DNA of 64,000 nucleotides from Brachybacterium sp. UMB0905. Lineage in GTDB: Bacteria; Actinomycetota; Actinomycetes; Actinomycetales; Dermabacteraceae. A model generated the notes under the pieces. It saw only the letters and a program-made list of their open reading frames with translations. It was not told the origin of the DNA and did no database searches. Location of the stretch: NCBI RefSeq assembly GCF_002871795.1, contig NZ_PNHL01000001.1:164797-228796 (forward strand), in the 5' to 3' direction. Each line of letters starts with the position of its first letter. Position 1 is the stretch's first letter. This document shows positions 1 through 64,000 of the stretch, piece by piece. Position numbers and translations under genes: made by a program.

Positions 1-69
1 CGCCCGCCACGTCATCACCGCCATCGCCCCCGAGATAGGGCACTAACGATGTCCTAAGTCAGGTCTGTC
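1..69 (+). other. window edge with end of an unidentified upstream ORF
   Basis: Frame 2 is open from the window edge and stops at a TAA at 44-46; its last residues read ARHVITAIAPEIGH. This may be the tail of an upstream gene, too short to identify. The frame of the next gene has a TAA at 55-57, so that gene cannot be extended upstream. Confidence 0.25.
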
Positions 70-4157
<4,088 letters not shown>

Positions 4158-4172
4158 ACGGCGCGCCCCGGG

Positions 4173-4205
4173 CCCAGGGTGAGTGGACATCACCGATACC
4201 CTGGG
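4173..4205 (+). promoter_or_regulatory. inverted repeat and candidate -10 box before the TAG-interrupted gene
   Basis: CCCAGGGT (4173-4180) and ACCCTGGG (4198-4205) form a perfect 8-base inverted repeat with a 17-base spacer. The right arm overlaps TACCCT (4197-4202), a possible -10 box. The 11-base string TACCCTGGGTC at 4197-4207 is identical to 1039-1049 upstream of lacZ. It could be an operator, a shared promoter element, or part of the lacZ 3' end. Confidence 0.3.
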
Positions 4206-4253
4206 TCCGGGCGTCGTCGGGGCGCCTGAGGACGCATAGGACGTAGGGGACAC

Positions 4254-5027
4254 ATGACGCAGGGATACGGTCCGGATCCGCAGCAGCAGGGACAGTAGGG
4301 CGGCGCGGGGCAGAGCCCGCCACCGGCTCCGCCGCAGCAGGACTCCTGGGGGCAGCCCTCCCCGGCACCCCAGCAGCAGGGCTCCTGGGGTCAGGGTTCT
4401 CCTGCCGCACCTCCGGCCGCTGGTGGCGGCTATCCCGGTGCTGCGGGTGGCTACCCGGGTACCGCTGGTGGCTACCCGGGTGCGGCTGGCGCATCTGCCC
4501 CCGGGGTGGGCGCCGACGGGACGAACTGGCGGCGCGTGAAGATGCTGGGCATGCTGCTGCTGATCGGCGCCGCACTCATCCTGCTGATCCGGGGAGGGTC
4601 GAACCTGGCCGGGATCATCGGCGCCGAGGAGCAGGTGGCCGCGGACGCCGGTGGGGATCTCGGGGCTGTGGGTCTGGGCACGGGGCTCATCTCGATCCTG
4701 CTGAGCATCGCGAACTTCGTCGTGAGCCTGGCGGTGCTCGTCATCGGCGTCATCACGGCAATCATGGGGCGCGGTCGTGCCCGCCTGGGCGGGATCCTCG
4801 CCGCGGTGATCATCGTGCTCGCACCGATCCTGTTCTTCATCGGCACCTTCCTGATGGGCATGATCGGCGGGATCACCGGCATGATCGATCCCAATGTCGG
4901 GGTCACCGCGGGTGCACTGCGGGTCATCCTCGGCGTGGACCTGCTGCGTGTGCTGTTCGTGGCAGCCATGATCGGCCTGGGCGGCTGGTTCGCGCGCTCG
5001 ACCGCGCAGAAGAACCTGTCGGCCTGA
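4254..5027 (+). pseudogene. membrane protein with Gln/Pro/Gly-rich N-terminus, interrupted by in-frame TAG
   Basis: Reading from ATG 4254 gives 14 residues ending QQQGQ, then TAG at 4296-4298. The same frame then stays open to the TGA at 5025-5027 with continuous, sensible sequence: a Pro/Gln-rich stretch, GGYPG repeats at about residues 62-84, then about four hydrophobic segments. The reading frame is therefore one gene of 257 codons with one nonsense codon, most simply CAG (Gln) to TAG. Without readthrough, translation could restart at GTG 4506, giving a 173-residue four-helix protein lacking the low-complexity tail. Function is unknown. The domain plan (disordered N-tail, four membrane helices) is common among small actinobacterial envelope proteins. 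A sequencing error is possible. Confidence 0.7.
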
Positions 5028-5060
5028 TCGTCGCTGGCCGCAGCGCCAACCAGCACCTGA

Positions 5061-5103
5061 ACGACGAGCGCCCCGGACCTCCCTGGTCCGGGGCCCTCGT
5101 CGT
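5061..5103. terminator. bidirectional hairpin terminator
   Basis: A 19-base stem pairs 5061-5079 with 5085-5103 (one mismatch) around the loop TCCCT. It lies between two convergent genes, ending directly at the stop codon of the reverse-strand gene (5104). Its symmetry and placement suit termination in both directions. Confidence 0.8.
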
Positions 5104-6666
5104 TCACGGCCCGATGAGCACCAGCTGTGTCCCATCGACCACGAGGGCCCGCCCGTCCGGCAGCGGATGCAGCTCCGTGATCCCGCGCCCCACCTGCGCC
5201 TGCACACTCACCTCACCGCTATCAGCGTCGATCACGCGCAGTCGCTGGGCGCCGCGCGGGGTGAGGGGGCGGGTGCGCTCCAGGGGGTCGAGCACCACGG
5301 CGGTGCCGGCCGCGAGGCGCCCGCGCACGGGGGCGTCCGGGCTCGTCAGCGCCGCACTCCACAGGTCAGTGCCCTCCACGGTGTCGTAGGCGACGAGCTG
5401 ACCGATGTCATTGGCGACCACCATGCGCACGGGGTCGATGCCGACGCGGGCGCGGAACATCGCAGCCTGCTGGACGCCCTCCCCGCCGGGGGCCTGCCAG
5501 GCCGCGGCCTGTTCGGAGACGACCAGTTCACCGACCACATCAGTGCCCTGTTCGGTACCCGTGGCGAGCACGCGGCCGCTCCCGATCAGCACCTCCCAGT
5601 CCCCGCCCGGGGAGGCCTTGGATTCCCACAGCACCGTCCCGTCGGCGTGGGCGCGGGCGATCAGGGCGCCGTCCTGCTCGGTGCAGACGGTGAGGACCTG
5701 CCAGGGGTGGGCGGGCCCGGTGAGGGCGTCGCCGGTTCCGGGAGGGGCGGTGGTCACGGCGATGCGGCAGGTCTCCTCGGGGCGCGCGAGCACCTCCCCG
5801 AGGGGGAAGCCGGTGCTCGGATCCAGCTGCAGCCAGCCCTGCGCGGGGTCGAAGTGCAGTGGGATCGTCGGCAGCAGACCTGTGGTACGCAGGGCGTCGA
5901 GCAGATCGGGCGGTGTCTCGGGGCGGGCGGGCAGCAGGGTCTCGGCCGGGTCGGGGCCGCGCGCGTCCTCGAGGTCGGCGGCGGCGGTGGTCCAGACAGG
6001 CTTCTCGCTGCCGTCGGAAAGGTCGTAGCCGTGCAGGTAGCAGCCCGCATCCTCGCACTCCCGCATCACCAGCCAGGTGCCGTCGATAGCCAGGGGGATG
6101 CCGGGCGCAGAGGTCGTGGGCGGGGTGCCGTCGGGGCTCGAGAGCGTGGGATCCAGCAGGTGCAGAGTCGTGGTCTCCCCCGCAACCTCCACGAGACGCT
6201 GCCCATCGGCCGTGACGGCGATGGTCGCGCCGGAGGCAGTGGCGACCCGGCGCACCCCGAGATCGTCGATCAGCTCGACGGTTCCGTCGGCGCGGTGGAT
6301 GAACGCTGGGGCATCGAGCGCCGGTCGGGTGCGCAGCTCGTCTCCGGCACTGAGCGGGTCGAGGCGGGCGATCGTGTGCGGTCCCAGACCCGCCGGTCGC
6401 GCGGCGATCACGGCGGGGACAGTGAGGGCGAGCGCGAGGGTGAGCGCGAGGGCGAGGGCGAGGAAGCGGCCGATGCGGTGGCGTGCGAGGCGGGGCACGG
6501 CGAGCATCCCGGCCCCGGCGGCGGCGCCGGCGAGGATCCCGGCGGTCAGGCGCAGCGCCCCGATCAGCAGGTGCGCCCCGAGCATCGCGTTGATCCCGGC
6601 GAGCGCGGCGAGCACCACCGCGATGCCCAGGGCGATCAGGGGGTCACGGTCCTCTGTGGACGTCAC
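5104..6666 (-). CDS. membrane-anchored PQQ-like beta-propeller protein
   Basis: The 520-residue protein has three to four N-terminal hydrophobic segments (about residues 10-90), then a long soluble part with repeated blades of the PQQ/BamB-like type. These include phrases such as GTVLWESKAS, VAYDTVEGTDLWSAAL and LRVIDADSGEVSV. Such propellers are usually extracytoplasmic scaffolds. The cofactor-ligand pattern of true PQQ dehydrogenases is not evident, so no enzyme activity is proposed. The start lies 6 bases after the tgt stop, so the two are probably cotranscribed; a functional link to tRNA modification is not implied. It ends on the shared hairpin at 5061-5103. Confidence 0.6.
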   Translation of the reverse strand: MTSTEDRDPLIALGIAVVLAALAGINAMLGAHLLIGALRLTAGILAGAAAGAGMLAVPRLARHRIGRFLALALALTLALALTVPAVIAARPAGLGPHTIARLDPLSAGDELRTRPALDAPAFIHRADGTVELIDDLGVRRVATASGATIAVTADGQRLVEVAGETTTLHLLDPTLSSPDGTPPTTSAPGIPLAIDGTWLVMRECEDAGCYLHGYDLSDGSEKPVWTTAAADLEDARGPDPAETLLPARPETPPDLLDALRTTGLLPTIPLHFDPAQGWLQLDPSTGFPLGEVLARPEETCRIAVTTAPPGTGDALTGPAHPWQVLTVCTEQDGALIARAHADGTVLWESKASPGGDWEVLIGSGRVLATGTEQGTDVVGELVVSEQAAAWQAPGGEGVQQAAMFRARVGIDPVRMVVANDIGQLVAYDTVEGTDLWSAALTSPDAPVRGRLAAGTAVVLDPLERTRPLTPRGAQRLRVIDADSGEVSVQAQVGRGITELHPLPDGRALVVDGTQLVLIGP

Positions 6667-6672
6667 CGCGAC

Positions 6673-7980
6673 TCACCGGGGGCTGCCGTAGTAGGCGCCG
6701 GTGCGCTCCTCGCGCAGCTGCTCGAAGCTGCCTTCAGCGATGCTGGCGCGGATCTCATCGACCAGCCGCACCACGAAGCGTTCGTTGTGGATGGTGCACA
6801 GCGTGGAGGAGAGCATCTCCTTGGCGCGGAACAGGTGGTGGATGTACGCGGCGGTGTAGTGGGTGCAGGTGTAGCAGTCGCAGGTCTCGTCGATCGGCGC
6901 GAACTGGCGGCGGTAGCGGGAGCCGGTGAGGTTCACCCGGCCCGTGCGGGTGTACACGGCGCTGTTGCGGGCCACGCGAGAGGGAGAGACACAGTCGAAG
7001 GTGTCTGCGCCCGCGGCGATCGCGACGAACAGGTCATCGACCTCGCTGATGCCCAGCAGGTGGCGGGGCCGCTCCTCCGGCAGCTCGTCGGTCACCCAAC
7101 CCACGATGGTGCCGAGGTTCTCCTTTTCGAGCGCCCCGCCGATGCCGAAGCCGTCGAACCGCTGCCCGTCGACGTCCATCGCGCCGAGGTCGCGGGCGGC
7201 CTGGCGGCGCAGGTCCTCGTACTGGGCGCCCTGGATCACGCCCCATAGCTGCTGGTACGGGCGGTGGGTGCGCTCCGCGGTGAGGCGCTGATGCTCGGCC
7301 AGGCAGCGGATCGCCCACAGGCGTGTGCGCTCCAGGGCACGTTCCTGGTAGCCGCGGGAGTTCATGAGGGTGGTCAGCTCATCGAAGGCGAACATGATGT
7401 CCGCGCCCAGGCCGTGCTGGATCTGCATGGAGATCTCGGGGGTGAAGCGGTGCACGTCCCCGTTGATGAAGGAGCGGAAGGTGACGCCGTCATCGTCCAC
7501 GTGGGCCAGGCGCTCCTTGCCCGCGGCGACGTCATCGTCCTGACCGCTCGCGGTGCGCGCGGTCTTGCCGCCGGCGAACTCGCTGGAGAGGACCTTCTTG
7601 AAGCCCGCGCCGAGGCTCATCACCTGAAAGCCGCCGGAGTCGGTGTAGGTGGGGCCGGGCCAGTTCATGAAGGCGCCCAGTCCCCCGGCGTCGTCGACGA
7701 GGTCGTGCCCGGGCTGGAGGTAGAGGTGGTAGGCGTTGGCCAGCAGCGCCTGGGCGCCCAGGTCCCGCATCGCCTCCGGCAGCACCGCCTTGACGGTCGC
7801 CTTCGTGCCGACGGGGATGAAGGCGGGGGTGGCGATCTGTCCGTGCGGGGTAGTGATCACGCCGGTGCGGGCCTTCTGCCCGGCACGCGCGGTAATGGTG
7901 AACCCGGTGTCCGCGGGGAGGCTCGAGGAGGGGGCCGACGCTGCGGCCGACGGGGTGGGGGCGGGGCGCTGATCACTCAC
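6673..7980 (-). CDS. tgt: tRNA-guanine(34) transglycosylase
   Basis: Tgt exchanges guanine-34 for queuine or a precursor in tRNAs with GUN anticodons. The 435-residue protein has the family landmarks: ANAYHLYLQPG, DSGGFQVMSLG (Asp114, active-site general acid/base), and DCVSPSRVARNSAVYT, whose Asp is the covalent nucleophile. The zinc site is CDCYTCTHY followed by a downstream His. An N-terminal low-complexity stretch of about 22 residues precedes the barrel. The start is GTG at 7980. No preQ0 synthesis genes (queC/D/E/F) occur here, so the imported base is unknown; actinobacterial Tgt enzymes are often in salvage settings. The family is certain. Confidence 0.93.
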   Translation of the reverse strand: MSDQRPAPTPSAAASAPSSSLPADTGFTITARAGQKARTGVITTPHGQIATPAFIPVGTKATVKAVLPEAMRDLGAQALLANAYHLYLQPGHDLVDDAGGLGAFMNWPGPTYTDSGGFQVMSLGAGFKKVLSSEFAGGKTARTASGQDDDVAAGKERLAHVDDDGVTFRSFINGDVHRFTPEISMQIQHGLGADIMFAFDELTTLMNSRGYQERALERTRLWAIRCLAEHQRLTAERTHRPYQQLWGVIQGAQYEDLRRQAARDLGAMDVDGQRFDGFGIGGALEKENLGTIVGWVTDELPEERPRHLLGISEVDDLFVAIAAGADTFDCVSPSRVARNSAVYTRTGRVNLTGSRYRRQFAPIDETCDCYTCTHYTAAYIHHLFRAKEMLSSTLCTIHNERFVVRLVDEIRASIAEGSFEQLREERTGAYYGSPR

Positions 7981-7994
7981 GTTCCCATGGTCCC

Positions 7995-10646
7995 ATGCTG
8001 AGCCGATCCACTAGGATCCCGGGAGCGCCACGGGGCTTCCGGGTGCACGGGTCCGGCCCCGGGCCCGCCGCGAGGAAGGGGTTCACGATCAGCTCGCCCA
8101 GCGGTCCCTCGCGCCCCGGCCCGGATCCGGCTGATCCGTGGCAGCAGGAGCCCGAGCTGCCCGCGGATTCCCTGGAGGACTGGACGCAGGAGCCCTCCCC
8201 GGAGCTGGCAGACACGTCCGACCGGGTATCCCCGCGCTCTGAGCTGACTGCCTGGTTGACCGAGCCCGCGCCGCGCGCCACCTCGAGCCTGGAGGACTGG
8301 CTGCAGGGCCCCGTTGAGGCGCATGTGGAGCAGGAGGCGGAGGACGCCTGGTCCACGGCCGATGCGATCACCGGCACCTGGCGCGATACGGAGCGAGGTC
8401 GCACGGAGACACCCGCCGTCGGCACCGAGACGCCTGCGGCAGGCACCGCAGCGCTCACGTCGGCCACCGCCCCCGTCGCCACCGCGGCGCCGACCGCCGA
8501 CGGAAGCCCCGCGGTCCCCGAGCATCCGTCCGGCACGGCCCTGTCGGCCCCGGCCACTCCCCCGCAGCCCTCCCGGCGTGCGTTCCGCCGGGAGCTGCAT
8601 GGGCTGCGGGCCCTCGCCCTGCTGCTGGTGGCGGTGTATCACATCTGGCTGGGGCGGGTCTCCGGCGGGGTGGATGTGTTCCTGTTCCTCTCCGCGTTCC
8701 TGCTGACCGGAACGTTCGTGCGGCGTCTGGAGGGCGGGCGGCCGCTCGCGGTGCCGCGCTACTGGCTGCACACCTTCAAGCGTCTGCTGCCGCCGGCGGC
8801 GCTGGTGATCCTGCTGTCCCTCGCGGCGACGGCGGCGCTGCTGCCCCCGTCGCAATGGGCAACGGTGATGCGACAGGCCGTGGCATCGGTGACGTACGTG
8901 CAGAACATTGCGCTGGTGGTCGCGGAGGTGGACTATCAGGCGCGGGATGCGAGCTCTGCGCCGCTGCTGCAGCATTTCTGGTCGCTGAGCATGCAGGGGC
9001 AGGTGTTCGTGGTGTGGCCGCTGCTGTTCTACGCGGTGGCGCGCCGAGCCCGCACCGGCAAACCCGTCCGGGGGCCGCTCGCGATGCTGTTCACGCTGAT
9101 CGGCGCAGCCTCGCTCGCCTGGTCGATCCACTCCACGCAGACCCAGCAGCAGGTCGCCTACTTCGACACCACCGCGCGGCTGTGGGAGTTCGCGGCCGGG
9201 TCACTACTCGCGCTCGCCCTGCCGTGGCTGGACCGGGTCACAGGGGCGCGGCGCCCCGAGGATGAGGAGGCCCCGCGCCTGGGAGCAGTGCGGGCCCTCA
9301 CCGGATGGGCGGGGATCGTGGGGCTGCTGGCCTGCGGGATCGTCGTGGACGTCTCCGGGTCTTTCCCTGGCTGGATCGCGATCTGGCCGCTCGGTGCCGC
9401 AGGCGCCGTGGTGCTCGCCGGGTATTCGGGGCGACGCTGGGGCGCCGATGCCCTGCTGTCCACGCGCCCGGCCGCGGTGATCGGCGATATCTCCTACGCG
9501 CTGTACCTGGTGCACTGGCCGCTGCTGGTGCTGTGGCTGCACCACAGCGATCAGGAGCGGGCGGGACTGGCCGACGGGCTCGCGGTGCTCGCCGTGTCGA
9601 TGGTCCTGGCCTGGCTGATCACCCGTGCGGTGGACTCGCCGGTGCGTCGCTCCCGCTGGCTCGAGGCCCGGGCCTGGCGCTCCCTCACCGCGGTGGCGGC
9701 GAGCATCGCTCTGGTGGTCGGGGCGAGCGGCGCCTGGTGGACGCTGCTGACCCGCGACAGCACGGAGACCGAGGAGCCGGGAGTGGCGGAGCCGACCCTT
9801 ACGCTGCCCACCGATGAGGTGCCGACCTCCGCCCCGCCGCAGCTGCAGCCCAAGGGGTGGGAGCTCGACAAGCAGTGGCCGAACCTCCCGCATCGATGCG
9901 GCGGGCCGTGGAAGCCGGAGGAGCCCTTCAACCACGTCACCTGCCAGCAGCTGCTTCCCGGAGATGCGAGCGCCGAACGGACGATTGTGGTGGTGGGCAG
10001 CTCCCATTCGCGCCAGCAGATCCCCGCGATGCGCACCTGGGCGGAGGAGAACGACACCCAGATCGTGAACCTGTCGATGGATGGCTGCTGGCTGCACGCG
10101 GGGGTGGCGCCCGATGACTACTGCGCCGGCTACGAGCAGTACGTGTATGACTACCTGGACCGGGTGGAGCCGGATCTGGTGGTCGCGACGGTCACGCGGG
10201 CGCTGCAGAGCCCGGAGGATCCGGAGTTCATGCCAGGTAGCACCGAGGTGGCGGTGCAGAACATCCTGGATCGCGGCATCGATGTCGTGGCGGTGCGCGA
10301 CAACCCCAAGTGGGCAAAGGACCAGTACGAGTGCGCGGAGGCCGTGATCGAGGACGGCGGTACCCCGGAGGATGCCAATGATGAGTGCGGCGCCGATGTG
10401 GAGGACAAGCTGCTACCGGAGAACCCCGCTCAGCAGCTCGCTGAGCTGGAGGGGGCCGACGGGGCCGGGGTGACGCTCGTGGACCACACGGAGGCGTTCT
10501 GCCCCGACGGGCGGTGCGCGCCGATCCTCGGGGAGATCTACGTCTACATGGACGACGGGCACCTGACGAAGGATTTCGTGCGCGCGGTGCTCACCCCGAC
10601 GATGACCGAGATGCTCGAGGAACTGGAGCGCGAGGGCGCGATATAA
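7995..10646 (+). CDS. OafA/YrhL-type acyltransferase with C-terminal SGNH domain
   Basis: Acyltransferase-3 proteins of this class move O-acetyl or other acyl groups across the membrane onto surface glycans. After a variable cytoplasmic N-terminus (to about residue 195) come about ten membrane helices starting at RRELHGLRAL...YHIW. The extracytoplasmic SGNH domain carries VVVGSSHSRQ (catalytic Ser) and DDGHLTKDF (Asp/His pair). The N-terminus contains SLEDWTQEP and SLEDWLQGP repeats. The longest frame starts at ATG 7995, only 14 bases from the divergent tgt start. That leaves little room for promoters, so GTG 8043, behind TAGGAT at 8012-8017, may be the real start. A paralogue with a stop codon lies at 20418-22520. 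Confidence 0.85.
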   Translation: MLSRSTRIPGAPRGFRVHGSGPGPAARKGFTISSPSGPSRPGPDPADPWQQEPELPADSLEDWTQEPSPELADTSDRVSPRSELTAWLTEPAPRATSSLEDWLQGPVEAHVEQEAEDAWSTADAITGTWRDTERGRTETPAVGTETPAAGTAALTSATAPVATAAPTADGSPAVPEHPSGTALSAPATPPQPSRRAFRRELHGLRALALLLVAVYHIWLGRVSGGVDVFLFLSAFLLTGTFVRRLEGGRPLAVPRYWLHTFKRLLPPAALVILLSLAATAALLPPSQWATVMRQAVASVTYVQNIALVVAEVDYQARDASSAPLLQHFWSLSMQGQVFVVWPLLFYAVARRARTGKPVRGPLAMLFTLIGAASLAWSIHSTQTQQQVAYFDTTARLWEFAAGSLLALALPWLDRVTGARRPEDEEAPRLGAVRALTGWAGIVGLLACGIVVDVSGSFPGWIAIWPLGAAGAVVLAGYSGRRWGADALLSTRPAAVIGDISYALYLVHWPLLVLWLHHSDQERAGLADGLAVLAVSMVLAWLITRAVDSPVRRSRWLEARAWRSLTAVAASIALVVGASGAWWTLLTRDSTETEEPGVAEPTLTLPTDEVPTSAPPQLQPKGWELDKQWPNLPHRCGGPWKPEEPFNHVTCQQLLPGDASAERTIVVVGSSHSRQQIPAMRTWAEENDTQIVNLSMDGCWLHAGVAPDDYCAGYEQYVYDYLDRVEPDLVVATVTRALQSPEDPEFMPGSTEVAVQNILDRGIDVVAVRDNPKWAKDQYECAEAVIEDGGTPEDANDECGADVEDKLLPENPAQQLAELEGADGAGVTLVDHTEAFCPDGRCAPILGEIYVYMDDGHLTKDFVRAVLTPTMTEMLEELEREGAI

Positions 10647-10649
10647 GAA

Positions 10650-10687
10650 CCGCGCCCGGAGTCCGCCGATGGGCGGTCCGGACGCGG
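10650..10687. terminator. hairpin between convergent genes
   Basis: An imperfect GC-rich stem pairs 10650-10667 with 10672-10687, with a two-base bulge and a GATG loop. It lies between the convergent acyltransferase and GT2 genes and probably terminates both. There is no T-run. Confidence 0.5.
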
Positions 10688-10713
10688 CTCTGGCGTCAAA
10701 GGCCGTGCGCCGG

Positions 10714-11802
10714 TCAGGCGGTGGGGCCGGGCTCCTGCTCCTGCGGGCGCTGCACCGGGACGGCCTGGCCCGATTCGGGCAGCGGCAGCACGGAGGGGTC
10801 CCAGCTCTTGCCTGCCTCGTGGGCGGGCATGCCGGTGCCGTCGTCGGTATCGGAGCCGCGGGGCTTGCCGTACTGGATCTCCTTCATCCGCTCGAGCGTC
10901 TCCTCCATGAGCACCCGGTTGGTGCGCTGCAGGTCCGCGATGATCATCAGCACGAAGCTGAGGAAGGAGAGCGTGAGCAGCGTGGTACCGAACAGCAGGG
11001 ACTGCACGCGGCCGCCGCTGTCGCCCAGCAAGAAGTAGATGAAGAAGCGGACAAAGGGAATCAGGCCCAGCACGCCGGTGACCGTGCCGAGCCATCCGAG
11101 CACCACATGCGGCTTGAACATCAGGTACGCGCGGATGATCGCGGTGCCCGACTTCGCCATGTGCTGGAAGATGTTCTTGAACAGCCGCGACTCGCGGGTC
11201 TTGGGGTTGGTGGTGATCGGCACCGAGGCGATGCGCAGGCGCTTGTTGCCGGCCTGGATGATCGTCTCCATGCAGTAAGAGAACTGGGTGACGACGTTCA
11301 GCTGCAGCAGCGACTTCTTGGAGTAGGCGCGGAATCCGGAGGCGGCGTCGGGCAGCTTGGTCTCCGCCGCCATGTTCACCACCTGCGAGCCCACCTGCTG
11401 CATGAGCTTCTTGAACGGCGAGAAGTGCGCGATGGTCTTGGTCTGCCGGTCGGCGATGGCGATGTCCGCCTCCCCCGCCAGGACCGGGGCGACGAGGTCC
11501 GCGATGCGCTCCTGCTTGTACTGGTTGTCCCCATCGGTGTTCACCACGATGTCCGCGCCGTGGGCGAGGGCGTAGTCCACGCCGTCACGGAAGGAGCGGG
11601 CCAGGCCCATGTTGCGAGTGTGCCGCACGAAGTGCCGCACCCCGTGCGCACGGGCCACCTCGACGGTGCGGTCCGTCGAACCGTCATCGATCACGAGGAT
11701 CTCCACGGAGTCCACCCCGGGAAGCTCCCGCGGGATGGTGTCCAGCACCATCGGGAGGGTCTCCTCCTCATTGAGGCAGGGGATCTGCACGAAGACTTTC
11801 AT
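10714..11802 (-). CDS. family 2 glycosyltransferase with two C-terminal membrane helices
   Basis: This resembles polyprenyl-phosphate hexosyltransferases (DPM1/GtrB-like), which load a sugar onto a lipid carrier. The GT-A domain has QIPCLNEEETLP, VIDDGSTDRT and NTDGDNQY (DxD-type metal site). Two hydrophobic helices follow around residues 245-300, then a charged, disordered tail. ATG 11802 (MKVFVQIPCLNEE) is chosen because the family starts there and AAGG sits five bases upstream; the open frame extends 18 residues further but those look non-coding. It is the downstream member of the surface-polysaccharide genes, with its own TACCCT candidate promoter at 11880-11885. The acceptor and sugar cannot be told from sequence. 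Confidence 0.85.
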   Translation of the reverse strand: MKVFVQIPCLNEEETLPMVLDTIPRELPGVDSVEILVIDDGSTDRTVEVARAHGVRHFVRHTRNMGLARSFRDGVDYALAHGADIVVNTDGDNQYKQERIADLVAPVLAGEADIAIADRQTKTIAHFSPFKKLMQQVGSQVVNMAAETKLPDAASGFRAYSKKSLLQLNVVTQFSYCMETIIQAGNKRLRIASVPITTNPKTRESRLFKNIFQHMAKSGTAIIRAYLMFKPHVVLGWLGTVTGVLGLIPFVRFFIYFLLGDSGGRVQSLLFGTTLLTLSFLSFVLMIIADLQRTNRVLMEETLERMKEIQYGKPRGSDTDDGTGMPAHEAGKSWDPSVLPLPESGQAVPVQRPQEQEPGPTA

Positions 11803-11874
11803 GGGCACCTTGCAATCATCGGCCGGACGCGCACCGCGCGCCCGGGGCGGGCTCATCGCACCGGAGTGCAGTGC

Positions 11875-11885
11875 GACCTAGGGTA
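11875..11885 (-). promoter_or_regulatory. candidate -10 region of the GT2 gene
   Basis: On the minus strand 11885-11875 reads TACCCTAGGTC, a 10/11 match to the TACCCTGGGTC strings upstream of lacZ and the TAG-interrupted gene. TACCCT would serve as a -10 box about 73 bases before the start codon. Confidence 0.35.
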
Positions 11886-11946
11886 CTGACAGCGACCATC
11901 GGTATCCGGACGGTCACCACGGGGGAACTCGGCGTTTCCTGACACT

Positions 11947-12918
11947 TCACCTGCTGGACACCTCGGGGTGTGGGGCAGGTCGCATCTCGTGCTTTCGCGC
12001 GTGCAAAAGGAAGAACAGCAGGTCGAGGCCAAGCGTCCACAGTCGCATTATCACTGTGATCACAAGTGCGATCGACGGAGGGAGAATTATTCCCAACAAG
12101 ACCAACTGGATGCCCTCCCGAACGCCGATACCACCAGGCGCAAAAATTGCGATCATGCTCGCTGCACTGGCCAAGCAACTCGCGCCCATCACGAAGAAGA
12201 TCGACTCGTACGGCAACTCCGGATAGACGCTCTTGGCAATGAAGAACAGCGACAACCCAGTGAACAGAACGCCTATGGAGTACATTCCGACCCCGCCGAC
12301 GACGAGGCGCGTATTGACGTAGTGTTCCCTCGGGAACTGCTTGCGCTTTACGAGCCGATACGCGAGGGCGACGAGCCGGTTGAACACCGGCGGTGCGATC
12401 GCCACCAGAGACGCGATGGCAGCAAGTGCGAGCAAGAGGCGGAAGCTGCTCCCCAGCACACGAGTCTGCGGAGAGAGCAGGATCATCACCACGGCAAAGA
12501 GCATCTGCACGACGATCTGGAGCAAGCCCTCGAGCAGTGAGCTCACCGCCAGCTTGTTCTTGGAGATCCCATGCTGTGCGGCGAAGTAAATCTTTCCGAG
12601 GATCCACGGGGCGGTTCCCGGAATGTAACGTCCCATCCATGATTTCGCGTAGACGTTGAGCAGCGCTCGGCCCCAACGAACATCGCGCGCTCCGAGAGTC
12701 CGGAGAATCGAGATCCACACGAACGCACTCCAGTACCGGAACATCATGCCCAGCACGCATGCGATCAAAAAGTACATCGGTGCGATCCGAATTTCGCTGA
12801 GCTGCGTGTAGTCGATCGACCTCAGATACAAGACGAGGAATATAGCCAGGAGGACATAGAAGAGTATCGCAAAGGTCTTCTTCGGAAGCCTTCTCGCCAA
12901 GTTCGCGAGCTTATGCAT
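11947..12918 (-). CDS. flippase-like / LPG-synthase-TM (UPF0104) integral membrane protein
   Basis: The 323-residue protein has about eight membrane helices and the UPF0104 pattern also seen in the membrane half of lysyl-phosphatidylglycerol synthases. Signature phrases include GRYIPGTAPWILGKI, SSLLEGLLQI and FAPGGIGVREG. Stand-alone forms often sit in glycan loci and are thought to move lipid-linked sugars; that role is inferred here. ATG 12918 overlaps the upstream stop codon by 8 bases, indicating translational coupling with the pyruvyl transferase gene. The open frame extends 64 codons upstream, but that part is shadow sequence. Base composition is clearly less GC-rich than flanking genes, as for the next two genes. 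Confidence 0.8.
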   Translation of the reverse strand: MHKLANLARRLPKKTFAILFYVLLAIFLVLYLRSIDYTQLSEIRIAPMYFLIACVLGMMFRYWSAFVWISILRTLGARDVRWGRALLNVYAKSWMGRYIPGTAPWILGKIYFAAQHGISKNKLAVSSLLEGLLQIVVQMLFAVVMILLSPQTRVLGSSFRLLLALAAIASLVAIAPPVFNRLVALAYRLVKRKQFPREHYVNTRLVVGGVGMYSIGVLFTGLSLFFIAKSVYPELPYESIFFVMGASCLASAASMIAIFAPGGIGVREGIQLVLLGIILPPSIALVITVIMRLWTLGLDLLFFLLHARKHEMRPAPHPEVSSR

Positions 12919-14134
12919 CGACACGCCCGAACGCCTTGCGCACGGAGTCGCGCAGGCGATCCGTGGACCCCTCAATCTCCCTCCGCACCCTTCGCGAGTC
13001 CCGGTCCAGGCTGTCCAGCAGCGCGAAAAACCTCTCGTAGTAGTCATCGTCCAGCAGGAATTCAATCGGGATCGCGAACGCTTCCTGACCGATCTGATCG
13101 AAGAAGACACGCCCCTTGTCTACGTAGTAGATATTCAGCGAAGGAACACCCGAACTGACACCGATGATGTTTGAGTGCAGACGGAAACCCACCATCATGC
13201 GGGCCGCGGAGATCACCGAGCGCAACTCAGCCGCAGACAGGATGTCGCGCTCCAGTACCTTCATGACGCCCGTGCCGCTAAACCCGTCTGCGATTCGACG
13301 GCAGAGCTCAGTGTCGCCTTCCTCCATGTGCATGGGAACCAAGAGGACGTTGGTGCCATACCTCTCAGCAATCTGCGAGACCAGCTCCACCACGCGACGG
13401 ACGTAGGTGTCGAACTCCTCTGTCCTACGACTGGAGTCCCGTCCAAGCGCAGTCAACAGCTTTTTCTTGTACTTGAACGGAATCAGCCCGCTCTGCTTAT
13501 AGTGGAACCACTCGCGGGGCGCCACGCAGACGAAGTTCTCCAGAAACTCCGGGTCGATATCGAACTGAGCCTCAAGCTTCCGCACGAGGTGCACGTCGGG
13601 CCTTCTGGGGATCGGGAGCACCGCAGGGTCCGATGATGCGATTACTCGATCACCGGGGGCACCCCAGTCGATGAGCTTTCGCCGCGATTCCTCGTCACGG
13701 ACGATGAACAGCCGGCACCTGCCGACCACAAAACGGATCAGCCGCTTGCTGGAGATCGAACGTGTCGGACCGATCCCCTGATACGCGCCATAGATGTTCG
13801 GGTTGAAGAGCGAGATGATAGCGATCTTGAGGCACCAGTACCACAGTGCCATCTTGTTCGTGTAATCCTTGAGAATCTCGCCGCCACCCCAAAACACTGC
13901 ATCACTCTGGCGCGCTATGCGTGCGAGCCGCAGCAAATCAAGTGGATTCAAGGACTGAAAATCCATGTCCAGGAATTTTATCCCATACCACGCTTCATCT
14001 CTCTCCGGATACTGAGAGATGCCTAGGATCCGTGAGTTCGGGAAACGCTCACGGATGAGCTCAATGTTACCTTCGGCTATTGCGCGGTCCCCGCGATTCT
14101 TCGCGAGGTCGCTATTTATCAGAAGGATCTTCAT
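12911..14134 (-). CDS. polysaccharide pyruvyl transferase family protein
   Basis: The 407-residue protein starts with MKILLINSDLAKNRGDRAI, the nucleotide-binding opening of CsaB-like enzymes, which put pyruvate ketals on surface polysaccharides. AVFWGGGEILKDYTNK and GAYQGIGPTRS fit the same family, as does the MMVGFRLHSNIIGVSSGVPS segment near the C-terminus. ATG 14134 was chosen over a 27-codon longer frame because the conserved fold begins there. The GT4 stop is 11 bases upstream and the flippase-like gene overlaps at the end, so the three form an operon. Lower GC than neighbours suggests this operon was acquired as a unit. Substrate unknown. Confidence 0.85.
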   Translation of the reverse strand: MKILLINSDLAKNRGDRAIAEGNIELIRERFPNSRILGISQYPERDEAWYGIKFLDMDFQSLNPLDLLRLARIARQSDAVFWGGGEILKDYTNKMALWYWCLKIAIISLFNPNIYGAYQGIGPTRSISSKRLIRFVVGRCRLFIVRDEESRRKLIDWGAPGDRVIASSDPAVLPIPRRPDVHLVRKLEAQFDIDPEFLENFVCVAPREWFHYKQSGLIPFKYKKKLLTALGRDSSRRTEEFDTYVRRVVELVSQIAERYGTNVLLVPMHMEEGDTELCRRIADGFSGTGVMKVLERDILSAAELRSVISAARMMVGFRLHSNIIGVSSGVPSLNIYYVDKGRVFFDQIGQEAFAIPIEFLLDDDYYERFFALLDSLDRDSRRVRREIEGSTDRLRDSVRKAFGRVDA

Positions 14135-14145
14135 GGGCTCTTTAG

Positions 14146-15453
14146 TCACCGTTCGCCTCCAGGCAGAAGGAATCGTTCGAAGAAGTCGAGATGGCGCCGG
14201 GCAATGGCGGACCATTCGAACTGGAGCGCGGTACGCCGCGCCGCCGCCCCCATGGATATGCGCGAATCCTCCGGAAGGGCCAGCGCTCGCTCGATCGCAG
14301 CTGCCAGCGCTTCCGGGTCTCGTTGTGGAATCAGGTACCCATCTACTCCGTCGGTGAGGACGTCGTCGGCGCCGCTCACGTCAGTCGCGATGCAGATCCT
14401 GCCGTAGGCCAGCCCCTCCATGAGAACGACGGGCAACCCCTCGGCGTCACCGCCGTCCGTGATTATCGAGGGAAGGACGACTAAGTCGGCCGCGCGGAGA
14501 ACTCGGTCCTTCTCCTTCCCCGTGGTGTATCCGAGGAAAGTGACTCGGTCCGAGATGCCCAACCTCGCAGCGAGTCCCTCAAGCTCTCCCCGGAGCGGAC
14601 CGTCTCCCGCGACCAGTAGGCTCGCGTCGCACTTCGGAGCCACCCGAGACATCGCGTGCAGGAGGTGATCGACGCCCTTCTTCTCCGCCAGACGTCCCAG
14701 GAACAAGACCACCGGCCCCTGGGGGAGATCGAATTGTTGACGCAGGTCGTCGGCCCCAGCAAAGTCCTGTCCGGGGAGGGCGACGCCCATCGGAATGATT
14801 TCCGAAGAGTCGGAAGGGGGCTGCGCACCGGGGAGGAAGGCGGCCAGCTTTGCCATCGAACGTCGGCTGACAGCCGTCACTGCCCGGGCCCTCCGCGTCC
14901 CCCATCGCACCAGCATCCGGCCCAGGATGGGTACGTTGTGCCACACGTCGACGTCTGCGGCATGTGTGGTGAAGACGAAGGGGACTCCCGTGAGTACGGA
15001 CACCGCGCAGGCACACAGCGCTTGCGGAGTGAACCAATGTGCGTAGATGACATCGGGGGACAGAGTCCTGGTCAAACGAAGCAGGGCGATGAACTCCCCG
15101 AGGAAGAGCCCGGGCACGAGCAAGTACCGCAGCGGCTTCTCGCGGAGCGCCGGGAGGATGCCTCGCCCCGTCAGCGCTTCCCACCCGTGCGGCCACGCAT
15201 AGTGAAATCGGCGCTCGGTGTAGTGCTCGTGCTCGACGTGGCTCCGCGTCCTCGTGTACCTATCGTGAGGGGCGAGCACCGTGAACTCGATGCCCGGTTC
15301 ACACTCCTTCATGGCGATCACCTGGTCCCGGACGAATCCAGGAACGGGGTCGCCAGGGTCGGCAGGGAATGTCGAGGCGACGACGAGAACGCGCCGCAGC
15401 GCCGAGCGACGATCACCTGCGCTCTGCGCTGTGAAATCCGCCTGCTGGCTCAT
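14146..15453 (-). CDS. family 4 glycosyltransferase
   Basis: A 435-residue GT-B enzyme. The N-terminal half has VVASTFPADPGDPVPGFVRDQ and FTTHAADVDVW; the C-terminal half has VVLFLGRLAEKKGVDHLL and the E-x7-E site DAEGLPVVLMEG. It should add a sugar from a nucleotide donor to a lipid-linked or surface glycan in the cytoplasm. It is first of three tightly spaced genes with the pyruvyl transferase and flippase-like protein. ATG 15453 has AGGG seven bases upstream, and TAGCAT on the minus strand at 15495-15490 could be its -10. Donor and linkage cannot be predicted. Confidence 0.88.
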   Translation of the reverse strand: MSQQADFTAQSAGDRRSALRRVLVVASTFPADPGDPVPGFVRDQVIAMKECEPGIEFTVLAPHDRYTRTRSHVEHEHYTERRFHYAWPHGWEALTGRGILPALREKPLRYLLVPGLFLGEFIALLRLTRTLSPDVIYAHWFTPQALCACAVSVLTGVPFVFTTHAADVDVWHNVPILGRMLVRWGTRRARAVTAVSRRSMAKLAAFLPGAQPPSDSSEIIPMGVALPGQDFAGADDLRQQFDLPQGPVVLFLGRLAEKKGVDHLLHAMSRVAPKCDASLLVAGDGPLRGELEGLAARLGISDRVTFLGYTTGKEKDRVLRAADLVVLPSIITDGGDAEGLPVVLMEGLAYGRICIATDVSGADDVLTDGVDGYLIPQRDPEALAAAIERALALPEDSRISMGAAARRTALQFEWSAIARRHLDFFERFLLPGGER

Positions 15454-15484
15454 CGCCCTCCCTTGACCGCACGTATGGCATGCG

Positions 15485-15497
15485 GGAGCATGCTACC
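15485..15497 (-). promoter_or_regulatory. candidate -10 box of the GT4 operon
   Basis: Minus-strand TAGCAT (15495-15490) lies in the divergent 197-base gap. Two CATGC/GCATGC elements at about 15480-15496 form a short inverted repeat around it. No clear -35. Confidence 0.25.
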
Positions 15498-15595
15498 CGG
15501 CCTCCCACCACTCGACTCCAGCTGGCTGAGCCGTTCCGTCTCATCCATGTCCAGGAGATCTTCCCGTCTCATCCGATTGGTATGGTCTCCGGTCG

Positions 15596-15601
15596 TACAC
15601 T
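15596..15601 (+). promoter_or_regulatory. candidate -10 box of the GT-C-like gene
   Basis: TACACT, a good actinobacterial -10, lies 49 bases before ATG 15651. The start codon has GGGA six bases upstream. No matching -35 at normal spacing was found. Confidence 0.35.
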
Positions 15602-15650
15602 GGACGCAGCACCTCTCGACAGGGGCGCCCACAGGCGCGATGGGATCTCA

Positions 15651-17489
15651 ATGACCACACTGGCTAGCGGCGAGGTCCGCGGCGCCACGATCGAAGACAA
15701 GCCCGACAAGATCGTCGATCCAGCTCCTCTCTCGGACCGACTGCCCCCTGCCGCCGGCCCGTTCTGGACCGTCACAGCGGTCGTCTCCGTGGCAGTGCTT
15801 CTGGCGGTCAACGTCACGGTCTCCCGTACTGCGGTCGCTCCGAGGACTCCCTGGGACGAGATCGTGCCGTTGCAGATGGCGAGAGAACTTGCCGGGCAAG
15901 GTCCGGTATCGCAGATGTCGGGGGCGGGCTACTTCCCGGGATGGGCGATCCTCCTCACTCCGATCTGGTGGTTCACACAGGATCCGGCCGCCGTCTACAC
16001 GGCCAGTATCGGCGTCGTCATCGCACTCGCGATGGTCACGGTACTTCCCTTGATGCAAATCGCCCGGCTGCTCGGCCTGCCGACGGCCCAGGCGGTGACC
16101 GCCGCGGCCCTCACCCTGTCCGTTCCTGCTCGCACCGTCAACGCCGACTACGTCCTCGCTGAGAACCTCTTGGCGCTGCTGGTCGCCTGTTCGGCGCTGG
16201 CGGCCTTCCGGCTGTGGCAGCGCCCGTCTCCGCTCACGCTCTTTCTCTTCATCCTCGCCGTGACTGCGGCGTACCTGACGCATGCGCGCGCACTTGCCGT
16301 CGTCCTCGCCGCTGCCGTGTGGCTGCTGCTGTTCGCCTTGCGCGACTGGCGGGTCACGGTCGGTGGAGCCGCGCTGCTGGTCGGCGGCTATTGGCTGGTC
16401 AAACTGTTGGTGGCTGAGATCACGATCCCCATACTGCTGTCGGGATTCGGGCAGGGCGAACTGCTCGGCGACAAGCTCGAGAATCTCGCCCCTGGCCCGT
16501 TCCTCCGAGTCGCCTTCGCGCAGGCGTGGGGGCAATTCGCGGGCTCCTTCGGCGTCACCGCCCTCGGACTCGTCGTCCTCGCCTTCTTCGTCTGGCGGGA
16601 GCTGCGCACGCTGCGTGTGGGCCCATACGGCTTCATGGCGGGGCTGTTGTTCGTCGCCTCCGCCGTCTCGGTGATCGCCTGGTCGAACGCGGGGCCGCAG
16701 GAACGTTTCGACGCCCAGGTATATACCCGCTATATCGACCCGTTCGCAGTGCTTGCGATGCTCTTGGGAGTAGTCGCCCTTCTGCGTACGGTGCGCCGAC
16801 CGCTCCTGCTTGCCGCAGTCGGGCTGGTCCTTGCCGACACGGCAGTGGTGCTGTTCAAGGTAGCGCCTTGGGCGAACACCTGGGGCACGATGTACGGGCC
16901 CGCGAACTCCGCCGCGATATTGGCGTGGGCTCCCCTGCGACCGTCCGATCCTTTCCCGCACCCTCTGATCCCGGCGCCGGGGAATGCGAACGAGCTCTGG
17001 TTCTGGGCAAGCCTCTGCCTGGTTTCCGGCGTGCTTGTGATGCTCGCAGTCCGCACCCGACCCCGCGTTCTCGCGATCCTCATGCTGATCTCGTTCGCCG
17101 TGCTCTCCCTCTTCGCGAATCCCTCCCAGTCGCGAGACTTTCCGGCGCCGTTCACGGAAGCCCTGGAGTCAGCCGAGGACACCGCAGGAGCCCCGGAGGG
17201 ATCGCTGTCTGTCGACCTGGACATGGAGTGTCACGGACCTGCGCTGACCCACCACCAGGTGACGAACTGGTCCGGTTTCTGGCTCTCGCCCCGAGAAGTG
17301 GAGACCATCGATCCTCGCCGAGGCGAGAGCTACGACTCCGACATCGTCATCGCCTGCGGCGACTGGCCGAGAGGACAGGAGATGGGGGCGGAGGCCATCG
17401 CGGGATCCGGGTACTACACGTACAAGGTGTGGGTCCTCCCAGGTGAGCTGCAGGACGAACTCGAGGAGGCCGGGCTCCTGGTCGAGTGA
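15651..17489 (+). CDS. multi-spanning membrane protein, probable GT-C fold glycosyltransferase
   Basis: The 612-residue protein has about eleven to twelve membrane helices and a C-terminal extracytoplasmic tail. In the first outer loop it has TPWDEIVPLQMAREL with Asp69-Glu70, the acidic pair expected of GT-C enzymes that use polyprenyl-phosphate sugars. Overall topology (long first loop, AENLLALLVACSALAAFRLW, tail of about 150 residues) suits that class, but no specific family is recognised. It is divergent from the GT4 operon and near UDP-glucose dehydrogenase, so a role in surface-glycan assembly is likely. ATG 15651 (MTTLASGE) is preferred to the longer frame because it has a Shine-Dalgarno-like GGGA and follows the TACACT box. 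Confidence 0.55.
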   Translation: MTTLASGEVRGATIEDKPDKIVDPAPLSDRLPPAAGPFWTVTAVVSVAVLLAVNVTVSRTAVAPRTPWDEIVPLQMARELAGQGPVSQMSGAGYFPGWAILLTPIWWFTQDPAAVYTASIGVVIALAMVTVLPLMQIARLLGLPTAQAVTAAALTLSVPARTVNADYVLAENLLALLVACSALAAFRLWQRPSPLTLFLFILAVTAAYLTHARALAVVLAAAVWLLLFALRDWRVTVGGAALLVGGYWLVKLLVAEITIPILLSGFGQGELLGDKLENLAPGPFLRVAFAQAWGQFAGSFGVTALGLVVLAFFVWRELRTLRVGPYGFMAGLLFVASAVSVIAWSNAGPQERFDAQVYTRYIDPFAVLAMLLGVVALLRTVRRPLLLAAVGLVLADTAVVLFKVAPWANTWGTMYGPANSAAILAWAPLRPSDPFPHPLIPAPGNANELWFWASLCLVSGVLVMLAVRTRPRVLAILMLISFAVLSLFANPSQSRDFPAPFTEALESAEDTAGAPEGSLSVDLDMECHGPALTHHQVTNWSGFWLSPREVETIDPRRGESYDSDIVIACGDWPRGQEMGAEAIAGSGYYTYKVWVLPGELQDELEEAGLLVE

Positions 17490-17670
17490 CCGCGGCCCGC
17501 GCAGGGCCCGAGGACTCCGCCGACCACGTCGGCCCCGGATCGCGGACCGCGGGCCCGATCCGAGGGCACCCGGACGTCACCTCGGTGAGGCCGCCTCATC
17601 ACCCTGGGAGTGCGCCACAGCACTGACCAGCCGTGGAGGGCGTTTCGGGCCGGGACCCGCGACCACCGGT

Positions 17671-17676
17671 TACCAT
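17671..17676 (+). promoter_or_regulatory. candidate leaderless promoter of UDP-glucose dehydrogenase
   Basis: TACCAT ends 7 bases before ATG 17684, the spacing at which the transcript would begin at the start codon. No Shine-Dalgarno sequence precedes the ATG, which supports a leaderless mRNA. Confidence 0.5.
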
Positions 17677-17683
17677 CGACGAC

Positions 17684-19000
17684 ATGCGAATCACCACCGT
17701 GGGATGCGGGTACCTGGGCGCGGTCTACGCCGCGTCGATGGCGTCGATCGGGCATGAGGTCCTAGGCCTGGATGTCGACCAGAAGAAGATCGATAACCTC
17801 GCGGCGGGGATCCCGCCGTTCCACGAGCCGGGCTTCGACGAGCTGCTGCGCGAGGCCCTGGACACCGGGCGGCTGACCTTCTCCACCGACTACTCCCTGG
17901 CGGCAGATTACGAGGCGCATGTGATCTGCGTGGGCACCCCGCAGCAGGTGGACTCCGCCCGCGCAGACCTCACCTATGTGCATGCCGCCGTGGACTCCCT
18001 GATCCCGCATCTGCAGGACCACCACGTGGTGCTGGGCCGCTCCACAGTGCCCGTCGGCACCGCGGACTCTCTGGTTCAACGGCTGCGCGACGCCGGGGTG
18101 CAGGCCCCGCTGGCGTGGAACCCGGAGTTCCTGCGGGAGGGTTTCGCGATCGAGGACACCCTGCGCCCGGACCGCATCGTGTACGGCCTGCCGGAGGATC
18201 CCGCGGAGGCCGCGCGGGCCCGCGAGGTACTCGATGGGATGTACGCCACGATGCTGGAGGCCGATACCCCGCTGGTGGTGGGCAACTACGCCACCGCCGA
18301 GCTGGTGAAGGTCTCCGCCAACTCCTTCCTGGCCACCAAGATCTCCTTCATCAACGCGGTCGCGGAGGTGTGCGAGGCCACCGGCGCGGACGTGTCCGTG
18401 ATCGCGGAGGCGATCGGCCTGGATGACCGGATCGGCCCGAAGTTCCTGCGCGCCGGCATCGGTTTCGGCGGCGGCTGCCTGCCCAAGGACATCCGCGCCT
18501 TCATGGCCCGCGCCGGTGAGCTGGGCGTCACCGAGGCCCTCGCCTTCCTGCGCGAGGTGGACCATGTGAACAACCGCCGCCGCGACCACGTGGTGAACAT
18601 GACCCGCAAGGCCCTGGGCGGTTCCTTCACCGATAAGCGCATCGCGGTGCTGGGCGCTGCGTTCAAGCCCAACTCCGATGACACCCGCCAGTCCCCCGCG
18701 CTGTACATCGCCTCGAAGCTCTCCGGGCGCGGCGCGGATGTGGTGGTCACCGATCCGGCGGCGAACTCCCGCGTGCACGCCGAGCGGCCGAACCTCGCCG
18801 TGGCGGAGGACGCCTACGCGGCAGCGACCGGCGCCGATGTGGTGCTGCTGCTGACCGAGTGGGATGAGTTCAAGCAGCTGGACCCGGTGAAGCTGCGCGA
18901 GGTGGTGGGCACCCCCCACATGATCGACGGCCGCAATGTGCTGGATCCGGCGCAGTGGCGTGAGGCCGGCTGGACCTACCAGTCCATGGGTCGCCCCTGA
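17684..19000 (+). CDS. ugd: UDP-glucose 6-dehydrogenase
   Basis: It oxidises UDP-glucose twice with NAD+ to UDP-glucuronate, a precursor for acidic surface glycans. The 438-residue protein has the Rossmann opening MRITTVGCGYLGAVYA, the substrate region PEFLREGFAIEDT, and the active-site GFGGGCLPKDI with Cys265. A C-terminal UDP-binding domain starts near GAAFKPNSDDTRQSP. ATG 17684 is chosen over a 17-codon longer frame because the nucleotide-binding motif normally begins within a few residues of the start and a -10 box fits a leaderless start. UDP-mannose or UDP-ManNAc dehydrogenases look similar, but the substrate motif is Ugd-like. A terminator follows at 19031-19065. Confidence 0.93.
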   Translation: MRITTVGCGYLGAVYAASMASIGHEVLGLDVDQKKIDNLAAGIPPFHEPGFDELLREALDTGRLTFSTDYSLAADYEAHVICVGTPQQVDSARADLTYVHAAVDSLIPHLQDHHVVLGRSTVPVGTADSLVQRLRDAGVQAPLAWNPEFLREGFAIEDTLRPDRIVYGLPEDPAEAARAREVLDGMYATMLEADTPLVVGNYATAELVKVSANSFLATKISFINAVAEVCEATGADVSVIAEAIGLDDRIGPKFLRAGIGFGGGCLPKDIRAFMARAGELGVTEALAFLREVDHVNNRRRDHVVNMTRKALGGSFTDKRIAVLGAAFKPNSDDTRQSPALYIASKLSGRGADVVVTDPAANSRVHAERPNLAVAEDAYAAATGADVVLLLTEWDEFKQLDPVKLREVVGTPHMIDGRNVLDPAQWREAGWTYQSMGRP

Positions 19001-19030
19001 TCGCTCCCGCGCTGTTGACCTGAGCAGTCG

Positions 19031-19065
19031 CCCCGTCCGGCCCCTGTGCCGGGCGGGGTTTGCTT
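19031..19065 (+). terminator. intrinsic terminator of ugd
   Basis: CCCCGTCCGGC (19031-19041) pairs with GCCGGGCGGGG (19048-19058) through one G-U pair around CCCTGT, followed by TTTGCTT. This is the most classical rho-independent terminator in the window. Confidence 0.8.
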
Positions 19066-19069
19066 GAAT
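19064..19069 (+). promoter_or_regulatory. candidate leaderless promoter of the M18 aminopeptidase
   Basis: TTGAAT ends 6 bases before ATG 19076, suggesting transcription begins at or near the start codon. It abuts the ugd terminator. Confidence 0.35.
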
Positions 19070-19075
19070 AGCAGG

Positions 19076-20395
19076 ATGACCCACACCGCCCCCGCCCCGT
19101 CCGCTGCCGCCCGCGAGAACGCCCTGGACCTGGGTGCCTTCGTCACGGCATCCCCGTCGAGCTTCCACGCCGTGCGCGAGAGCGCCCGCCGCCTCGAGCA
19201 GGCCGGGTTCACGCGCCTGGAGGAGACGGAGCACTGGGAGCGCGACGATGTGGCCGGGAACCGCTTCGTGGAGCGCGATGGGGCGATCCTCGCCTGGTCC
19301 GCGCCCGAGGGCGCCGATGCCCGCTCGCCGTTTCGCATCGTCGGCTCGCACACCGACTCCCCGGCGCTGAAGCTCAAGCCCAACCCGCAGCTGGGCGCGG
19401 AAGGCTTCGCCCAGGTGGGCGTCGAGATCTACGGCGGGCCTCTGCTGAACTCCTGGCTGGACCGGGAGCTGCGGATGGCCGGGCGCCTCACCCTGCGCGA
19501 TGGCCGCAGCGTCCTGGTGGACACCCCCGGGCTGCTGCGTGTGCCGCAGCTGGCGGTGCACCTGGACCGCGCGGTGAACAAGGAGGGCCTGGCCCTGGAT
19601 CCGCAGCGGCACATGCAGCCGATCATCGGCCTCGGCGAGGTGGATGTCCTCACGGTGCTGGCCGAGCATGCGGACGTGGAGCCCGTGGAGATCGTCGGCA
19701 TGGATGTGGTGACGGTGGATGCGCAGTCCCCCGCCCTGTTCGGCGTCCGCGAGGAGCTGCTGGCCTCCGCCCGCCTGGACAACCTCTCCTCCGTCCACGC
19801 AGAGGTGCAGGCCCTGATCGCCCTCGCCTCCGGTGAGCGGGAGGAGCCGGCCGCGGGCGGTCCCGCCCCGATCGCGCTGATGATCGCGAATGACCACGAG
19901 GAGGTGGGTTCGGCCACGCGGTCCGGTGCCGGTGGCCCGTTCCTCGAGGATGCGCTCGTGCGGATCCATGCGGCGCTCGGCGGGGATGACGTCTCGCGCC
20001 GCGAGGTGATGGCTTCCTCGCTCGTGCTCTCGGCCGATGCCGGGCATGCCGCCCACCCCAACTACCCTGAGCGGCACGACCCGGTGACCCGGCCGCGGCT
20101 CGGCGCGGGGCCGATGCTGAAGATCAACGCCCAGCAGCGGTATGCGACCGATGCCGTGGGCATCGCGGCCTTCACTGCCGCGTGCGAGCGCGCCGAGGTG
20201 CCGCTGCAGCATTTCGTGTCCAACAATGCGATGCCCTGCGGCTCCACCATCGGCCCCATCACCGCGACGCGCCTGGGCATGACCACGATCGATGTGGGGA
20301 TCACGCTGCTGTCGATGCATTCAGCCCGGGAGATGTGCGCGGCCGTGGATCCGCTGTTGCTGCAGCGCTCATGCAGCGCGTTCCTGGCGGGCTGA
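19076..20395 (+). CDS. M18 family metalloaminopeptidase
   Basis: The 439-residue cytosolic enzyme releases N-terminal, typically acidic, residues from peptides with two metal ions. Metal and catalytic motifs are in order: GSHTDSPALK, LDNLSSVHA, NDHEEVGSATRSGA, SADAGHAAHPNYPERHDP and the late LLSMHSARE. These match aspartyl aminopeptidase (PepC/DNPEP-like), and the length is typical. ATG 19076 follows a -10-like TTGAAT by 6 bases. The frame extends ten codons upstream into the ugd terminator, which argues against an earlier start. It has no evident link to the surrounding glycan genes. Family certain, physiological peptides unknown. Confidence 0.93.
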   Translation: MTHTAPAPSAAARENALDLGAFVTASPSSFHAVRESARRLEQAGFTRLEETEHWERDDVAGNRFVERDGAILAWSAPEGADARSPFRIVGSHTDSPALKLKPNPQLGAEGFAQVGVEIYGGPLLNSWLDRELRMAGRLTLRDGRSVLVDTPGLLRVPQLAVHLDRAVNKEGLALDPQRHMQPIIGLGEVDVLTVLAEHADVEPVEIVGMDVVTVDAQSPALFGVREELLASARLDNLSSVHAEVQALIALASGEREEPAAGGPAPIALMIANDHEEVGSATRSGAGGPFLEDALVRIHAALGGDDVSRREVMASSLVLSADAGHAAHPNYPERHDPVTRPRLGAGPMLKINAQQRYATDAVGIAAFTAACERAEVPLQHFVSNNAMPCGSTIGPITATRLGMTTIDVGITLLSMHSAREMCAAVDPLLLQRSCSAFLAG

Positions 20396-20417
20396 GAACC
20401 GCCCCGCTCCTTCGACG

Positions 20418-22520
20418 ATGACAACTGCCACCACCCCGCCATCCGCCCCTGCCCGATTCCGCCCCGATCTGCATGGGCTGCGCGGCCTCGCCATCGGCCT
20501 GGTGGTCCTCTACCACGTGTTCGCCGATCGGGTCTCCGGCGGCGTGGACGTGTTCCTGTTCCTCTCCGCGTTCCTGCTGGTGGGCACGTTCGTGCGGCGC
20601 GCCGATGCCGGGGAGCCGATGCGCCCGGCCGCGTACTGGGCCCGGGCCTTCAAACGTCTGCTGCCACCTGCCGCGGTGACGGTGCTGCTCACGCTGCTGG
20701 CGGTACGGCTGCTGCTGCCGGCCGAGCGGTGGATGCCCGCGATCACCGATGCCTTCGGCTCCCTGCTGCAGGTGGAGAACTGGGTGCTGATCCACCGCGG
20801 CGTGGACTACTACGCCCCCGAGCAGTCCGGGGCGTCCCCCTTCCAGCACTTCTGGTCGCTATCCGTGCAGGGGCAGATCTTCCTGCTGTGGCCGCTGCTG
20901 ATCGCACTCACGGTGACGATTGCCCGCGCCCTGGGCCGATCCGTGCGCAGGGCGCTGGTGATCCTGTTCCTGCTGCTCCTGGTCTCCTCGCTGGCCTGGT
21001 CGATCCACTCCACCGCGACGCAGCAGACCATCGCGTACTTCGACACCGCCGCCCGGGCCTGGGAGCTCGCCGCCGGATCGCTGCTGGGGATCCTCCTACC
21101 GGCGTGGGAGCAGCGGCGCGCCACCGGCCGCCCTCGCGGACGGCACCGAGCGGTGCGACGTTCCCGGTCCGCACCCGCCGCCGTGATCGGCTGGTTCGGG
21201 CTCATAGCGCTCATCTCCTGCGGCCTGCTGCTGGACGTGCAGGGGGCCTTCCCCGGGTGGATCGCCGCCTGGCCGCTGGGCGCGGCGGCGCTCGTGCTGT
21301 GGGTAGGCCGCACAGGACATCGCTTCGGCCCGGACCGCTTCCTCTCCTCGGCGCCCCTGCGCTTCCTCGGCGACGTCTCCTATGCGCTCTACCTGGTGCA
21401 CTGGCCGCTGCTGACCCTCCACCTGGTGCGCACGGGCGCGGAGCGCGCCGATCCGGTGACCGGCGCGGCCATCATCCTGCTGTCCCTGGTGCTGGCCTGG
21501 CTGCTAACACGCTTCGTGGACACGCCGTTCCGGCGCTGGCGGTGGGCGGGAGCACGGGCCCGCCGCTCCGGTCTGGTGGTGCTCAGTGTGCTCGTGCTCG
21601 CTCTGCTGCCGGTGCTCGGTGTGCAGCAGCAGCTGCTGGCCGCCCAGAAGGCAGCCCTCGAACAGGCCGGAACCCGCCATCCGGGTGCCCGCGTCCTGGC
21701 TCCGGACTGGGCCGGGGATCCCGCGATCTCTGACCCGATGGTCGAGCCGCTGCCCACTGCGGCCCTGGTCTCCCGGGACCGGGGGTAGCTCGACGGGCCC
21801 TGCACCGGGCCGCTCACCCCCACGGATCCGGACCTCGCCGAGGACTGCCGTATGAGCGCGCCTGATCCGGCTGGGCCCGATGCACCGGTGCTGCTGGTGC
21901 TAGGGAATTCCCGCGCCGAGCAGGCGGCGATGAGCGTGGTGGAACCCGCCCGGGAACACGGCTGGCAGGTGGTGCTGATCCGTCAGCGCAGCTGCCCCTT
22001 TATTCCCGGCGAGAGGGACCTCGTCAGCCCGGAATGCGCCGAGCACAATCAGGCCGCTCTCGCATATCTGCAGCAGATCTCCCCCACGGCGGTGATGCTC
22101 GAGACCACCCGCTCATCCTCCGGCCAGCCCGAGGTGGCGAGCCCTGTCCTGGAGGAGACCGTCGGCGATCTCCTGGCCGACGGGATCGCGGTGATCGCCC
22201 TGCGCACCACTCCCCGTTTTGCAGAGAATCCCAACGCGTGCCTCAGCAAGGGTGGGGACATCGCCTCCTGCACACTGACGCAGGACCAAACCCTCCTGGC
22301 GCCAGAGCGCCCTGATGCAGCCGCACTCGCGCAGCTCGCGGAGGCAGGCCCGCTGCATCCGCTGGATCTCACGCCGGTGATCTGCCCGGGAGGCGTCTGC
22401 CCGCCGGTCATCGGGAACGTCCGGGTGCACCTGGATGCATTCCACATCACCGCCACCTACAGCGCGACCATGGGCGGTGAGGTCGAGCGGCAGCTCGCAG
22501 AGTCCGGCTTCCCCTGGTGA
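20418..22520 (+). pseudogene. OafA-type acyltransferase with SGNH domain, interrupted by in-frame TAG
   Basis: ATG 20418 opens a 456-residue acyltransferase-3 membrane domain (RPDLHGLRGL...YHVF; about ten helices) that ends at TAG 21786-21788. The same frame continues without another stop to TGA 22520. It encodes the linker LDGPCTGPLTP...EDCR and an SGNH-like domain with VLGNSRAEQA and LDAFHITATYS. The junction aligns with the CGGPWKPEE...TC linker of the intact paralogue at 7995-10646, so this is one gene of 700 codons with a single nonsense codon. Products could be a membrane domain alone plus a fragment reinitiated at ATG 21852, a readthrough protein, or nothing. It begins 22 bases after the aminopeptidase gene. 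Confidence 0.8.
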
Positions 22521-22545
22521 CGGGCCGGCACCGGTCGCGCCCGCG

Positions 22546-22821
22546 TCAGTCCTCGGCGTCTGCCCCGCCGAGCTCCCGCACCCGCAGCACGGCCTGGCGC
22601 GCCCGCTCCACCGCGTCACTCTCGGCGGGGTGCTCGCGCCGGGCGTCCTTCATGAGCTCCTCGACCTGGTAGTAGGCATCCTCGAGATGCCCGGCCTCAG
22701 CGGTGGCCTCGGCGAGCTCGGCGCGCAGGGTGATGGCCTCGTAGGTGGTGGCCTCGCCGTGCTCGAGCAGCTCGAGCAGGGAACGGGTGATCTCGTGGAC
22801 GCGCTGCTGGGGTGTGCTCAT
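22546..22821 (-). CDS. small helical protein of unknown function
   Basis: A 91-residue acidic, almost entirely helical protein (MSTPQQRVHEITRSLLELL...) with a TPR-like A/L/E pattern at about residues 30-85 and no Cys, signal peptide or membrane segment. The start at 22821 is supported by GGAGG five bases upstream. It is divergent from the HemD-like gene at 22895 and convergent with the interrupted acyltransferase. I do not recognise a family; a protein-binding adaptor is possible but unsupported. Confidence 0.7.
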   Translation of the reverse strand: MSTPQQRVHEITRSLLELLEHGEATTYEAITLRAELAEATAEAGHLEDAYYQVEELMKDARREHPAESDAVERARQAVLRVRELGGADAED

Positions 22822-22881
22822 GATTCCTCCACGGTGGGGCGGGTGCCCGATGATGCTACGTCGGCGCCCCTCCTGCTCCGG

Positions 22882-22887
22882 CACAAT
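22882..22887 (+). promoter_or_regulatory. candidate leaderless promoter of the extra HemD-like gene
   Basis: CACAAT ends 7 bases before ATG 22895. The alternative in-frame ATG at 22886 overlaps this box, so the promoter, if real, selects 22895 as start. The same GCACAATGG string occurs before hemE. Confidence 0.45.
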
Positions 22888-22894
22888 GGAGCCC

Positions 22895-23647
22895 ATGACC
22901 TCATCGCGTGGCCTGCCCATCCTGGTCCCCGATCCCGTCGGCACCGCCGGGACGCTGCTGGCCGCGCTGCGCGAGGCGGAGCTCACGGTGGACCACTCCC
23001 CCTTCGTGGAGCTGCGCGCGCAGCGGGATGGGGATGTGCGGCGCGCCCGCGAGCGCCTGACTGCCGAGGAGGTCGCACTGCTGCTGCTCACCACGCCGCT
23101 CGATGCCGAAGTGCTGCTCGCCGATCCCACGGCGTCACTGCCGGAGGGCACGGCGATCGCCGCTGCCGGGGAGGATGCCGCCACCGCAGTGACTGAGCTC
23201 GGCCTCGCGGTGAGCCACCATCTTCCCGAGCCGCTGGAGGCGCTGCTCGCTGCTCTCCCTGCCCCCGCGGAACCGGGCGCAGCTGCGCTCGTCGCGGGAT
23301 CGGCGGCCCTGAATCCGGCGCTCGCCCGGGCCCTGACGGCAGCAGGCTGGAGCGTGGAGGTGGTCGCGACGCATCGGCCCCGCAGCGTGCACCTGGATGC
23401 GCAGGTGGTGCGGGATCTGCGGTTGCACGGCTACGGCGCCGTGGTGCTCACCGAGCCGCTGCTCGCGGACCTCGTCGGCAGCCTCGGGGTGCATCGGGAC
23501 ATCCGCGTGATCTCCCGCGATCCCGCCACGACCCGCGCCGCTGAGGCCCGCGGCCTCGTGGTCCACGGGCAGGCGCAGACCCCGGATGCTGCCGGGCTTG
23601 CGGCGGCGGTGCGCACGGCGCTCGATGCGCGAAGCTCCGCGGGCTGA
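22895..23647 (+). CDS. uroporphyrinogen-III synthase-like (HemD domain) protein, second copy
   Basis: The 250-residue protein has the two-lobed HemD layout: GLPILVPDPVGTAGTLLAALREAEL opening, VVLTEPLLADLVGSLGV in the second lobe and an ending like HVHGQAQTPDAAGLAAAV. HemD cyclises hydroxymethylbilane to uroporphyrinogen III. A clearer hemD lies inside the heme operon at 31101-31865, so this copy may be an additional synthase or have a different role. HemD sequences diverge strongly and have few invariant residues, so activity cannot be judged. It is followed 5 bases later by an unknown small gene and stands opposite hemA's 3' end. Confidence 0.55.
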   Translation: MTSSRGLPILVPDPVGTAGTLLAALREAELTVDHSPFVELRAQRDGDVRRARERLTAEEVALLLLTTPLDAEVLLADPTASLPEGTAIAAAGEDAATAVTELGLAVSHHLPEPLEALLAALPAPAEPGAAALVAGSAALNPALARALTAAGWSVEVVATHRPRSVHLDAQVVRDLRLHGYGAVVLTEPLLADLVGSLGVHRDIRVISRDPATTRAAEARGLVVHGQAQTPDAAGLAAAVRTALDARSSAG

Positions 23648-23652
23648 GCCGC

Positions 23653-24042
23653 ATGGACATCAACCCGTATGAGACCCGGCTGCGGATGCTGCAGCTGCAG
23701 GATGGCGTGCAGATGCAGCGGGAAGCGGTGCCGGATGAGGAGACCGCCGGCTGCCCCGGCTGCCCCTATTTCTGGTCCTGCCCGGTGCCGCATCGCGGCG
23801 AGGAGATCCGCTCCGCACCCGAGGTCGATGCCACGCAGCTGGAGGAGATGACGGCGCGGCGCCGCGCCTTCCGGCCGCATGATGAGTCCGATATCGGCTG
23901 GACGGACCGCTGGGTCGATGAGGACGGGCTGCACCTGGACCCCGAGGAGATCGAGGAGATCGAGGACGTCACCGCGCAGGATTCCGCCCCGGTGACGGGC
24001 CGACGGCGGCGCGAGCGCCGCAGGTTGTTCCGTCGGCGCTGA
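23653..24042 (+). CDS. small cysteine-containing protein of unknown function
   Basis: A 129-residue acidic protein with the motif CPGCPYFWSC (Cys34, Cys37, Cys43), which could bind zinc or an Fe-S cluster. An Arg-rich end (RRRRERRRLFRRR) may touch membrane or nucleic acid. There is no signal peptide. It begins 5 bases after the HemD-like gene, so the two are likely cotranscribed. Its TGA abuts the hemA stop codon on the other strand, forming the palindromic GCGCTGATCAGCGC. No family recognised. A link to heme or metal handling is only positional. Confidence 0.65.
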   Translation: MDINPYETRLRMLQLQDGVQMQREAVPDEETAGCPGCPYFWSCPVPHRGEEIRSAPEVDATQLEEMTARRRAFRPHDESDIGWTDRWVDEDGLHLDPEEIEEIEDVTAQDSAPVTGRRRRERRRLFRRR

Positions 24043-25425
24043 TCAGCGCTGGGACGTTTCCGCTTCGGTCATGGCGAGTACGGGCGGGACGGTGCGGTCG
24101 GCCCGCATCCACTGCTGCTCGCTCCCGGTGTGCTCCGCGCCGGTGCGCGCAGTCCCGGGCGGCGCCGCAGCGGTGATGTCGATCCCGAACACGGTGTGGA
24201 AGGCCTGGGCGTACTGCTCGGCCCCGCCTTCGGCGGCGATGCGGCGGGCATGCTGCGCCGGTTCATGCAGCACGCGCGCGAGGATGCGACGCACGGATCG
24301 CTCCACCTGGGCGGCGGTCTCGTCGGCGGCATCGCGGTGCAGACGGTCGATCTCCGCCTGCGCGGCCTCGGCCACCTTTTGGCGGAGGGCGGCGGTGGCC
24401 GGATCCAGGCGGCGGGCCTCGCAGCGGGCGGTGAATGCCGCCACGTGCTCGGTGACGATCTGCTGGGCCTGGGCGTATGCGGCCTGGTCAGTGGGCGGTA
24501 GCTTGCGTCGCAGATCCGCCAGCCCCAGGACGCTCACGCCCGCGAGATCCGCCACGCCGGGGTGGACGTCCGAATGCAGCGCCAGATCCAGCACCACGGT
24601 GCGGCCGGCCCCTTCGAGATGCTCCGGGTGCAGGACGGTGCCGTGGCCGGAGCAGGCGATGATCAGGTCCGCGGCGCGCGCGGCCGCCCCCAGCTGGGTG
24701 GCGGGGATCGGGGTGATGCCGTGGCTGGCGGCGAACGTCTCCTCCCGTCCGGACAGGGAGATGACGCCGATGGCGGCGGGGTCGGTGCCGCGGCGCTGCA
24801 GTTCCGCGACGCCGAGCCGGGCGTAGGCACCGGTACCGATCACGAGCACGCGGGCGTCGGCGAGGCCGCCCAGCTGTGCGGCGGCGAGGTCCAGGGCGAT
24901 TGCGGCCCCGGAGCGGCCCGCGGCGCCGACGGGCGCCTGCGTGGTCACGGCCTTTCCGCAGCGAAAGGCGTGCTGGAACAGGTCATGCAGGAGGGTGGAG
25001 GTGCGGCCCTGGGCGCGGGCGGTTTCATAGGCGTGGCGCACCTGCCCGGCGATCTCGGCCTCCCCGATCACCAGCGAGCGCAGCCCGGAGGTCACGGCGT
25101 ACAGATGCTCCGCGACGGGGGTGTCCACGGCGGCGTCGAAGCAGGCGGCGACCTGCTCGCGCGGCAAGGAGCTGGTGGTGGCGACCGCATCGAGCACCAG
25201 GGCGATGCTGTCGTGGAAGCGGTCGGTGTCCAGGTAGATCTCCAGGCGGTTGCAGGTGGAGACCACCACCTGTCCGCGCAGCAGCGCGCCCGGGCCCTCA
25301 AGCTCCTCCTCCCGCGCGGCGGCAAGCTCGGTGAGCAGCGCGGGCAGGGAGGCCGCATCCCGGGTCAGCGCATCGAGCACCTCGAGGTCGAGGTGCTCGT
25401 GGGTGGCGCGGAGAGCGGCGAGCAT
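24043..25425 (-). CDS. hemA: glutamyl-tRNA reductase
   Basis: HemA makes glutamate-1-semialdehyde from glutamyl-tRNA with NADPH, the first step of the C5 heme pathway. The 460-residue protein has the catalytic motif VVVSTCNRLEIY (Cys58), SGLRSLVIGEAEIAGQVRHAY, and the NADPH-binding VLVIGTGAYARLG. A C-terminal helical dimerisation region ends in a variable tail. ATG 25425 (MLAALRATHEHLDLEVL) matches the usual family start; the 23 upstream open codons do not. TACACT on the minus strand at 25438-25433 leaves 7 bases to the ATG, so the mRNA is probably leaderless. It is divergent from hemE across 81 bases. Confidence 0.95.
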   Translation of the reverse strand: MLAALRATHEHLDLEVLDALTRDAASLPALLTELAAAREEELEGPGALLRGQVVVSTCNRLEIYLDTDRFHDSIALVLDAVATTSSLPREQVAACFDAAVDTPVAEHLYAVTSGLRSLVIGEAEIAGQVRHAYETARAQGRTSTLLHDLFQHAFRCGKAVTTQAPVGAAGRSGAAIALDLAAAQLGGLADARVLVIGTGAYARLGVAELQRRGTDPAAIGVISLSGREETFAASHGITPIPATQLGAAARAADLIIACSGHGTVLHPEHLEGAGRTVVLDLALHSDVHPGVADLAGVSVLGLADLRRKLPPTDQAAYAQAQQIVTEHVAAFTARCEARRLDPATAALRQKVAEAAQAEIDRLHRDAADETAAQVERSVRRILARVLHEPAQHARRIAAEGGAEQYAQAFHTVFGIDITAAAPPGTARTGAEHTGSEQQWMRADRTVPPVLAMTEAETSQR

Positions 25426-25432
25426 GAGCGCC

Positions 25433-25438
25433 AGTGTA
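25433..25438 (-). promoter_or_regulatory. candidate leaderless promoter of hemA
   Basis: Minus-strand TACACT (25438-25433) ends 7 bases before the hemA ATG at 25425, as expected if transcription starts at the start codon. Confidence 0.5.
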
Positions 25439-25491
25439 GGCACGAGACGAGGTGACGTGTCATCCCGGTGGTGTCTGATCCTTCGGGCGTG

Positions 25492-25497
25492 CACAAT
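25492..25497 (+). promoter_or_regulatory. candidate promoter of the hemE operon
   Basis: CACAAT ends 9 bases before ATG 25507, within GCACAATGGGGG. It matches the -10 candidates before the extra HemD-like gene and, on the minus strand, before the sulfolipid genes. It gives a very short or absent leader. A G-run (GGGGG) could act as a weak Shine-Dalgarno. Confidence 0.45.
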
Positions 25498-25506
25498 GGG
25501 GGCGTC

Positions 25507-26742
25507 ATGACACAGAACAGCACGTCAGAGCCCCTTTTTGGCGACACTCCGTCAGAAAAGACGCGGCATCTGTCAGATACCGAAATCGCCGCAGGCAGCG
25601 CCGCAGGCGGCGCCCCGTCGGCTGCCCCCGTCGGCCCCCGCGAAGGGGCGGGAGCCCTCCCCGCCGACCACCCCGCGACCCGCCCCACCACCGACGGTGG
25701 GGTCGCTGATTCCGCGCTGCTGGGCGAGCTGCGTGGCGTGCGCGGCCTCACACCCAGTGTGTGGTTCATGCGACAGGCCGGGCGGTCCCTGCCCGAGTAC
25801 CGGGCCGCCCGCGAGGGCACCGCGATGCTCGATGCCTGCCTCACTCCCGAGCTCGCCGCCGAGATCACCGTCCAGCCGGTGCGGCGCCACCGGGTCGATG
25901 CCGGGATCTTTTTCTCCGACATCGTGGTGCCGGTGCGCCTGGCCGGGCTCGGGGTGGAGATCCGCCCCGGCGTCGGGCCCGTGGTCGAGCATCCCCTGCG
26001 CAGCGAGGCGGATATCGCTGCGCTGCCGCAGCTCGGGGAGGACTATGAGGCGGCGCTTGCACCGATCCGTGAGGCGGTCGCGCTGACGGTGCGGGAGCTC
26101 GGCACCACGCCGCTGCTCGGTTTCGCCGGTGCCCCCTTCACGGTCGCGAGCTACCTCGTGGAGGGCGGACCGAGCCGTGACCACCTGCGCACCCGCTCCC
26201 TCATGCGCACCCGCCCGGAGCTGTGGGCGCGCCTGGCCGCCTGGGTCGCTGAGCTCTCCGGACGGTTCCTGCGCGCCCAGGTGCTCGCCGGCGCCTCCGG
26301 GGTGCAGCTGTTCGACTCCTGGGTGGGGTCGCTCAGTGCCGCCCAGTACCTCGGGCACGTCCAGCAGCACTCCGCCGCCGCGTTCGCGCATGTGGCCGAC
26401 CTGCCGGTGCCGCGCATCCACTTCGGGGTGGGCGCGGCGCATCTGCTGGGGCCGATGCACGCCGCGGGTGCGACCGTGATGGGCGTGGATCACCGCCTGC
26501 GCCTGGACACGGCGATCGCTGCGCTCCCCGAGGGCACCCCGGTGCAGGGCAATATCGACCCCGCCGTCCTGTTCAGCTCCGAGCAGGTGCGCCAGGCCGA
26601 GGCCCTGGATGTGCTCGCGGCCGGTGCCGGTGCGAGCGGCCACGTGGTGAACCTGGGGCACGGCGTGCCGCCGGAGACCGATCCGCAGGTCCTCACCGAT
26701 CTCGTCGCCTTCCTGCATGAGCAGCGTCGGGAGCCGCGATGA
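25507..26742 (+). CDS. hemE: uroporphyrinogen decarboxylase
   Basis: HemE removes four carboxyls from uroporphyrinogen III to give coproporphyrinogen III. The catalytic barrel starts near residue 69 with the substrate loop SVWFMRQAGRSLPEYR, followed by FSDIVVPVRLAGLGVEI, GFAGAPFTVASYLVEGG, QLFDSWVGSLS and LGHGVPPETDP, all typical. Unusually, about 68 residues of Ala/Gly/Pro-rich sequence precede the core. The candidate promoter just before ATG 25507 suggests this tail is translated. The last codon region overlaps cgoX by 4 bases (ATGA), opening a heme operon running to hemB. Confidence 0.95.
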   Translation: MTQNSTSEPLFGDTPSEKTRHLSDTEIAAGSAAGGAPSAAPVGPREGAGALPADHPATRPTTDGGVADSALLGELRGVRGLTPSVWFMRQAGRSLPEYRAAREGTAMLDACLTPELAAEITVQPVRRHRVDAGIFFSDIVVPVRLAGLGVEIRPGVGPVVEHPLRSEADIAALPQLGEDYEAALAPIREAVALTVRELGTTPLLGFAGAPFTVASYLVEGGPSRDHLRTRSLMRTRPELWARLAAWVAELSGRFLRAQVLAGASGVQLFDSWVGSLSAAQYLGHVQQHSAAAFAHVADLPVPRIHFGVGAAHLLGPMHAAGATVMGVDHRLRLDTAIAALPEGTPVQGNIDPAVLFSSEQVRQAEALDVLAAGAGASGHVVNLGHGVPPETDPQVLTDLVAFLHEQRREPR

Positions 26743-28175
26743 GCGGTGATGTGCTCGTCATCGGCGGGGGCCTTGCGGGGCTTCTCGCCGCCCGGCGTCA
26801 CCAGGCCGCTGGGCGCCGCGTCGTGCTGCTCGAGGCGGCCGATGAGGTGGGCGGGGCGATCGCCGCGCAGGACCTCGGCGGCTGCCCGATCAACAGCGGC
26901 GCCGAGGCCTACTCGATCAGCGCCGGGGCCGTCGACGCGCTGGCCGCTGAGCTGGGGCTCGAGGAGCAGATCGTCTCCCCGCGGGAGGGCCTGGGATCGC
27001 GTCTGGTCTCTGCTGCGGGGGTGCACCGGGCCCCGGCGGCGGCGCTGCTGGGCGTGCCGGCGCGGCCGCTCGCACGGGATGTGCGGGCAGTGCTGGGCTG
27101 GCCGGGGGCGCTGCGCGCCGCCCTCGAACCGCTGCTGCCGGCCCGCCTCGGCTCCCGCGACGGGGCAACCGTCGCGCAGGTGATCCAGCGGCGCCTGGGC
27201 CGACGGGTGCTCGAGCGGCTGGTCGCCCCGGTGATCGGCGGAGTGCATTCCACCGACCCCGAAAGCACCGAGTTCGCGGCTGCCGCGCCACAGCTCGCCA
27301 CCGGGCTGCGCGAGCACGGCTCCCTGGTGCGTACCGTGCGGCACCTGCGCGGGAGGAGCACCTCCAGTGCCGGGACGCGGGTGCATTCCCTGGCCCCGAC
27401 GATGGCGGCGCTGCCGGCCGCGCTGCGCGAGCAGCTGCTGGCCGGTGGGGCGCTGCTGCGCACCGGCACCCCCGCTACTTCGGTGGAGCGCACCGAGCAC
27501 ACCTGGCAGGTGCGAACCGCGGGCGGGGAGCACCTGGAGACGGCGCATCTGGTGCTCGCCTGCCCGCCGGATACCACCCGGGACCTGCTCGCCGAGGCAG
27601 CACCGGCGATCTCCACGGCGATCCCGCAGGCCCCATCGGCCCGGGTGCGCCTGGTGGCGCTGCTGCTGGACGCCCCGGCGCTGGATGCCTTCCCCTCGGG
27701 CACCGGGGCGCTCGTCGCCCCCGGCACCCCCGGGATCCGTGCGAAGGCCCTCACCCATGCGAGCGCCAAATGGGAGCACATCGCCCGCCAGCTGCACGAA
27801 GCCCTGCCGGAGCTGACTGCCCCGCACCTGGTGCGCCTGTCCTACGGCCGGCCCGGCGAGGAGCTGCCGGACCGAGAGGGCCTGGTGGACCTCGCCCTCG
27901 CCGATGCCGCCGCGATCCTCCGCACGCCGCTGACGCGCAAGCACCTGCACGATGCGGCGGTGATCGACTGGGACCGTGCCATGCGCCAACGCCTGCCCGG
28001 GCATCGCGCGGCGCTGACCCGCCTCACCGAGACCCTCGCCGCGGAGCCGACGCTCGAGCTCGTCGGCTCCTGGCGCTCGGGCACCGGGATCGACGCGATC
28101 CTCCGCGCCGAGAACGCCCCGACCACCTCCGATTCTGCCGCCACGTCTCCCACCCGTAAGGAAGGAAACCCCTGA
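26739..28175 (+). CDS. cgoX: coproporphyrinogen III oxidase (HemY-type FAD enzyme)
   Basis: This FAD protein (478 residues) begins with VLVIGGGLAGLLAARRHQ and LLEAADEVGGAI, the dinucleotide-binding and GG motifs of HemY/PPO proteins. It also has the C-terminal GSWRSGTGIDAIL. In Gram-positive bacteria with HemQ, this enzyme oxidises coproporphyrinogen III to coproporphyrin III with oxygen; I assign that role because hemQ and ferrochelatase follow. It overlaps hemE by ATGA and hemQ by one base (TGATG), implying translational coupling. A membrane span is absent, as in the soluble HemY type. Confidence 0.9.
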   Translation: MSGDVLVIGGGLAGLLAARRHQAAGRRVVLLEAADEVGGAIAAQDLGGCPINSGAEAYSISAGAVDALAAELGLEEQIVSPREGLGSRLVSAAGVHRAPAAALLGVPARPLARDVRAVLGWPGALRAALEPLLPARLGSRDGATVAQVIQRRLGRRVLERLVAPVIGGVHSTDPESTEFAAAAPQLATGLREHGSLVRTVRHLRGRSTSSAGTRVHSLAPTMAALPAALREQLLAGGALLRTGTPATSVERTEHTWQVRTAGGEHLETAHLVLACPPDTTRDLLAEAAPAISTAIPQAPSARVRLVALLLDAPALDAFPSGTGALVAPGTPGIRAKALTHASAKWEHIARQLHEALPELTAPHLVRLSYGRPGEELPDREGLVDLALADAAAILRTPLTRKHLHDAAVIDWDRAMRQRLPGHRAALTRLTETLAAEPTLELVGSWRSGTGIDAILRAENAPTTSDSAATSPTRKEGNP

Positions 28176-28879
28176 TGAGCCCCACCCCCGAAGAGATCGC
28201 CACCACCACCCGCTACACGAGCTACACGGTGTTCCGCCGGATCTCGGGCCTCACCGAGGACGGTGACCTCACGCAGGAGGCCTGCGTCACCGCCCTGGAG
28301 GAGGTGACCCAGCTGATCGAGGCCGAGGGCGCCGAGCTGCTGGGCTTCTACGACGTCTCCGGTTTCCGGGCGGATGATGACCTCATGCTGTGGCTCGCGG
28401 CCGATGAGCCCGCTGCCCTGCAGTCCGCGCTGCGGGAGTTCGAGCGCTCCGTGGCCGGGACCTGGCTGAACCGCGAGTGGGCGGCCGTCGGGGTGCACCG
28501 CCTGGCCGAGTTCGCCAAGGGGCACGTGCCCTCCTTCATGGTGCCCGGCACCGAGCGCAAGCAGTGGATCACCGTGTACCCCTTCGTGCGCAGCTACGAC
28601 TGGTACCTGCTCGAGGACGATGAGCGGAACCGGATGCTGCGCGAGCACGGGATGCTGGGCCGCGACTTCCCGCAGGTGAACGCCAACACCGTGGCCGCCT
28701 TCGCCCTCGGGGACTACGAGTGGCTGCTGAGCTTCGAGGCCGATGACCTGCATGACCTGGTGGACATGATGCGTCACCTGCGCTACTCCGATGCACGGCT
28801 GCATGTGCGCGATGAGCTGCCCTTCCACACCGGCCGCCGCCTGAACTCCCTCGCGGACGTCGCGGCGCTGCTGGCCTGA
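28175..28879 (+). CDS. hemQ: coproheme decarboxylase
   Basis: HemQ (chlorite-dismutase superfamily) converts coproheme to heme b with peroxide. The 234-residue protein has RYTSYTVFRR near the N-terminus, VYPFVRSYDWYLL with Tyr135 in the position of the catalytic tyrosine, and MLREHGMLGRDF with His158 as likely proximal heme ligand. The distal Arg of true chlorite dismutases is not expected in HemQ. GGAAGG precedes the ATG, which overlaps the cgoX stop by one base. Together with cgoX and ferrochelatase it shows that the cell uses the coproporphyrin-dependent heme route. Confidence 0.95.
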   Translation: MSPTPEEIATTTRYTSYTVFRRISGLTEDGDLTQEACVTALEEVTQLIEAEGAELLGFYDVSGFRADDDLMLWLAADEPAALQSALREFERSVAGTWLNREWAAVGVHRLAEFAKGHVPSFMVPGTERKQWITVYPFVRSYDWYLLEDDERNRMLREHGMLGRDFPQVNANTVAAFALGDYEWLLSFEADDLHDLVDMMRHLRYSDARLHVRDELPFHTGRRLNSLADVAALLA

Positions 28880-28897
28880 ACCCCCAGGAGCGACCCG

Positions 28898-30115
28898 ATG
28901 ACCGATCAGATGACTCCGGTGACTCAGACCTCCCAGACGCATACCCGGCGCGGTGAGCCTCGGGCCTTCGATGCGATCCTGTTCTCCTCTTTCGGCGGCC
29001 CCGCCGGGCAGGAGGATGTGATCCCGTTCTTGCGCAATGTCACGCGCGGGCGCGGCATCCCCGATGAGCGCCTCGAGGAGGTGGCCGGGCACTACCGGGC
29101 GCTCGGCGGCGTCTCCCCCATCACCGCGCAGAACCGCGCCATGATCAGCGCTCTTGAGGCCGAGCTCGCCGAGCGCGGCGTGGACCTGCCGGTCTATTTC
29201 GGCAACCGCAACTGGGAGCCGTACAACACCGAGGCGCTGCGCTCGATGCACGCCGACGGGAAACGCCACGCCCTGGGCCTGGTGACGAGCGCCTACTCCT
29301 CCTACTCCTCCTGCCGCCAGTACCGCGAGGACTTCGCGATGGCGCTCGAGGAGACGGGCCTGGTCGGTGAGGTGACGATCGACAAGGTCCGCGTGTACTT
29401 CAACCACCCCGGTTTCCTCGAGCCGGTGGCGGACGGGGTGCGCACGGCCCTGGATGAGCTGGCCGCCGAGGGCCATGCGCCCGATCGGATCCGGGTGCTG
29501 TTCTCCACCCATTCGGTGCCGCTGTCGATGGCGGAGGCATCCGGCCCGGCGGAGACCCGTCGGCCCGGATCCGGTGGCTGGTACGTCGATCAGCACGTGG
29601 CGGCCTGCCGCTGGGTGATGGAGCAGCTCGCGGGCACGGGAGCCGATGGGGGCGCTGCCGCGCTGCCCTCCTGGGAGCTGGTGTATCAGTCGCGGTCCGG
29701 TGCCCCGCATGTGCCGTGGCTCGAACCCGACGTCAACGATGTGATCACCGAGCTGGCCGCGACGAAGGCGGCCGATGCGGTCATCGTGGTGCCGATCGGA
29801 TTCGTCACCGACCACGTGGAGGTGGTGTGGGACCTGGACACCGAGGCGAAGGACACCGCTGCCGAGCAGGGCCTGGCCTTCCGTCGCATCCCCACCGCGG
29901 GGGCGGATCCGCGGTTCATCGCGGCGCTCGCGGACCTGATCCAGGAACGGCTGGATCCGGACTTCCCGCGCCAGGAGGTCACGGACTTCGGCGGCACCCC
30001 CGATGTGTGCGGACCGCAGTGCTGCGTGGGTCGGCTGTGCCGCCCCACCACCAGCGGCGTGGACTCCGCTGAGGACGTGGAGCGGGCCCGCGCGGCCGCC
30101 GGGAAGGACGCATGA
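28898..30115 (+). CDS. cpfC: coproporphyrin III ferrochelatase with Fe-S-type cysteines
   Basis: The enzyme inserts Fe2+ into coproporphyrin III. In 405 residues it shows ILFSSFGGPAGQEDVIPFL, LFSTHSVPLSMA (catalytic His) and PIGFVTDHVEVVWDLD with the conserved Glu/Asp. Cys139 in YSSCRQYRED plus Cys371, Cys375/376 and Cys381 in CGPQCCVGRLC match the four ligands of the [2Fe-2S] cluster known from actinobacterial and some other ferrochelatases. AGGAG lies 7 bases before ATG 28898. It overlaps hemC by ATGA. The product is coproheme, the substrate of HemQ encoded just upstream. Confidence 0.95.
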   Translation: MTDQMTPVTQTSQTHTRRGEPRAFDAILFSSFGGPAGQEDVIPFLRNVTRGRGIPDERLEEVAGHYRALGGVSPITAQNRAMISALEAELAERGVDLPVYFGNRNWEPYNTEALRSMHADGKRHALGLVTSAYSSYSSCRQYREDFAMALEETGLVGEVTIDKVRVYFNHPGFLEPVADGVRTALDELAAEGHAPDRIRVLFSTHSVPLSMAEASGPAETRRPGSGGWYVDQHVAACRWVMEQLAGTGADGGAAALPSWELVYQSRSGAPHVPWLEPDVNDVITELAATKAADAVIVVPIGFVTDHVEVVWDLDTEAKDTAAEQGLAFRRIPTAGADPRFIAALADLIQERLDPDFPRQEVTDFGGTPDVCGPQCCVGRLCRPTTSGVDSAEDVERARAAAGKDA

Positions 30116-31101
30116 GCGATACCACTGAGTTAGCCCCGCTGCGGATCGGCACGCGCGCCAGCGAGCTCGCCCTCACCCAGTCCCGACAGGTGGGCGAGCA
30201 GCTCGTGGCGGGCTCCGGCCGCGCGGTGGAGCTGGTGCATGTGAGCACCCACGGGGACCGCGACCGCACCACCCCGCTCGCGCAGCTCGGCGGCACGGGC
30301 GTGTTCGTGACTGCCGTGCGCCAGGCGCTGCTCGGCGGTGAGGTGGATGCGATCGTCCACTCCCTGAAGGATCTGCCCACCGCTGCGGCCGACGGGATCG
30401 TGCTCGGCTGCGTCCCGCCGCGGGAGGATCCCCGCGATGCGCTGTGCGCCCGCGAGGGGCTTGCCCTTGCCGAGCTGCCGCACGGGGCCCGGGTGGGCAC
30501 CGGCTCCCCGCGCCGCGCAGCCCAGCTGCGGCGTACCCGGCCGGACCTCGACGTGGTGGGGATCCGCGGGAACGTCGGCACGCGCCTGGCCCGCGCGCTC
30601 GGTCCACAGGCGGATCTGGATGCGGTGGTGCTCGCCGCCTCGGGGCTCATGAGGGTGGGGCGCACGGAGGCGATCAGCGAGCTGCTGGATCCCGCGGTGA
30701 TGCTGCCGGCCCCCGCGCAGGGGGCGCTCGCCGTCGAGGTCACCGCGCAGGCCGTGCAGGAAAGCCCCTGGCTCGCCGAGCGACTGCAGGTGGTCGAGGA
30801 TCCGCAGACCCGCGCTGCCGTCACCGCGGAGCGGGCGCTGCTGCGGGCCCTCGAAGCCGGCTGCTCCGCCCCCGTCGCGGCGCTTGCCGAGGTCACCGCC
30901 GGTGGCGCCCTGCGTCTGCGGGCACTGGCGATCCGGCCCGATGGCAGCCACGCCGTGACCGGCAGCGCCGAGATCCCGTGGGATCCGGCCGCCGGTCCGC
31001 TGAGCGGCCCGGAGTCCGCGCCCGCCCGCCTCGGGGAGCAGCTCGCCGCCGAGCTGCTGGAGCGTGGGGCGGGCGAGATCCTCGAGCAGGCCCGCACCTG
31101 A
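30112..31101 (+). CDS. hemC: hydroxymethylbilane synthase
   Basis: HemC polymerises four porphobilinogens on a dipyrromethane cofactor. The 329-residue protein has LRIGTRASELALTQSR, VHSLKDLP (catalytic Asp87), GTGSPRRAAQLRRTRPDL, AAPAQGALAVE-like APAQGALAVE and EAGCSAPV, where Cys251 carries the cofactor. The length is normal. It overlaps cpfC by ATGA and hemD by one base, so it is translated as part of the operon. Confidence 0.95.
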   Translation: MSDTTELAPLRIGTRASELALTQSRQVGEQLVAGSGRAVELVHVSTHGDRDRTTPLAQLGGTGVFVTAVRQALLGGEVDAIVHSLKDLPTAAADGIVLGCVPPREDPRDALCAREGLALAELPHGARVGTGSPRRAAQLRRTRPDLDVVGIRGNVGTRLARALGPQADLDAVVLAASGLMRVGRTEAISELLDPAVMLPAPAQGALAVEVTAQAVQESPWLAERLQVVEDPQTRAAVTAERALLRALEAGCSAPVAALAEVTAGGALRLRALAIRPDGSHAVTGSAEIPWDPAAGPLSGPESAPARLGEQLAAELLERGAGEILEQART

Positions 31102-31865
31102 TGGTCTCCCCGTCGGCCGCAGCAGCCCTCCCGGTCCTGGTCACCCGGCCCGCGGGCCGGGCTGGCGGGCTGCTCACCCTGCTCGCGGCGCGGGGCGTCA
31201 CGGCTGAGCACGTGCCGCTGCTGGAGCTCGTGCCTGGGGATGCCGCGCAGCTTGCCCGCGCCCGGGAGGGTCTCGCCGCCGGGGCGTTCACGCATCTGGT
31301 GGTCACCTCCCGCACCACGGTGGAGGTCCTCACCGGGGCCGATGGGCAGCTCGACGTCGACGGGGGCACGCAGGTGCTCGCCGTTGGGGCGGGCACCGCA
31401 GCGGCGCTGCGCAGCGCCGGGATACGCCCCCACAGGGTCGCGGCCGGATCCGGGGCCTCGCTCATCGAACAGCTCCCGCCCGCCCCGGAGACCTCCCGGG
31501 TGCTGCTGCCGGTCTCCACGGCCGCCGCCCCCACCGTCCCGGACGGCCTGCGCGCAGCCGGCTACCAGGTGCAGCGGATCGACGCCTACTGTCCTGTCCC
31601 CGCCGCTGTGGAGCCCGCGATGCGCGAGCGTCTGCGCGGCGGTGGCTACGGTGCGGTCGTGCTCACCAGTTCTCAGGCCGCCCGGCGCCTCGCGGAGCTC
31701 GATCCGGATCCACTGACCCCGCTGGTGACCATCGGCTCCCCCACCTCCTCTGCGGTGCGCGAGGCGGGGCTGGTGGTCGCCGCTCAGGCCAGCGCCCCCA
31801 CCGATGCCGCGCTCGCCGATGCCGTCTGCGCTGTCCTCTCCCCCACCACGAAGGAGTCCTCATGA
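31101..31865 (+). CDS. hemD: uroporphyrinogen-III synthase
   Basis: The 254-residue protein begins PVLVTRPAGRAGGLLTLLAARG and has LVVTSRTTVEVL and YGAVVLTSSQAARRLAEL, the hinge-side motifs of HemD, which cyclises hydroxymethylbilane with inversion of ring D. ATG 31101 shares one base with the hemC TGA; the longer open frame upstream is a shadow of hemC. It ends in ATGA overlap with hemB. Its operon position between hemC and hemB makes this the primary hemD; the HemD-like protein at 22895-23647 is a distinct paralogue. Confidence 0.92.
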   Translation: MVSPSAAAALPVLVTRPAGRAGGLLTLLAARGVTAEHVPLLELVPGDAAQLARAREGLAAGAFTHLVVTSRTTVEVLTGADGQLDVDGGTQVLAVGAGTAAALRSAGIRPHRVAAGSGASLIEQLPPAPETSRVLLPVSTAAAPTVPDGLRAAGYQVQRIDAYCPVPAAVEPAMRERLRGGGYGAVVLTSSQAARRLAELDPDPLTPLVTIGSPTSSAVREAGLVVAAQASAPTDAALADAVCAVLSPTTKESS

Positions 31866-32947
31866 CCCGCCCTGTTCCCCCTGCCCAGCCTGCCTCCAAT
31901 GCTCAGCCTGCCTCCTCTGCCCTTCCTGCCCTGCCTGATGTGCCGGGCCCGATCGAGCGTCCGCGCCGCCTGCGCAGCTCCTTAGCGATGCGTTCCCTGG
32001 TGCGGGAGACCACGCTGCGGCCGGCCGATCTGGTGCTGCCGATGTTCGTGCGCGAGGGTGCGCGGGAGGATCGGCCCGTCAGCTCCATGCCGGGGGTTGT
32101 GCAGCACACGGAGGATTCGCTGTTGCGCGCCGCCGAGCAGGCGGTGGAGCGCGGTGTGGGCGGGCTGATGCTGTTCGGCGTGCCCGAGCGCAAGGACCCC
32201 GTCGGCTCCGGTGCCACCGATCCGGACGGCGTGCTGAACCGGGCGCTCGCCCGGCTGCGGTCCGAGCTGGGGGATGCGACGGTGCTCATGGCAGATCTGT
32301 GCCTGGATGAGTTCACCGACCACGGGCACTGCGGCGTGCTGGATGCTGCCGGGCACGTGGACAACGATGCGACGCTTGCGCGCTACCGCGAGATGGCGCT
32401 CTCGCAGGCGGAGGCCGGGGCGCATCTGCTGGGCCCCTCGGGGATGATGGACGGCCAGGTCGCCGCGGTGCGCGACGCCCTGGATGCGGCAGGCTGCGCC
32501 GATGTGGGGATCTTCGCGTACACCGCGAAGTACGCCTCGGCGTTCTACGGCCCCTTCCGAGAGGCGGTGGATTCTTCGCTGACCGGGGATCGCCGCACCT
32601 ACCAGCAGGATCCCGCGAACGCCCGCGAGGCCCTGCGGGAGCTCGCCCTGGATGTGGCCGAGGGCGCGGACCTCGTGATGGTCAAGCCCGGTCTGCCCTA
32701 CCTCGATGTCCTCACCCAGGTGGCTGAGGCCTCCCCCGTGCCGGTGGGCGCCTACCAGGTCTCCGGCGAGTACGCGATGATCGAGGCGGCCGCCGCGAAC
32801 GGCTGGATCGACCGCGACCGCACGGTGCTGGAGTCCCTGCTGGCCTTCCGCCGCGCCGGCGCGAGCACCGTCCTGACCTACTACGCCAGCGAGGTGGCCG
32901 ACTGGTTCACCACCGGCCTGCCCGATCACCTGCGCGAGTTCGCGTGA
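31862..32947 (+). CDS. hemB: porphobilinogen synthase (delta-aminolevulinate dehydratase)
   Basis: It condenses two 5-aminolevulinates to porphobilinogen. Schiff-base lysines are Lys223 (AYTAKYASAFYGPFREA) and Lys275 (VMVKPGLPYLD). The metal region reads CLDEFTDHGHCG: Cys147 and Cys157 remain but the middle zinc Cys is Asp149, a mixed Zn/Mg-type site. The first 30 residues are an Ala/Pro/Ser-rich extension with QPAS repeats before PRRLRSSLAMRSLVRET, where the family usually begins. It is the last plus-strand gene of the heme operon and stops 12 bases from the convergent PIN-domain gene. Confidence 0.95.
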   Translation: MTRPVPPAQPASNAQPASSALPALPDVPGPIERPRRLRSSLAMRSLVRETTLRPADLVLPMFVREGAREDRPVSSMPGVVQHTEDSLLRAAEQAVERGVGGLMLFGVPERKDPVGSGATDPDGVLNRALARLRSELGDATVLMADLCLDEFTDHGHCGVLDAAGHVDNDATLARYREMALSQAEAGAHLLGPSGMMDGQVAAVRDALDAAGCADVGIFAYTAKYASAFYGPFREAVDSSLTGDRRTYQQDPANAREALRELALDVAEGADLVMVKPGLPYLDVLTQVAEASPVPVGAYQVSGEYAMIEAAAANGWIDRDRTVLESLLAFRRAGASTVLTYYASEVADWFTTGLPDHLREFA

Positions 32948-32959
32948 GCGACCTGGTGA

Positions 32960-33571
32960 TCACCACACGGGAAGACTGAGCAGGCCGGTCGATGTCAGTG
33001 GCGGGAGGCCGTCGTCGACGGTGCGCAGCTTGGCGTAGAGGGTTCGCAGTGCCGCTCGGTCTGGGAGGTGCTCCGATCCGGCGGCCCGTTTCAAGATGGT
33101 CAGCGTGCCAACGATCGAGAGGGAACCGACGGGTCTGCCCGCTACCCGCAGACGGCGCAGGCGCTGAGCTTCCGTCGCCGCCATGTTTCGGCCCCCACCG
33201 TCATCGATAAGGACGATGACATCGCGCCCCTGTTCTGCAAGTACCACAGCGTGGGCGATGACCATGGTTTCTCCGAGGTCCTTGCTCGCCTCCATGCGTT
33301 GGGCGTAGGGCATACGGCACATGCGACTCACGACGCGCTCAAGGTCTGGGGTCACGTCATCAGACAGCACCGTGAGCAGACGGTCGGGTACTTTGCCGAG
33401 CACTCGCTCCGCAGCGGAGAACCGCCGATCAGTTCGTGCCTTGCGCAGGATTTCCTCGTGAACGGCCTCGGGGACGCAGATCGCTCCGAGCATGGCGAAC
33501 AGCAGCCGTTCCTTGTTCTGCGAGAAGAAATTCAGGCCCGGCCCCGCGTCCATGATCGGGCGGTGAGTCAT
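32960..33571 (-). CDS. PIN-domain-like protein, third gene of an Xre-peptidase-PIN operon
   Basis: The 203-residue protein has the acidic pattern of PIN ribonucleases: Asp8 (PIMDAGPGLNFF), Glu101 (KDLGETMVIAHAV) and Asp123/Asp124 (VIVLIDDGGGRNMA). These residues bind the metal for RNA cleavage. A C-terminal part of about 55 residues is unassigned. Its ATG 33571 overlaps the peptidase stop by ATGA, so it is translated with that gene. No VapB-like antitoxin is next to it; the partner genes are a metallopeptidase and an Xre regulator. It may be the effector of a stress or defence module (inference). RNA cleavage itself is not shown. Confidence 0.7.
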   Translation of the reverse strand: MTHRPIMDAGPGLNFFSQNKERLLFAMLGAICVPEAVHEEILRKARTDRRFSAAERVLGKVPDRLLTVLSDDVTPDLERVVSRMCRMPYAQRMEASKDLGETMVIAHAVVLAEQGRDVIVLIDDGGGRNMAATEAQRLRRLRVAGRPVGSLSIVGTLTILKRAAGSEHLPDRAALRTLYAKLRTVDDGLPPLTSTGLLSLPVW

Positions 33572-34392
33572 CGATCGGGCTCGTCTCCCGCGAGCCCGGT
33601 CAGATCCACCTCAACCGCGGGCAGCTCGTCCAGCTCGAATGCGGTGGGGTCAGCTGGCTGCGGCGTGATACCGAGGTCGTCGAATTCCGCCTGGACCGTC
33701 GCAAGGGGTAAGCCGCGGAGCGCAGCGATGATCGGCAGTCCGATAAGGCCCTCACTGTAGGCAGCTGTTGCGCGACGCAGCAGAGATTGCGGGGCTCTCT
33801 GGCGGTTCGAGGCGTCTTGGAGGGAACGGTACTGGTCCAGCCACCCGTTTCGGGCTGCGACCTGATACGTGGTGAGCCCCATGAGGTCCGTCTTGGTCTC
33901 AGCAGAGATGAGTCCGCAGTCCGCCAGCACAATGGCGGCGATCGCCGGGGATACCAGATAACGCTGCACCACATCGGAGAGGTGCCCGCTGGGGTCGCCT
34001 GCTGCCCGCTCGGTCGTCTGCTGGACACCGCTGCTTGGAGCGAGCAGATGCCGGGCAAAGGCGTCGGCACGAATCTCCTGCATCGGGCGCTCTCCGTCGC
34101 GGTCATGTCCCTCCCAGTCCTCGAAGATCACGTGGGCGAGCTCGTGGGCGAGAGTGCTGCGCTGCCGCATGGGGTGCGGGGTCGCGGCGACCGCGATATA
34201 GACGCGCCCCGTCGCCGGGTCACGCATGGACAGTCCATGCGAGTCCGTATCAGCAGAGATGATCGCGACGTCATGCCCGGTGGTCTGTTCGATCATGGAG
34301 ATCAGGTCCCCGATCGGCTGAACTCCGAGGCCATGCTGCGTGCGGAACGCGAGCGCGGCCTCGCGGGCCTGCTCTTCGATACGTCTACTCAC
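33568..34392 (-). CDS. ImmA/IrrE family metallopeptidase
   Basis: The 274-residue protein has the COG2856 zinc-peptidase signature: STLAHELAHVIFEDWE (His83, Glu84, His87) and EIRADAFARHLLAP (Glu106 as third ligand). Known relatives ImmA and IrrE cleave Xre-type repressors to switch on mobile-element or radiation-response genes. The likely substrate is the Xre protein encoded just upstream. GTG 34392 is chosen as start because it overlaps the Xre stop as GTGA; the TTG seven codons earlier is less likely. The C-terminal 120 residues are helical and of unknown role, possibly sensory. GC content is lower than the heme genes on both sides. Confidence 0.88.
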   Translation of the reverse strand: MSRRIEEQAREAALAFRTQHGLGVQPIGDLISMIEQTTGHDVAIISADTDSHGLSMRDPATGRVYIAVAATPHPMRQRSTLAHELAHVIFEDWEGHDRDGERPMQEIRADAFARHLLAPSSGVQQTTERAAGDPSGHLSDVVQRYLVSPAIAAIVLADCGLISAETKTDLMGLTTYQVAARNGWLDQYRSLQDASNRQRAPQSLLRRATAAYSEGLIGLPIIAALRGLPLATVQAEFDDLGITPQPADPTAFELDELPAVEVDLTGLAGDEPDR

Positions 34393-34718
34393 CGTCGATC
34401 CTGAATTCCGCAATCATCGAGATGCACGTCGATCTCCATGAAGTAGAGCAGCCGCTTGCGCAGATCAGCAGCCGCCCCACCGTTGGTGGTCCGTGCGGCG
34501 GTCTGCACACGCTCGGGCAGGTCTTGTGAGGTCAGCTCCGCGAAGGTCGTCCCTGCTGCCGCAGCGATCCGCAGTAGTTCGGGCGTCTTGGGAGTCCGGG
34601 TTCCGTTGATCACGCGGCTGAGCGTGGCCTGGGGCAGACCTGTCCGTGCCGCCAGCTGACGTTGCGTCAGACCAGCACGCTCTCGCGCAGCATCGACTCG
34701 CTGCCCGATGGTTTCCAT
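34389..34718 (-). CDS. Xre-family helix-turn-helix regulator
   Basis: A 109-residue protein whose first 60 residues form an HTH_3 domain (GQRVDAARERAGLTQRQLAARTG, recognition helix around LPQATLSRVINGTRTP). A short C-terminal tail may dimerise. ATG 34718 follows a strong GGAGGTGA at normal distance; the longer frame starting at 34787 is not needed. It leads a coupled operon with the peptidase (GTGA overlap) and the PIN protein (ATGA overlap). It probably represses its own promoter at the inverted repeat 34788-34812 until cleaved by the peptidase; this regulation is inferred from the ImmR/ImmA and DdrO/IrrE systems. Confidence 0.88.
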   Translation of the reverse strand: METIGQRVDAARERAGLTQRQLAARTGLPQATLSRVINGTRTPKTPELLRIAAAAGTTFAELTSQDLPERVQTAARTTNGGAAADLRKRLLYFMEIDVHLDDCGIQDRR

Positions 34719-34787
34719 CACCGTCACCTCCACATCGCTCGCGCATCTGCTCGGCGCCGCCTGCCGGTATAGACCGCCACGCCGCAT

Positions 34788-34837
34788 GAATCACTTTTGT
34801 AGTCGATGATTCTACCGCGTCGCCGGGTGGTCGTCGA
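34788..34837 (-). promoter_or_regulatory. promoter with overlapping inverted repeat, candidate Xre operator
   Basis: On the minus strand, TCGACG (34837-34832) and TAGAAT (34814-34809) are separated by 17 bases, a good -35/-10 pair for the xre operon. GAATCA (34788-34793) and TGATTC (34807-34812) form a perfect 6-base inverted repeat overlapping the -10 and the start of transcription. The AT-rich element stands out from its surroundings and is placed for autorepression. Confidence 0.5.
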
Positions 34838-34867
34838 GGCTGCGCACAGTCGCTCTGATCACCCGAG

Positions 34868-34873
34868 TAGCCT
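34868..34873 (+). promoter_or_regulatory. candidate -10 box of hemL
   Basis: TAGCCT lies 42 bases before ATG 34910, with CAGGAG as Shine-Dalgarno in between. It faces away from the xre operon promoter. No clear -35. Confidence 0.3.
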
Positions 34874-34909
34874 GGATAAGCCCCCGATGTTCTCAGCCAG
34901 GAGACCCCC

Positions 34910-36265
34910 ATGCCCATCGCCCCACACACCCCTGCCCCGCACGGCCTGTCCGAGGAGCTGTTCGCCCGCGCCCGGCGCGTCATCCCCGCGGGAGTGAACT
35001 CGCCCGTGCGGGCCTTCGGCTCCGTGGGCGGCACCCCGCCGTACATCGCCTCGGCCGCCGGGGCGCTGCTGACTGATGTGGACGGGCGCGAGTACGTGGA
35101 CCTCGTCGGTTCCTGGGGGCCGATGATCCTCGGGCACGCGCACCCACAGGTGGTGGAGGCCGTGCAGCAGGCCGCCTCCCGCGGGCTCTCCTTCGGCGCG
35201 CCGCAGCCGCAGGAGGTGGCGCTCGCTGAGGAGGTCATCGCGCGCATCGGCCCCGTGGAGAAGATCCGCATGGTCAACTCCGGCACCGAAGCGGTGATGA
35301 GCGCCCTGCGGGTGGCCCGCGGCGCCACGGGCCGCGATGTCATCGTGAAGTTCGCGGGCAACTACCACGGGCATGTCGATGCGCTGCTCGCCGAGGCCGG
35401 CAGCGGCCTGGCCACCTTCGGTCTGCCGGGCTCCGCGGGCGTCACCGCGGGCACCGCGCAGGACACCGTCGTCCTCCCCTACGGGGACCGGGCAGCCGTG
35501 CAGGAGCTGTTCGCCGCGCGCGGGAGCGAGATCGCCGCGGTGATCGTCGAGGCCGCTCCCTGCAATATGGGCGTCGTCCCGCCGAGCAGCGAGGACGGGC
35601 TGGGATTCACGCCGTTCCTGCACGACCTCGCCCATGAGCACGGGGCGCTGCTGATCACCGATGAGGTGCTCACCGGCTTCCGCGCCACCCGCACCGGTTA
35701 CTACGGGATCGATGGCCCCGGCGGGACCGACGGCACGCAGCAGGATTGGGCGCCGGATCTCATGACCTTCGGGAAGGTCATCGGCGGCGGGCTGCCGGTG
35801 GGCGCCTTCGGCGGCCGGGCAGACCTCATGGACCTGCTGGCGCCGCTGGGCCCCGTGTACCAGGCGGGCACGCTTTCCGGGAACCCGCTCGCGACGGCAG
35901 CAGGCCTGGCGACCTTCGCGGGCCTGGATGAGGCGGCGTATCAGCAGCTGGGCGCGACCTCGCAGGCACTGCAGGACCTGGTCTCCGAGGCGCTGAACGC
36001 CGCGAGCGTGCCGCATGTGATCCAGCGGGCCGGCACCCTGTTCTCGGTGTTCTTCCGGAGCGAGCCGGTGCGGAACTACGCGGATGCACAGGTGCAGGAC
36101 ACGGACGCGTTCGGCCGCTTCTTCCACACGATGCTCGAGGGCGGGGTGCATCTGCCGCCGTCGGCCTTCGAGGCCTGGTTCGTCTCCACCGCGCACACCG
36201 ATCAGATCCTGGACCGGATCGCGGAGGTCCTGCCTAGCGCGGCCCGCGCCGCTGCGGCCAGGTGA
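34910..36265 (+). CDS. hemL: glutamate-1-semialdehyde 2,1-aminomutase
   Basis: HemL converts glutamate-1-semialdehyde to 5-aminolevulinate, the step after HemA. In 451 residues it has [40 protein letters not shown] and [17 protein letters not shown] with the PLP lysine Lys289. The start has CAGGAG seven bases upstream. It lies on the plus strand after the minus-strand xre-peptidase-PIN operon, which separates it from hemB. In related actinobacteria hemL commonly follows hemB directly, so the module looks inserted (inference). Confidence 0.95.
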
Positions 36266-36285
36266 ACAGGGCGGAGAGCGCCCAG

Positions 36286-36322
36286 TTGATAAGTTCAATT
36301 CAGCTCACGAAGGCCTTATCAA
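36286..36322 (+). promoter_or_regulatory. AT-rich inverted repeat upstream of the WXG100-peptidase gene
   Basis: TTGATAAG (36286-36293) and CTTATCAA (36315-36322) are perfect reverse complements separated by 21 bases. The element is markedly AT-rich for this genome. It could be an operator for the downstream genes or a weak terminator for hemL; there is no T-run. Confidence 0.4.
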
Positions 36323-36338
36323 TGGGCACCTCTCCCCA

Positions 36339-36367
36339 TGGCCATCCGGCCGGGCCCTTTCTACGCT
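36339..36367 (+). promoter_or_regulatory. candidate promoter of the WXG100-peptidase cluster
   Basis: TGGCCA (36339-36344) and TACGCT (36362-36367) are 17 bases apart. This would start transcription near 36374, about 50 bases before ATG 36427, which is preceded by AGGAGAGGG. Confidence 0.4.
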
Positions 36368-36426
36368 GAGATGATCTGGCGGGGCACCCCGTGCCCGCAC
36401 TGACGAGCTCACCCAGGAGAGGGCCC

Positions 36427-37347
36427 ATGAACTTCTGCGGCATGACCACCGACGAGGTGTCTGGGCACCTCCAGCTGATGAGCACCGATCAGCAACGCCT
36501 GGAGGAGCTGGGGACGGATCTCGGCAGTTCCCTGACTCGCAGCCAGGAGTTCTGGCGGGGCGAGGATGCCGAACGCTTCCGGGCCGCTTTCGCCACGGCT
36601 CTGCAACGTCTGGCCGATACTGCGACGCAGGTCTCCGCACGCTCCACGGAGCTCGCGCAGCATCTGCAGGAGCAGGAGCAGGCCTCCCGCGGCGACAGCG
36701 ACGGCGGCGTATCGGCCCCCGGCAGCGGAGGCGATGGCGAGACCGCCGGGGACGGACCGGTGGATAAGACCAACCATCCCGGCGAAGACCCCTATTACGG
36801 CGAGGTGGACCCCGAGGTTGCCGAGCGCTGGCGCGAGCTGTCCGACGAGGAGCGCGAAGCTGTCGCCCGCGAGATCATCGAGCAGGAGCTGGCGCGGTAC
36901 GGGCTCGAGGACGTGGATATCGACTTCGAAGCACCCCCCGGTTACAACGGCTGGTGGGAGGTCGATGCTGACGGCAACCACTCGATCTCCATCGACGGCG
37001 ACGCGCTGCACAACCCGCGCCTGCTGCACACCCTCGCCCATGAGGCACGCCATGCCGCGCAGTGGGAAGCCACAAAGGACACTGAGCCCGGGATGTGGGA
37101 CTGGCTCCCCTTCGTAGACTCCACCAAGAACGACTACGAGCGGCTGTACAACGAGCATGGCTTCACGCGCGAGGAGATCGATGCCTGGCGGGAGCACTGG
37201 GATACTCCGAAGGATGAGCGGGGTCCGTACCTCGACCAGCCCGTCGAGCTCGATGCCCGCGACCGCGGAGCCGAGTTCTCCGATGACCTGACCATGGATG
37301 ATCTGGAACAGTATATGGAGGACGCCGGAGTCACAGAGGAGAACTGA
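36427..37347 (+). CDS. WXG100-like protein with C-terminal HExxH zinc peptidase domain
   Basis: The first about 95 residues form a helical hairpin with Trp43-Arg-Gly45 (EFWRGEDAERF), as in WXG100 proteins exported by type VII secretion. A Ser/Gly/Asp-rich linker (about 97-125) follows. The C-terminal part contains LLHTLAHEARHAAQWEA: His205, Glu206, His209 form an HExxH zinc site, and Glu274 in VELDARDRGAEF is a candidate third ligand. This fits a secreted or polymorphic-toxin-like protease; no immunity gene is identified. ATG 36427 has AGGAG upstream. Downstream lie two propeller lipoproteins and a DUF4919-like gene in the same direction. The activity is inferred from motifs only. Confidence 0.65.
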   Translation: MNFCGMTTDEVSGHLQLMSTDQQRLEELGTDLGSSLTRSQEFWRGEDAERFRAAFATALQRLADTATQVSARSTELAQHLQEQEQASRGDSDGGVSAPGSGGDGETAGDGPVDKTNHPGEDPYYGEVDPEVAERWRELSDEEREAVAREIIEQELARYGLEDVDIDFEAPPGYNGWWEVDADGNHSISIDGDALHNPRLLHTLAHEARHAAQWEATKDTEPGMWDWLPFVDSTKNDYERLYNEHGFTREEIDAWREHWDTPKDERGPYLDQPVELDARDRGAEFSDDLTMDDLEQYMEDAGVTEEN

Positions 37348-37349
37348 GC

Positions 37350-38540
37350 ATGCCCCCTCAGCCGCATCGACGCCCCTTGCTGGTCGCGGGAGCTCTGCTG
37401 GCCGCACTGCCCCTCGCCGGCTGCGGGCTCCTGCGCAGGAAGGATCCCGAGCCCACGCAGCCAATTGACTCCGACTCCCCCGACGCCGACTCCCCCGAAT
37501 CTGCGCTGCCGACCGCGTCACCCACCCAGTGCCTCAGCGCCGAGGAAGCCGCGCAGCGCACCCGCCCCTCTCCACCGCCGCGCGAGGAGCAGGGGCCCGA
37601 ACATGAGGCGCTGCCCGGGGAGCATCTGAGCGGCATCGGCCTCGCCCTCCTGCCCGGCGGAGACCGCATCGCGGCCAGTCACACCGCCGATGCAATCCTG
37701 CTGGGCGAGGCGGAGACGTACGGCACCGTCATCTGGAACACCGCCGGCGGGACGATCCTCGAGCAGCTCGATAACGGGCTGGTGGGCGCGATCGCCGCGA
37801 GCCCCGACGGTCAGCTGGCCCTGGCCGGGCATGTCAGCGTGGAGATCCGCGACCGTGACCTCACCGTGCAGAAGCTGCTGACCAGCGGGGAGGACGAGCC
37901 CTTCGCCCCGCGGGCGGGCTCACGCATCACCGATCTTGCGATCACCGCCGATGGCTCCCATCTGGCGGTCCTCGGCGCCGATGGGCAGGTCACGCTGTGG
38001 CGGATCGACGGTGAGGCCTGCGAGGCCACCGGCCCGCTGGAGACGGACCTCGAGACGGTCACCGCCCTGGCGCTCTGTCCTGCCGATGGCGCCCTCGCCT
38101 TGTGCGGGCCGGGCGGGCCCGTCGAGCTGTGGGATACGAGAACCGGCGAACGCAGCAGCCTGGTCGACGGAGTGCCCGGTCGCGTCGGCGGCCTCACCTA
38201 TGACGCCGACGGAACCCTCTTCATCGCCGCGGAGAACCCGTCGGCGCTGTATGTCCTCACCCCAGAGGGAGAACTGTCCGATGGGCCGGAGCATGACCAG
38301 CGCGGCCCCTTCTGGGTGGCTGCCGCGAGTGAGCGGGTCGCCGTCGTGGGGCGTCGGAACAACCGGGTCCAGCTGTGGGACCGCACCCGTGATGAGGTGC
38401 GGGAGCTGCCCGTCGTGCCCGGCGTCACCGGTCGTCTCGCCTTCTCTCCCGATGGCGGGACGCTGTATGCCGCCTCGCCCGGGGAGGGCGTCGTGGCGTG
38501 GAGCGGCGGCGAGCAATGGCGGCAGTTCGATCTGCCCTGA
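37350..38540 (+). CDS. beta-propeller lipoprotein
   Basis: A 396-residue lipoprotein precursor: HRRPLLVAGALLAALPLAGC with lipobox cysteine Cys25, then a disordered acidic/Pro-rich linker, then six to seven WD40/YVTN-like blades. Typical blade text is ITADGSHLAVLGADGQVTLWRI and ALCGPGGPVELWD. It should sit on the outer face of the membrane as a binding scaffold. It starts 3 bases after the WXG100-peptidase gene with AGAGGAG upstream, so it is cotranscribed. A paralogue follows at 38648. No enzymatic motif seen. Confidence 0.75.
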   Translation: MPPQPHRRPLLVAGALLAALPLAGCGLLRRKDPEPTQPIDSDSPDADSPESALPTASPTQCLSAEEAAQRTRPSPPPREEQGPEHEALPGEHLSGIGLALLPGGDRIAASHTADAILLGEAETYGTVIWNTAGGTILEQLDNGLVGAIAASPDGQLALAGHVSVEIRDRDLTVQKLLTSGEDEPFAPRAGSRITDLAITADGSHLAVLGADGQVTLWRIDGEACEATGPLETDLETVTALALCPADGALALCGPGGPVELWDTRTGERSSLVDGVPGRVGGLTYDADGTLFIAAENPSALYVLTPEGELSDGPEHDQRGPFWVAAASERVAVVGRRNNRVQLWDRTRDEVRELPVVPGVTGRLAFSPDGGTLYAASPGEGVVAWSGGEQWRQFDLP

Positions 38541-38561
38541 TCAGGACCGGCGCCGCCGAAG

Positions 38562-38570
38562 TTATCCACA
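38562..38570 (+). other. single consensus DnaA box
   Basis: TTATCCACA is a perfect DnaA-box consensus in the intergenic gap between the two lipoprotein genes. Only one copy is present here, so it is not an origin; it may be chance or a DnaA-titrating site. Confidence 0.3.
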
Positions 38571-38647
38571 AAGCGCCAGCGCTGCTGCCGCCGACGGCGT
38601 ACCGTAGCCGTGGACTCGAGATCGGCGGCAGGAGTGGAGCCCACCGG

Positions 38648-39805
38648 ATGACCAGCCCGCGCCTTTCACGCCGCACCGCCCTGCTCAGCGCCGCGGCGAT
38701 ACCGCTCGCGGCGAGCCTGGGAGGCTGCGCCGGGCCGGACCCGAGCAGCTGCATCCCCCCGCAGGACGCCGGCGAGCATAACTGGCCCGAGCCCCGCAAG
38801 CGCAGCCGCAGATCCCGCGCCCGCTACGTGGGGCCACAGGAGGACAACCGCTTCTGGCACAGGGCGCTCGCGCTCTCCCCCGACGGCTCGCTCCTGGCCG
38901 CCAACCAGGAGCGGGACCGCCAGCTGCTCGGGCTCTCCCCGACCTGGGGGACCGTCATCTGGGAGACCGCGACCAGGCGCATCCGCACCGTGATCGACAC
39001 GGGGATGGATCGGGCACTGGCCTGGCACCCTTCCGGCGACATGCTCGCCTGCGGCAGCCGGATGGACATCGACCTGACCACGCTGGACGGGACGCTGCTG
39101 TGGCGCCTGGAGGGACACGGCGACCACCGCAAGGGCCCGGCCACCGCTGTGCTCGACCTCGCCTTCAGCCCCTCCGGGGACCGGCTGGCGTCCGTGGGCA
39201 CCGACGGCACCGTGCGGCTGTGGACGGTGGGCGCCCAGTGCGCTCCCGGCACGGTGCTCGCACTGCAGAAAATGCGGCCTGCCTCCGTCTCCTTCTCCCC
39301 CGATGGTGCTGAGCTGGCCGTCTGCGGACCGCGTGCGGCACCGCGCATCTATGACGCTGCCAGTGGTGAGCTGCTCCGCACGCTCGACGATGCCGCCCCG
39401 CATTCGGCGGGACTCGCACACACCGCCGACGGGACCCTGCTGATCGGCACAGGGCCACGCATGAATCGTGACTACACCCTCGACCCGATCGATGCGGTGC
39501 TGGAGGAGGTCCAACCCGACGGGTCGATGCTCGAACTGCCTGCCCCGCAGGAGGCAGATGCCGGGATGATCTCCCCGGCCGCCGATGGGCGCATCGCGGT
39601 CAGCCCCCGGTTCGGCCACCGGATGATGATCTGGGATCGCGTGAGCGAAGAGCGGATCGACCTGCCGCGCCCCCCGCACGCGGTGGGAACCACCTGCTTC
39701 TCCCTCGAGGGGGACGTGCTGTACGCGATCTCCCCGCAGTTCGGCCCCGTGTACAGCTCCGCCCAGCCCGACGCCCCGTGGGAAGCTGGATTCGAGCTTC
39801 CCTGA
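38648..39805 (+). CDS. beta-propeller lipoprotein with Tat-like signal
   Basis: The 385-residue protein begins SRRTALLSAAAIPLAASLGGC: a twin-arginine and hydrophobic stretch with lipobox Cys27, so it is probably a Tat- or Sec-exported lipoprotein. Blades such as DLAFSPSGDRLASVGTDGTVRLW are WD40-like. It is a paralogue of the preceding lipoprotein; both share TWGTVIWETA / TYGTVIWNTA-type segments. ATG 38648 was chosen because the signal peptide starts there; the longer frame starting at 38498 overlaps the previous gene. The 107-base gap before it has a TACCGT box near 38599. Function unknown. Confidence 0.75.
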   Translation: MTSPRLSRRTALLSAAAIPLAASLGGCAGPDPSSCIPPQDAGEHNWPEPRKRSRRSRARYVGPQEDNRFWHRALALSPDGSLLAANQERDRQLLGLSPTWGTVIWETATRRIRTVIDTGMDRALAWHPSGDMLACGSRMDIDLTTLDGTLLWRLEGHGDHRKGPATAVLDLAFSPSGDRLASVGTDGTVRLWTVGAQCAPGTVLALQKMRPASVSFSPDGAELAVCGPRAAPRIYDAASGELLRTLDDAAPHSAGLAHTADGTLLIGTGPRMNRDYTLDPIDAVLEEVQPDGSMLELPAPQEADAGMISPAADGRIAVSPRFGHRMMIWDRVSEERIDLPRPPHAVGTTCFSLEGDVLYAISPQFGPVYSSAQPDAPWEAGFELP

Positions 39806-39827
39806 CCCGCCCCGAAGGAGACCTGTG

Positions 39828-40340
39828 ATGTCGTTCGATCAGTCGATGGAGACCTACGCGCTGGATCCCACCCCGGAGCACCTGGAGGTGCTGCAGCGGG
39901 ACATCATGGCGCTGCCCGATTACGACCCGCTGGTGCAGATCGCCGCCGTGACCACGCCGCTGCAGCAGGCGGGCGATCACCAGGGGATCGTCGATGCGCT
40001 GACCTCGCGGATGCCGGGGCTGTTCCTGGCTCCCGGGGCGCATGCCCGCCTGTTCCGCGCCTACACGGAGCTGGGCGATCAGGCCGCCGCGGACCGGGAG
40101 CGGAAGTTCGCGCTGCTGTCCATGGACGCGATCCGCAGCAGCGGCACCGGTGAGGAGGAGCATCCCTTCCGGGTGCTGCGGGTCGAGGACCAGTACGAGG
40201 TGCTCGCGGCCCTCGGCCAGCATCCGAGCTCCCAGCGCACCCTGTCCGATGAGCGTGGCGACTTCGATGTCCACACCGTCGGCGAGGACCGCGAGGTGTG
40301 GTTCGAGCTGCTGTGGCGCGAGCGGGACCGGGAGGACTGA
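39828..40340 (+). CDS. DUF4919-like protein
   Basis: A 170-residue acidic protein without signal peptide. LFRAYTELGDQAAADRERKFALLSMDAIRSSGTGEE and the following VEDQYEVLAALG and GDFDVHTV regions resemble DUF4919 proteins, whose function is unknown; I base this on recalled pattern, not a search. GGAG lies seven bases before ATG 39828 (a GTG three bases earlier is possible). It is the last of four co-directional genes starting at 36427. The cytoplasmic location suggests it may be an adaptor or immunity-like partner for the exported proteins, which is speculative. Confidence 0.6.
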   Translation: MSFDQSMETYALDPTPEHLEVLQRDIMALPDYDPLVQIAAVTTPLQQAGDHQGIVDALTSRMPGLFLAPGAHARLFRAYTELGDQAAADRERKFALLSMDAIRSSGTGEEEHPFRVLRVEDQYEVLAALGQHPSSQRTLSDERGDFDVHTVGEDREVWFELLWRERDRED

Positions 40341-40355
40341 CCGTCAACCGCCTGC

Positions 40356-41483
40356 TTACGCGTTAACCCGGTGCTTCTCGATCGCCATCTCGTAGTAGCG
40401 CAGCAGGTCATCGGAGGCGTTCTCCCAGGAGAACTTCTCCGCCTCCGTCCGCGCGGCCGTGCGAATCTGCTCGCGCAGCCCTGGATCGCCCAGCCGGTTC
40501 AGCGCCGTATCCAGGCTTGCCTGATCCCCGGCGTCGTACAGCAGGCCGTTCTCCCCATCGGTCACCTGTTCCATGGTGGGACCGGAGCGCGCAGCGACCA
40601 CGGGCAGGCCGGAGGCCATGCCCTCGAGGATCACCAGCCCCAGCGTCTCGGTGACCGAGGGGAACACGAACGCGTCGGCGCTCGCGAAGGCGCTCGCGAG
40701 CTCCTGCCCCTCCATGAACCCGGGGAACAGCGCGTTCGTGCCGGCGAACAGCTCCTCGAGCTCACGCCGGTACGGCCCATCGCCCACGACCGCGAGCGCC
40801 ACATCGTCCCGTCGGTCCAGCATGGGCCGCAGCGTGTGGATCTCCTTCTCCGCCGCCAGACGCCCCACGAACACCAGGAGCTTCTTCTCCGGATGCCCGC
40901 CGGTGAGCCGTTCACGCATCTCCGGCGAGGCGAAACGCGGATGGAACTGCTCGGTGTCCACGCCGCGGCGCACCACATGCAGGTCCTGGATCCCGTGCTG
41001 CTCCAGCTCGATCTTCATCGACTCGGAGGTCGCGAGGTTGATGTCCGCGAGCGCATGGTTACGTTTGATCTGCCACCACACCGCCGGCTTGCCCCAGGTC
41101 CACGCCTTGTACAGGTCCATATAGCGCGGCAGATGCGTGTGGTAGCTGGCCAGCAGCGGGATCCGCCGACGGCGGGCCGCGAACGCCCCGGAGGAGGCCA
41201 GCAGGATCGGCTGGGCGGCGTGGACGATATCGGGGTGGAAGCCCTGGATGATGCCATCCACGGTGGGGTTGGGCAGGGTGAAGCGCCGATGCTTGTAGAA
41301 CGGCAGGGTCACCGGGCGGATGCCCACCACCCGGGCCCCGTGATGCTCGGTGACCCCGAGGTCGGGGGCGATCACCATGACCTCGTGCCCCAAGTCGGTG
41401 AACCGTTCGACGGCGTGACGCAGACGAGTAACCACCCCGTCGACGGAGGGGACGAAGGTCTCGGTGACGATCGCTATTTTCAC
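40356..41483 (-). CDS. sqdX: SQD2/SqdX-like glycosyltransferase, probable sulfoquinovosyldiacylglycerol synthase
   Basis: A 375-residue GT4 enzyme that should transfer sulfoquinovose from UDP-sulfoquinovose to diacylglycerol, making the sulfolipid SQDG. It follows the plant SQD2 pattern: ASYHTHLPRYM, VRRGVDTEQFHPRF, LLVFVGRLAAEKEIHTL, VVGDGPYRRELEELFAG and ETLGLVILEGMASGLPVVAA. GTG 41483 (VKIAIVTETFVP) lies 10 bases after the SQD1-like stop, so the pair is cotranscribed. The partner gene's specificity supports the assignment; alone it could be taken for a mannosyltransferase. It is unusual for a non-photosynthetic organism. Confidence 0.82.
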   Translation of the reverse strand: MKIAIVTETFVPSVDGVVTRLRHAVERFTDLGHEVMVIAPDLGVTEHHGARVVGIRPVTLPFYKHRRFTLPNPTVDGIIQGFHPDIVHAAQPILLASSGAFAARRRRIPLLASYHTHLPRYMDLYKAWTWGKPAVWWQIKRNHALADINLATSESMKIELEQHGIQDLHVVRRGVDTEQFHPRFASPEMRERLTGGHPEKKLLVFVGRLAAEKEIHTLRPMLDRRDDVALAVVGDGPYRRELEELFAGTNALFPGFMEGQELASAFASADAFVFPSVTETLGLVILEGMASGLPVVAARSGPTMEQVTDGENGLLYDAGDQASLDTALNRLGDPGLREQIRTAARTEAEKFSWENASDDLLRYYEMAIEKHRVNA

Positions 41484-41493
41484 GAAGAAGCGA

Positions 41494-42660
<1,167 letters not shown>

Positions 42661-42667
42661 TCAGGTG

Positions 42668-42701
42668 CCATTCCCGGGACCGTTCCCGGGAATGGATTGT
42701 G
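42668..42701 (-). promoter_or_regulatory. sulfolipid operon promoter with 12-base inverted repeat
   Basis: Minus-strand CACAAT (42701-42696) is a -10 candidate within TTGCACAATCC. Immediately downstream, CCATTCCCGGGA (42668-42679) and TCCCGGGAATGG (42684-42695) form a perfect inverted repeat with a 4-base spacer, covering the expected transcription start and lying 26 bases before the start codon. It could be an operator or a 5'-leader hairpin. Confidence 0.55.
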
Positions 42702-42787
42702 CAACATGCGATGCACTCCTAAGTTAGTACGGGTGCGGCCCGGCTCAAAGACGAGAGGCGGCGGCCTGAACAGCGAAGGAACGCATC

Positions 42788-43669
42788 ATGAACAGCCTGG
42801 ATGATGGTGGGCGCAACCCGCGGCCGCTGCCGGATCTCGCACGCCGAGTGCTCGTGATGGCGATCGTCAACCGCACCCGCGACTCTTTCTACGACCAGGG
42901 ACGGACCTGGCAGCTGGACGATGCGGTGAACGCAGGCCTCGCTGCCGCAGCGGCGGGCGCGGACATCATCGACGTGGGCGGCGTGAAGTTCGCGCCGGGC
43001 CGCGCAGTGCCCGTCACCGAGGAGATCGACCGGGCGGTCCCCGTCATCGCGCAATTGCGCGCGCAGCTGCCCGCTGAGGTGCTGCTCAGCGTGGACACCT
43101 TCCATGCGGCGGTCGCGCAGGAGGCGATCACAGCGGGCGCGGACATCATCAACGACACCACGGGGCTGGCCGATGCGCAGATGGCCCCGGTCATCGCGGC
43201 AGCCGACGCGAGCGTGGTGATCACGCATTCGGTCGCCGAGCCCCGTCGGCCCGTGCCGTCCCCGCAGTACGGGGACGTGGTCGAGGAGGTGCGCGACTTC
43301 CTGGCCGCCCGGCTGGAGCGCGCCCTCGAGGCGGGGGTGGCGCGCGAACGGATCATCCTGGATCCCGGCCCGGACCTGAACAAATCCACGGTCCAGACCC
43401 TCGAGCTGCTGCGCGATTGGCGCGAATACCGCGCCCTGGGGCTGCCGCTGCTGGCGGCGGTCTCCCGCAAGGACGTGATCGGCGAGTCGCTCGGGCTGCC
43501 CAAGGAGGAACGCCTCGAGGGATCGCTCGCCGCGGCCGCCTGGTGCATGCGGCAGGGCGCGCGGATCCTGCGCGTTCACGATGTGGAGCCGACAGTCCGC
43601 CTGGTGCGGATGCTCGAGGTTCTCGCCGGCTGGCGCGAACCGGCCGGGCCGCTCGTCCACAACGTGTGA
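42788..43669 (+). CDS. folP2: dihydropteroate synthase homologue, FolP2 type
   Basis: A 293-residue TIM-barrel protein with MAIVNRTRDSFYDQG in place of the usual NVTPDSFSDGG, then DIIDVGGVKFAPG, SVDTFHAAVAQEAI, DIINDTTGLAD, DPGPDLNKST and AVSRKDVIGE. The GGVK and NRT variants are those of mycobacterial FolP2, which, as I recall, does not replace true dihydropteroate synthase. So its reaction is uncertain. No other folate genes are adjacent; in mycobacteria the gene lies near glucosyl-3-phosphoglycerate synthase, which is not seen here. It is divergent from the sulfolipid operon. Confidence 0.8.
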   Translation: MNSLDDGGRNPRPLPDLARRVLVMAIVNRTRDSFYDQGRTWQLDDAVNAGLAAAAAGADIIDVGGVKFAPGRAVPVTEEIDRAVPVIAQLRAQLPAEVLLSVDTFHAAVAQEAITAGADIINDTTGLADAQMAPVIAAADASVVITHSVAEPRRPVPSPQYGDVVEEVRDFLAARLERALEAGVARERIILDPGPDLNKSTVQTLELLRDWREYRALGLPLLAAVSRKDVIGESLGLPKEERLEGSLAAAAWCMRQGARILRVHDVEPTVRLVRMLEVLAGWREPAGPLVHNV

Positions 43670-43696
43670 GCGACCTGGCCGGTTCAGCCGTTGCGA

Positions 43697-46600
43697 TCAG
43701 CCCTTCCGCGCCACCCGCAGGGTCTTGATCTCGAAGGGACAGAAGGCGAGGCGCACCGTACCGTCCTCGCCGCGCTCGAGCGCGGAGCGGAAGGCCGGGG
43801 CGTCCTCGTTGAACGGCCGCTCCAGCAGGTCCACGGCCCCGATCTCGCCGCCGACCGCAGGATCCACCGCCAGCTGCGCGGTGGTGCGCACGCCCTGGGA
43901 CTCGTACAGGCGCAGCACAAGATCGCCGGAGCGGTCCTCGGCGAGCTTCACGGTCTCCACCAGCACGCTGCTGTCCGCGCCATCGACACCATTGACCGTG
44001 ACCAGCGGGGCGGCCAGCGCCTCCGCCGCCGCGACGGTGCGCTCGGGCAGGTTGATGCGGTAGCCCTCCTCGATTGCGCCGTCGATGCCGGTGCCGGGGC
44101 GCACGGACACGCGCAGGCGGTACTGGCCGTGGTCGGCGCCCGGGTCCGGGTACTCGGGGGCGCGCACCAGGGTCAGACGGGTCGTCGTGGTGGTGCCGCC
44201 GTCATCCTCGCGGACCGAGCGCAGGACGTCGTGCCCGTAGCTGGAGTCGTTCGCGATCGCCACGCCGTACTCACCCTCGGCCACGTGCACGAAGCGGTGC
44301 GCGCAGGTCTCGAAGCGGGCGAAGTCCCAGCTGGTGTTGACCGGGATGGGCCGATCCACGTGGCCGAACTGGATCTGGCTGGACATGTGCGCAGCCCGCA
44401 CATCCAGGCCGAAGCCCAGCTTGAGCGCCTTCTTCGTCTCCTGCCAGTCGATGTCGTGGACGATCTCCAGGGACTGATCGCCCGGGCGCAGCACGTAGGT
44501 CTTGATGATCTGCGAGCCCGCGCCGGTGACACCGGAGGTCTCCGCGCCAGCCTCCAGCGCGGTGGTGTAGGTGCAGGCCACGCGCACCTCATCGGCCTCT
44601 TCGGTGACCTCGATGGAGGTGGGGGCATCGAGGTCGCGCACCACGTGGCGGTAGAACTCGTCGATGTCCCAGGCGTCCCACTGGTTGGGGGTGTCGCGGT
44701 GCAGCTGCAGCAGCGCGCCCTTCGCCCCGGGGGCGATGGCCTCGCGGCCGCTCGCGGCATCGACCAGGGAGACGATGTCCCCGGCGCCATCGATCACCGC
44801 GGTCAGCGCGGCGTTCGCGAGCGTGATCCGATCTCCCTCGCGCGTGAGGGTCACCGGCTCCGGGTCATCCGCAGGAGCGGCGGCGCCGTAGGCGGCCACG
44901 CCCCGACGGGTCACCGGCGCGGTGTTGACCAGCAGCGCATCCTCACCCTCGGCGACCCCGGAGCCGAGCGCCTCCAGGGCGCTGGCGATGATCGCCTCGA
45001 CGCGCTCGGCCAGCGCGGCATACTCGGTCTCGGCCTGGCGGTGCACCCAGGCGATCGAGGAGCCGGGCAGGATGTCGTGGAACTGGTTCAGCAGCGTGGT
45101 GTGCCACAGCTCCTCGAGCTCATCGTGCGGGTAGGCGAAGTCGCTGCGCAGCGCGGCGAGGGTGGCGAGGAACTCCGCCTCGTGCAGCAGGTGCTCGCTG
45201 CGGCGGTTGCCCTGCTTGGTGGCCAGCTGTGCGGAGTAGGTGCCGCGGTGCAGCTCGAGGTACAGCTCGCCGTTCCACACCGGGGCGTCGGGGTACTCCT
45301 CCTTCGCCCGGTCGAAGAACTCATCGGAGGTGCCGAACTCGACCTTCGGGGATCCTTCGAGGTCCTTCGCACGCCGACCCGCGGCCATCATCTCGCGGGT
45401 GGGTCCGCCACCGCCGTCGCCCCAGCCGAACAGGTCGATCCCGATGCTCGAGCGGCCCTTCTCCTTGAAGTTGCGCTCGAAGTAGGCCAGCTCCTTGCCG
45501 GAGAGCATGCCGTTGTAGGTGTCCGCGGGCGGGAAGTGGGTGAACACCTTCGTGCCGTCGATGCCCTCCCAGTGGAAGGTGTGGTGCGGGAAGGTGTTGA
45601 TCTGGTTCCAGGACACCTTCTGGGTGAGGAAGTTCGACTGCCCGGCGAGCGCGGCGATCTGCGGCAGCGCGGCGGAGTAGCCGAAGGAGTCCGGCAGCCA
45701 GGTCTCGCGGGTCTCCACGTCGAAGTTCTCCAGGAAGAACCGCTTACCGGCGATGAACTGGCGGGCCATCGCCTCGGAGCCGGGCATGTTGGTGTCCGAC
45801 TCCACCCACATGCCGCCGACGGGCACGAAGCGGCCCTCGGCCACCCGCTCGGTGATGCGGGCGAACAGCTCGGGGTAGCGCTCCTTGAGCCAGGCGTACT
45901 GCTGGGCGGAGGAGGCGGAGAAGACCATCTCGGGGTCGTTCTCGATGAGGGTGCAGGCGTTGGAGAAGGTGCGGGCCACCTTGCGGACCGTCTCGCGGAC
46001 GGGCCACAGCCAGGCGGAGTCGATGTGGGCGTGTCCGGTGGCGAGCACCGTGAGCGCGGAGGAACCGGCCGGGCGGCCGAGCGCCGGGGCGAGCACCTCG
46101 CGGGCGGCGCGGGCGGTGCCGGGCATGTCATCGGGATCCGCGGCGTCGCAGGCGGCCTCGAGGGCCCGCAGGATCTCGTGGCGGCGCTGGCTGTGCTCGG
46201 GCAGCTCGAGCATCAGTCCGGCGAGGGCCCGGAAGTCCTCGGCGAGCTCCCAGATGTTCTTGTCGCGGCGGGCCAGGTGCAGCTCCTTGACGGAGTACAG
46301 GTCCTCCTCGGGGATGGTGGCGAGGTCACCCAGCGGCGTGGGCTTGAAGTCCCAGCTCCCGGCCACCAGCGGGTTGGCGGCGCATTCGAGGTAGAGGTCG
46401 ATCTCCTCGCCGGGGGTGACGGGCACGTAGCGGTTGAAGGGGTTGATGGCCTTGACGGGCACACCATCGGGGGTGAACACGAGCGCCTCGGCCTGGAAGC
46501 CGGGCATGCCGGTGAAGGCGAGGTCCACGACGAGTTCGCAGCCGGAGTTCTCATCGTCGGCCCACTGTGCAGGGACGGTGCCGGTCACGTGCAGCCAGGT

Positions 46601-46804
46601 GGTGGACCAGGCGCGACCCAGCGGCGCGCCCACCTCGAGCGGCTCGTAGTCCAGGCCGATGGCCTCCTGCGCGGGGATCGGCTCGCCGGGCAGGCGGTGC
46701 GCCGTGATGGTCACCTCCGCCGTGTCCTGATAGATCTTCGCGGCCAGGTTGTCCTGGGCGAAACGGCGGATGCGAGCCTCGGTGAGCTCCCTGTCGTCGA
46801 ACAT
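43697..46804 (-). CDS. alpha-mannosidase, glycoside hydrolase family 38
   Basis: A 1035-residue cytosolic retaining alpha-mannosidase. The catalytic domain has GHAHIDSAWLW (His260 and Asp262 as zinc ligands) and TWLPDSFGYSAALPQI with Asp372, the nucleophile and third ligand position. The N-terminal domain of about 240 residues and the C-terminal beta-sandwich domains match the long bacterial/fungal GH38 type. ATG 46804 has CAGGAG 8 bases upstream. Upstream are a candidate promoter and an element like the lacZ operator. Probably it degrades oligomannosides or host/own mannans; the substrate is not evident. Confidence 0.93.
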   Translation of the reverse strand: MFDDRELTEARIRRFAQDNLAAKIYQDTAEVTITAHRLPGEPIPAQEAIGLDYEPLEVGAPLGRAWSTTWLHVTGTVPAQWADDENSGCELVVDLAFTGMPGFQAEALVFTPDGVPVKAINPFNRYVPVTPGEEIDLYLECAANPLVAGSWDFKPTPLGDLATIPEEDLYSVKELHLARRDKNIWELAEDFRALAGLMLELPEHSQRRHEILRALEAACDAADPDDMPGTARAAREVLAPALGRPAGSSALTVLATGHAHIDSAWLWPVRETVRKVARTFSNACTLIENDPEMVFSASSAQQYAWLKERYPELFARITERVAEGRFVPVGGMWVESDTNMPGSEAMARQFIAGKRFFLENFDVETRETWLPDSFGYSAALPQIAALAGQSNFLTQKVSWNQINTFPHHTFHWEGIDGTKVFTHFPPADTYNGMLSGKELAYFERNFKEKGRSSIGIDLFGWGDGGGGPTREMMAAGRRAKDLEGSPKVEFGTSDEFFDRAKEEYPDAPVWNGELYLELHRGTYSAQLATKQGNRRSEHLLHEAEFLATLAALRSDFAYPHDELEELWHTTLLNQFHDILPGSSIAWVHRQAETEYAALAERVEAIIASALEALGSGVAEGEDALLVNTAPVTRRGVAAYGAAAPADDPEPVTLTREGDRITLANAALTAVIDGAGDIVSLVDAASGREAIAPGAKGALLQLHRDTPNQWDAWDIDEFYRHVVRDLDAPTSIEVTEEADEVRVACTYTTALEAGAETSGVTGAGSQIIKTYVLRPGDQSLEIVHDIDWQETKKALKLGFGLDVRAAHMSSQIQFGHVDRPIPVNTSWDFARFETCAHRFVHVAEGEYGVAIANDSSYGHDVLRSVREDDGGTTTTTRLTLVRAPEYPDPGADHGQYRLRVSVRPGTGIDGAIEEGYRINLPERTVAAAEALAAPLVTVNGVDGADSSVLVETVKLAEDRSGDLVLRLYESQGVRTTAQLAVDPAVGGEIGAVDLLERPFNEDAPAFRSALERGEDGTVRLAFCPFEIKTLRVARKG

Positions 46805-46894
46805 GGTGCGACTCCTGTGCGCGTTCGCGGGCGGGGGTGTTTTCTGCGGTGGTGCCTGAGCGGCGCGGGCCATCAGCGGTCCCGGGGTGCACCG

Positions 46895-46955
46895 ACTTTA
46901 TCGGCTCACCAGGGCACTGGTCACACCATCGTCCCGCATGTCGGGAACGCTCTCG
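46895..46955 (-). promoter_or_regulatory. candidate promoter and LacI-like site of the alpha-mannosidase gene
   Basis: Minus-strand GTGACC (46924-46919) and TAAAGT (46900-46895) lie 18 bases apart. Upstream at 46941-46955 is TCGGGAACGCTCTCG, a 13/15 match to the lacZ operator candidate but with an imperfect dyad. A shared sugar regulator is possible. Confidence 0.3.
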
Positions 46956-46956
46956 C

Positions 46957-47769
46957 TCAGCGGACGGCGAACTGCTCGAGCACCGCGTCGCCCAGGCGCG
47001 GCATGACCTCGCGGTGGGCGTCGCAGAAGTCATGGGAGGTGCCGATGACGAGCGCGAGATCCGCCTGCGGATCCACCCAGAAGGCGGTCCCGCGCATGCC
47101 GAAGTGGCCGATGGTGCGCGGGCTGTTGCGCGTGCCCGTCCAGTGCGGGCTCTTGGCGCCGCGGATCTCCAGGCCCAGGCCGAAGGGGTTCGGGTCCTGC
47201 TTTCCGAAGCCGGGCATGATCCCCACCAGCTCGGGGAACTGCGCCGTGGTGAGCTCCGCAGCCCAGGCGGGGTCGAGCAAGGTGGGGCGCAGCAGCTCAG
47301 CGGCCAGCAGCGCGAGGTCGGTCAGCGGTCCGTGGGCGCCGACGGAGGGCGAGTCCTCCCAGGTGAGGTCCCGCATGCCCAGCGGGTCGGTCAGGCGTTC
47401 GCGCAGCCAGTCCTCGAAGTCGCGGCCCACGGCGCGCTCCACGTGGCGGGCGGCTTCGTCGATGCCGTAGTTGGAGTAGTGGCGGCGCAGTCCCGGCGCC
47501 TGGAGCGTGGAGTCGGATTCGTAGAAATACCCGGAGGCGTGGGAGAGCAGGTGGCGCAGTGTCGAACCCTCGGGACCCGCGGGATCGTCGAGTTTGACCT
47601 TCCCCGCTTGGGCGGCGAGGACGCAGGCGGTGCCGGTGAGGGTCTTGGTGACCGAGCGCCAGGCGCGGATCCGGGTCACGTCCCCGCGGCGGGCCCGCTC
47701 CCCCTCGGGGCCCAGCACGATCGCGGCGGCCTCGAAGCCGAAGTCCTCCAGCAGGTCCAGGGCGTCCAT
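46957..47769 (-). CDS. beta-lactamase-family serine hydrolase, copy 1
   Basis: The 270-residue protein has the penicillin-recognising serine hydrolase motifs: RSVTKTL with Ser39-x-x-Lys42, HYSNYG as the YxN motif and HFGMRG in the place of the KTG triad, as in class C/EstB-like esterases and DD-peptidases. There is no signal peptide, so it is probably a cytosolic esterase-like enzyme rather than an antibiotic beta-lactamase. ATG 47769 shares one base with the stop of the next paralogue (TGATG). Clear similarity to that paralogue over the whole length shows tandem duplication. Confidence 0.8.
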   Translation of the reverse strand: MDALDLLEDFGFEAAAIVLGPEGERARRGDVTRIRAWRSVTKTLTGTACVLAAQAGKVKLDDPAGPEGSTLRHLLSHASGYFYESDSTLQAPGLRRHYSNYGIDEAARHVERAVGRDFEDWLRERLTDPLGMRDLTWEDSPSVGAHGPLTDLALLAAELLRPTLLDPAWAAELTTAQFPELVGIMPGFGKQDPNPFGLGLEIRGAKSPHWTGTRNSPRTIGHFGMRGTAFWVDPQADLALVIGTSHDFCDAHREVMPRLGDAVLEQFAVR

Positions 47770-48623
47770 CAGGCCGCCCCGGGGGCGCAGCGCTCCAGGA
47801 TCGCGTCGGTCACGGCGGGCCAGGCGCGCGCGTGCTCCTCGCTGAACGGTCGTTCGCCGAGGAATGCGGCGGCGAGGCCGACCTCGGGGTCCACCCACAG
47901 GTAGGAGCCGGACTGGCCGAAGTGACCGAAGGTGCGCGGGGAGGATCCGGCGCCGGTCCAGTGCGGCTGTTTGGTGCCGCGGATCTCGAATCCCAGCCCC
48001 CAGTCGTTGGGGTCCTGCCGACCGTAGCCGGGCAGGATGCCCTTCAGTCCGGGGAACTGCACGCTGGTGGCCTCGCGCCAGAGCTCCTCGCCGATGAGGG
48101 TGGGCGCAAGCAGCTCCCGGCCGATGGCCAGCAGGTCGCGGATGCTGCCGCGATATCCGGCGGCCGGAGAGCCGGTGATCTCGAGGTCGGTGAGGTCCAG
48201 TCCCGCCACGACGGTCTGCTCGAGCCATTCGTCGATCGGATAGCCGGTGGCGTCCTCGAGGTGGGCGGCGAGGACCTCGAAGCCGGTGTTGGAGTAGATG
48301 CGGCGGGTGCCGGGGGCGGCCACGGTCTCCTCGCCCTCGAAGGGGAACCCGGCCGTGTGGGCGAGCAGATGGCGGACGGTTGACCCGTCGGGGCCAGCGG
48401 GCTCGTCGAGGTCCAGCAGAGAGCGCTCGACGGCGATGAGCACGCCGAGGGCCGTGACCGGCTTGGAGACGCTCGCCAGGTCGCGCACGCGGCCTGGATC
48501 GCCCTGGAGGTGCACGGGGCCGTCGGCATCGGTGACGCCCAGCTCATGTGGGAGGTCCAGGTCGACGGGGATAGCGGGATCTCCGGGGTTCTCAGGGCTG
48601 TGCACGGTGTCCACGCCCGCCAC
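47769..48623 (-). CDS. beta-lactamase-family serine hydrolase, copy 2
   Basis: A paralogue of the downstream gene (about 284 residues): LASVSKPVTALG gives the SxxK motif, IYSNTGF the YxN, and HFGQSG the third motif. WTGAGSSPRTFGHFG and GYGRQDPNDWGLGFEIRG are near copies of segments in copy 1. The start is uncertain. GTG 48623 is chosen because three 19-base tandem repeats just upstream (48628-48684) would shift frame between units and so are unlikely to be coding. ATG 48665 and a longer frame from 48863 are also open. It is upstream of and coupled to copy 1. No signal peptide at the chosen start. Activity unknown. Confidence 0.75.
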   Translation of the reverse strand: MAGVDTVHSPENPGDPAIPVDLDLPHELGVTDADGPVHLQGDPGRVRDLASVSKPVTALGVLIAVERSLLDLDEPAGPDGSTVRHLLAHTAGFPFEGEETVAAPGTRRIYSNTGFEVLAAHLEDATGYPIDEWLEQTVVAGLDLTDLEITGSPAAGYRGSIRDLLAIGRELLAPTLIGEELWREATSVQFPGLKGILPGYGRQDPNDWGLGFEIRGTKQPHWTGAGSSPRTFGHFGQSGSYLWVDPEVGLAAAFLGERPFSEEHARAWPAVTDAILERCAPGAA

Positions 48624-48627
48624 TATT

Positions 48628-48684
48628 CCATGTCCCCGCTCGTCGTCCCTGTCCCCGCTCGTCATCCCTGTCGCCGCTCGTCCT
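48628..48684. repeat. three 19-base tandem repeats upstream of beta-lactamase-like copy 2
   Basis: Units begin at 48628, 48647 and 48666 with consensus CCCTGTCCCCGCTCGTCNT; the second and third differ at two positions and the first at two others. The 19-base period is not a multiple of three, arguing for non-coding leader sequence. A partial fourth unit begins at 48685. Confidence 0.8.
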
Positions 48685-48740
48685 CCATGCCACCGCCCTT
48701 CTCCCGGCCGCCCCCAGCCCGCACCACCGCCCGCCGCGGC

Positions 48741-48762
48741 CTTCACACCCCCTTCACATATC
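48741..48762 (+). promoter_or_regulatory. 11-base direct repeats, candidate response-regulator site
   Basis: CTTCACACCCC and CTTCACATATC are consecutive 11-base units, the spacing used by PhoB/OmpR-type regulators; Streptomyces PHO boxes have similar TTCAC repeats. The gap between the beta-lactamase-like gene and the L,D-transpeptidase gene is otherwise AT-rich around 48775-48795. Confidence 0.25.
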
Positions 48763-48895
48763 ATCCACCACACGCTCCCCTTTACTTTATTTTTGCCACC
48801 CGTTGACTGTTGCAGGATGGAGCCGTCCCACACACCGCGGGACCCGATGCGGCGGAGCCTCATCGGCTCACGATCTGACGGGGGAACTGATCGCC

Positions 48896-49645
48896 ATGAC
48901 CATTCATCTGACCGACTCTGCGCACCTGACCGACTCTGTGCACTTGACCGACTCTGCGCCCACCCGCCGCACTCTTCTGCTGGGAACCGGCCTGCTCACC
49001 ACTGCCCTTGCCACGGGCCTCGCCACCGCTCCCGCCCAGGCCGCGACGACGCTCAAGCGCGGCTCCCGCGGTAATGCCGTGCGCGCCCTGCAGAACGATC
49101 TGAACGACCTGAAGTACTGGTGCGGCACCCCCGACGGCACCTTCGGCGCTCTCACCGAGCAGGCCGTGTACGCGCTGCAGAAGGCCGCCGGCATCGGCCG
49201 TGACGGCACGGTGGGGCCGAAGACCCGCGAAGCGCTGCGCCGCGGCGTGCAGCCGCCGCAGAAGGTGACCCGCGGCCGCCTGTTCGAGGTGGACCTGAAG
49301 CGTCAGCTGCTGCTGCTGTGCATCCACGAGGGCAAGATCCTGTACATCCTGAACACCTCCACCGGCAGCGGCGAGCGCTACTACTCCGGCGGCCGCTGGA
49401 AGACGGCGACCACGCCGAAGGGCGACTTCCGCATGTACTCCTTCCACAGCAGCGGCTGGCAGACCGGGCCGCTGGGTTCGATGTACCGCCCCGGCTATTA
49501 CGACCGCGGCTGGGCGATCCACGGCTCGCGGTCGATCCCGCCCTACCCCGCCTCACACGGCTGCTCCCGCATCACCACGGCGGCCAGCGACATGCTGTGG
49601 TCGCGCAACTGGTTCCGCAAGGGGCGCCGCGTGCTCGTGCGCTGA
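48896..49645 (+). CDS. L,D-transpeptidase (YkuD) with peptidoglycan-binding domain
   Basis: The 249-residue precursor cross-links or edits peptidoglycan outside the membrane. A 20-residue stretch of LTDSAH/LTDSVH/LTDSAP repeats precedes a Tat-like signal (TRRTLLLGTGLL, cleavage near PAQA-A). A PG_binding_1 domain (residues about 53-110, RGSRGNAVRALQNDL...DGTVGPKTREAL) follows, then the YkuD domain with IHGSRSIP and ASHGCSRI, where Cys223 is the nucleophile and His221 nearby. ATG 48896 follows GGGGGAA. The pre-signal repeats come from 18-base DNA repeats. The terminator at 49686-49709 ends the transcript. Confidence 0.9.
   Translation: MTIHLTDSAHLTDSVHLTDSAPTRRTLLLGTGLLTTALATGLATAPAQAATTLKRGSRGNAVRALQNDLNDLKYWCGTPDGTFGALTEQAVYALQKAAGIGRDGTVGPKTREALRRGVQPPQKVTRGRLFEVDLKRQLLLLCIHEGKILYILNTSTGSGERYYSGGRWKTATTPKGDFRMYSFHSSGWQTGPLGSMYRPGYYDRGWAIHGSRSIPPYPASHGCSRITTAASDMLWSRNWFRKGRRVLVR
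48905..48958 (+). repeat. three 18-base in-frame repeats in the L,D-transpeptidase 5' end
   Basis: CTGACCGACTCTGCGCAC-type units start at about 48905, 48923 and 48941 and encode LTDSAH, LTDSVH and LTDSAP. They expand the region before the Tat-like twin arginine without breaking the frame. Confidence 0.75.
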
Positions 49646-49685
49646 TCCGGGCGCGACACCGCGTTCACACCACCTGCACCGAACC

Positions 49686-49709
49686 CCCGCCCGGCCCGCG
49701 CCGGGCGGG
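49686..49709 (+). terminator. hairpin after the L,D-transpeptidase gene
   Basis: CCCGCCCGGC (49686-49695) pairs perfectly with GCCGGGCGGG (49700-49709) around CCGC. There is no T-run, as is frequent in high-GC actinobacteria. Confidence 0.65.
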
Positions 49710-49734
49710 CACGGCTGGGGCGGATGCATCGCGA

Positions 49735-49740
49735 TACGAT
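49735..49740 (+). promoter_or_regulatory. candidate -10 box of the fhaA-pknB operon
   Basis: TACGAT lies about 100 bases before GTG 49837 in the gap after the L,D-transpeptidase terminator. It is the best -10 candidate there; the -35 is not evident. Confidence 0.3.
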
Positions 49741-49836
49741 CGGGGGCGAACCGTTCTGCGCTCACGCCGCAGACGGGATAGACCGATCGGCCGATGCGAC
49801 CGTGCCGACGCAGCAGCAGTGACAGTGAGGAGCGCC

Positions 49837-50547
49837 GTGGGGATCTTGGATCGGATCGAGCGCACCCTCGATCGGGGTGTGACGAGCGTGTTCTCGCCCG
49901 GCCGCGGGCAGCTCAAGCCGCTCGACCTCGCGCAGGGGCTCAAGCGCGAATGCGATGACCAGATCCAGGTTCTGGACCGCACCCGGACCCTCGCCCCGAA
50001 CGTGTACAGCGTCTATCTGCACTCCCAGGACTTCGACCGCTTCGCCTCCTGGCAGGACACGCTCGTGGACGAGCTCGAGCGCGTGGTCATGGAGCATGCC
50101 GAGAAGCAGCGGTACATGTTCGTCGGCGGGGTGTCGGTGGCGCTCGAGCGCGATGACGAGGTGCGGGCCGGCCGCTTCGAGACCGAGTCGCGCACCGAGC
50201 GGGGCTCCGTCGCCCCCGCCACCGGCGCGGCGCAGGAGGAGCCCGGCGGCAGCCCGATCATCGAGATCGACGGCCAGCAGTACATGCTCACCGGACCCGT
50301 GACCGTGATCGGCCGTGGCGGCGACGCCGACATCATCCTCGAGGACACCGGGGTCTCCCGCCATCACCTGGAGCTGCGCAATGAGGGCGGGCAGCTGCTG
50401 GCCACGGACCTCGGCTCGACCAACGGCACCTTCGTGGACGGCGAGCGGATCCAGACTCCCGTCCCGCTGCAGGACCGCTCCCTGCTGAAGATCGGCCGCA
50501 CCCGGCTGAGCGTGCTGCTGCCCGGTGGCGGTCCGGGCCTCGGGTGA
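49837..50547 (+). CDS. fhaA: FhaA, DUF3662 and FHA domain protein
   Basis: The 236-residue protein has the DUF3662 domain at residues 1-115 (GILDRIERTLDRGVTSVF, GQLKPLDLAQGLKRE) and an FHA domain at about 150-230 (VIGRGGDADIILEDTGVSRHHLEL, DLGSTNGTFVDGERI). FHA domains bind phosphothreonine, and in mycobacteria FhaA binds the pseudokinase MviN to control lipid II flow. GTG 49837 has GAGGAG five bases before it. It is first of seven to eight genes that are coupled by overlaps, the conserved actinobacterial growth/division cluster. Confidence 0.93.
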   Translation: MGILDRIERTLDRGVTSVFSPGRGQLKPLDLAQGLKRECDDQIQVLDRTRTLAPNVYSVYLHSQDFDRFASWQDTLVDELERVVMEHAEKQRYMFVGGVSVALERDDEVRAGRFETESRTERGSVAPATGAAQEEPGGSPIIEIDGQQYMLTGPVTVIGRGGDADIILEDTGVSRHHLELRNEGGQLLATDLGSTNGTFVDGERIQTPVPLQDRSLLKIGRTRLSVLLPGGGPGLG

Positions 50548-50554
50548 TGCATCG

Positions 50555-51067
50555 ATGAGCGAGCTGACCCTGGTCGCACTGCGCCTGGGCTTCGTCCTGG
50601 GGCTGTGGATCTTCGTCATCGCCGTGGTGCTGGTGCTGCGCAATGACCTGTTCGGCACCACCGTCGTCACACGGTCCAGCCGGGATCCGCGCCGCGAGCA
50701 GCGCCCGGCCTCCGCACCGCCCGGCGCCTCCGGAGACCTCTCCACCGGTTGCACCGATCCGGAGGTCACCCAGACCACGCTCGTGGTCACGGCCGGACCG
50801 CTGCGCGGCACCTCGATCACCCTGGGCTCCACGCCGATCCTCATCGGCCGCGCCCCGGAGTGCACCCTGGTACTGGATGACGACTACGCGTCGAACCGGC
50901 ACGCCCGCGTGTTCCGGCGGGAGGACGAATGGATGGTGGAGGATCTGGGCTCCACCAACGGCACCCTGGTGTCGGGGCGGCGCATCGAGGGGGCCGTCCC
51001 GTTCCGTCCCGGGGCGCAGGTGCGGATCGGCCGCACCGAGATTGAGCTGAGACGAGGACCCCGATGA
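50555..51067 (+). CDS. fhaB: FhaB, membrane-anchored FHA protein
   Basis: A 170-residue protein with one N-terminal membrane helix (LRLGFVLGLWIFVIAVVLVLR, about residues 9-28) and a C-terminal FHA domain (ILIGRAPECTLVLDDDYASNRHARVF, EDLGSTNGTLVSGRRI). It is a phosphothreonine reader expected to be a substrate or docking partner of PknA/PknB at the septum or poles. It begins 7 bases after fhaA and overlaps pstP by ATGA. Confidence 0.92.
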   Translation: MSELTLVALRLGFVLGLWIFVIAVVLVLRNDLFGTTVVTRSSRDPRREQRPASAPPGASGDLSTGCTDPEVTQTTLVVTAGPLRGTSITLGSTPILIGRAPECTLVLDDDYASNRHARVFRREDEWMVEDLGSTNGTLVSGRRIEGAVPFRPGAQVRIGRTEIELRRGPR

Positions 51068-52374
51068 GCATCACCCTGCGCTACGCCGCACGATCGGATG
51101 TCGGTCTGGTCCGCTCCAACAACCAGGACTCCGGCTACGCGGGATCCCACCTGCTGGTGGTGGCCGACGGGATGGGCGGTCACGCCGGCGGCGATGTCGC
51201 CAGCTCCGTGGCGATCGGACACCTGGCGCGCCTGGACTCCGAGACGCCCGCGAGCGACATCGTGGCCACGCTCGAGGAGAGCGTGCTGGAGGCCAATCAG
51301 GAGATCCTGCGCCGCGCCCGGGATGAGCCGCAGCTGCGAGGACTGGGCACGACGATCACCGCCCTGCTGCGGTCCGAGGGCAAGTTCGCCCTCGCGCATA
51401 TCGGCGATTCGCGCGCCTACCTGCTGCGCGATGACGAAACCGTGCAGATCACCAAGGACCACACCTTCGTGCAGCGCCTCTTGGACGAGGGGCGACTGAC
51501 CGAGGACGAGGCCGAACGTCACCCGCAGCGCTCGGTGCTGATGCGCGTGCTGGGCGATGTGGACGCCGATCCGGAGCTGGATCTCTCGCTGCGCACCGCA
51601 CATCCCGGGGAGCGCTGGATGCTGTGCTCCGATGGGCTGTCGGGCCTGGTGTCCCTGGACACGATCGATGCGACCCTGAAGAACTTCGAGGACCCCGGCG
51701 AATGCGCCGATGAGCTCGTGCAGCTGGCCCTCAAGGGCGGGGGGCCGGACAACATCACGTGCATCGTCGCCGATGTGGTCGGGCTCCGCGAGCTGCCACG
51801 GGGCGAGGAGGCGCCCTCCACGACCCCGCAGATCGTCGGCTCCGCGGCGCGCAACCGCCACGCCCCCACCGCAGCCTCCGGGCCGGCGGCGAAGGCAGCG
51901 GCCCTCACCCGCGAAGAGTCCGAGGCGCCCTACGAGGATGAGGACTTCGCAGAGGAGGAGCCGCCACGGCGCAGCCCCTGGCCGGCGCTGGCGGCACTCG
52001 TGCTGCTCGCGGCGGTGCTGGGCGGACTGCTGACGGCCGGGTACGCGTGGTCGCAGCGGCAGTTCTACGTCGGCACCGACGGCACCTCCGTGGTGCTCTA
52101 CCAGGGCATCTCTCAGGACCTGGGGCCGATCTCACTGTCCCACCCGGTGCAGACCACCGACATCGCTCTCGCGGACCTCCCGCAGGTCACGCGGCAGCAG
52201 GTCGAAGGCACGATCACCGCGAAGGACCGCGAGAGCGCCGAGCAGATCATCGAGCGCTTGCGGCAGGCGGCGCTGACCAACCAGCCGCTGCAGCAGATCA
52301 CGCCATCGGACGGCGGGGGCGAGTCCCCCTCGGACGGCGGAGGCGACGACGCCTCGGACGGCGGGGAGTCGTAG
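51064..52374 (+). CDS. pstP: PP2C-type serine/threonine phosphatase
   Basis: The phosphatase (436 residues) reverses PknA/PknB phosphorylation. The PP2C domain (1-240) has VRSNNQDSGYAG, VVADGMGGHAGGDVAS (metal Asp), IGDSRAYLLRDD, CSDGLSGLV and GGGPDNITCIVADV. A membrane helix at about 304-325 is followed by an extracytoplasmic region of about 110 residues with an Asp/Gly/Ser-rich end. Its TAG stop shares one base with the rodA GTG (TAGTG). The overlap pattern indicates coupled translation with fhaB and rodA. Confidence 0.95.
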   Translation: MSITLRYAARSDVGLVRSNNQDSGYAGSHLLVVADGMGGHAGGDVASSVAIGHLARLDSETPASDIVATLEESVLEANQEILRRARDEPQLRGLGTTITALLRSEGKFALAHIGDSRAYLLRDDETVQITKDHTFVQRLLDEGRLTEDEAERHPQRSVLMRVLGDVDADPELDLSLRTAHPGERWMLCSDGLSGLVSLDTIDATLKNFEDPGECADELVQLALKGGGPDNITCIVADVVGLRELPRGEEAPSTTPQIVGSAARNRHAPTAASGPAAKAAALTREESEAPYEDEDFAEEEPPRRSPWPALAALVLLAAVLGGLLTAGYAWSQRQFYVGTDGTSVVLYQGISQDLGPISLSHPVQTTDIALADLPQVTRQQVEGTITAKDRESAEQIIERLRQAALTNQPLQQITPSDGGGESPSDGGGDDASDGGES

Positions 52375-53759
52375 TGGCGACGATCGTCTCCTACACCGCC
52401 AGGCCGCGGCGGACGCTCCAGGCCCTGCTGCTGGTGTTCGCGGCGGCGATCGGGGTGGGCGCCTACGCCCTGGTGCACCTGGGGCGGCATGACGCCGTGC
52501 CCGAGAACCTCATGACCTACGGCATCGCCACCGCCGTGTGCGTGCTGATCCTGCAGATCGCCGTGGTGTGGCGGGCGCCGTACGCGGATCCGGTGCTGCT
52601 GCCCACCGTGACGCTGCTGAACCTGCTGGGCATCGCGATGATCGAGACGGTGTACCAGGCCAATGCGATCTATGGGTCCCGCACCTCGGCCAGCGCCGAC
52701 CGGCAGATGCTGTGGGCGGCGCTGGGGGTGCTGCTGTGCGCCGGGGTGATCCTGCTGCTGCGGGACCACCGGAATCTGCGCCGCTACACGTGGATCAGCG
52801 CGGTCACCGGCGCGGTCCTGCTGCTGCTGCCGCTCGCACCGGGCATCGGCTCGGCCCGCAACGGCTCGCGGATCTGGATCACGATCGCCGGCAACAGCTT
52901 CCAGCCCGCGGAGCTCGCGAAGATCGCCTTCGCGGTGTTCTTCGCCGGGTACCTGGTCTCCCGCCGCGACACCCTCGCGCTCGCGGGCCCGAAGGTGCTC
53001 GGCATCCACCTGCCGCGCTGGAGCGACTTCGGGCCGATCCTCGTGGCCTGGGGCCTGGCGATGGCGATCCTCGTCTTCCAGACGGACCTGGGGACCTCGC
53101 TGATGTTCTTCGGTCTGTTCGTGGTGATGCTGTACGTGGCCACGGACCGGCTGAGCTGGCTGATCATCGGCGCGGTGATGTTCCTTCCGCCCGCGGTGTT
53201 CGCCGCCACCCAGATGGGGCATGTGCGCCGCCGCCTGACCTGCTGGCTGGACCCGCTGTCGCGCGAGAACTTCTCTGCCTGCGAGCAGCTGAATCAGGGC
53301 CTGTTCGGCCTGGCCAACGGCGGGCTCACGGGCGCGGGCCTGGGCGAGGGGCGGCCGGATGTGGTGCCGCATGCGGAGAGCGACTTCATCTTCGCCACCT
53401 TCGCGGAGGAGCTGGGGATGGTGGGCGCCTTCGCACTGCTGCTGCTCTACCTCGTGCTGGTGCAGCGAGCGGTGCGGGCGGCAGTCGGCATCTCCGACGG
53501 CTTCGGGACGCTCCTGGCCGGAGGGCTCGGCTTCGTGATGGCGCTGCAGGTGTTCGTCGTCGTCGGCGGTGTCACCCGGGTGATCCCCCTGACCGGGCTG
53601 ACCCTGCCGTTCCTCGCCGCTGGCGGTTCATCGCTGGTGTGCAACTGGATCATCGTGGGGCTGCTGGTACGACTGTCGGATGCCGCCCGGCGGCCCGCCG
53701 CCCGCCAGGTGCCCGGCACCACCACCCCGAACCGACGCGAGCAGGAGGTGACGGCATGA
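52374..53759 (+). CDS. rodA: RodA/FtsW family peptidoglycan glycosyltransferase
   Basis: A 461-residue SEDS protein with about ten to twelve helices that polymerises lipid II during elongation. Family segments are present: GSARNGSRIWITIAGNSFQPAELAKIA, FQTDLGTSLMFFG, SACEQLNQGLFGLANGGLTGAGLGEGRPD, ESDFIFATFAEELG and LPLTGLTLPFLAAGGSS-like PLTGLTLPFLAAGGSS. GTG 52374 overlaps pstP by one base; the longer frame upstream is a shadow of pstP. Its stop overlaps pbpA by ATGA, so it is paired with its transpeptidase PbpA. Confidence 0.94.
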   Translation: MATIVSYTARPRRTLQALLLVFAAAIGVGAYALVHLGRHDAVPENLMTYGIATAVCVLILQIAVVWRAPYADPVLLPTVTLLNLLGIAMIETVYQANAIYGSRTSASADRQMLWAALGVLLCAGVILLLRDHRNLRRYTWISAVTGAVLLLLPLAPGIGSARNGSRIWITIAGNSFQPAELAKIAFAVFFAGYLVSRRDTLALAGPKVLGIHLPRWSDFGPILVAWGLAMAILVFQTDLGTSLMFFGLFVVMLYVATDRLSWLIIGAVMFLPPAVFAATQMGHVRRRLTCWLDPLSRENFSACEQLNQGLFGLANGGLTGAGLGEGRPDVVPHAESDFIFATFAEELGMVGAFALLLLYLVLVQRAVRAAVGISDGFGTLLAGGLGFVMALQVFVVVGGVTRVIPLTGLTLPFLAAGGSSLVCNWIIVGLLVRLSDAARRPAARQVPGTTTPNRREQEVTA

Positions 53760-55201
53760 ACAAGCCCCTGCGCCACGTGTGGCTGGTGATCGGCGTGCTG
53801 TTCGCGCTGCTGTTCACCTCCACCACGTACTTCCAGGTCATCGCCCAGGACCGGCTGAATGCGCACGCGAGCAACCGCCGCACGATCTACAACGAGTACG
53901 GCCGGCATCGCGGCCCCATCGTCGTGGACGGCACGGTGATCGCCTCCTCCCAGCAGTCCGGGGACACCTACGGCTACCTGCGCACCTACGATCCCGGGGC
54001 GATGTACGCCCCCATCACCGGGCACTACTCGGTGATCTACGGCTTCACCGGGATCGAGCGGTCGCTCAATGACACCCTCTCCGGGGAGGCCGATGCGCTG
54101 TTCTACCACCGCATCTCGGACATCCTCTCGGGCCGACAGGGTCGCGGCGCGACGGTCTCGCTGACAATCGACCCCCAGGCCCAGCAGGCCGCGTGGAATG
54201 CGCTGCAGGGCAAGCGCGGCGCCGTGGTGGCGCTGGATCCCACCGACGGGGCGATCCTCGCGCTCGCCTCCGCACCCAGCTACGACCCCAACCGTCTGGC
54301 CGCCCATGACACCGCGGCGGTGTCCCAGGCCTGGCAGGAGCTGAACGAGCATCCCGCCCGGCCCATGACGAACCGGGCGATCGGCGGGGACCTGTACCCG
54401 CCCGGATCGGTGTTCAAGCTGATCACGGCCGCAGCGGCGCTCGAGAGCGGCGACTACACCGCGGCCACGGAGATTCCCGGGCCGGGCACCTACACGCTGC
54501 CGGGCTCCTCCTCGGTGATGAACAACTTCGCGGCCGGACGGCAGGACCCGTGCGGGCCCGATGACCGCTCGAGCCTCGCCGATGCGCTGCGGCAGTCCTG
54601 CAACACGTCCTTCGCGATGCTCGGGGTGGAGCTCGGCGAGGAGCAGCTCACCAAGACCGCCGAGGAGTTCGGCTTCGGGCAGTCCCTGACCATCCCGATG
54701 GGGGTCACGCCCTCCCGGATCGGCGAGGACCTGGATGACGCGCAGCTGGCCACCACGGCGATCGGCCAGTTCGAGACGCGCGTGACGCCGCTGCAGATGG
54801 CGATGGTGGCGGGGGCGGTGGCGAACGACGGCGTGGTGATGCAGCCGCAGCTGGTGCGCAGCGTGCGCACCGCCGACCTGTCCACAGTTCAGGAGCTGCG
54901 CGCCCAGGAGCTCGGCCAGCCGCTCTCAGCCGCCAACGCCTCCCAGATGCGCCAGATGATGGTGAGCGCGGTCGAGGACGGGACCGGCGGTGCGGCGATG
55001 ATCGACGGCGTCGAGGTGGGCGGCAAGACGGGCACCGCCCAGTGGGGGGAGGGCCGCAACCCGCATTCGTGGTTCGTCGGCTACGGACAGGTCGAGGGCC
55101 GACGGGTGGCCGTCGCAGTGCTGGTGGAGGAGGGCGGATACGGCTCGCGCACCGCGGCGCCGATCGCCCGTGACGTGATGGAGGCGGTGATCCGCGGATG
55201 A
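53756..55201 (+). CDS. pbpA: class B penicillin-binding protein
   Basis: The 481-residue transpeptidase has an N-terminal anchor (about 8-27), a short dimerisation domain and a penicillin-binding domain with SVFK (Ser218, Lys221), SCN (Ser281-Asn283) and KTGT (Lys425-Thr428). It cross-links new glycan with RodA. ATG 53756 overlaps the rodA stop, and its own stop overlaps pknA (ATGA). The length is usual for the actinobacterial PbpA. Confidence 0.95.
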   Translation: MNKPLRHVWLVIGVLFALLFTSTTYFQVIAQDRLNAHASNRRTIYNEYGRHRGPIVVDGTVIASSQQSGDTYGYLRTYDPGAMYAPITGHYSVIYGFTGIERSLNDTLSGEADALFYHRISDILSGRQGRGATVSLTIDPQAQQAAWNALQGKRGAVVALDPTDGAILALASAPSYDPNRLAAHDTAAVSQAWQELNEHPARPMTNRAIGGDLYPPGSVFKLITAAAALESGDYTAATEIPGPGTYTLPGSSSVMNNFAAGRQDPCGPDDRSSLADALRQSCNTSFAMLGVELGEEQLTKTAEEFGFGQSLTIPMGVTPSRIGEDLDDAQLATTAIGQFETRVTPLQMAMVAGAVANDGVVMQPQLVRSVRTADLSTVQELRAQELGQPLSAANASQMRQMMVSAVEDGTGGAAMIDGVEVGGKTGTAQWGEGRNPHSWFVGYGQVEGRRVAVAVLVEEGGYGSRTAAPIARDVMEAVIRG

Positions 55202-56664
55202 GGACGGAGAAAGGGCTCGTGCTCGAAGGGCGCTACGAGCTGACGTCGCTGATCGCCACGGGCGGCATGGGGCAGGTCTGGAAGGGCCAGGACCAGGAGC
55301 TGGACCGCGAGGTCGCGGTGAAGGTGCTGCGCGAGGAGTACGCGGGAGACGAGGGCTTCCTCAAGCGCTTCCGCGCCGAGGCGCGGCACACTGCGGCGCT
55401 GTCCCATGACGGGATCGCGGCGCTGTACGACTACGGCGAGCTGGACGGGCGCGCCTACATCGTGATGGAGCTGTGCCCCGGTCGGCCCCTGTCGGACCTG
55501 ATCGAGGAGAACCCGGGCGGCCTGCCGGAGAAGCGCGTCATCTCCCTGCTGATCCAGCTGGCACGCGCCCTGGATGCCGCGCATTCCAAGGGTGTGGTGC
55601 ACCGCGATGTGAAGCCGGAGAACGTGCTGGTGGATGTCGAGGACGACTGGTCGATGAAGGTCACGGACTTCGGGATCGCGCGCAGCAAGGATCAGGCGCG
55701 GCTGACGAAGACGGGTCTCGTGATGGGCACCGCCCAGTACCTCTCCCCCGAGCAGGCGATGGGCAAGCAGGCCACGAGCCTGTCGGACATCTACGCGCTG
55801 GGGATCGTGGCCTACGAAATGCTCGTAGGCAAGCGGCCCTTCACCGGCTCGAGCCAGGTGGAGATCGCGATGGCGCAGGTCAAGCAGCAGCCGCCGGAGC
55901 TGCCCGAGGTGATCGAGCCCGATCTGCGGCATCTGGTGATGATGATGCTGGCCAAGGCGCCGGCGAACCGGCCGCGCTCCGCCTCGGCGGTGGCGCGGAT
56001 CCTGGAGTCCATCCAGCGCGGGGTGGAGCCGCATTTCAGCACCGGTGCAATTCCGGTGACGCGTGTGGAGGACCACGACTGGACCGGCGAGCAGCCCACG
56101 CGGTCGTCCCGCCCGGGCGCCTCGCCGACGGGAACCCGCACCGCGGCGATGCCGCTGCCGCTGTCGGGCCGCGGCGGGATCCGCCATCGCTCGGCAACCT
56201 CGGGCCCCTCGGCGCTGTCCGCAGCCTCGGCCTCCTCGGCGCCCTCGACCCCGCGTCGCCGGGCCGGCTCCCGCTCGGCGCCCTCGGCGAGCTCCGGTCC
56301 GTCGGTCGCCTCGCCGCCCTCGGCATCATCCCCGGAGCGCGGCGCTTCGTCCCCGGTCTCTGGCACCGCGTCGCCCGGCCGCCGCGGCGAGGATCCGTTC
56401 TCGGGGGTGGACAGCCGCGCCTCGGAGCGCACGGTGCATGGCACGACAACGGGCCGCCGCGTGGGCGGGATGTCGGTGCCGGGGCTCGTGCTGCTGGTGA
56501 TCGTGCTGGTCGCGATCATCGCTGCGGTGCTCGCGGCCACGGGCGTGCTGCCGCTGGGGGCGCTGGATGCGCTCGCCGAGCAGGATCCCGCTGAGCTGTG
56601 GACGGCACGTACCATGATCGGATCCGAAACGATCGGTCCCGGACCGAGGACAGGTGTGGAGTGA
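55198..56664 (+). CDS. pknA: PknA-like serine/threonine protein kinase
   Basis: A 488-residue Hanks-type kinase: glycine loop ATGGMGQVW, Lys42 in VAVKVL, HRDVKPEN with Asp137, DFGIA with Asp157, and MGTAQYLSPEQ. The juxtamembrane stretch (about 290-435) is long and Ser/Pro/Ala/Arg-rich. A single helix near 438-458 leaves only a short outer tail, without PASTA domains, as in PknA. It is coupled to pbpA (ATGA) and to pknB (GTGA). Expected targets are division and cell-wall proteins including FhaA/FhaB. Confidence 0.95.
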   Translation: MRTEKGLVLEGRYELTSLIATGGMGQVWKGQDQELDREVAVKVLREEYAGDEGFLKRFRAEARHTAALSHDGIAALYDYGELDGRAYIVMELCPGRPLSDLIEENPGGLPEKRVISLLIQLARALDAAHSKGVVHRDVKPENVLVDVEDDWSMKVTDFGIARSKDQARLTKTGLVMGTAQYLSPEQAMGKQATSLSDIYALGIVAYEMLVGKRPFTGSSQVEIAMAQVKQQPPELPEVIEPDLRHLVMMMLAKAPANRPRSASAVARILESIQRGVEPHFSTGAIPVTRVEDHDWTGEQPTRSSRPGASPTGTRTAAMPLPLSGRGGIRHRSATSGPSALSAASASSAPSTPRRRAGSRSAPSASSGPSVASPPSASSPERGASSPVSGTASPGRRGEDPFSGVDSRASERTVHGTTTGRRVGGMSVPGLVLLVIVLVAIIAAVLAATGVLPLGALDALAEQDPAELWTARTMIGSETIGPGPRTGVE

Positions 56665-58814
56665 ACGAGAACAGCGTGCTCCTGGGCGGCAGGTACCGCC
56701 TGGGCGAGGTGCTCGGCAGCGGCGGCATGGCGGAGGTGTTCCTCGCCGAGGACACCCGCCTGCATCGGACCGTGGCCGTGAAGGTGCTGCGCTCTGACCT
56801 GGCCCAGGATGCGAACTTCCAGGAGCGCTTCCGCCGGGAGGCGCACAGCGCCGCGTCGCTGAACCACCCCGCGATCGTGGCCGTGTATGACACCGGTGAG
56901 GAGCAGCAGCGCACCGTCACCGGCTCCGAGCTGACGATCCCGTTCATCGTCATGGAGTACGTGCAGGGCCACACGCTGCGCGAGCTCATCGACCCCGAGC
57001 AGCCGATGGATGCGCGGCGGGCCGGGGAGATCATGGGGCCGCTGCTGAGCGCGCTCGAGTACTCGCATCGGGCGGGGATCGTGCACCGGGACATCAAGCC
57101 CGGCAACATCATGATCAACCAGGCCGGGGCCGTGAAGGTGATGGACTTCGGGATCGCCCGCGCGATCGCGGATGCCACCAGCGCGATGACCGCCACGCAA
57201 GCGGTGATGGGCACCGCCCAGTACCTCTCCCCCGAGCAGGCCCGCGGGCAGCTGGTGGATGCGCGCTCGGATATCTACTCCGCCGCCTGTGTGATGTACG
57301 AAATGCTCACCGGGCGCCCGCCCTTCACCGGGGACACCCCGGTCTCGATCGCGTACCAGCATGTGCGCGAGGAGCCGCAGGCTCCCTCGATGTTCAACCC
57401 CGCGATCACGCCGGAGATGGATGCCGTGATCCTCACGGGCCTAGCGAAGGACCGGGAGGCGCGCTACCCCTCGGCGGAGGCGTTCGGCGCGGACATCCGC
57501 ACGGTGCTGGCCGGTGGAACGCCGGAACTGACGGCGGCTGCGGCCGCAGCCGGGGAGGATCCGGAGGCCACGACGGTGCTGTCCACCGTGGACGATGCCA
57601 CCGAGGCGCTGCCGATGGTCGCCGCCGGGGTCGGTGCCGCGGGCACTGGGGCTGCCGGGGCGGACTCTGCCTCGTCCCCGAGCCCCGCGACGGGCCCGCT
57701 GGCGCTGCGCTCCGAGGAGGAGCTCGAGCCAGAGAAGAAGCCCTGGTGGCTGTTCGTCCTGATCGTTCTCGCGGTGCTGGGTCTCATCGCGGCCGCCCTG
57801 GCTGTCCTGCAGCCGTGGAAGCCGGATGGCCCCCAGATGGTGACGGTCCCGGACGTGGTGGGGCTCAGCGAGGAGGAGGCAGGCACGGCGCTCACCGAAC
57901 AGGGCCTTGAGCCGAGCTTCGAGCAGGTGGCCTCCACAGAGGTGGAGACCGGGCAGGTGATCAGCACCGATCCCCCCGCCGGTGAAGAGGTCGAATCCGG
58001 TTCCGCGGTCGCCGTGACGGTCTCCGCCGGACCCGATGCGGTGACCGTGCCGGAGGACCTGGAGGGCAAGACCCGCGAGGAGGCCCGCAAAGCTCTGGAG
58101 AAGGTCGGCCTGGTGATGGTCGAAGGGGAGACAGAGGATGTCCCGCAGGAGCAGGGCACGGTGGCCAGCACGAACCCGCAGGGCGGGGCGTCGGTGGACC
58201 AGGGCTCCGAGGTGACGGTGCGTTTCGCCTCCGGTGATGTGCAGGTGCCCGATGTGGTGGGCATCCCCTTCGAGCAGGCCAAGGAGCAGCTGGAGGCCCG
58301 CGGCTTCCAGGTCCCCGATCCCTCCGCCCGGGAGTCCGAGGATGCGGATCCGAACACGGTGCTGAGCCAGACGCCGGGGGCCGATGCCGGCACCGCCCGC
58401 TTCGGCTCGCGCGTGGACCTCGTGGTCGCGGCGGAGCCCGGCCCGGTCGCGGTTCCCAATGTCACCGGGCAGAGCCTCGAGGATGCGCGACAAGCGCTGC
58501 GCGATGCCGGCTTCACCGGCTCCGAGGTGGTCCAGGAGCATTCCGACTCCGTCCCCGAGGGGCACGTGATCCGCACCGATCCCCCGGCGAACGAGGAGAC
58601 CGACCGCGGCACCACGATCACGATCGTGGTCTCCTCCGGCCCGGAGCCCACGCCGGAACCGACGGAGGATCCGACCGAAGAGCCGGATCCGGAGGACCCG
58701 ACGGATGAGCCCACGGAGGAGGATCCCTCGGGCGGGAACGGCAACAACGCGGGCGGCAATGCGCCCGGGGAGAACAACGGGCGCGGGAACCGCGGCAACG
58801 GCGGCAATGGCTGA
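56661..58814 (+). CDS. pknB: PknB, PASTA-domain serine/threonine protein kinase
   Basis: A 717-residue receptor kinase. The kinase domain (about 10-285) has GSGGMAEVF, Lys41, HRDIKPGN with Asp144 and MGTAQYLSPEQARG. The membrane helix is about 362-384. The outer part has four PASTA units (repeated VPDVVGLSEEEA, VPEDLEGKTREEA, VPDVVGIPFEQA and VPNVTGQSLEDA) that sense muropeptides or lipid II. A Glu/Pro then Asn/Gly-rich tail ends the protein. GTG 56661 overlaps the pknA stop. Its stop overlaps pabA by 8 bases. Confidence 0.95.
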   Translation: MNENSVLLGGRYRLGEVLGSGGMAEVFLAEDTRLHRTVAVKVLRSDLAQDANFQERFRREAHSAASLNHPAIVAVYDTGEEQQRTVTGSELTIPFIVMEYVQGHTLRELIDPEQPMDARRAGEIMGPLLSALEYSHRAGIVHRDIKPGNIMINQAGAVKVMDFGIARAIADATSAMTATQAVMGTAQYLSPEQARGQLVDARSDIYSAACVMYEMLTGRPPFTGDTPVSIAYQHVREEPQAPSMFNPAITPEMDAVILTGLAKDREARYPSAEAFGADIRTVLAGGTPELTAAAAAAGEDPEATTVLSTVDDATEALPMVAAGVGAAGTGAAGADSASSPSPATGPLALRSEEELEPEKKPWWLFVLIVLAVLGLIAAALAVLQPWKPDGPQMVTVPDVVGLSEEEAGTALTEQGLEPSFEQVASTEVETGQVISTDPPAGEEVESGSAVAVTVSAGPDAVTVPEDLEGKTREEARKALEKVGLVMVEGETEDVPQEQGTVASTNPQGGASVDQGSEVTVRFASGDVQVPDVVGIPFEQAKEQLEARGFQVPDPSARESEDADPNTVLSQTPGADAGTARFGSRVDLVVAAEPGPVAVPNVTGQSLEDARQALRDAGFTGSEVVQEHSDSVPEGHVIRTDPPANEETDRGTTITIVVSSGPEPTPEPTEDPTEEPDPEDPTDEPTEEDPSGGNGNNAGGNAPGENNGRGNRGNGGNG

Positions 58815-59466
58815 GCACGGACCGGGCGGCGCCCGGATCCTGGTGGTCGACAACTACGACAGCTTCGTGTGGACGATCGTCGGCTACCTGCAGCAGATGG
58901 GTGCCGACACCCACGTGGTGCGCAATGACGAGGTGCCGCGGCGGGACGGCACGGTGGATCTGACCGGGTACGACGGGGTGCTGATCTCCCCAGGCCCCGG
59001 CACGCCCTCGACCGCCGGCCAGAGCCTGGCGGTGATCGCACGCTGCGCGGAGCTCGCGGTGCCGATGCTCGGGGTCTGCCTGGGCCACCAGGCGCTGGGG
59101 CAGGCCTTCGGGGCGACGGTGACGCACGCCCCGCAGCTCATGCACGGACGCACGAGCTCGCTCACGCATGAGGGCCGCAGCGTGTTCGCCCACGCCCCCT
59201 CGCCGATGACGGCCACCCGCTACCACTCGCTCGCCGTGGTGCCGAAGACGGTCCCGGAGGAGCTCGAGGTGACGGCCCGCACCGCGGACGGCATGGTGAT
59301 GGGGCTCGCGCATCGGACGCTGCCGCTGCATGGGGTGCAGTTCCATCCGGAGTCGGTGCTCACCGAGAACGGGCACCTGATGCTGGCGAACTTCCTGGAG
59401 CTGTGCGACGGCGTCGATGCCCAGGCCCGGGCGGAAGGTCTGCGGCCGCTGATGACAGCCGGCTGA
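58807..59466 (+). CDS. pabA: glutamine amidotransferase subunit, PabA/TrpG type
   Basis: A 219-residue class I amidotransferase that supplies ammonia to chorismate-using enzymes for p-aminobenzoate or anthranilate. It has VVDNYDSFVWTIVGYL, ISPGPGTP, GVCLGHQALGQAFG (Cys91), and HPESVLTENG (His180, Glu182). ATG 58807 lies inside the pknB end (8-base overlap). The same gene follows pknB in many actinobacteria. The partner subunit is not in the window, so PabA versus TrpG is not settled. Confidence 0.9.
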   Translation: MAEHGPGGARILVVDNYDSFVWTIVGYLQQMGADTHVVRNDEVPRRDGTVDLTGYDGVLISPGPGTPSTAGQSLAVIARCAELAVPMLGVCLGHQALGQAFGATVTHAPQLMHGRTSSLTHEGRSVFAHAPSPMTATRYHSLAVVPKTVPEELEVTARTADGMVMGLAHRTLPLHGVQFHPESVLTENGHLMLANFLELCDGVDAQARAEGLRPLMTAG

Positions 59467-59468
59467 GG

Positions 59469-59522
59469 CTCAGCTGTCCAGCGGCGCTCAGCTGTCCAGC
59501 GGCGCTCAGCTGTCCGGCGGTG
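59469..59522. repeat. three 18-base tandem repeats at the end of a small gene
   Basis: Units CTCAGCTGTCCAGCGGCG start at 59469, 59487 and 59505; the third differs at two bases. Each carries, on the minus strand, an in-frame TGA. The first stop met by the small gene is in the unit at 59505, so the two further copies lie just after its end. Confidence 0.85.
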
Positions 59523-59682
59523 CCGTGGATCCCACGAGCCCGTCGTTGAACGGCATGTGCGGGGCGATCGCCGGGAACACCCAGCCGAACAGCAGCACGA
59601 TCACTCCGGCCAGCAGCAGCAGAATCAGCAGGATCCGGACCCACAGCGGACCGGGCAGATGGCGGAACAGCCAGCCGTACAT
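59506..59682 (-). CDS. 58-residue single-helix membrane protein
   Basis: This small gene encodes MYGWLFRHLPGPLW, then one strong membrane helix (about residues 13-37, ILLILLLLAGVIVLLFGWVF) and a short polar tail ending GSTAPPDS. ATG 59682 shares one base with the sortase stop (TGATG), so it is translated after the sortase. Small proteins of this type are common between the kinase cluster and sortase E in this group (from memory). No function is known. A tandem repeat contains its stop codon. Confidence 0.75.
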   Translation of the reverse strand: MYGWLFRHLPGPLWVRILLILLLLAGVIVLLFGWVFPAIAPHMPFNDGLVGSTAPPDS

Positions 59683-60413
59683 CAGGCACCCTCCTCCTCG
59701 GCGAGGGCCGGAGGAATGCCATCCTCCCGCGCCGTCCAGTACGCAAAGCGGGCATGGACGATGTAGCGCTCTCGCGCGGAGTACATCGGGTGGCAGGCGG
59801 TCATGGTGAGCATCCGCTCGGTGGGCTCGGCCTGAAAATCACCGGGGACCGGGGCGATCACGTCGACGTCACCGGGCATGACCACCTCCCAGGAGGTGAC
59901 TTCGTAGACCAGGAACGCATCGGCCGTCTCCACCACGATCGGATCGCCCTCCTGCAGACGGGCGATGTCCTCGAAGACGCGGCCGTAGGTGTTGCGGTGC
60001 CCGGCCACGGAGAAATTCCCCACCTCGCCGGGCAGGGCGGTCTCCGGGTAGTGACCGGCCCCCTTGACATTGAGGACCTCCTCGAGGCTCACGCCCTCGG
60101 CCAGGGGGAACGTCTCGCGGTCGAAGTCGGGCACGTGCATGGCCCCGAACACCATGGTGTCGGCGGGGGTGTCCAGGGCAGGCGGCGGGCCCTCGCGCGG
60201 GGTGGCGATCTTCTGGGAGTCCACCTCACCCCACTGATCGCTGATCGTGTCGATGATCCTGGCCTGCTCGCGATCGGCGATCACGTCGGTCCACCACAGC
60301 TGCCACACGAGGAACAGCAGCAGCAGGGCGCCGAGGGTCAGCAGCAGCTCTCCGATGATGCCGATGACCGCGACGCCGCGGCTGGGCTGGGCGCCACGGC
60401 GACGGTCGCTCAT
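59682..60413 (-). CDS. srtE: class E sortase
   Basis: The 243-residue protein has an N-terminal membrane helix (about 14-38) and an extracytoplasmic sortase domain: VAGHRNTYG (His139), MLTMTACHPMYSARERYIVHAR with Cys207 and Arg214/216 as catalytic candidates. The TACHP motif and length fit class E sortases of high-GC Gram-positives, which anchor LAXTG-type proteins to the wall. No such substrate is visible here. ATG 60413 overlaps the DUF881 stop (ATGA); the longer frame upstream is a shadow. Confidence 0.9.
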   Translation of the reverse strand: MSDRRRGAQPSRGVAVIGIIGELLLTLGALLLLFLVWQLWWTDVIADREQARIIDTISDQWGEVDSQKIATPREGPPPALDTPADTMVFGAMHVPDFDRETFPLAEGVSLEEVLNVKGAGHYPETALPGEVGNFSVAGHRNTYGRVFEDIARLQEGDPIVVETADAFLVYEVTSWEVVMPGDVDVIAPVPGDFQAEPTERMLTMTACHPMYSARERYIVHARFAYWTAREDGIPPALAEEEGA

Positions 60414-61144
60414 CCGGCCACCGCCGCGGTGAGAGTGAGGGAGCCGGAGTAGGCCGGCAAAGTCGTCTCGGGGAGGATCTCGATCTGCTCCCCCAGGCTC
60501 ACGTGTTCCACCCATTCACGGTACACCGCGACCCCGGGAGCAACCTCCAAGGCCTGGAGCATCTGCTCGGTCGGTCCGATCACGGTGATCGTGAACGGCG
60601 GGGAGTAGACCCTGCCCTCGAGCAGCAGGGTGTTGCCGGCGCAGCGGAAGGCGCTGCCGGCGATCACCCGCTGGTCCTGCAGCATCATCGCCTCGGCACC
60701 ACCGGCCCACAGCGCGTTGATGTAGGCCTCGAGGTCCTGCTGGTGCACCACGAGGTCATCGGGCCGTGCCCCGGGGATCGTGCCGAGGGAGCCGCTAGGC
60801 GCATCGGTCAGGGTGATCTGCAGGCCGGGTCCGGTCACCTCGGAGAGCCCGACGGTGCGCGCCACCTCCTCGGTGCGGGAGGCGAGGGACTGGCCGGCGG
60901 CCTGCCCGGTGAGCTCCTCGATCTGCTCGCGTTTGGCGGCGTTGTCCGCCGAGAGCCGCTCGATGGTCTGGGTGCGTTCACGCAGCACACTGCTCACGTC
61001 GGCGCTCTCATCGCGGATGGAGCCACCGTCTCCCAGGCGGGCCGTGGTGGCGAACAGCACGCCTGCCAGGAGCATCACGGCGACCACACCCGTGCGCGAA
61101 CGCAGGCTGCGCGGCGACGTCTGCGGGCCGGTGCGGCGGTCCAT
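60410..61144 (-). CDS. DUF881 family protein
   Basis: A 244-residue protein with an N-terminal helix (about 19-36), a coiled-coil-like segment (about 50-80, RERTQTIERLSADNAAKREQIEELTGQ) and the DUF881 domain (GLQITLTDAPSG, NALWAGGAEAMMLQDQRVIAGS, YSPPFTITVIGP). It is often found next to crgA and sortase E and is thought to be a division-related membrane protein of unknown mechanism. First gene of a three-gene minus-strand operon. Its promoter may be the minus-strand TAGGGT at 61189-61184 in the 123-base divergent gap. Confidence 0.9.
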   Translation of the reverse strand: MDRRTGPQTSPRSLRSRTGVVAVMLLAGVLFATTARLGDGGSIRDESADVSSVLRERTQTIERLSADNAAKREQIEELTGQAAGQSLASRTEEVARTVGLSEVTGPGLQITLTDAPSGSLGTIPGARPDDLVVHQQDLEAYINALWAGGAEAMMLQDQRVIAGSAFRCAGNTLLLEGRVYSPPFTITVIGPTEQMLQALEVAPGVAVYREWVEHVSLGEQIEILPETTLPAYSGSLTLTAAVAG

Positions 61145-61182
61145 GGCGGCTCCTCGCCTCGCACGGTGGAGGGGACGCCCAT

Positions 61183-61193
61183 TACCCTAGGCC
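61183..61193. promoter_or_regulatory. candidate divergent -10 elements between the DUF881 gene and crgA
   Basis: TACCCTAGGCC (61183-61193) carries TACCCT for the plus strand (80 bases before crgA) and TAGGGT on the minus strand (about 40 bases before the DUF881 gene). It resembles TACCCTGGGTC elements before lacZ and the TAG-interrupted gene. Confidence 0.35.
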
Positions 61194-61267
61194 ACGGCCC
61201 GTGTCCGCGGGCCCGCGCGGCGATACCCGTGCGTCACATCGTCGAAGCCCTGAAGGAGCACCGGGAG

Positions 61268-61690
61268 ATGGCCAAGAGCAGGAAGACGAAGGGCGCCAAG
61301 ACCCCGGTGAAGAGCACGCGGAACCAGAAGAGCCCCGCCGCGGGCGCGAAGGACCCGGTTACGACGGCGAAAGATCCCGTCAAGGGCGCGAAGAAGCCCG
61401 CCGGCGGCGAGGTCCCCGAGAAGGCGAAGGACTCCACCCGCTCCACCTCGGTGCGCACGGCCGCGGCAGAAGAATCGCGCCGCACCCGGGGCCGACGGGT
61501 GGCCGCGGCGACGCAGAATCCGCAGTGGCTCGCTCCCACCGCCGTCGTGTTCCTCATCCTGGGGCTTGTGTACCTGGTGACCTACTACATTTCGTCGGGC
61601 ACCCTGCCGCTGCCGATCGGGGATTGGAACCTCGCCGCGGGATTCGGGCTCCTGCTGGTGGGCGGCGGCATGCTCATGTTCTGGAAGTAG
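61268..61690 (+). CDS. crgA: cell division protein CrgA
   Basis: A 140-residue protein: a Lys/Ala/Pro-rich cytoplasmic N-terminus (about 85 residues, longer than in typical CrgA) followed by two membrane helices (about 89-108 and 118-137) with NPQWLAPTAVVFLILGLVYLVTYYIS and NLAAGFGLLLVGGGMLMFWK. CrgA helps place FtsZ and recruit septal proteins. ATG 61268 follows GAAGGAG. It ends with TAG. Divergent from the DUF881 gene. Confidence 0.92.
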   Translation: MAKSRKTKGAKTPVKSTRNQKSPAAGAKDPVTTAKDPVKGAKKPAGGEVPEKAKDSTRSTSVRTAAAEESRRTRGRRVAAATQNPQWLAPTAVVFLILGLVYLVTYYISSGTLPLPIGDWNLAAGFGLLLVGGGMLMFWK

Positions 61691-61845
61691 TGATCTGAAC
61701 GCACCGTCACATTCCCGTGACGACTCCCCCGTCGCTCGGCGGAACGCCCCGCGGCCCGAGTAGGCTCAGCAACACGCGCACCCGCCAGGCGTCCAATGCC
61801 GATCCCGGCGGTGCGCGCACTACGCACCGACCATCTGGGGGATCG

Positions 61846-62790
61846 ATGACCACCACTTCTTCTGTGCGGCGCCGGATTGCCGCCCTTCTGCTGCTGCCGT
61901 TCCTTCTGGTGATGGCGGGATGCGGCAAGTTCCACGCGGACTTCGAGATCAAGGACGCGGAGACTATCGAGTTCGCCCTCGACGTCGCCGTGGACGAGGA
62001 GATGCTCGCCGGCCTCTACTCCAGTGCCGAGGACTTCTGCCGCGACATCGAGAAGGAGATCGACTTCGCGAACGAGAACGCGCCCAAGGTCGCTCCCTAT
62101 GAAGAGGACGGTCGGCTCGGGTGCACCGTCAACGGGGTGATGGTCGACGGGAAGTTCGGTGACGGCCTCTCGCTCGTCGAGGAGGACGGCCAGCTCATCC
62201 TCACCCTCGATCTCGGCGCGGAGACTGCGGAAGCCGACGTCACCGATCCCTCTATGCAGGGCCTGGATTACCGTATGAGCTTCTCCTTCCCGGGCAAGGT
62301 GGAGTCGGCCACCGCGGGTGAGATCGACGGCAACACGGTGACCATCACCGATCTGAGCAATCTCGACACCGACACTCTCGAGATCCGCGCTGACGCCGGC
62401 GGCTTCCCCTGGCTGATCGTCATCCTGGTGGTGCTGTTCCTGGGCTTCCTGCTGCTGCTGGCGCTCGCGGCGGTCGCGTTCTTCGTGCTGCGCAGCCGCA
62501 AGGGCAAGAACAGCGGCGGTGGCGGCGGGCAGACCCCGTACGCCTCCGCTCCCTCGCCCGCCCCGCAGGGTGGCGCGCAGGGCATGCCCGGTCAGCCCTC
62601 CCCGCAGCCTCAGTCCTCGCCGCAGCCGTGGGGTCAGCCGTCGCCGCCTCCTGCCCCACCGCAGGCCCCGCAGCAGGGCGGTCAGCAGCCGTGGTCACAG
62701 CCTCCGCAGCAGGGTGGCCAGCAGCCGTGGTCGCAGCCTCCGAACCAGGGCGGTCAGCAGCCCCCGCAGCCTCCGCAGCAGGGCTGGTGA
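61846..62790 (+). CDS. LppM-like lipoprotein with C-terminal membrane helix
   Basis: A 314-residue precursor: signal peptide with LVMAGC (Cys26), an LppM-type domain (about 27-182) with two Cys (65 and 93), a second membrane helix (about 187-215) and a long Gln/Pro-rich cytoplasmic tail with QQGGQQPWSQPP repeats. LppM proteins of mycobacteria act in envelope and phagosome interactions; that function is not implied here. ATG 61846 fits the signal peptide; the longer frame from 61717 is discounted. The tail composition recalls the TAG-interrupted membrane protein at 4254. Confidence 0.8.
   Translation: MTTTSSVRRRIAALLLLPFLLVMAGCGKFHADFEIKDAETIEFALDVAVDEEMLAGLYSSAEDFCRDIEKEIDFANENAPKVAPYEEDGRLGCTVNGVMVDGKFGDGLSLVEEDGQLILTLDLGAETAEADVTDPSMQGLDYRMSFSFPGKVESATAGEIDGNTVTITDLSNLDTDTLEIRADAGGFPWLIVILVVLFLGFLLLLALAAVAFFVLRSRKGKNSGGGGGQTPYASAPSPAPQGGAQGMPGQPSPQPQSSPQPWGQPSPPPAPPQAPQQGGQQPWSQPPQQGGQQPWSQPPNQGGQQPPQPPQQGW
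62671..62778 (+). repeat. 36-base in-frame repeats in the lipoprotein tail
   Basis: Units of 36 bases encoding QQGGQQPWSQPP start at 62671 and 62707, with a degenerate shortened third from 62743 (NQGGQQPPQPP). They extend the cytoplasmic Gln/Pro tail. Confidence 0.8.
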
Positions 62791-62909
62791 GAACGGGTCG
62801 GCCAAGCCCCAGCGCACCTCATCTACCGGCTGTGAGCAGGCTCATGGCGCCAGGATTGGCGCCGGGAGGAGCCCGCCAGTAGTATCGGTGAGGTCGGTTT
62901 GGCCGACGG

Positions 62910-62985
62910 GCGCCCGTAGCTTAACGGATAGAGCATCTGACTACGGATCAGAAGGTTGGGGGTTCGAATCCCTCCGGGCGCGCCA
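62910..62985 (+). tRNA. tRNA-Arg (ACG anticodon)
   Basis: A 76-base cloverleaf including an encoded CCA. The acceptor stem pairs GCGCCCG with CGGGCGC plus discriminator G. The anticodon stem TCTGA/TCAGA holds CTACGGA with anticodon ACG, which would be read after deamination as ICG. The T-arm has GTTCGAATC. It is on the same strand as the upstream lipoprotein gene and 119 bases after it. Confidence 0.95.
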
Positions 62986-62990
62986 GCGGG

Positions 62991-63031
62991 ATCGCCCCTC
63001 ATCTGCACGAGACGCGCAGATGAGGGGCGAT
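62991..63031 (+). terminator. strong hairpin after tRNA-Arg
   Basis: A perfect 16-base stem pairs 62991-63006 with 63016-63031 around a 9-base loop, starting 5 bases after the CCA. It would end the tRNA transcript and could also serve the convergent oxidoreductase gene. Confidence 0.85.
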
Positions 63032-63065
63032 TCGCATGTCCGGGCACACGCCCGGCACACCCCGC

Positions 63066-64000
63066 TCAGCGTGGGGCCACGAGCGCTTCGCGCACGGTGG
63101 GCCAGGACTGCAGGATCTCCCGCGCCGCCGGGTCGGCCTCGGCGGTGATCGCATCGCGCCGGGCCTCCTCGAGCAGATTATCGATCAGCACGCGCTCTCC
63201 CCGCTCCACGGCGGCGACGGCCGCTTCGACCATCGCGAAGCTCAGCAGGTTCTCGTGGACCTCGCACAGGGGTGTGCGGCCCTCCCGCAGGGCGGAGACG
63301 AACTCCACGAGCGAGGCGGCGATCTGATCGGGTTCCGGGGCGTCCTCGGCGGCGATCGCCGCCCGCAGCCGCTCGGTCTCCTGCTCATCCTCGGTACCGA
63401 GCACCGGCACGCCCGTCCCGTCCCAGGTGGCGCTGCCGCGCTGCGCCCCGATCCGCCACTCGCTGTTCCACCAGGTCGGCAGGCCGCGGGCATTCCACGT
63501 GCCGTGGTAGGCGAACAGGGAGCCATCGGACATCTCGAAGGTCGCCGAGACCGTCGCGTCATGCCGGTACACGCTCCACTCGGGTCGCGCCCCGACGGCG
63601 GTGACCGCTACCGGGTCCGCGTCCAGGATGTAGCGGGCGGCATCGAAGGCGTGGATGCCCATATCGCGCAGCAGCGGGTGGTCCTGCTCGCGCCGGTACC
63701 CGTCATGCTCGGTGAACAGCGAGAAGAAGGCACTGGTCATGACCGTCGGCCCATGGGACGCGACGAAGGAACGCAGCTGGCGCACCTGCCGGAAGAACCG
63801 CCGCGACTGGGAGACCATGAACGGCACGCCGGTCAGCTCCGCATGCGCCACGAGGCTCAGCGCCTCCGGCAGCGTCTCGGTGACCGGCTTCTCCCCCAAC
63901 ACCGGGATTCCGGCGTGCAGCGCCTGCACTGTCACCGGATGATGCGCCAGCGGCACCGTCGGGTTGATGAGCAGGTCTGCTCCCCGTTCACGGGCAAGTT
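63066..64000 (-). CDS. Gfo/Idh/MocA family oxidoreductase (5' end beyond window)
   Basis: The frame is open to the window edge, so the start is missing. The visible part gives LINPTVPLAHHPVTVQALHAGIPVLGEKPV, in which EKP is the hallmark catalytic-lysine motif of this NAD(P)-dependent sugar or inositol dehydrogenase family. It continues with DMGIHAFDAARYILDADP in the substrate domain. About 311 residues are visible; the missing N-terminus should carry the Rossmann nucleotide motif. Substrate unknown. It converges on tRNA-Arg and the hairpin at 62991-63031. Confidence 0.85.
   Translation of the reverse strand, partial: LARERGADLLINPTVPLAHHPVTVQALHAGIPVLGEKPVTETLPEALSLVAHAELTGVPFMVSQSRRFFRQVRQLRSFVASHGPTVMTSAFFSLFTEHDGYRREQDHPLLRDMGIHAFDAARYILDADPVAVTAVGARPEWSVYRHDATVSATFEMSDGSLFAYHGTWNARGLPTWWNSEWRIGAQRGSATWDGTGVPVLGTEDEQETERLRAAIAAEDAPEPDQIAASLVEFVSALREGRTPLCEVHENLLSFAMVEAAVAAVERGERVLIDNLLEEARRDAITAEADPAAREILQSWPTVREALVAPR

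Follow-up and report, generated by a model that had tools for sequence, protein, structure and literature searches.

The ImmR/ImmA pair of ICEBs1 controls an integrative element, and the COG2856 proteins discussed below are ones which we take to be M78 peptidases (PF06114). Makarova, Wolf and Koonin noted in 2009, in the accessible text of a paper that also mentions ImmR/ImmA, that COG2856-Xre proteins are often neighbours of PIN or RelE toxins. They proposed a three-component system with an Xre repressor as the substrate of the protease, this repressor being either the antitoxin to PIN/RelE or a member of a wider cascade (PMC2701414). The protease-gated PIN systems predicted at that time have since acquired one recent experimental case among searchable papers, VapBC52 (Rv2515c-Rv2514c) of the pathogen M. 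tuberculosis, where the protein is fused (NAR, June 2026; PMC13273310). As the accessible part of that paper describes it, an Xre-like N-domain and an IrrE-type peptidase, fused in the single 415-aa protein VapB52, control the PIN toxin; VapB52 also has a cysteine switch and a four-helix C-domain. The antitoxin is reported to bind the toxin and to self-cleave with ssDNA, and tRNA to be cleaved. The same text presents CapH/CapP as a separate repressor and M78 peptidase that control a CBASS operon, CapP having a cysteine switch, while available portions of the work on Deinococcus DdrO/IrrE (PprI) describe an M78 peptidase and an Xre-type repressor that control several DNA repair genes (PMC10904395, PMC7907104).

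The locus analysed here lies in a 64,000-nucleotide stretch of the Brachybacterium sp. UMB0905 genome (the window) and is a split actinobacterial variant of the Xre-COG2856-PIN/VapBC52 kind. The idea itself is not new; what is new here, relative to the 2009 prediction, is the operator, the single-operon control and the PIN-biased decay, to which a modelled strand in the Xre linker, a plausible cut site, can be added. A literature search of titles and abstracts (mostly non-subscription) returned no paper on a split Xre/M78/PIN trio with this operator.

Organization of the locus

The features of the locus are as follows.

32960..33571, minus strand: PIN-fold putative ribonuclease effector, 203 aa (D8, E101, D123, D124)
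33568..34392, minus strand: M78 / ImmA-IrrE family metallopeptidase, 274 aa (HELAH at residues 83-87, Glu106)
34389..34718, minus strand: Xre (Cro/C1-type) regulator, 109 aa (HTH at about residues 4-62, conserved tail at about 70-99)
34724..34731, minus strand: ribosome-binding site GGAGGTGA, 5' of the ATG at 34718, assigned by eye
34482..34511, minus strand: linker of Xre, residues 70-79 (RVQTAARTTN), where docking and cleavage are predicted
34132..34146, minus strand: HELAH zinc-binding motif of the peptidase
33592..33627, minus strand: acidic motif in the C-terminal tail of the peptidase (ELPAVEVDLTGL), a candidate for binding PIN
34787..34813, minus strand: operator AGAATCA-N13-TGATTCA, recognised from homologues, one mismatch to the family consensus
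32948..34909, no strand: extra DNA at the hemB-hemL junction, 1962 bp, ends approximate

The three minus-strand genes joined by short overlaps that the initial annotation had described are confirmed as a trio of Xre regulator, M78/ImmA-IrrE peptidase and PIN-fold protein, with a 4-bp overlap at both the xre/peptidase and the peptidase/PIN junction. An Xre HTH lies beside a COG2856 (M78) peptidase with a PIN protein in the same operon, as in the systems of the 2009 proposal, and the first two are separate genes and not a fused antitoxin of the VapBC52 type. Both PF01381 (Xre HTH) and PF06114 (the adjoining peptidase) score above their cut-offs, and the locus matches the PADLOC capH and capP models (1.4e-8 and 3.5e-11). 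When a natural Xre-peptidase fusion homologue was modelled, its peptidase part matched CapP, PprI and IrrE in structure, and CapH chains were also among the structural matches.

Structure comparison and sequence conservation identify the third protein as a PIN fold with a conserved acidic active site. Its earlier assignment as PIN stands on the fold and on its sole profile match, PADLOC PDC-S70, but not on Pfam, where it has no match even at E 10. The best Foldseek E-values are only 0.067-0.1, with tryptophanyl-tRNA synthetases mixed in, and a sequence search of the PDB with the PIN profile found no PIN chain; its top hit, a lectin, was taken as spurious.

Arg70 and Arg76 of the Xre linker (R-x5-R) are invariant in all 75 sequences, and position 73 is Cys in 59 of them and Thr in the window copy. 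In the predicted structure of the natural fusion this conserved linker is a beta-strand, and a role as the cut site for the peptidase is plausible. An acidic C-tail, by the pattern used, is present in 67/75 peptidases. A Cys between HEXXH and the third ligand, which would form a cysteine switch, occurs in 6/75 peptidases and is absent from the other 69, the window copy included, so that activation may differ from that of CapP and VapB52.

Distribution of the cassette

A genome scan with the PIN alignment gave 87 confirmed places, 80 of which were kept, corresponding to 78 distinct loci that are nearly all actinobacterial by title (the exceptions by title are an Acidobacteriaceae MAG, L023, and an uncultured bacterium, L071). 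All three genes are present in 74 of the 78, the divergent Xre proteins of L071 and L074 having been missed by tblastn and detected by phmmer. Among the four incomplete loci, the sequence begins 219 and 14 bases before the PIN match in L066 and L068, respectively; L037 is a solo PIN, the 6 kb 5' of which contain neither partner; and in L072 a fragment of PIN is preceded by 795 bases that hold no partner gene. Xre and peptidase share one frame in four of the 74 complete loci (L018, L045, L061, L063) and are split in 70, whereas fusions make up over half of the Xre and COG2856 domains in the 2009 systems, which otherwise, in the accessible text, have the same three parts and the same proposed logic (PMC2701414).

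The association is also seen when the search does not start from PIN. In a sample of 296 class genomes chosen independently of PIN, the peptidase was found at E 1e-20 in 12, with Xre beside it in 12/12 and PIN sequence in 11/12; an order-level sample yielded 18 peptidase places in 17/397 genomes. Retaining peptidase places at E 1e-40 or better and removing repeats left 24, and PIN sequence is present at 23 of these. Two places recur in both sets (L271 is L076, with an identical operator, and L272 is L032, both from G001). No effector of another type was found among peptidase relatives at 1e-20; for one of these, L275, no PIN could be recognised in the 1.5 kb of available sequence, and L307-L309 show no match to the window PIN family and have other PIN-like frames downstream, by eye. 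We note that L308 and L309 are, by eye, fused 400-aa Xre-M78 proteins followed by a different PIN-like frame, open in L308 and apparently disrupted near its start in L309.

Ten of 72,556 plasmid records match, seven of them with 54-57% identity over at least 90% of PIN, and in the three plasmid regions examined the trio sits among unrelated genes. The trio is a conserved autonomous, mobile cassette. Phages and prophages are named as carriers in the accessible text of the 2009 paper (PMC2701414), but no phage copy of this cassette was found: none of 50,697 phage records matches at E 1e-5, and a scan of viral_contigs returned 52 pattern stretches and no relative, so that a phage origin was rejected. 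The operator-pattern matches in viral_contigs, among the matches listed, are taken to be mostly chance.

The initial annotation had also pointed to defence islands, and while the trio proved widespread, its immediate neighbours reveal no consistent defence context. A rough GC-frame script called 109 such neighbours (13 loci and proteins over 700 aa were left out), and 107 were scanned, both L052 rows being dropped. No PADLOC family and no Pfam family occurs in more than 3 of the 107; some match restriction or defence models, no enrichment is claimed, and a defence-island context is not supported. An integrase family occurs in 2/107, and among the immediate neighbours scanned there was no sign of an integrative element such as the one that ImmR/ImmA controls.

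The operator upstream of xre

A near-invariant sequence, TGAATCA-N(11-13)-TGATTCA, is the family consensus 5' of xre, at the inferred promoter. With N12 or N13 and at most one mismatch it is found in 70 of 75 xre upstreams (74 loci and the window) and in 0 of 15,000 base-shuffled upstreams; two further upstreams carry an exact N11 form, and of the remaining three, L059 has an exact site in its genome, L074 has two mismatches and L071 four. A -10-like TANNNT box abuts the operator in 68/72. The half-sites are nearly exact while the spacing is 11, 12 or 13 bp; if the repressor is a rigid dimer, such variation seems unusual. LexA-type control was also considered and discarded, as GAAC-N4-GTTC is present in 0/75 upstreams.

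Among 39 carrier genomes of 2.4 to 10.1 Mb, drawn from 40 of the 78 loci and not including the window's own genome, the exact N12/N13 operator occurs exactly once in 37; in the other two the cassette carries either an N11 form (L039) or one with a single mismatch (L078). When one mismatch was allowed in the N13 form in 20 of these genomes, a single site was found in 19 and one extra site in the other. The 296 class genomes contain the operator in 13 cases, nine at the cassette and four elsewhere, and a reversed control pattern in two. With a single operator in most carriers, control by Xre is very probably confined, more or less, to its own operon, in contrast to DdrO; a multi-gene regulon such as that of DdrO/IrrE was not found with either the exact N12/N13 or the one-mismatch N13 search.

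The window copy of the operator is not significant by itself, as 39 of 100 shuffled windows match at three or fewer mismatches, and it is convincing because of its place. It overlaps a -10-like TAGAAT (34814-34809, by eye). The window promoter is unusual in its operator-ATG distance, 68 nt, compared with 4-26 nt for the 50 exact N13 sites and 30 nt for the N12 site of L032; together with its one mismatch, this distance could mean that the window operator is drifting.

Decay of the PIN gene

The three genes are not equally well preserved. Of the 74 trio loci in the PIN-anchored set, 11 have a PIN broken by a frameshift, a stop or truncation, one has a broken peptidase (L069, where the frame runs into PIN) and none a broken Xre, and the concentration of 11 of 12 lesions in PIN departs from the expectation from gene length alone (p = 7e-5). 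In the peptidase-anchored set, where peptidase decay was not judged because the peptidase is the anchor, PIN is broken or absent in 8/24 and Xre is broken in 0 of the 21 in which it is detectable. Here a frame break after residue 21 in L277 was counted as a lesion, L280 is split over three frames, and the Xre proteins of L280 and L281 merely have a shorter end; one lesion, that of L271 (L076), counts in both sets. Many carriers are draft genomes or MAGs, and the PIN lesions could in part be assembly errors, although sequencing error should strike the longer peptidase gene more. Breakage of PIN far more often than of its partners is as expected of a costly effector; a dispensable last gene would fit too. 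Such decay may extend beyond the window family, given the disrupted appearance of the L309 frame.

A proposed protease-gated switch and its alternatives

We favour, at a probability of about 0.68, a self-contained, horizontally moved three-component toxin-type switch that works by Xre repression, peptidase cleavage and PIN RNase release. Xre would bind the conserved operator at its own promoter and hold the operon low. By analogy with PprI, CapP and VapB52, the signal would most likely be broken or single-stranded DNA, upon which the M78 peptidase would cut Xre near Arg70-Arg76, in the linker that joins the DNA-binding domain to the conserved tail. Loss of Xre would derepress xre, peptidase and PIN alike, and PIN may in addition be released from a complex formed beforehand; the nuclease, judging from its fold and from VapC52, would then cut RNA, probably tRNA, and stop growth. 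Repressor cleavage as a switch, which the initial annotation had suggested, fits the protein families and the structure prediction. The damage or phage trigger suggested along with it is inferred from the relatives PprI, CapP and VapB52, and the locus itself gives no sign of one; the only pointers to phage defence are matches to PADLOC models such as PDC-S70, capP and capH. The failure to find a phage copy, or a consistent defence context among immediate neighbours, weakens the switch model.

We would put at somewhat under an even chance a toxin-antitoxin complex in which Xre, the acidic tail of the peptidase or both block PIN directly, as VapB52 blocks VapC52, and in which cleavage frees pre-made PIN while transcriptional control is secondary; this overlaps the three-component switch and does not exclude it. 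According to the accessible text, both the N-domain and the C-domain of VapB52 touch VapC52 (PMC13273310), and the frequency of the acidic C-tail, the conservation of the Xre tail and the 4-bp overlap of the peptidase and PIN genes are consistent with such contacts here. Yet the argument is one of analogy between the VapB52 C-domain and the window tail, which need not be homologous, and the one-per-genome operator points to conserved control of transcription as well.

The Xre-peptidase pair, being of the ImmR/ImmA type, might instead be a prophage- or ICE-like immunity switch, with PIN a passenger or RNA-processing helper and no toxin. Frequent breakage of PIN beside intact Xre and peptidase is compatible with this, but the scarcity of integrases among immediate neighbours, the failure to find a match in the phage records or viral_contigs and the presence in most carriers of the own-operon operator only, with nothing else visibly regulated, make it unlikely. 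It is tempting to speculate about a latent enzyme-substrate complex, although we regard it as doubtful: the Xre linker strand (R70-x5-R76) would sit in the peptidase cleft and substitute in trans for the in-cis cysteine switch of CapP and VapB52, and the acidic C-tail would mask the PIN active site, such that a single signal would lead at once to repressor cleavage, promoter opening and unmasking of the RNase. With Thr73 and not Cys73, the window copy would need another ligand at the linker.

Compared by description only, with the accessible text of PMC13273310, the window system differs from VapB52 in its separate Xre and peptidase, the absence of the switch cysteine and a short acidic C-tail; it shares with CapH/CapP the separate repressor and M78 peptidase, but its output is a PIN protein and not a CBASS operon, and it lacks CapP's cysteine switch. 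It shares the enzyme pair of DdrO/IrrE, as the available portions of PMC10904395 and PMC7907104 present it, but its output is a single operon and not a repair regulon, in line with one operator per genome in most carriers. As a split form in which the operator is defined and both a cut site and a toxin-binding tail are predicted, the proposed three-component switch would allow repression, cleavage and toxicity to be tested apart.

Insertion between hemB and hemL

The trio had been described as inserted in the heme locus, and comparison of spacing agrees: with genes called by NCBIfam, the hemB-hemL gap is 1962 bp in the window and 1-181 bp in all 29 measured relatives (29 of 47 family genomes), in which the two genes now parted by the extra DNA are close and co-directional. 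Of 34 hemB-hemL loci fetched, two are not part of the family set (L081, L083), one distant family member was set aside (L082, computed gap -12, hemB end unaligned), and two more were left out because hemB matched in pieces (L086, computed gap 19; L098, computed gap 63). Within the locus set, the PIN proteins closest to that of the window come from other families (a Ruaniaceae bacterium, 66%; Saccharopolyspora, 65%; Kocuria, 65%). For Brachybacterium timonense, identity to the window is 58% in PIN, 37% in Xre and 51% in the peptidase, for which the contrast with the best match (54%) is small. These relationships, the patchy distribution and the lower GC of the trio (65.1%) suggest that it arrived horizontally. 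That the operon regulates or senses the heme pathway is highly improbable: it does lie between hemB and hemL, divergent from hemL and abutting its upstream region, but there is no hemB match in any of the 78 loci (flanks up to 6 kb), the single hemL match, in L035, is weak and on the opposite strand, and the 4 of 47 family genomes that carry the PIN gene never have it at hem genes.

As hemB and hemL are almost adjacent in relatives, the interval 34787-34909 may now hold a separate hemL promoter, with TAGCCT near the hemL start a possible -10 by eye. Next to hemL, a 318-aa protein (36391-37347, plus strand) without a match in Pfam or NCBIfam has, by eye, a WXG100-like N-terminus and an HEXXH-like C-terminal stretch, HTLAHEARH, and is possibly a secreted zincin-type effector. 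Directly after it, at 37350-38540 on the plus strand, lies a 396-aa WD40-like beta-propeller whose start is, by eye, lipoprotein-like.
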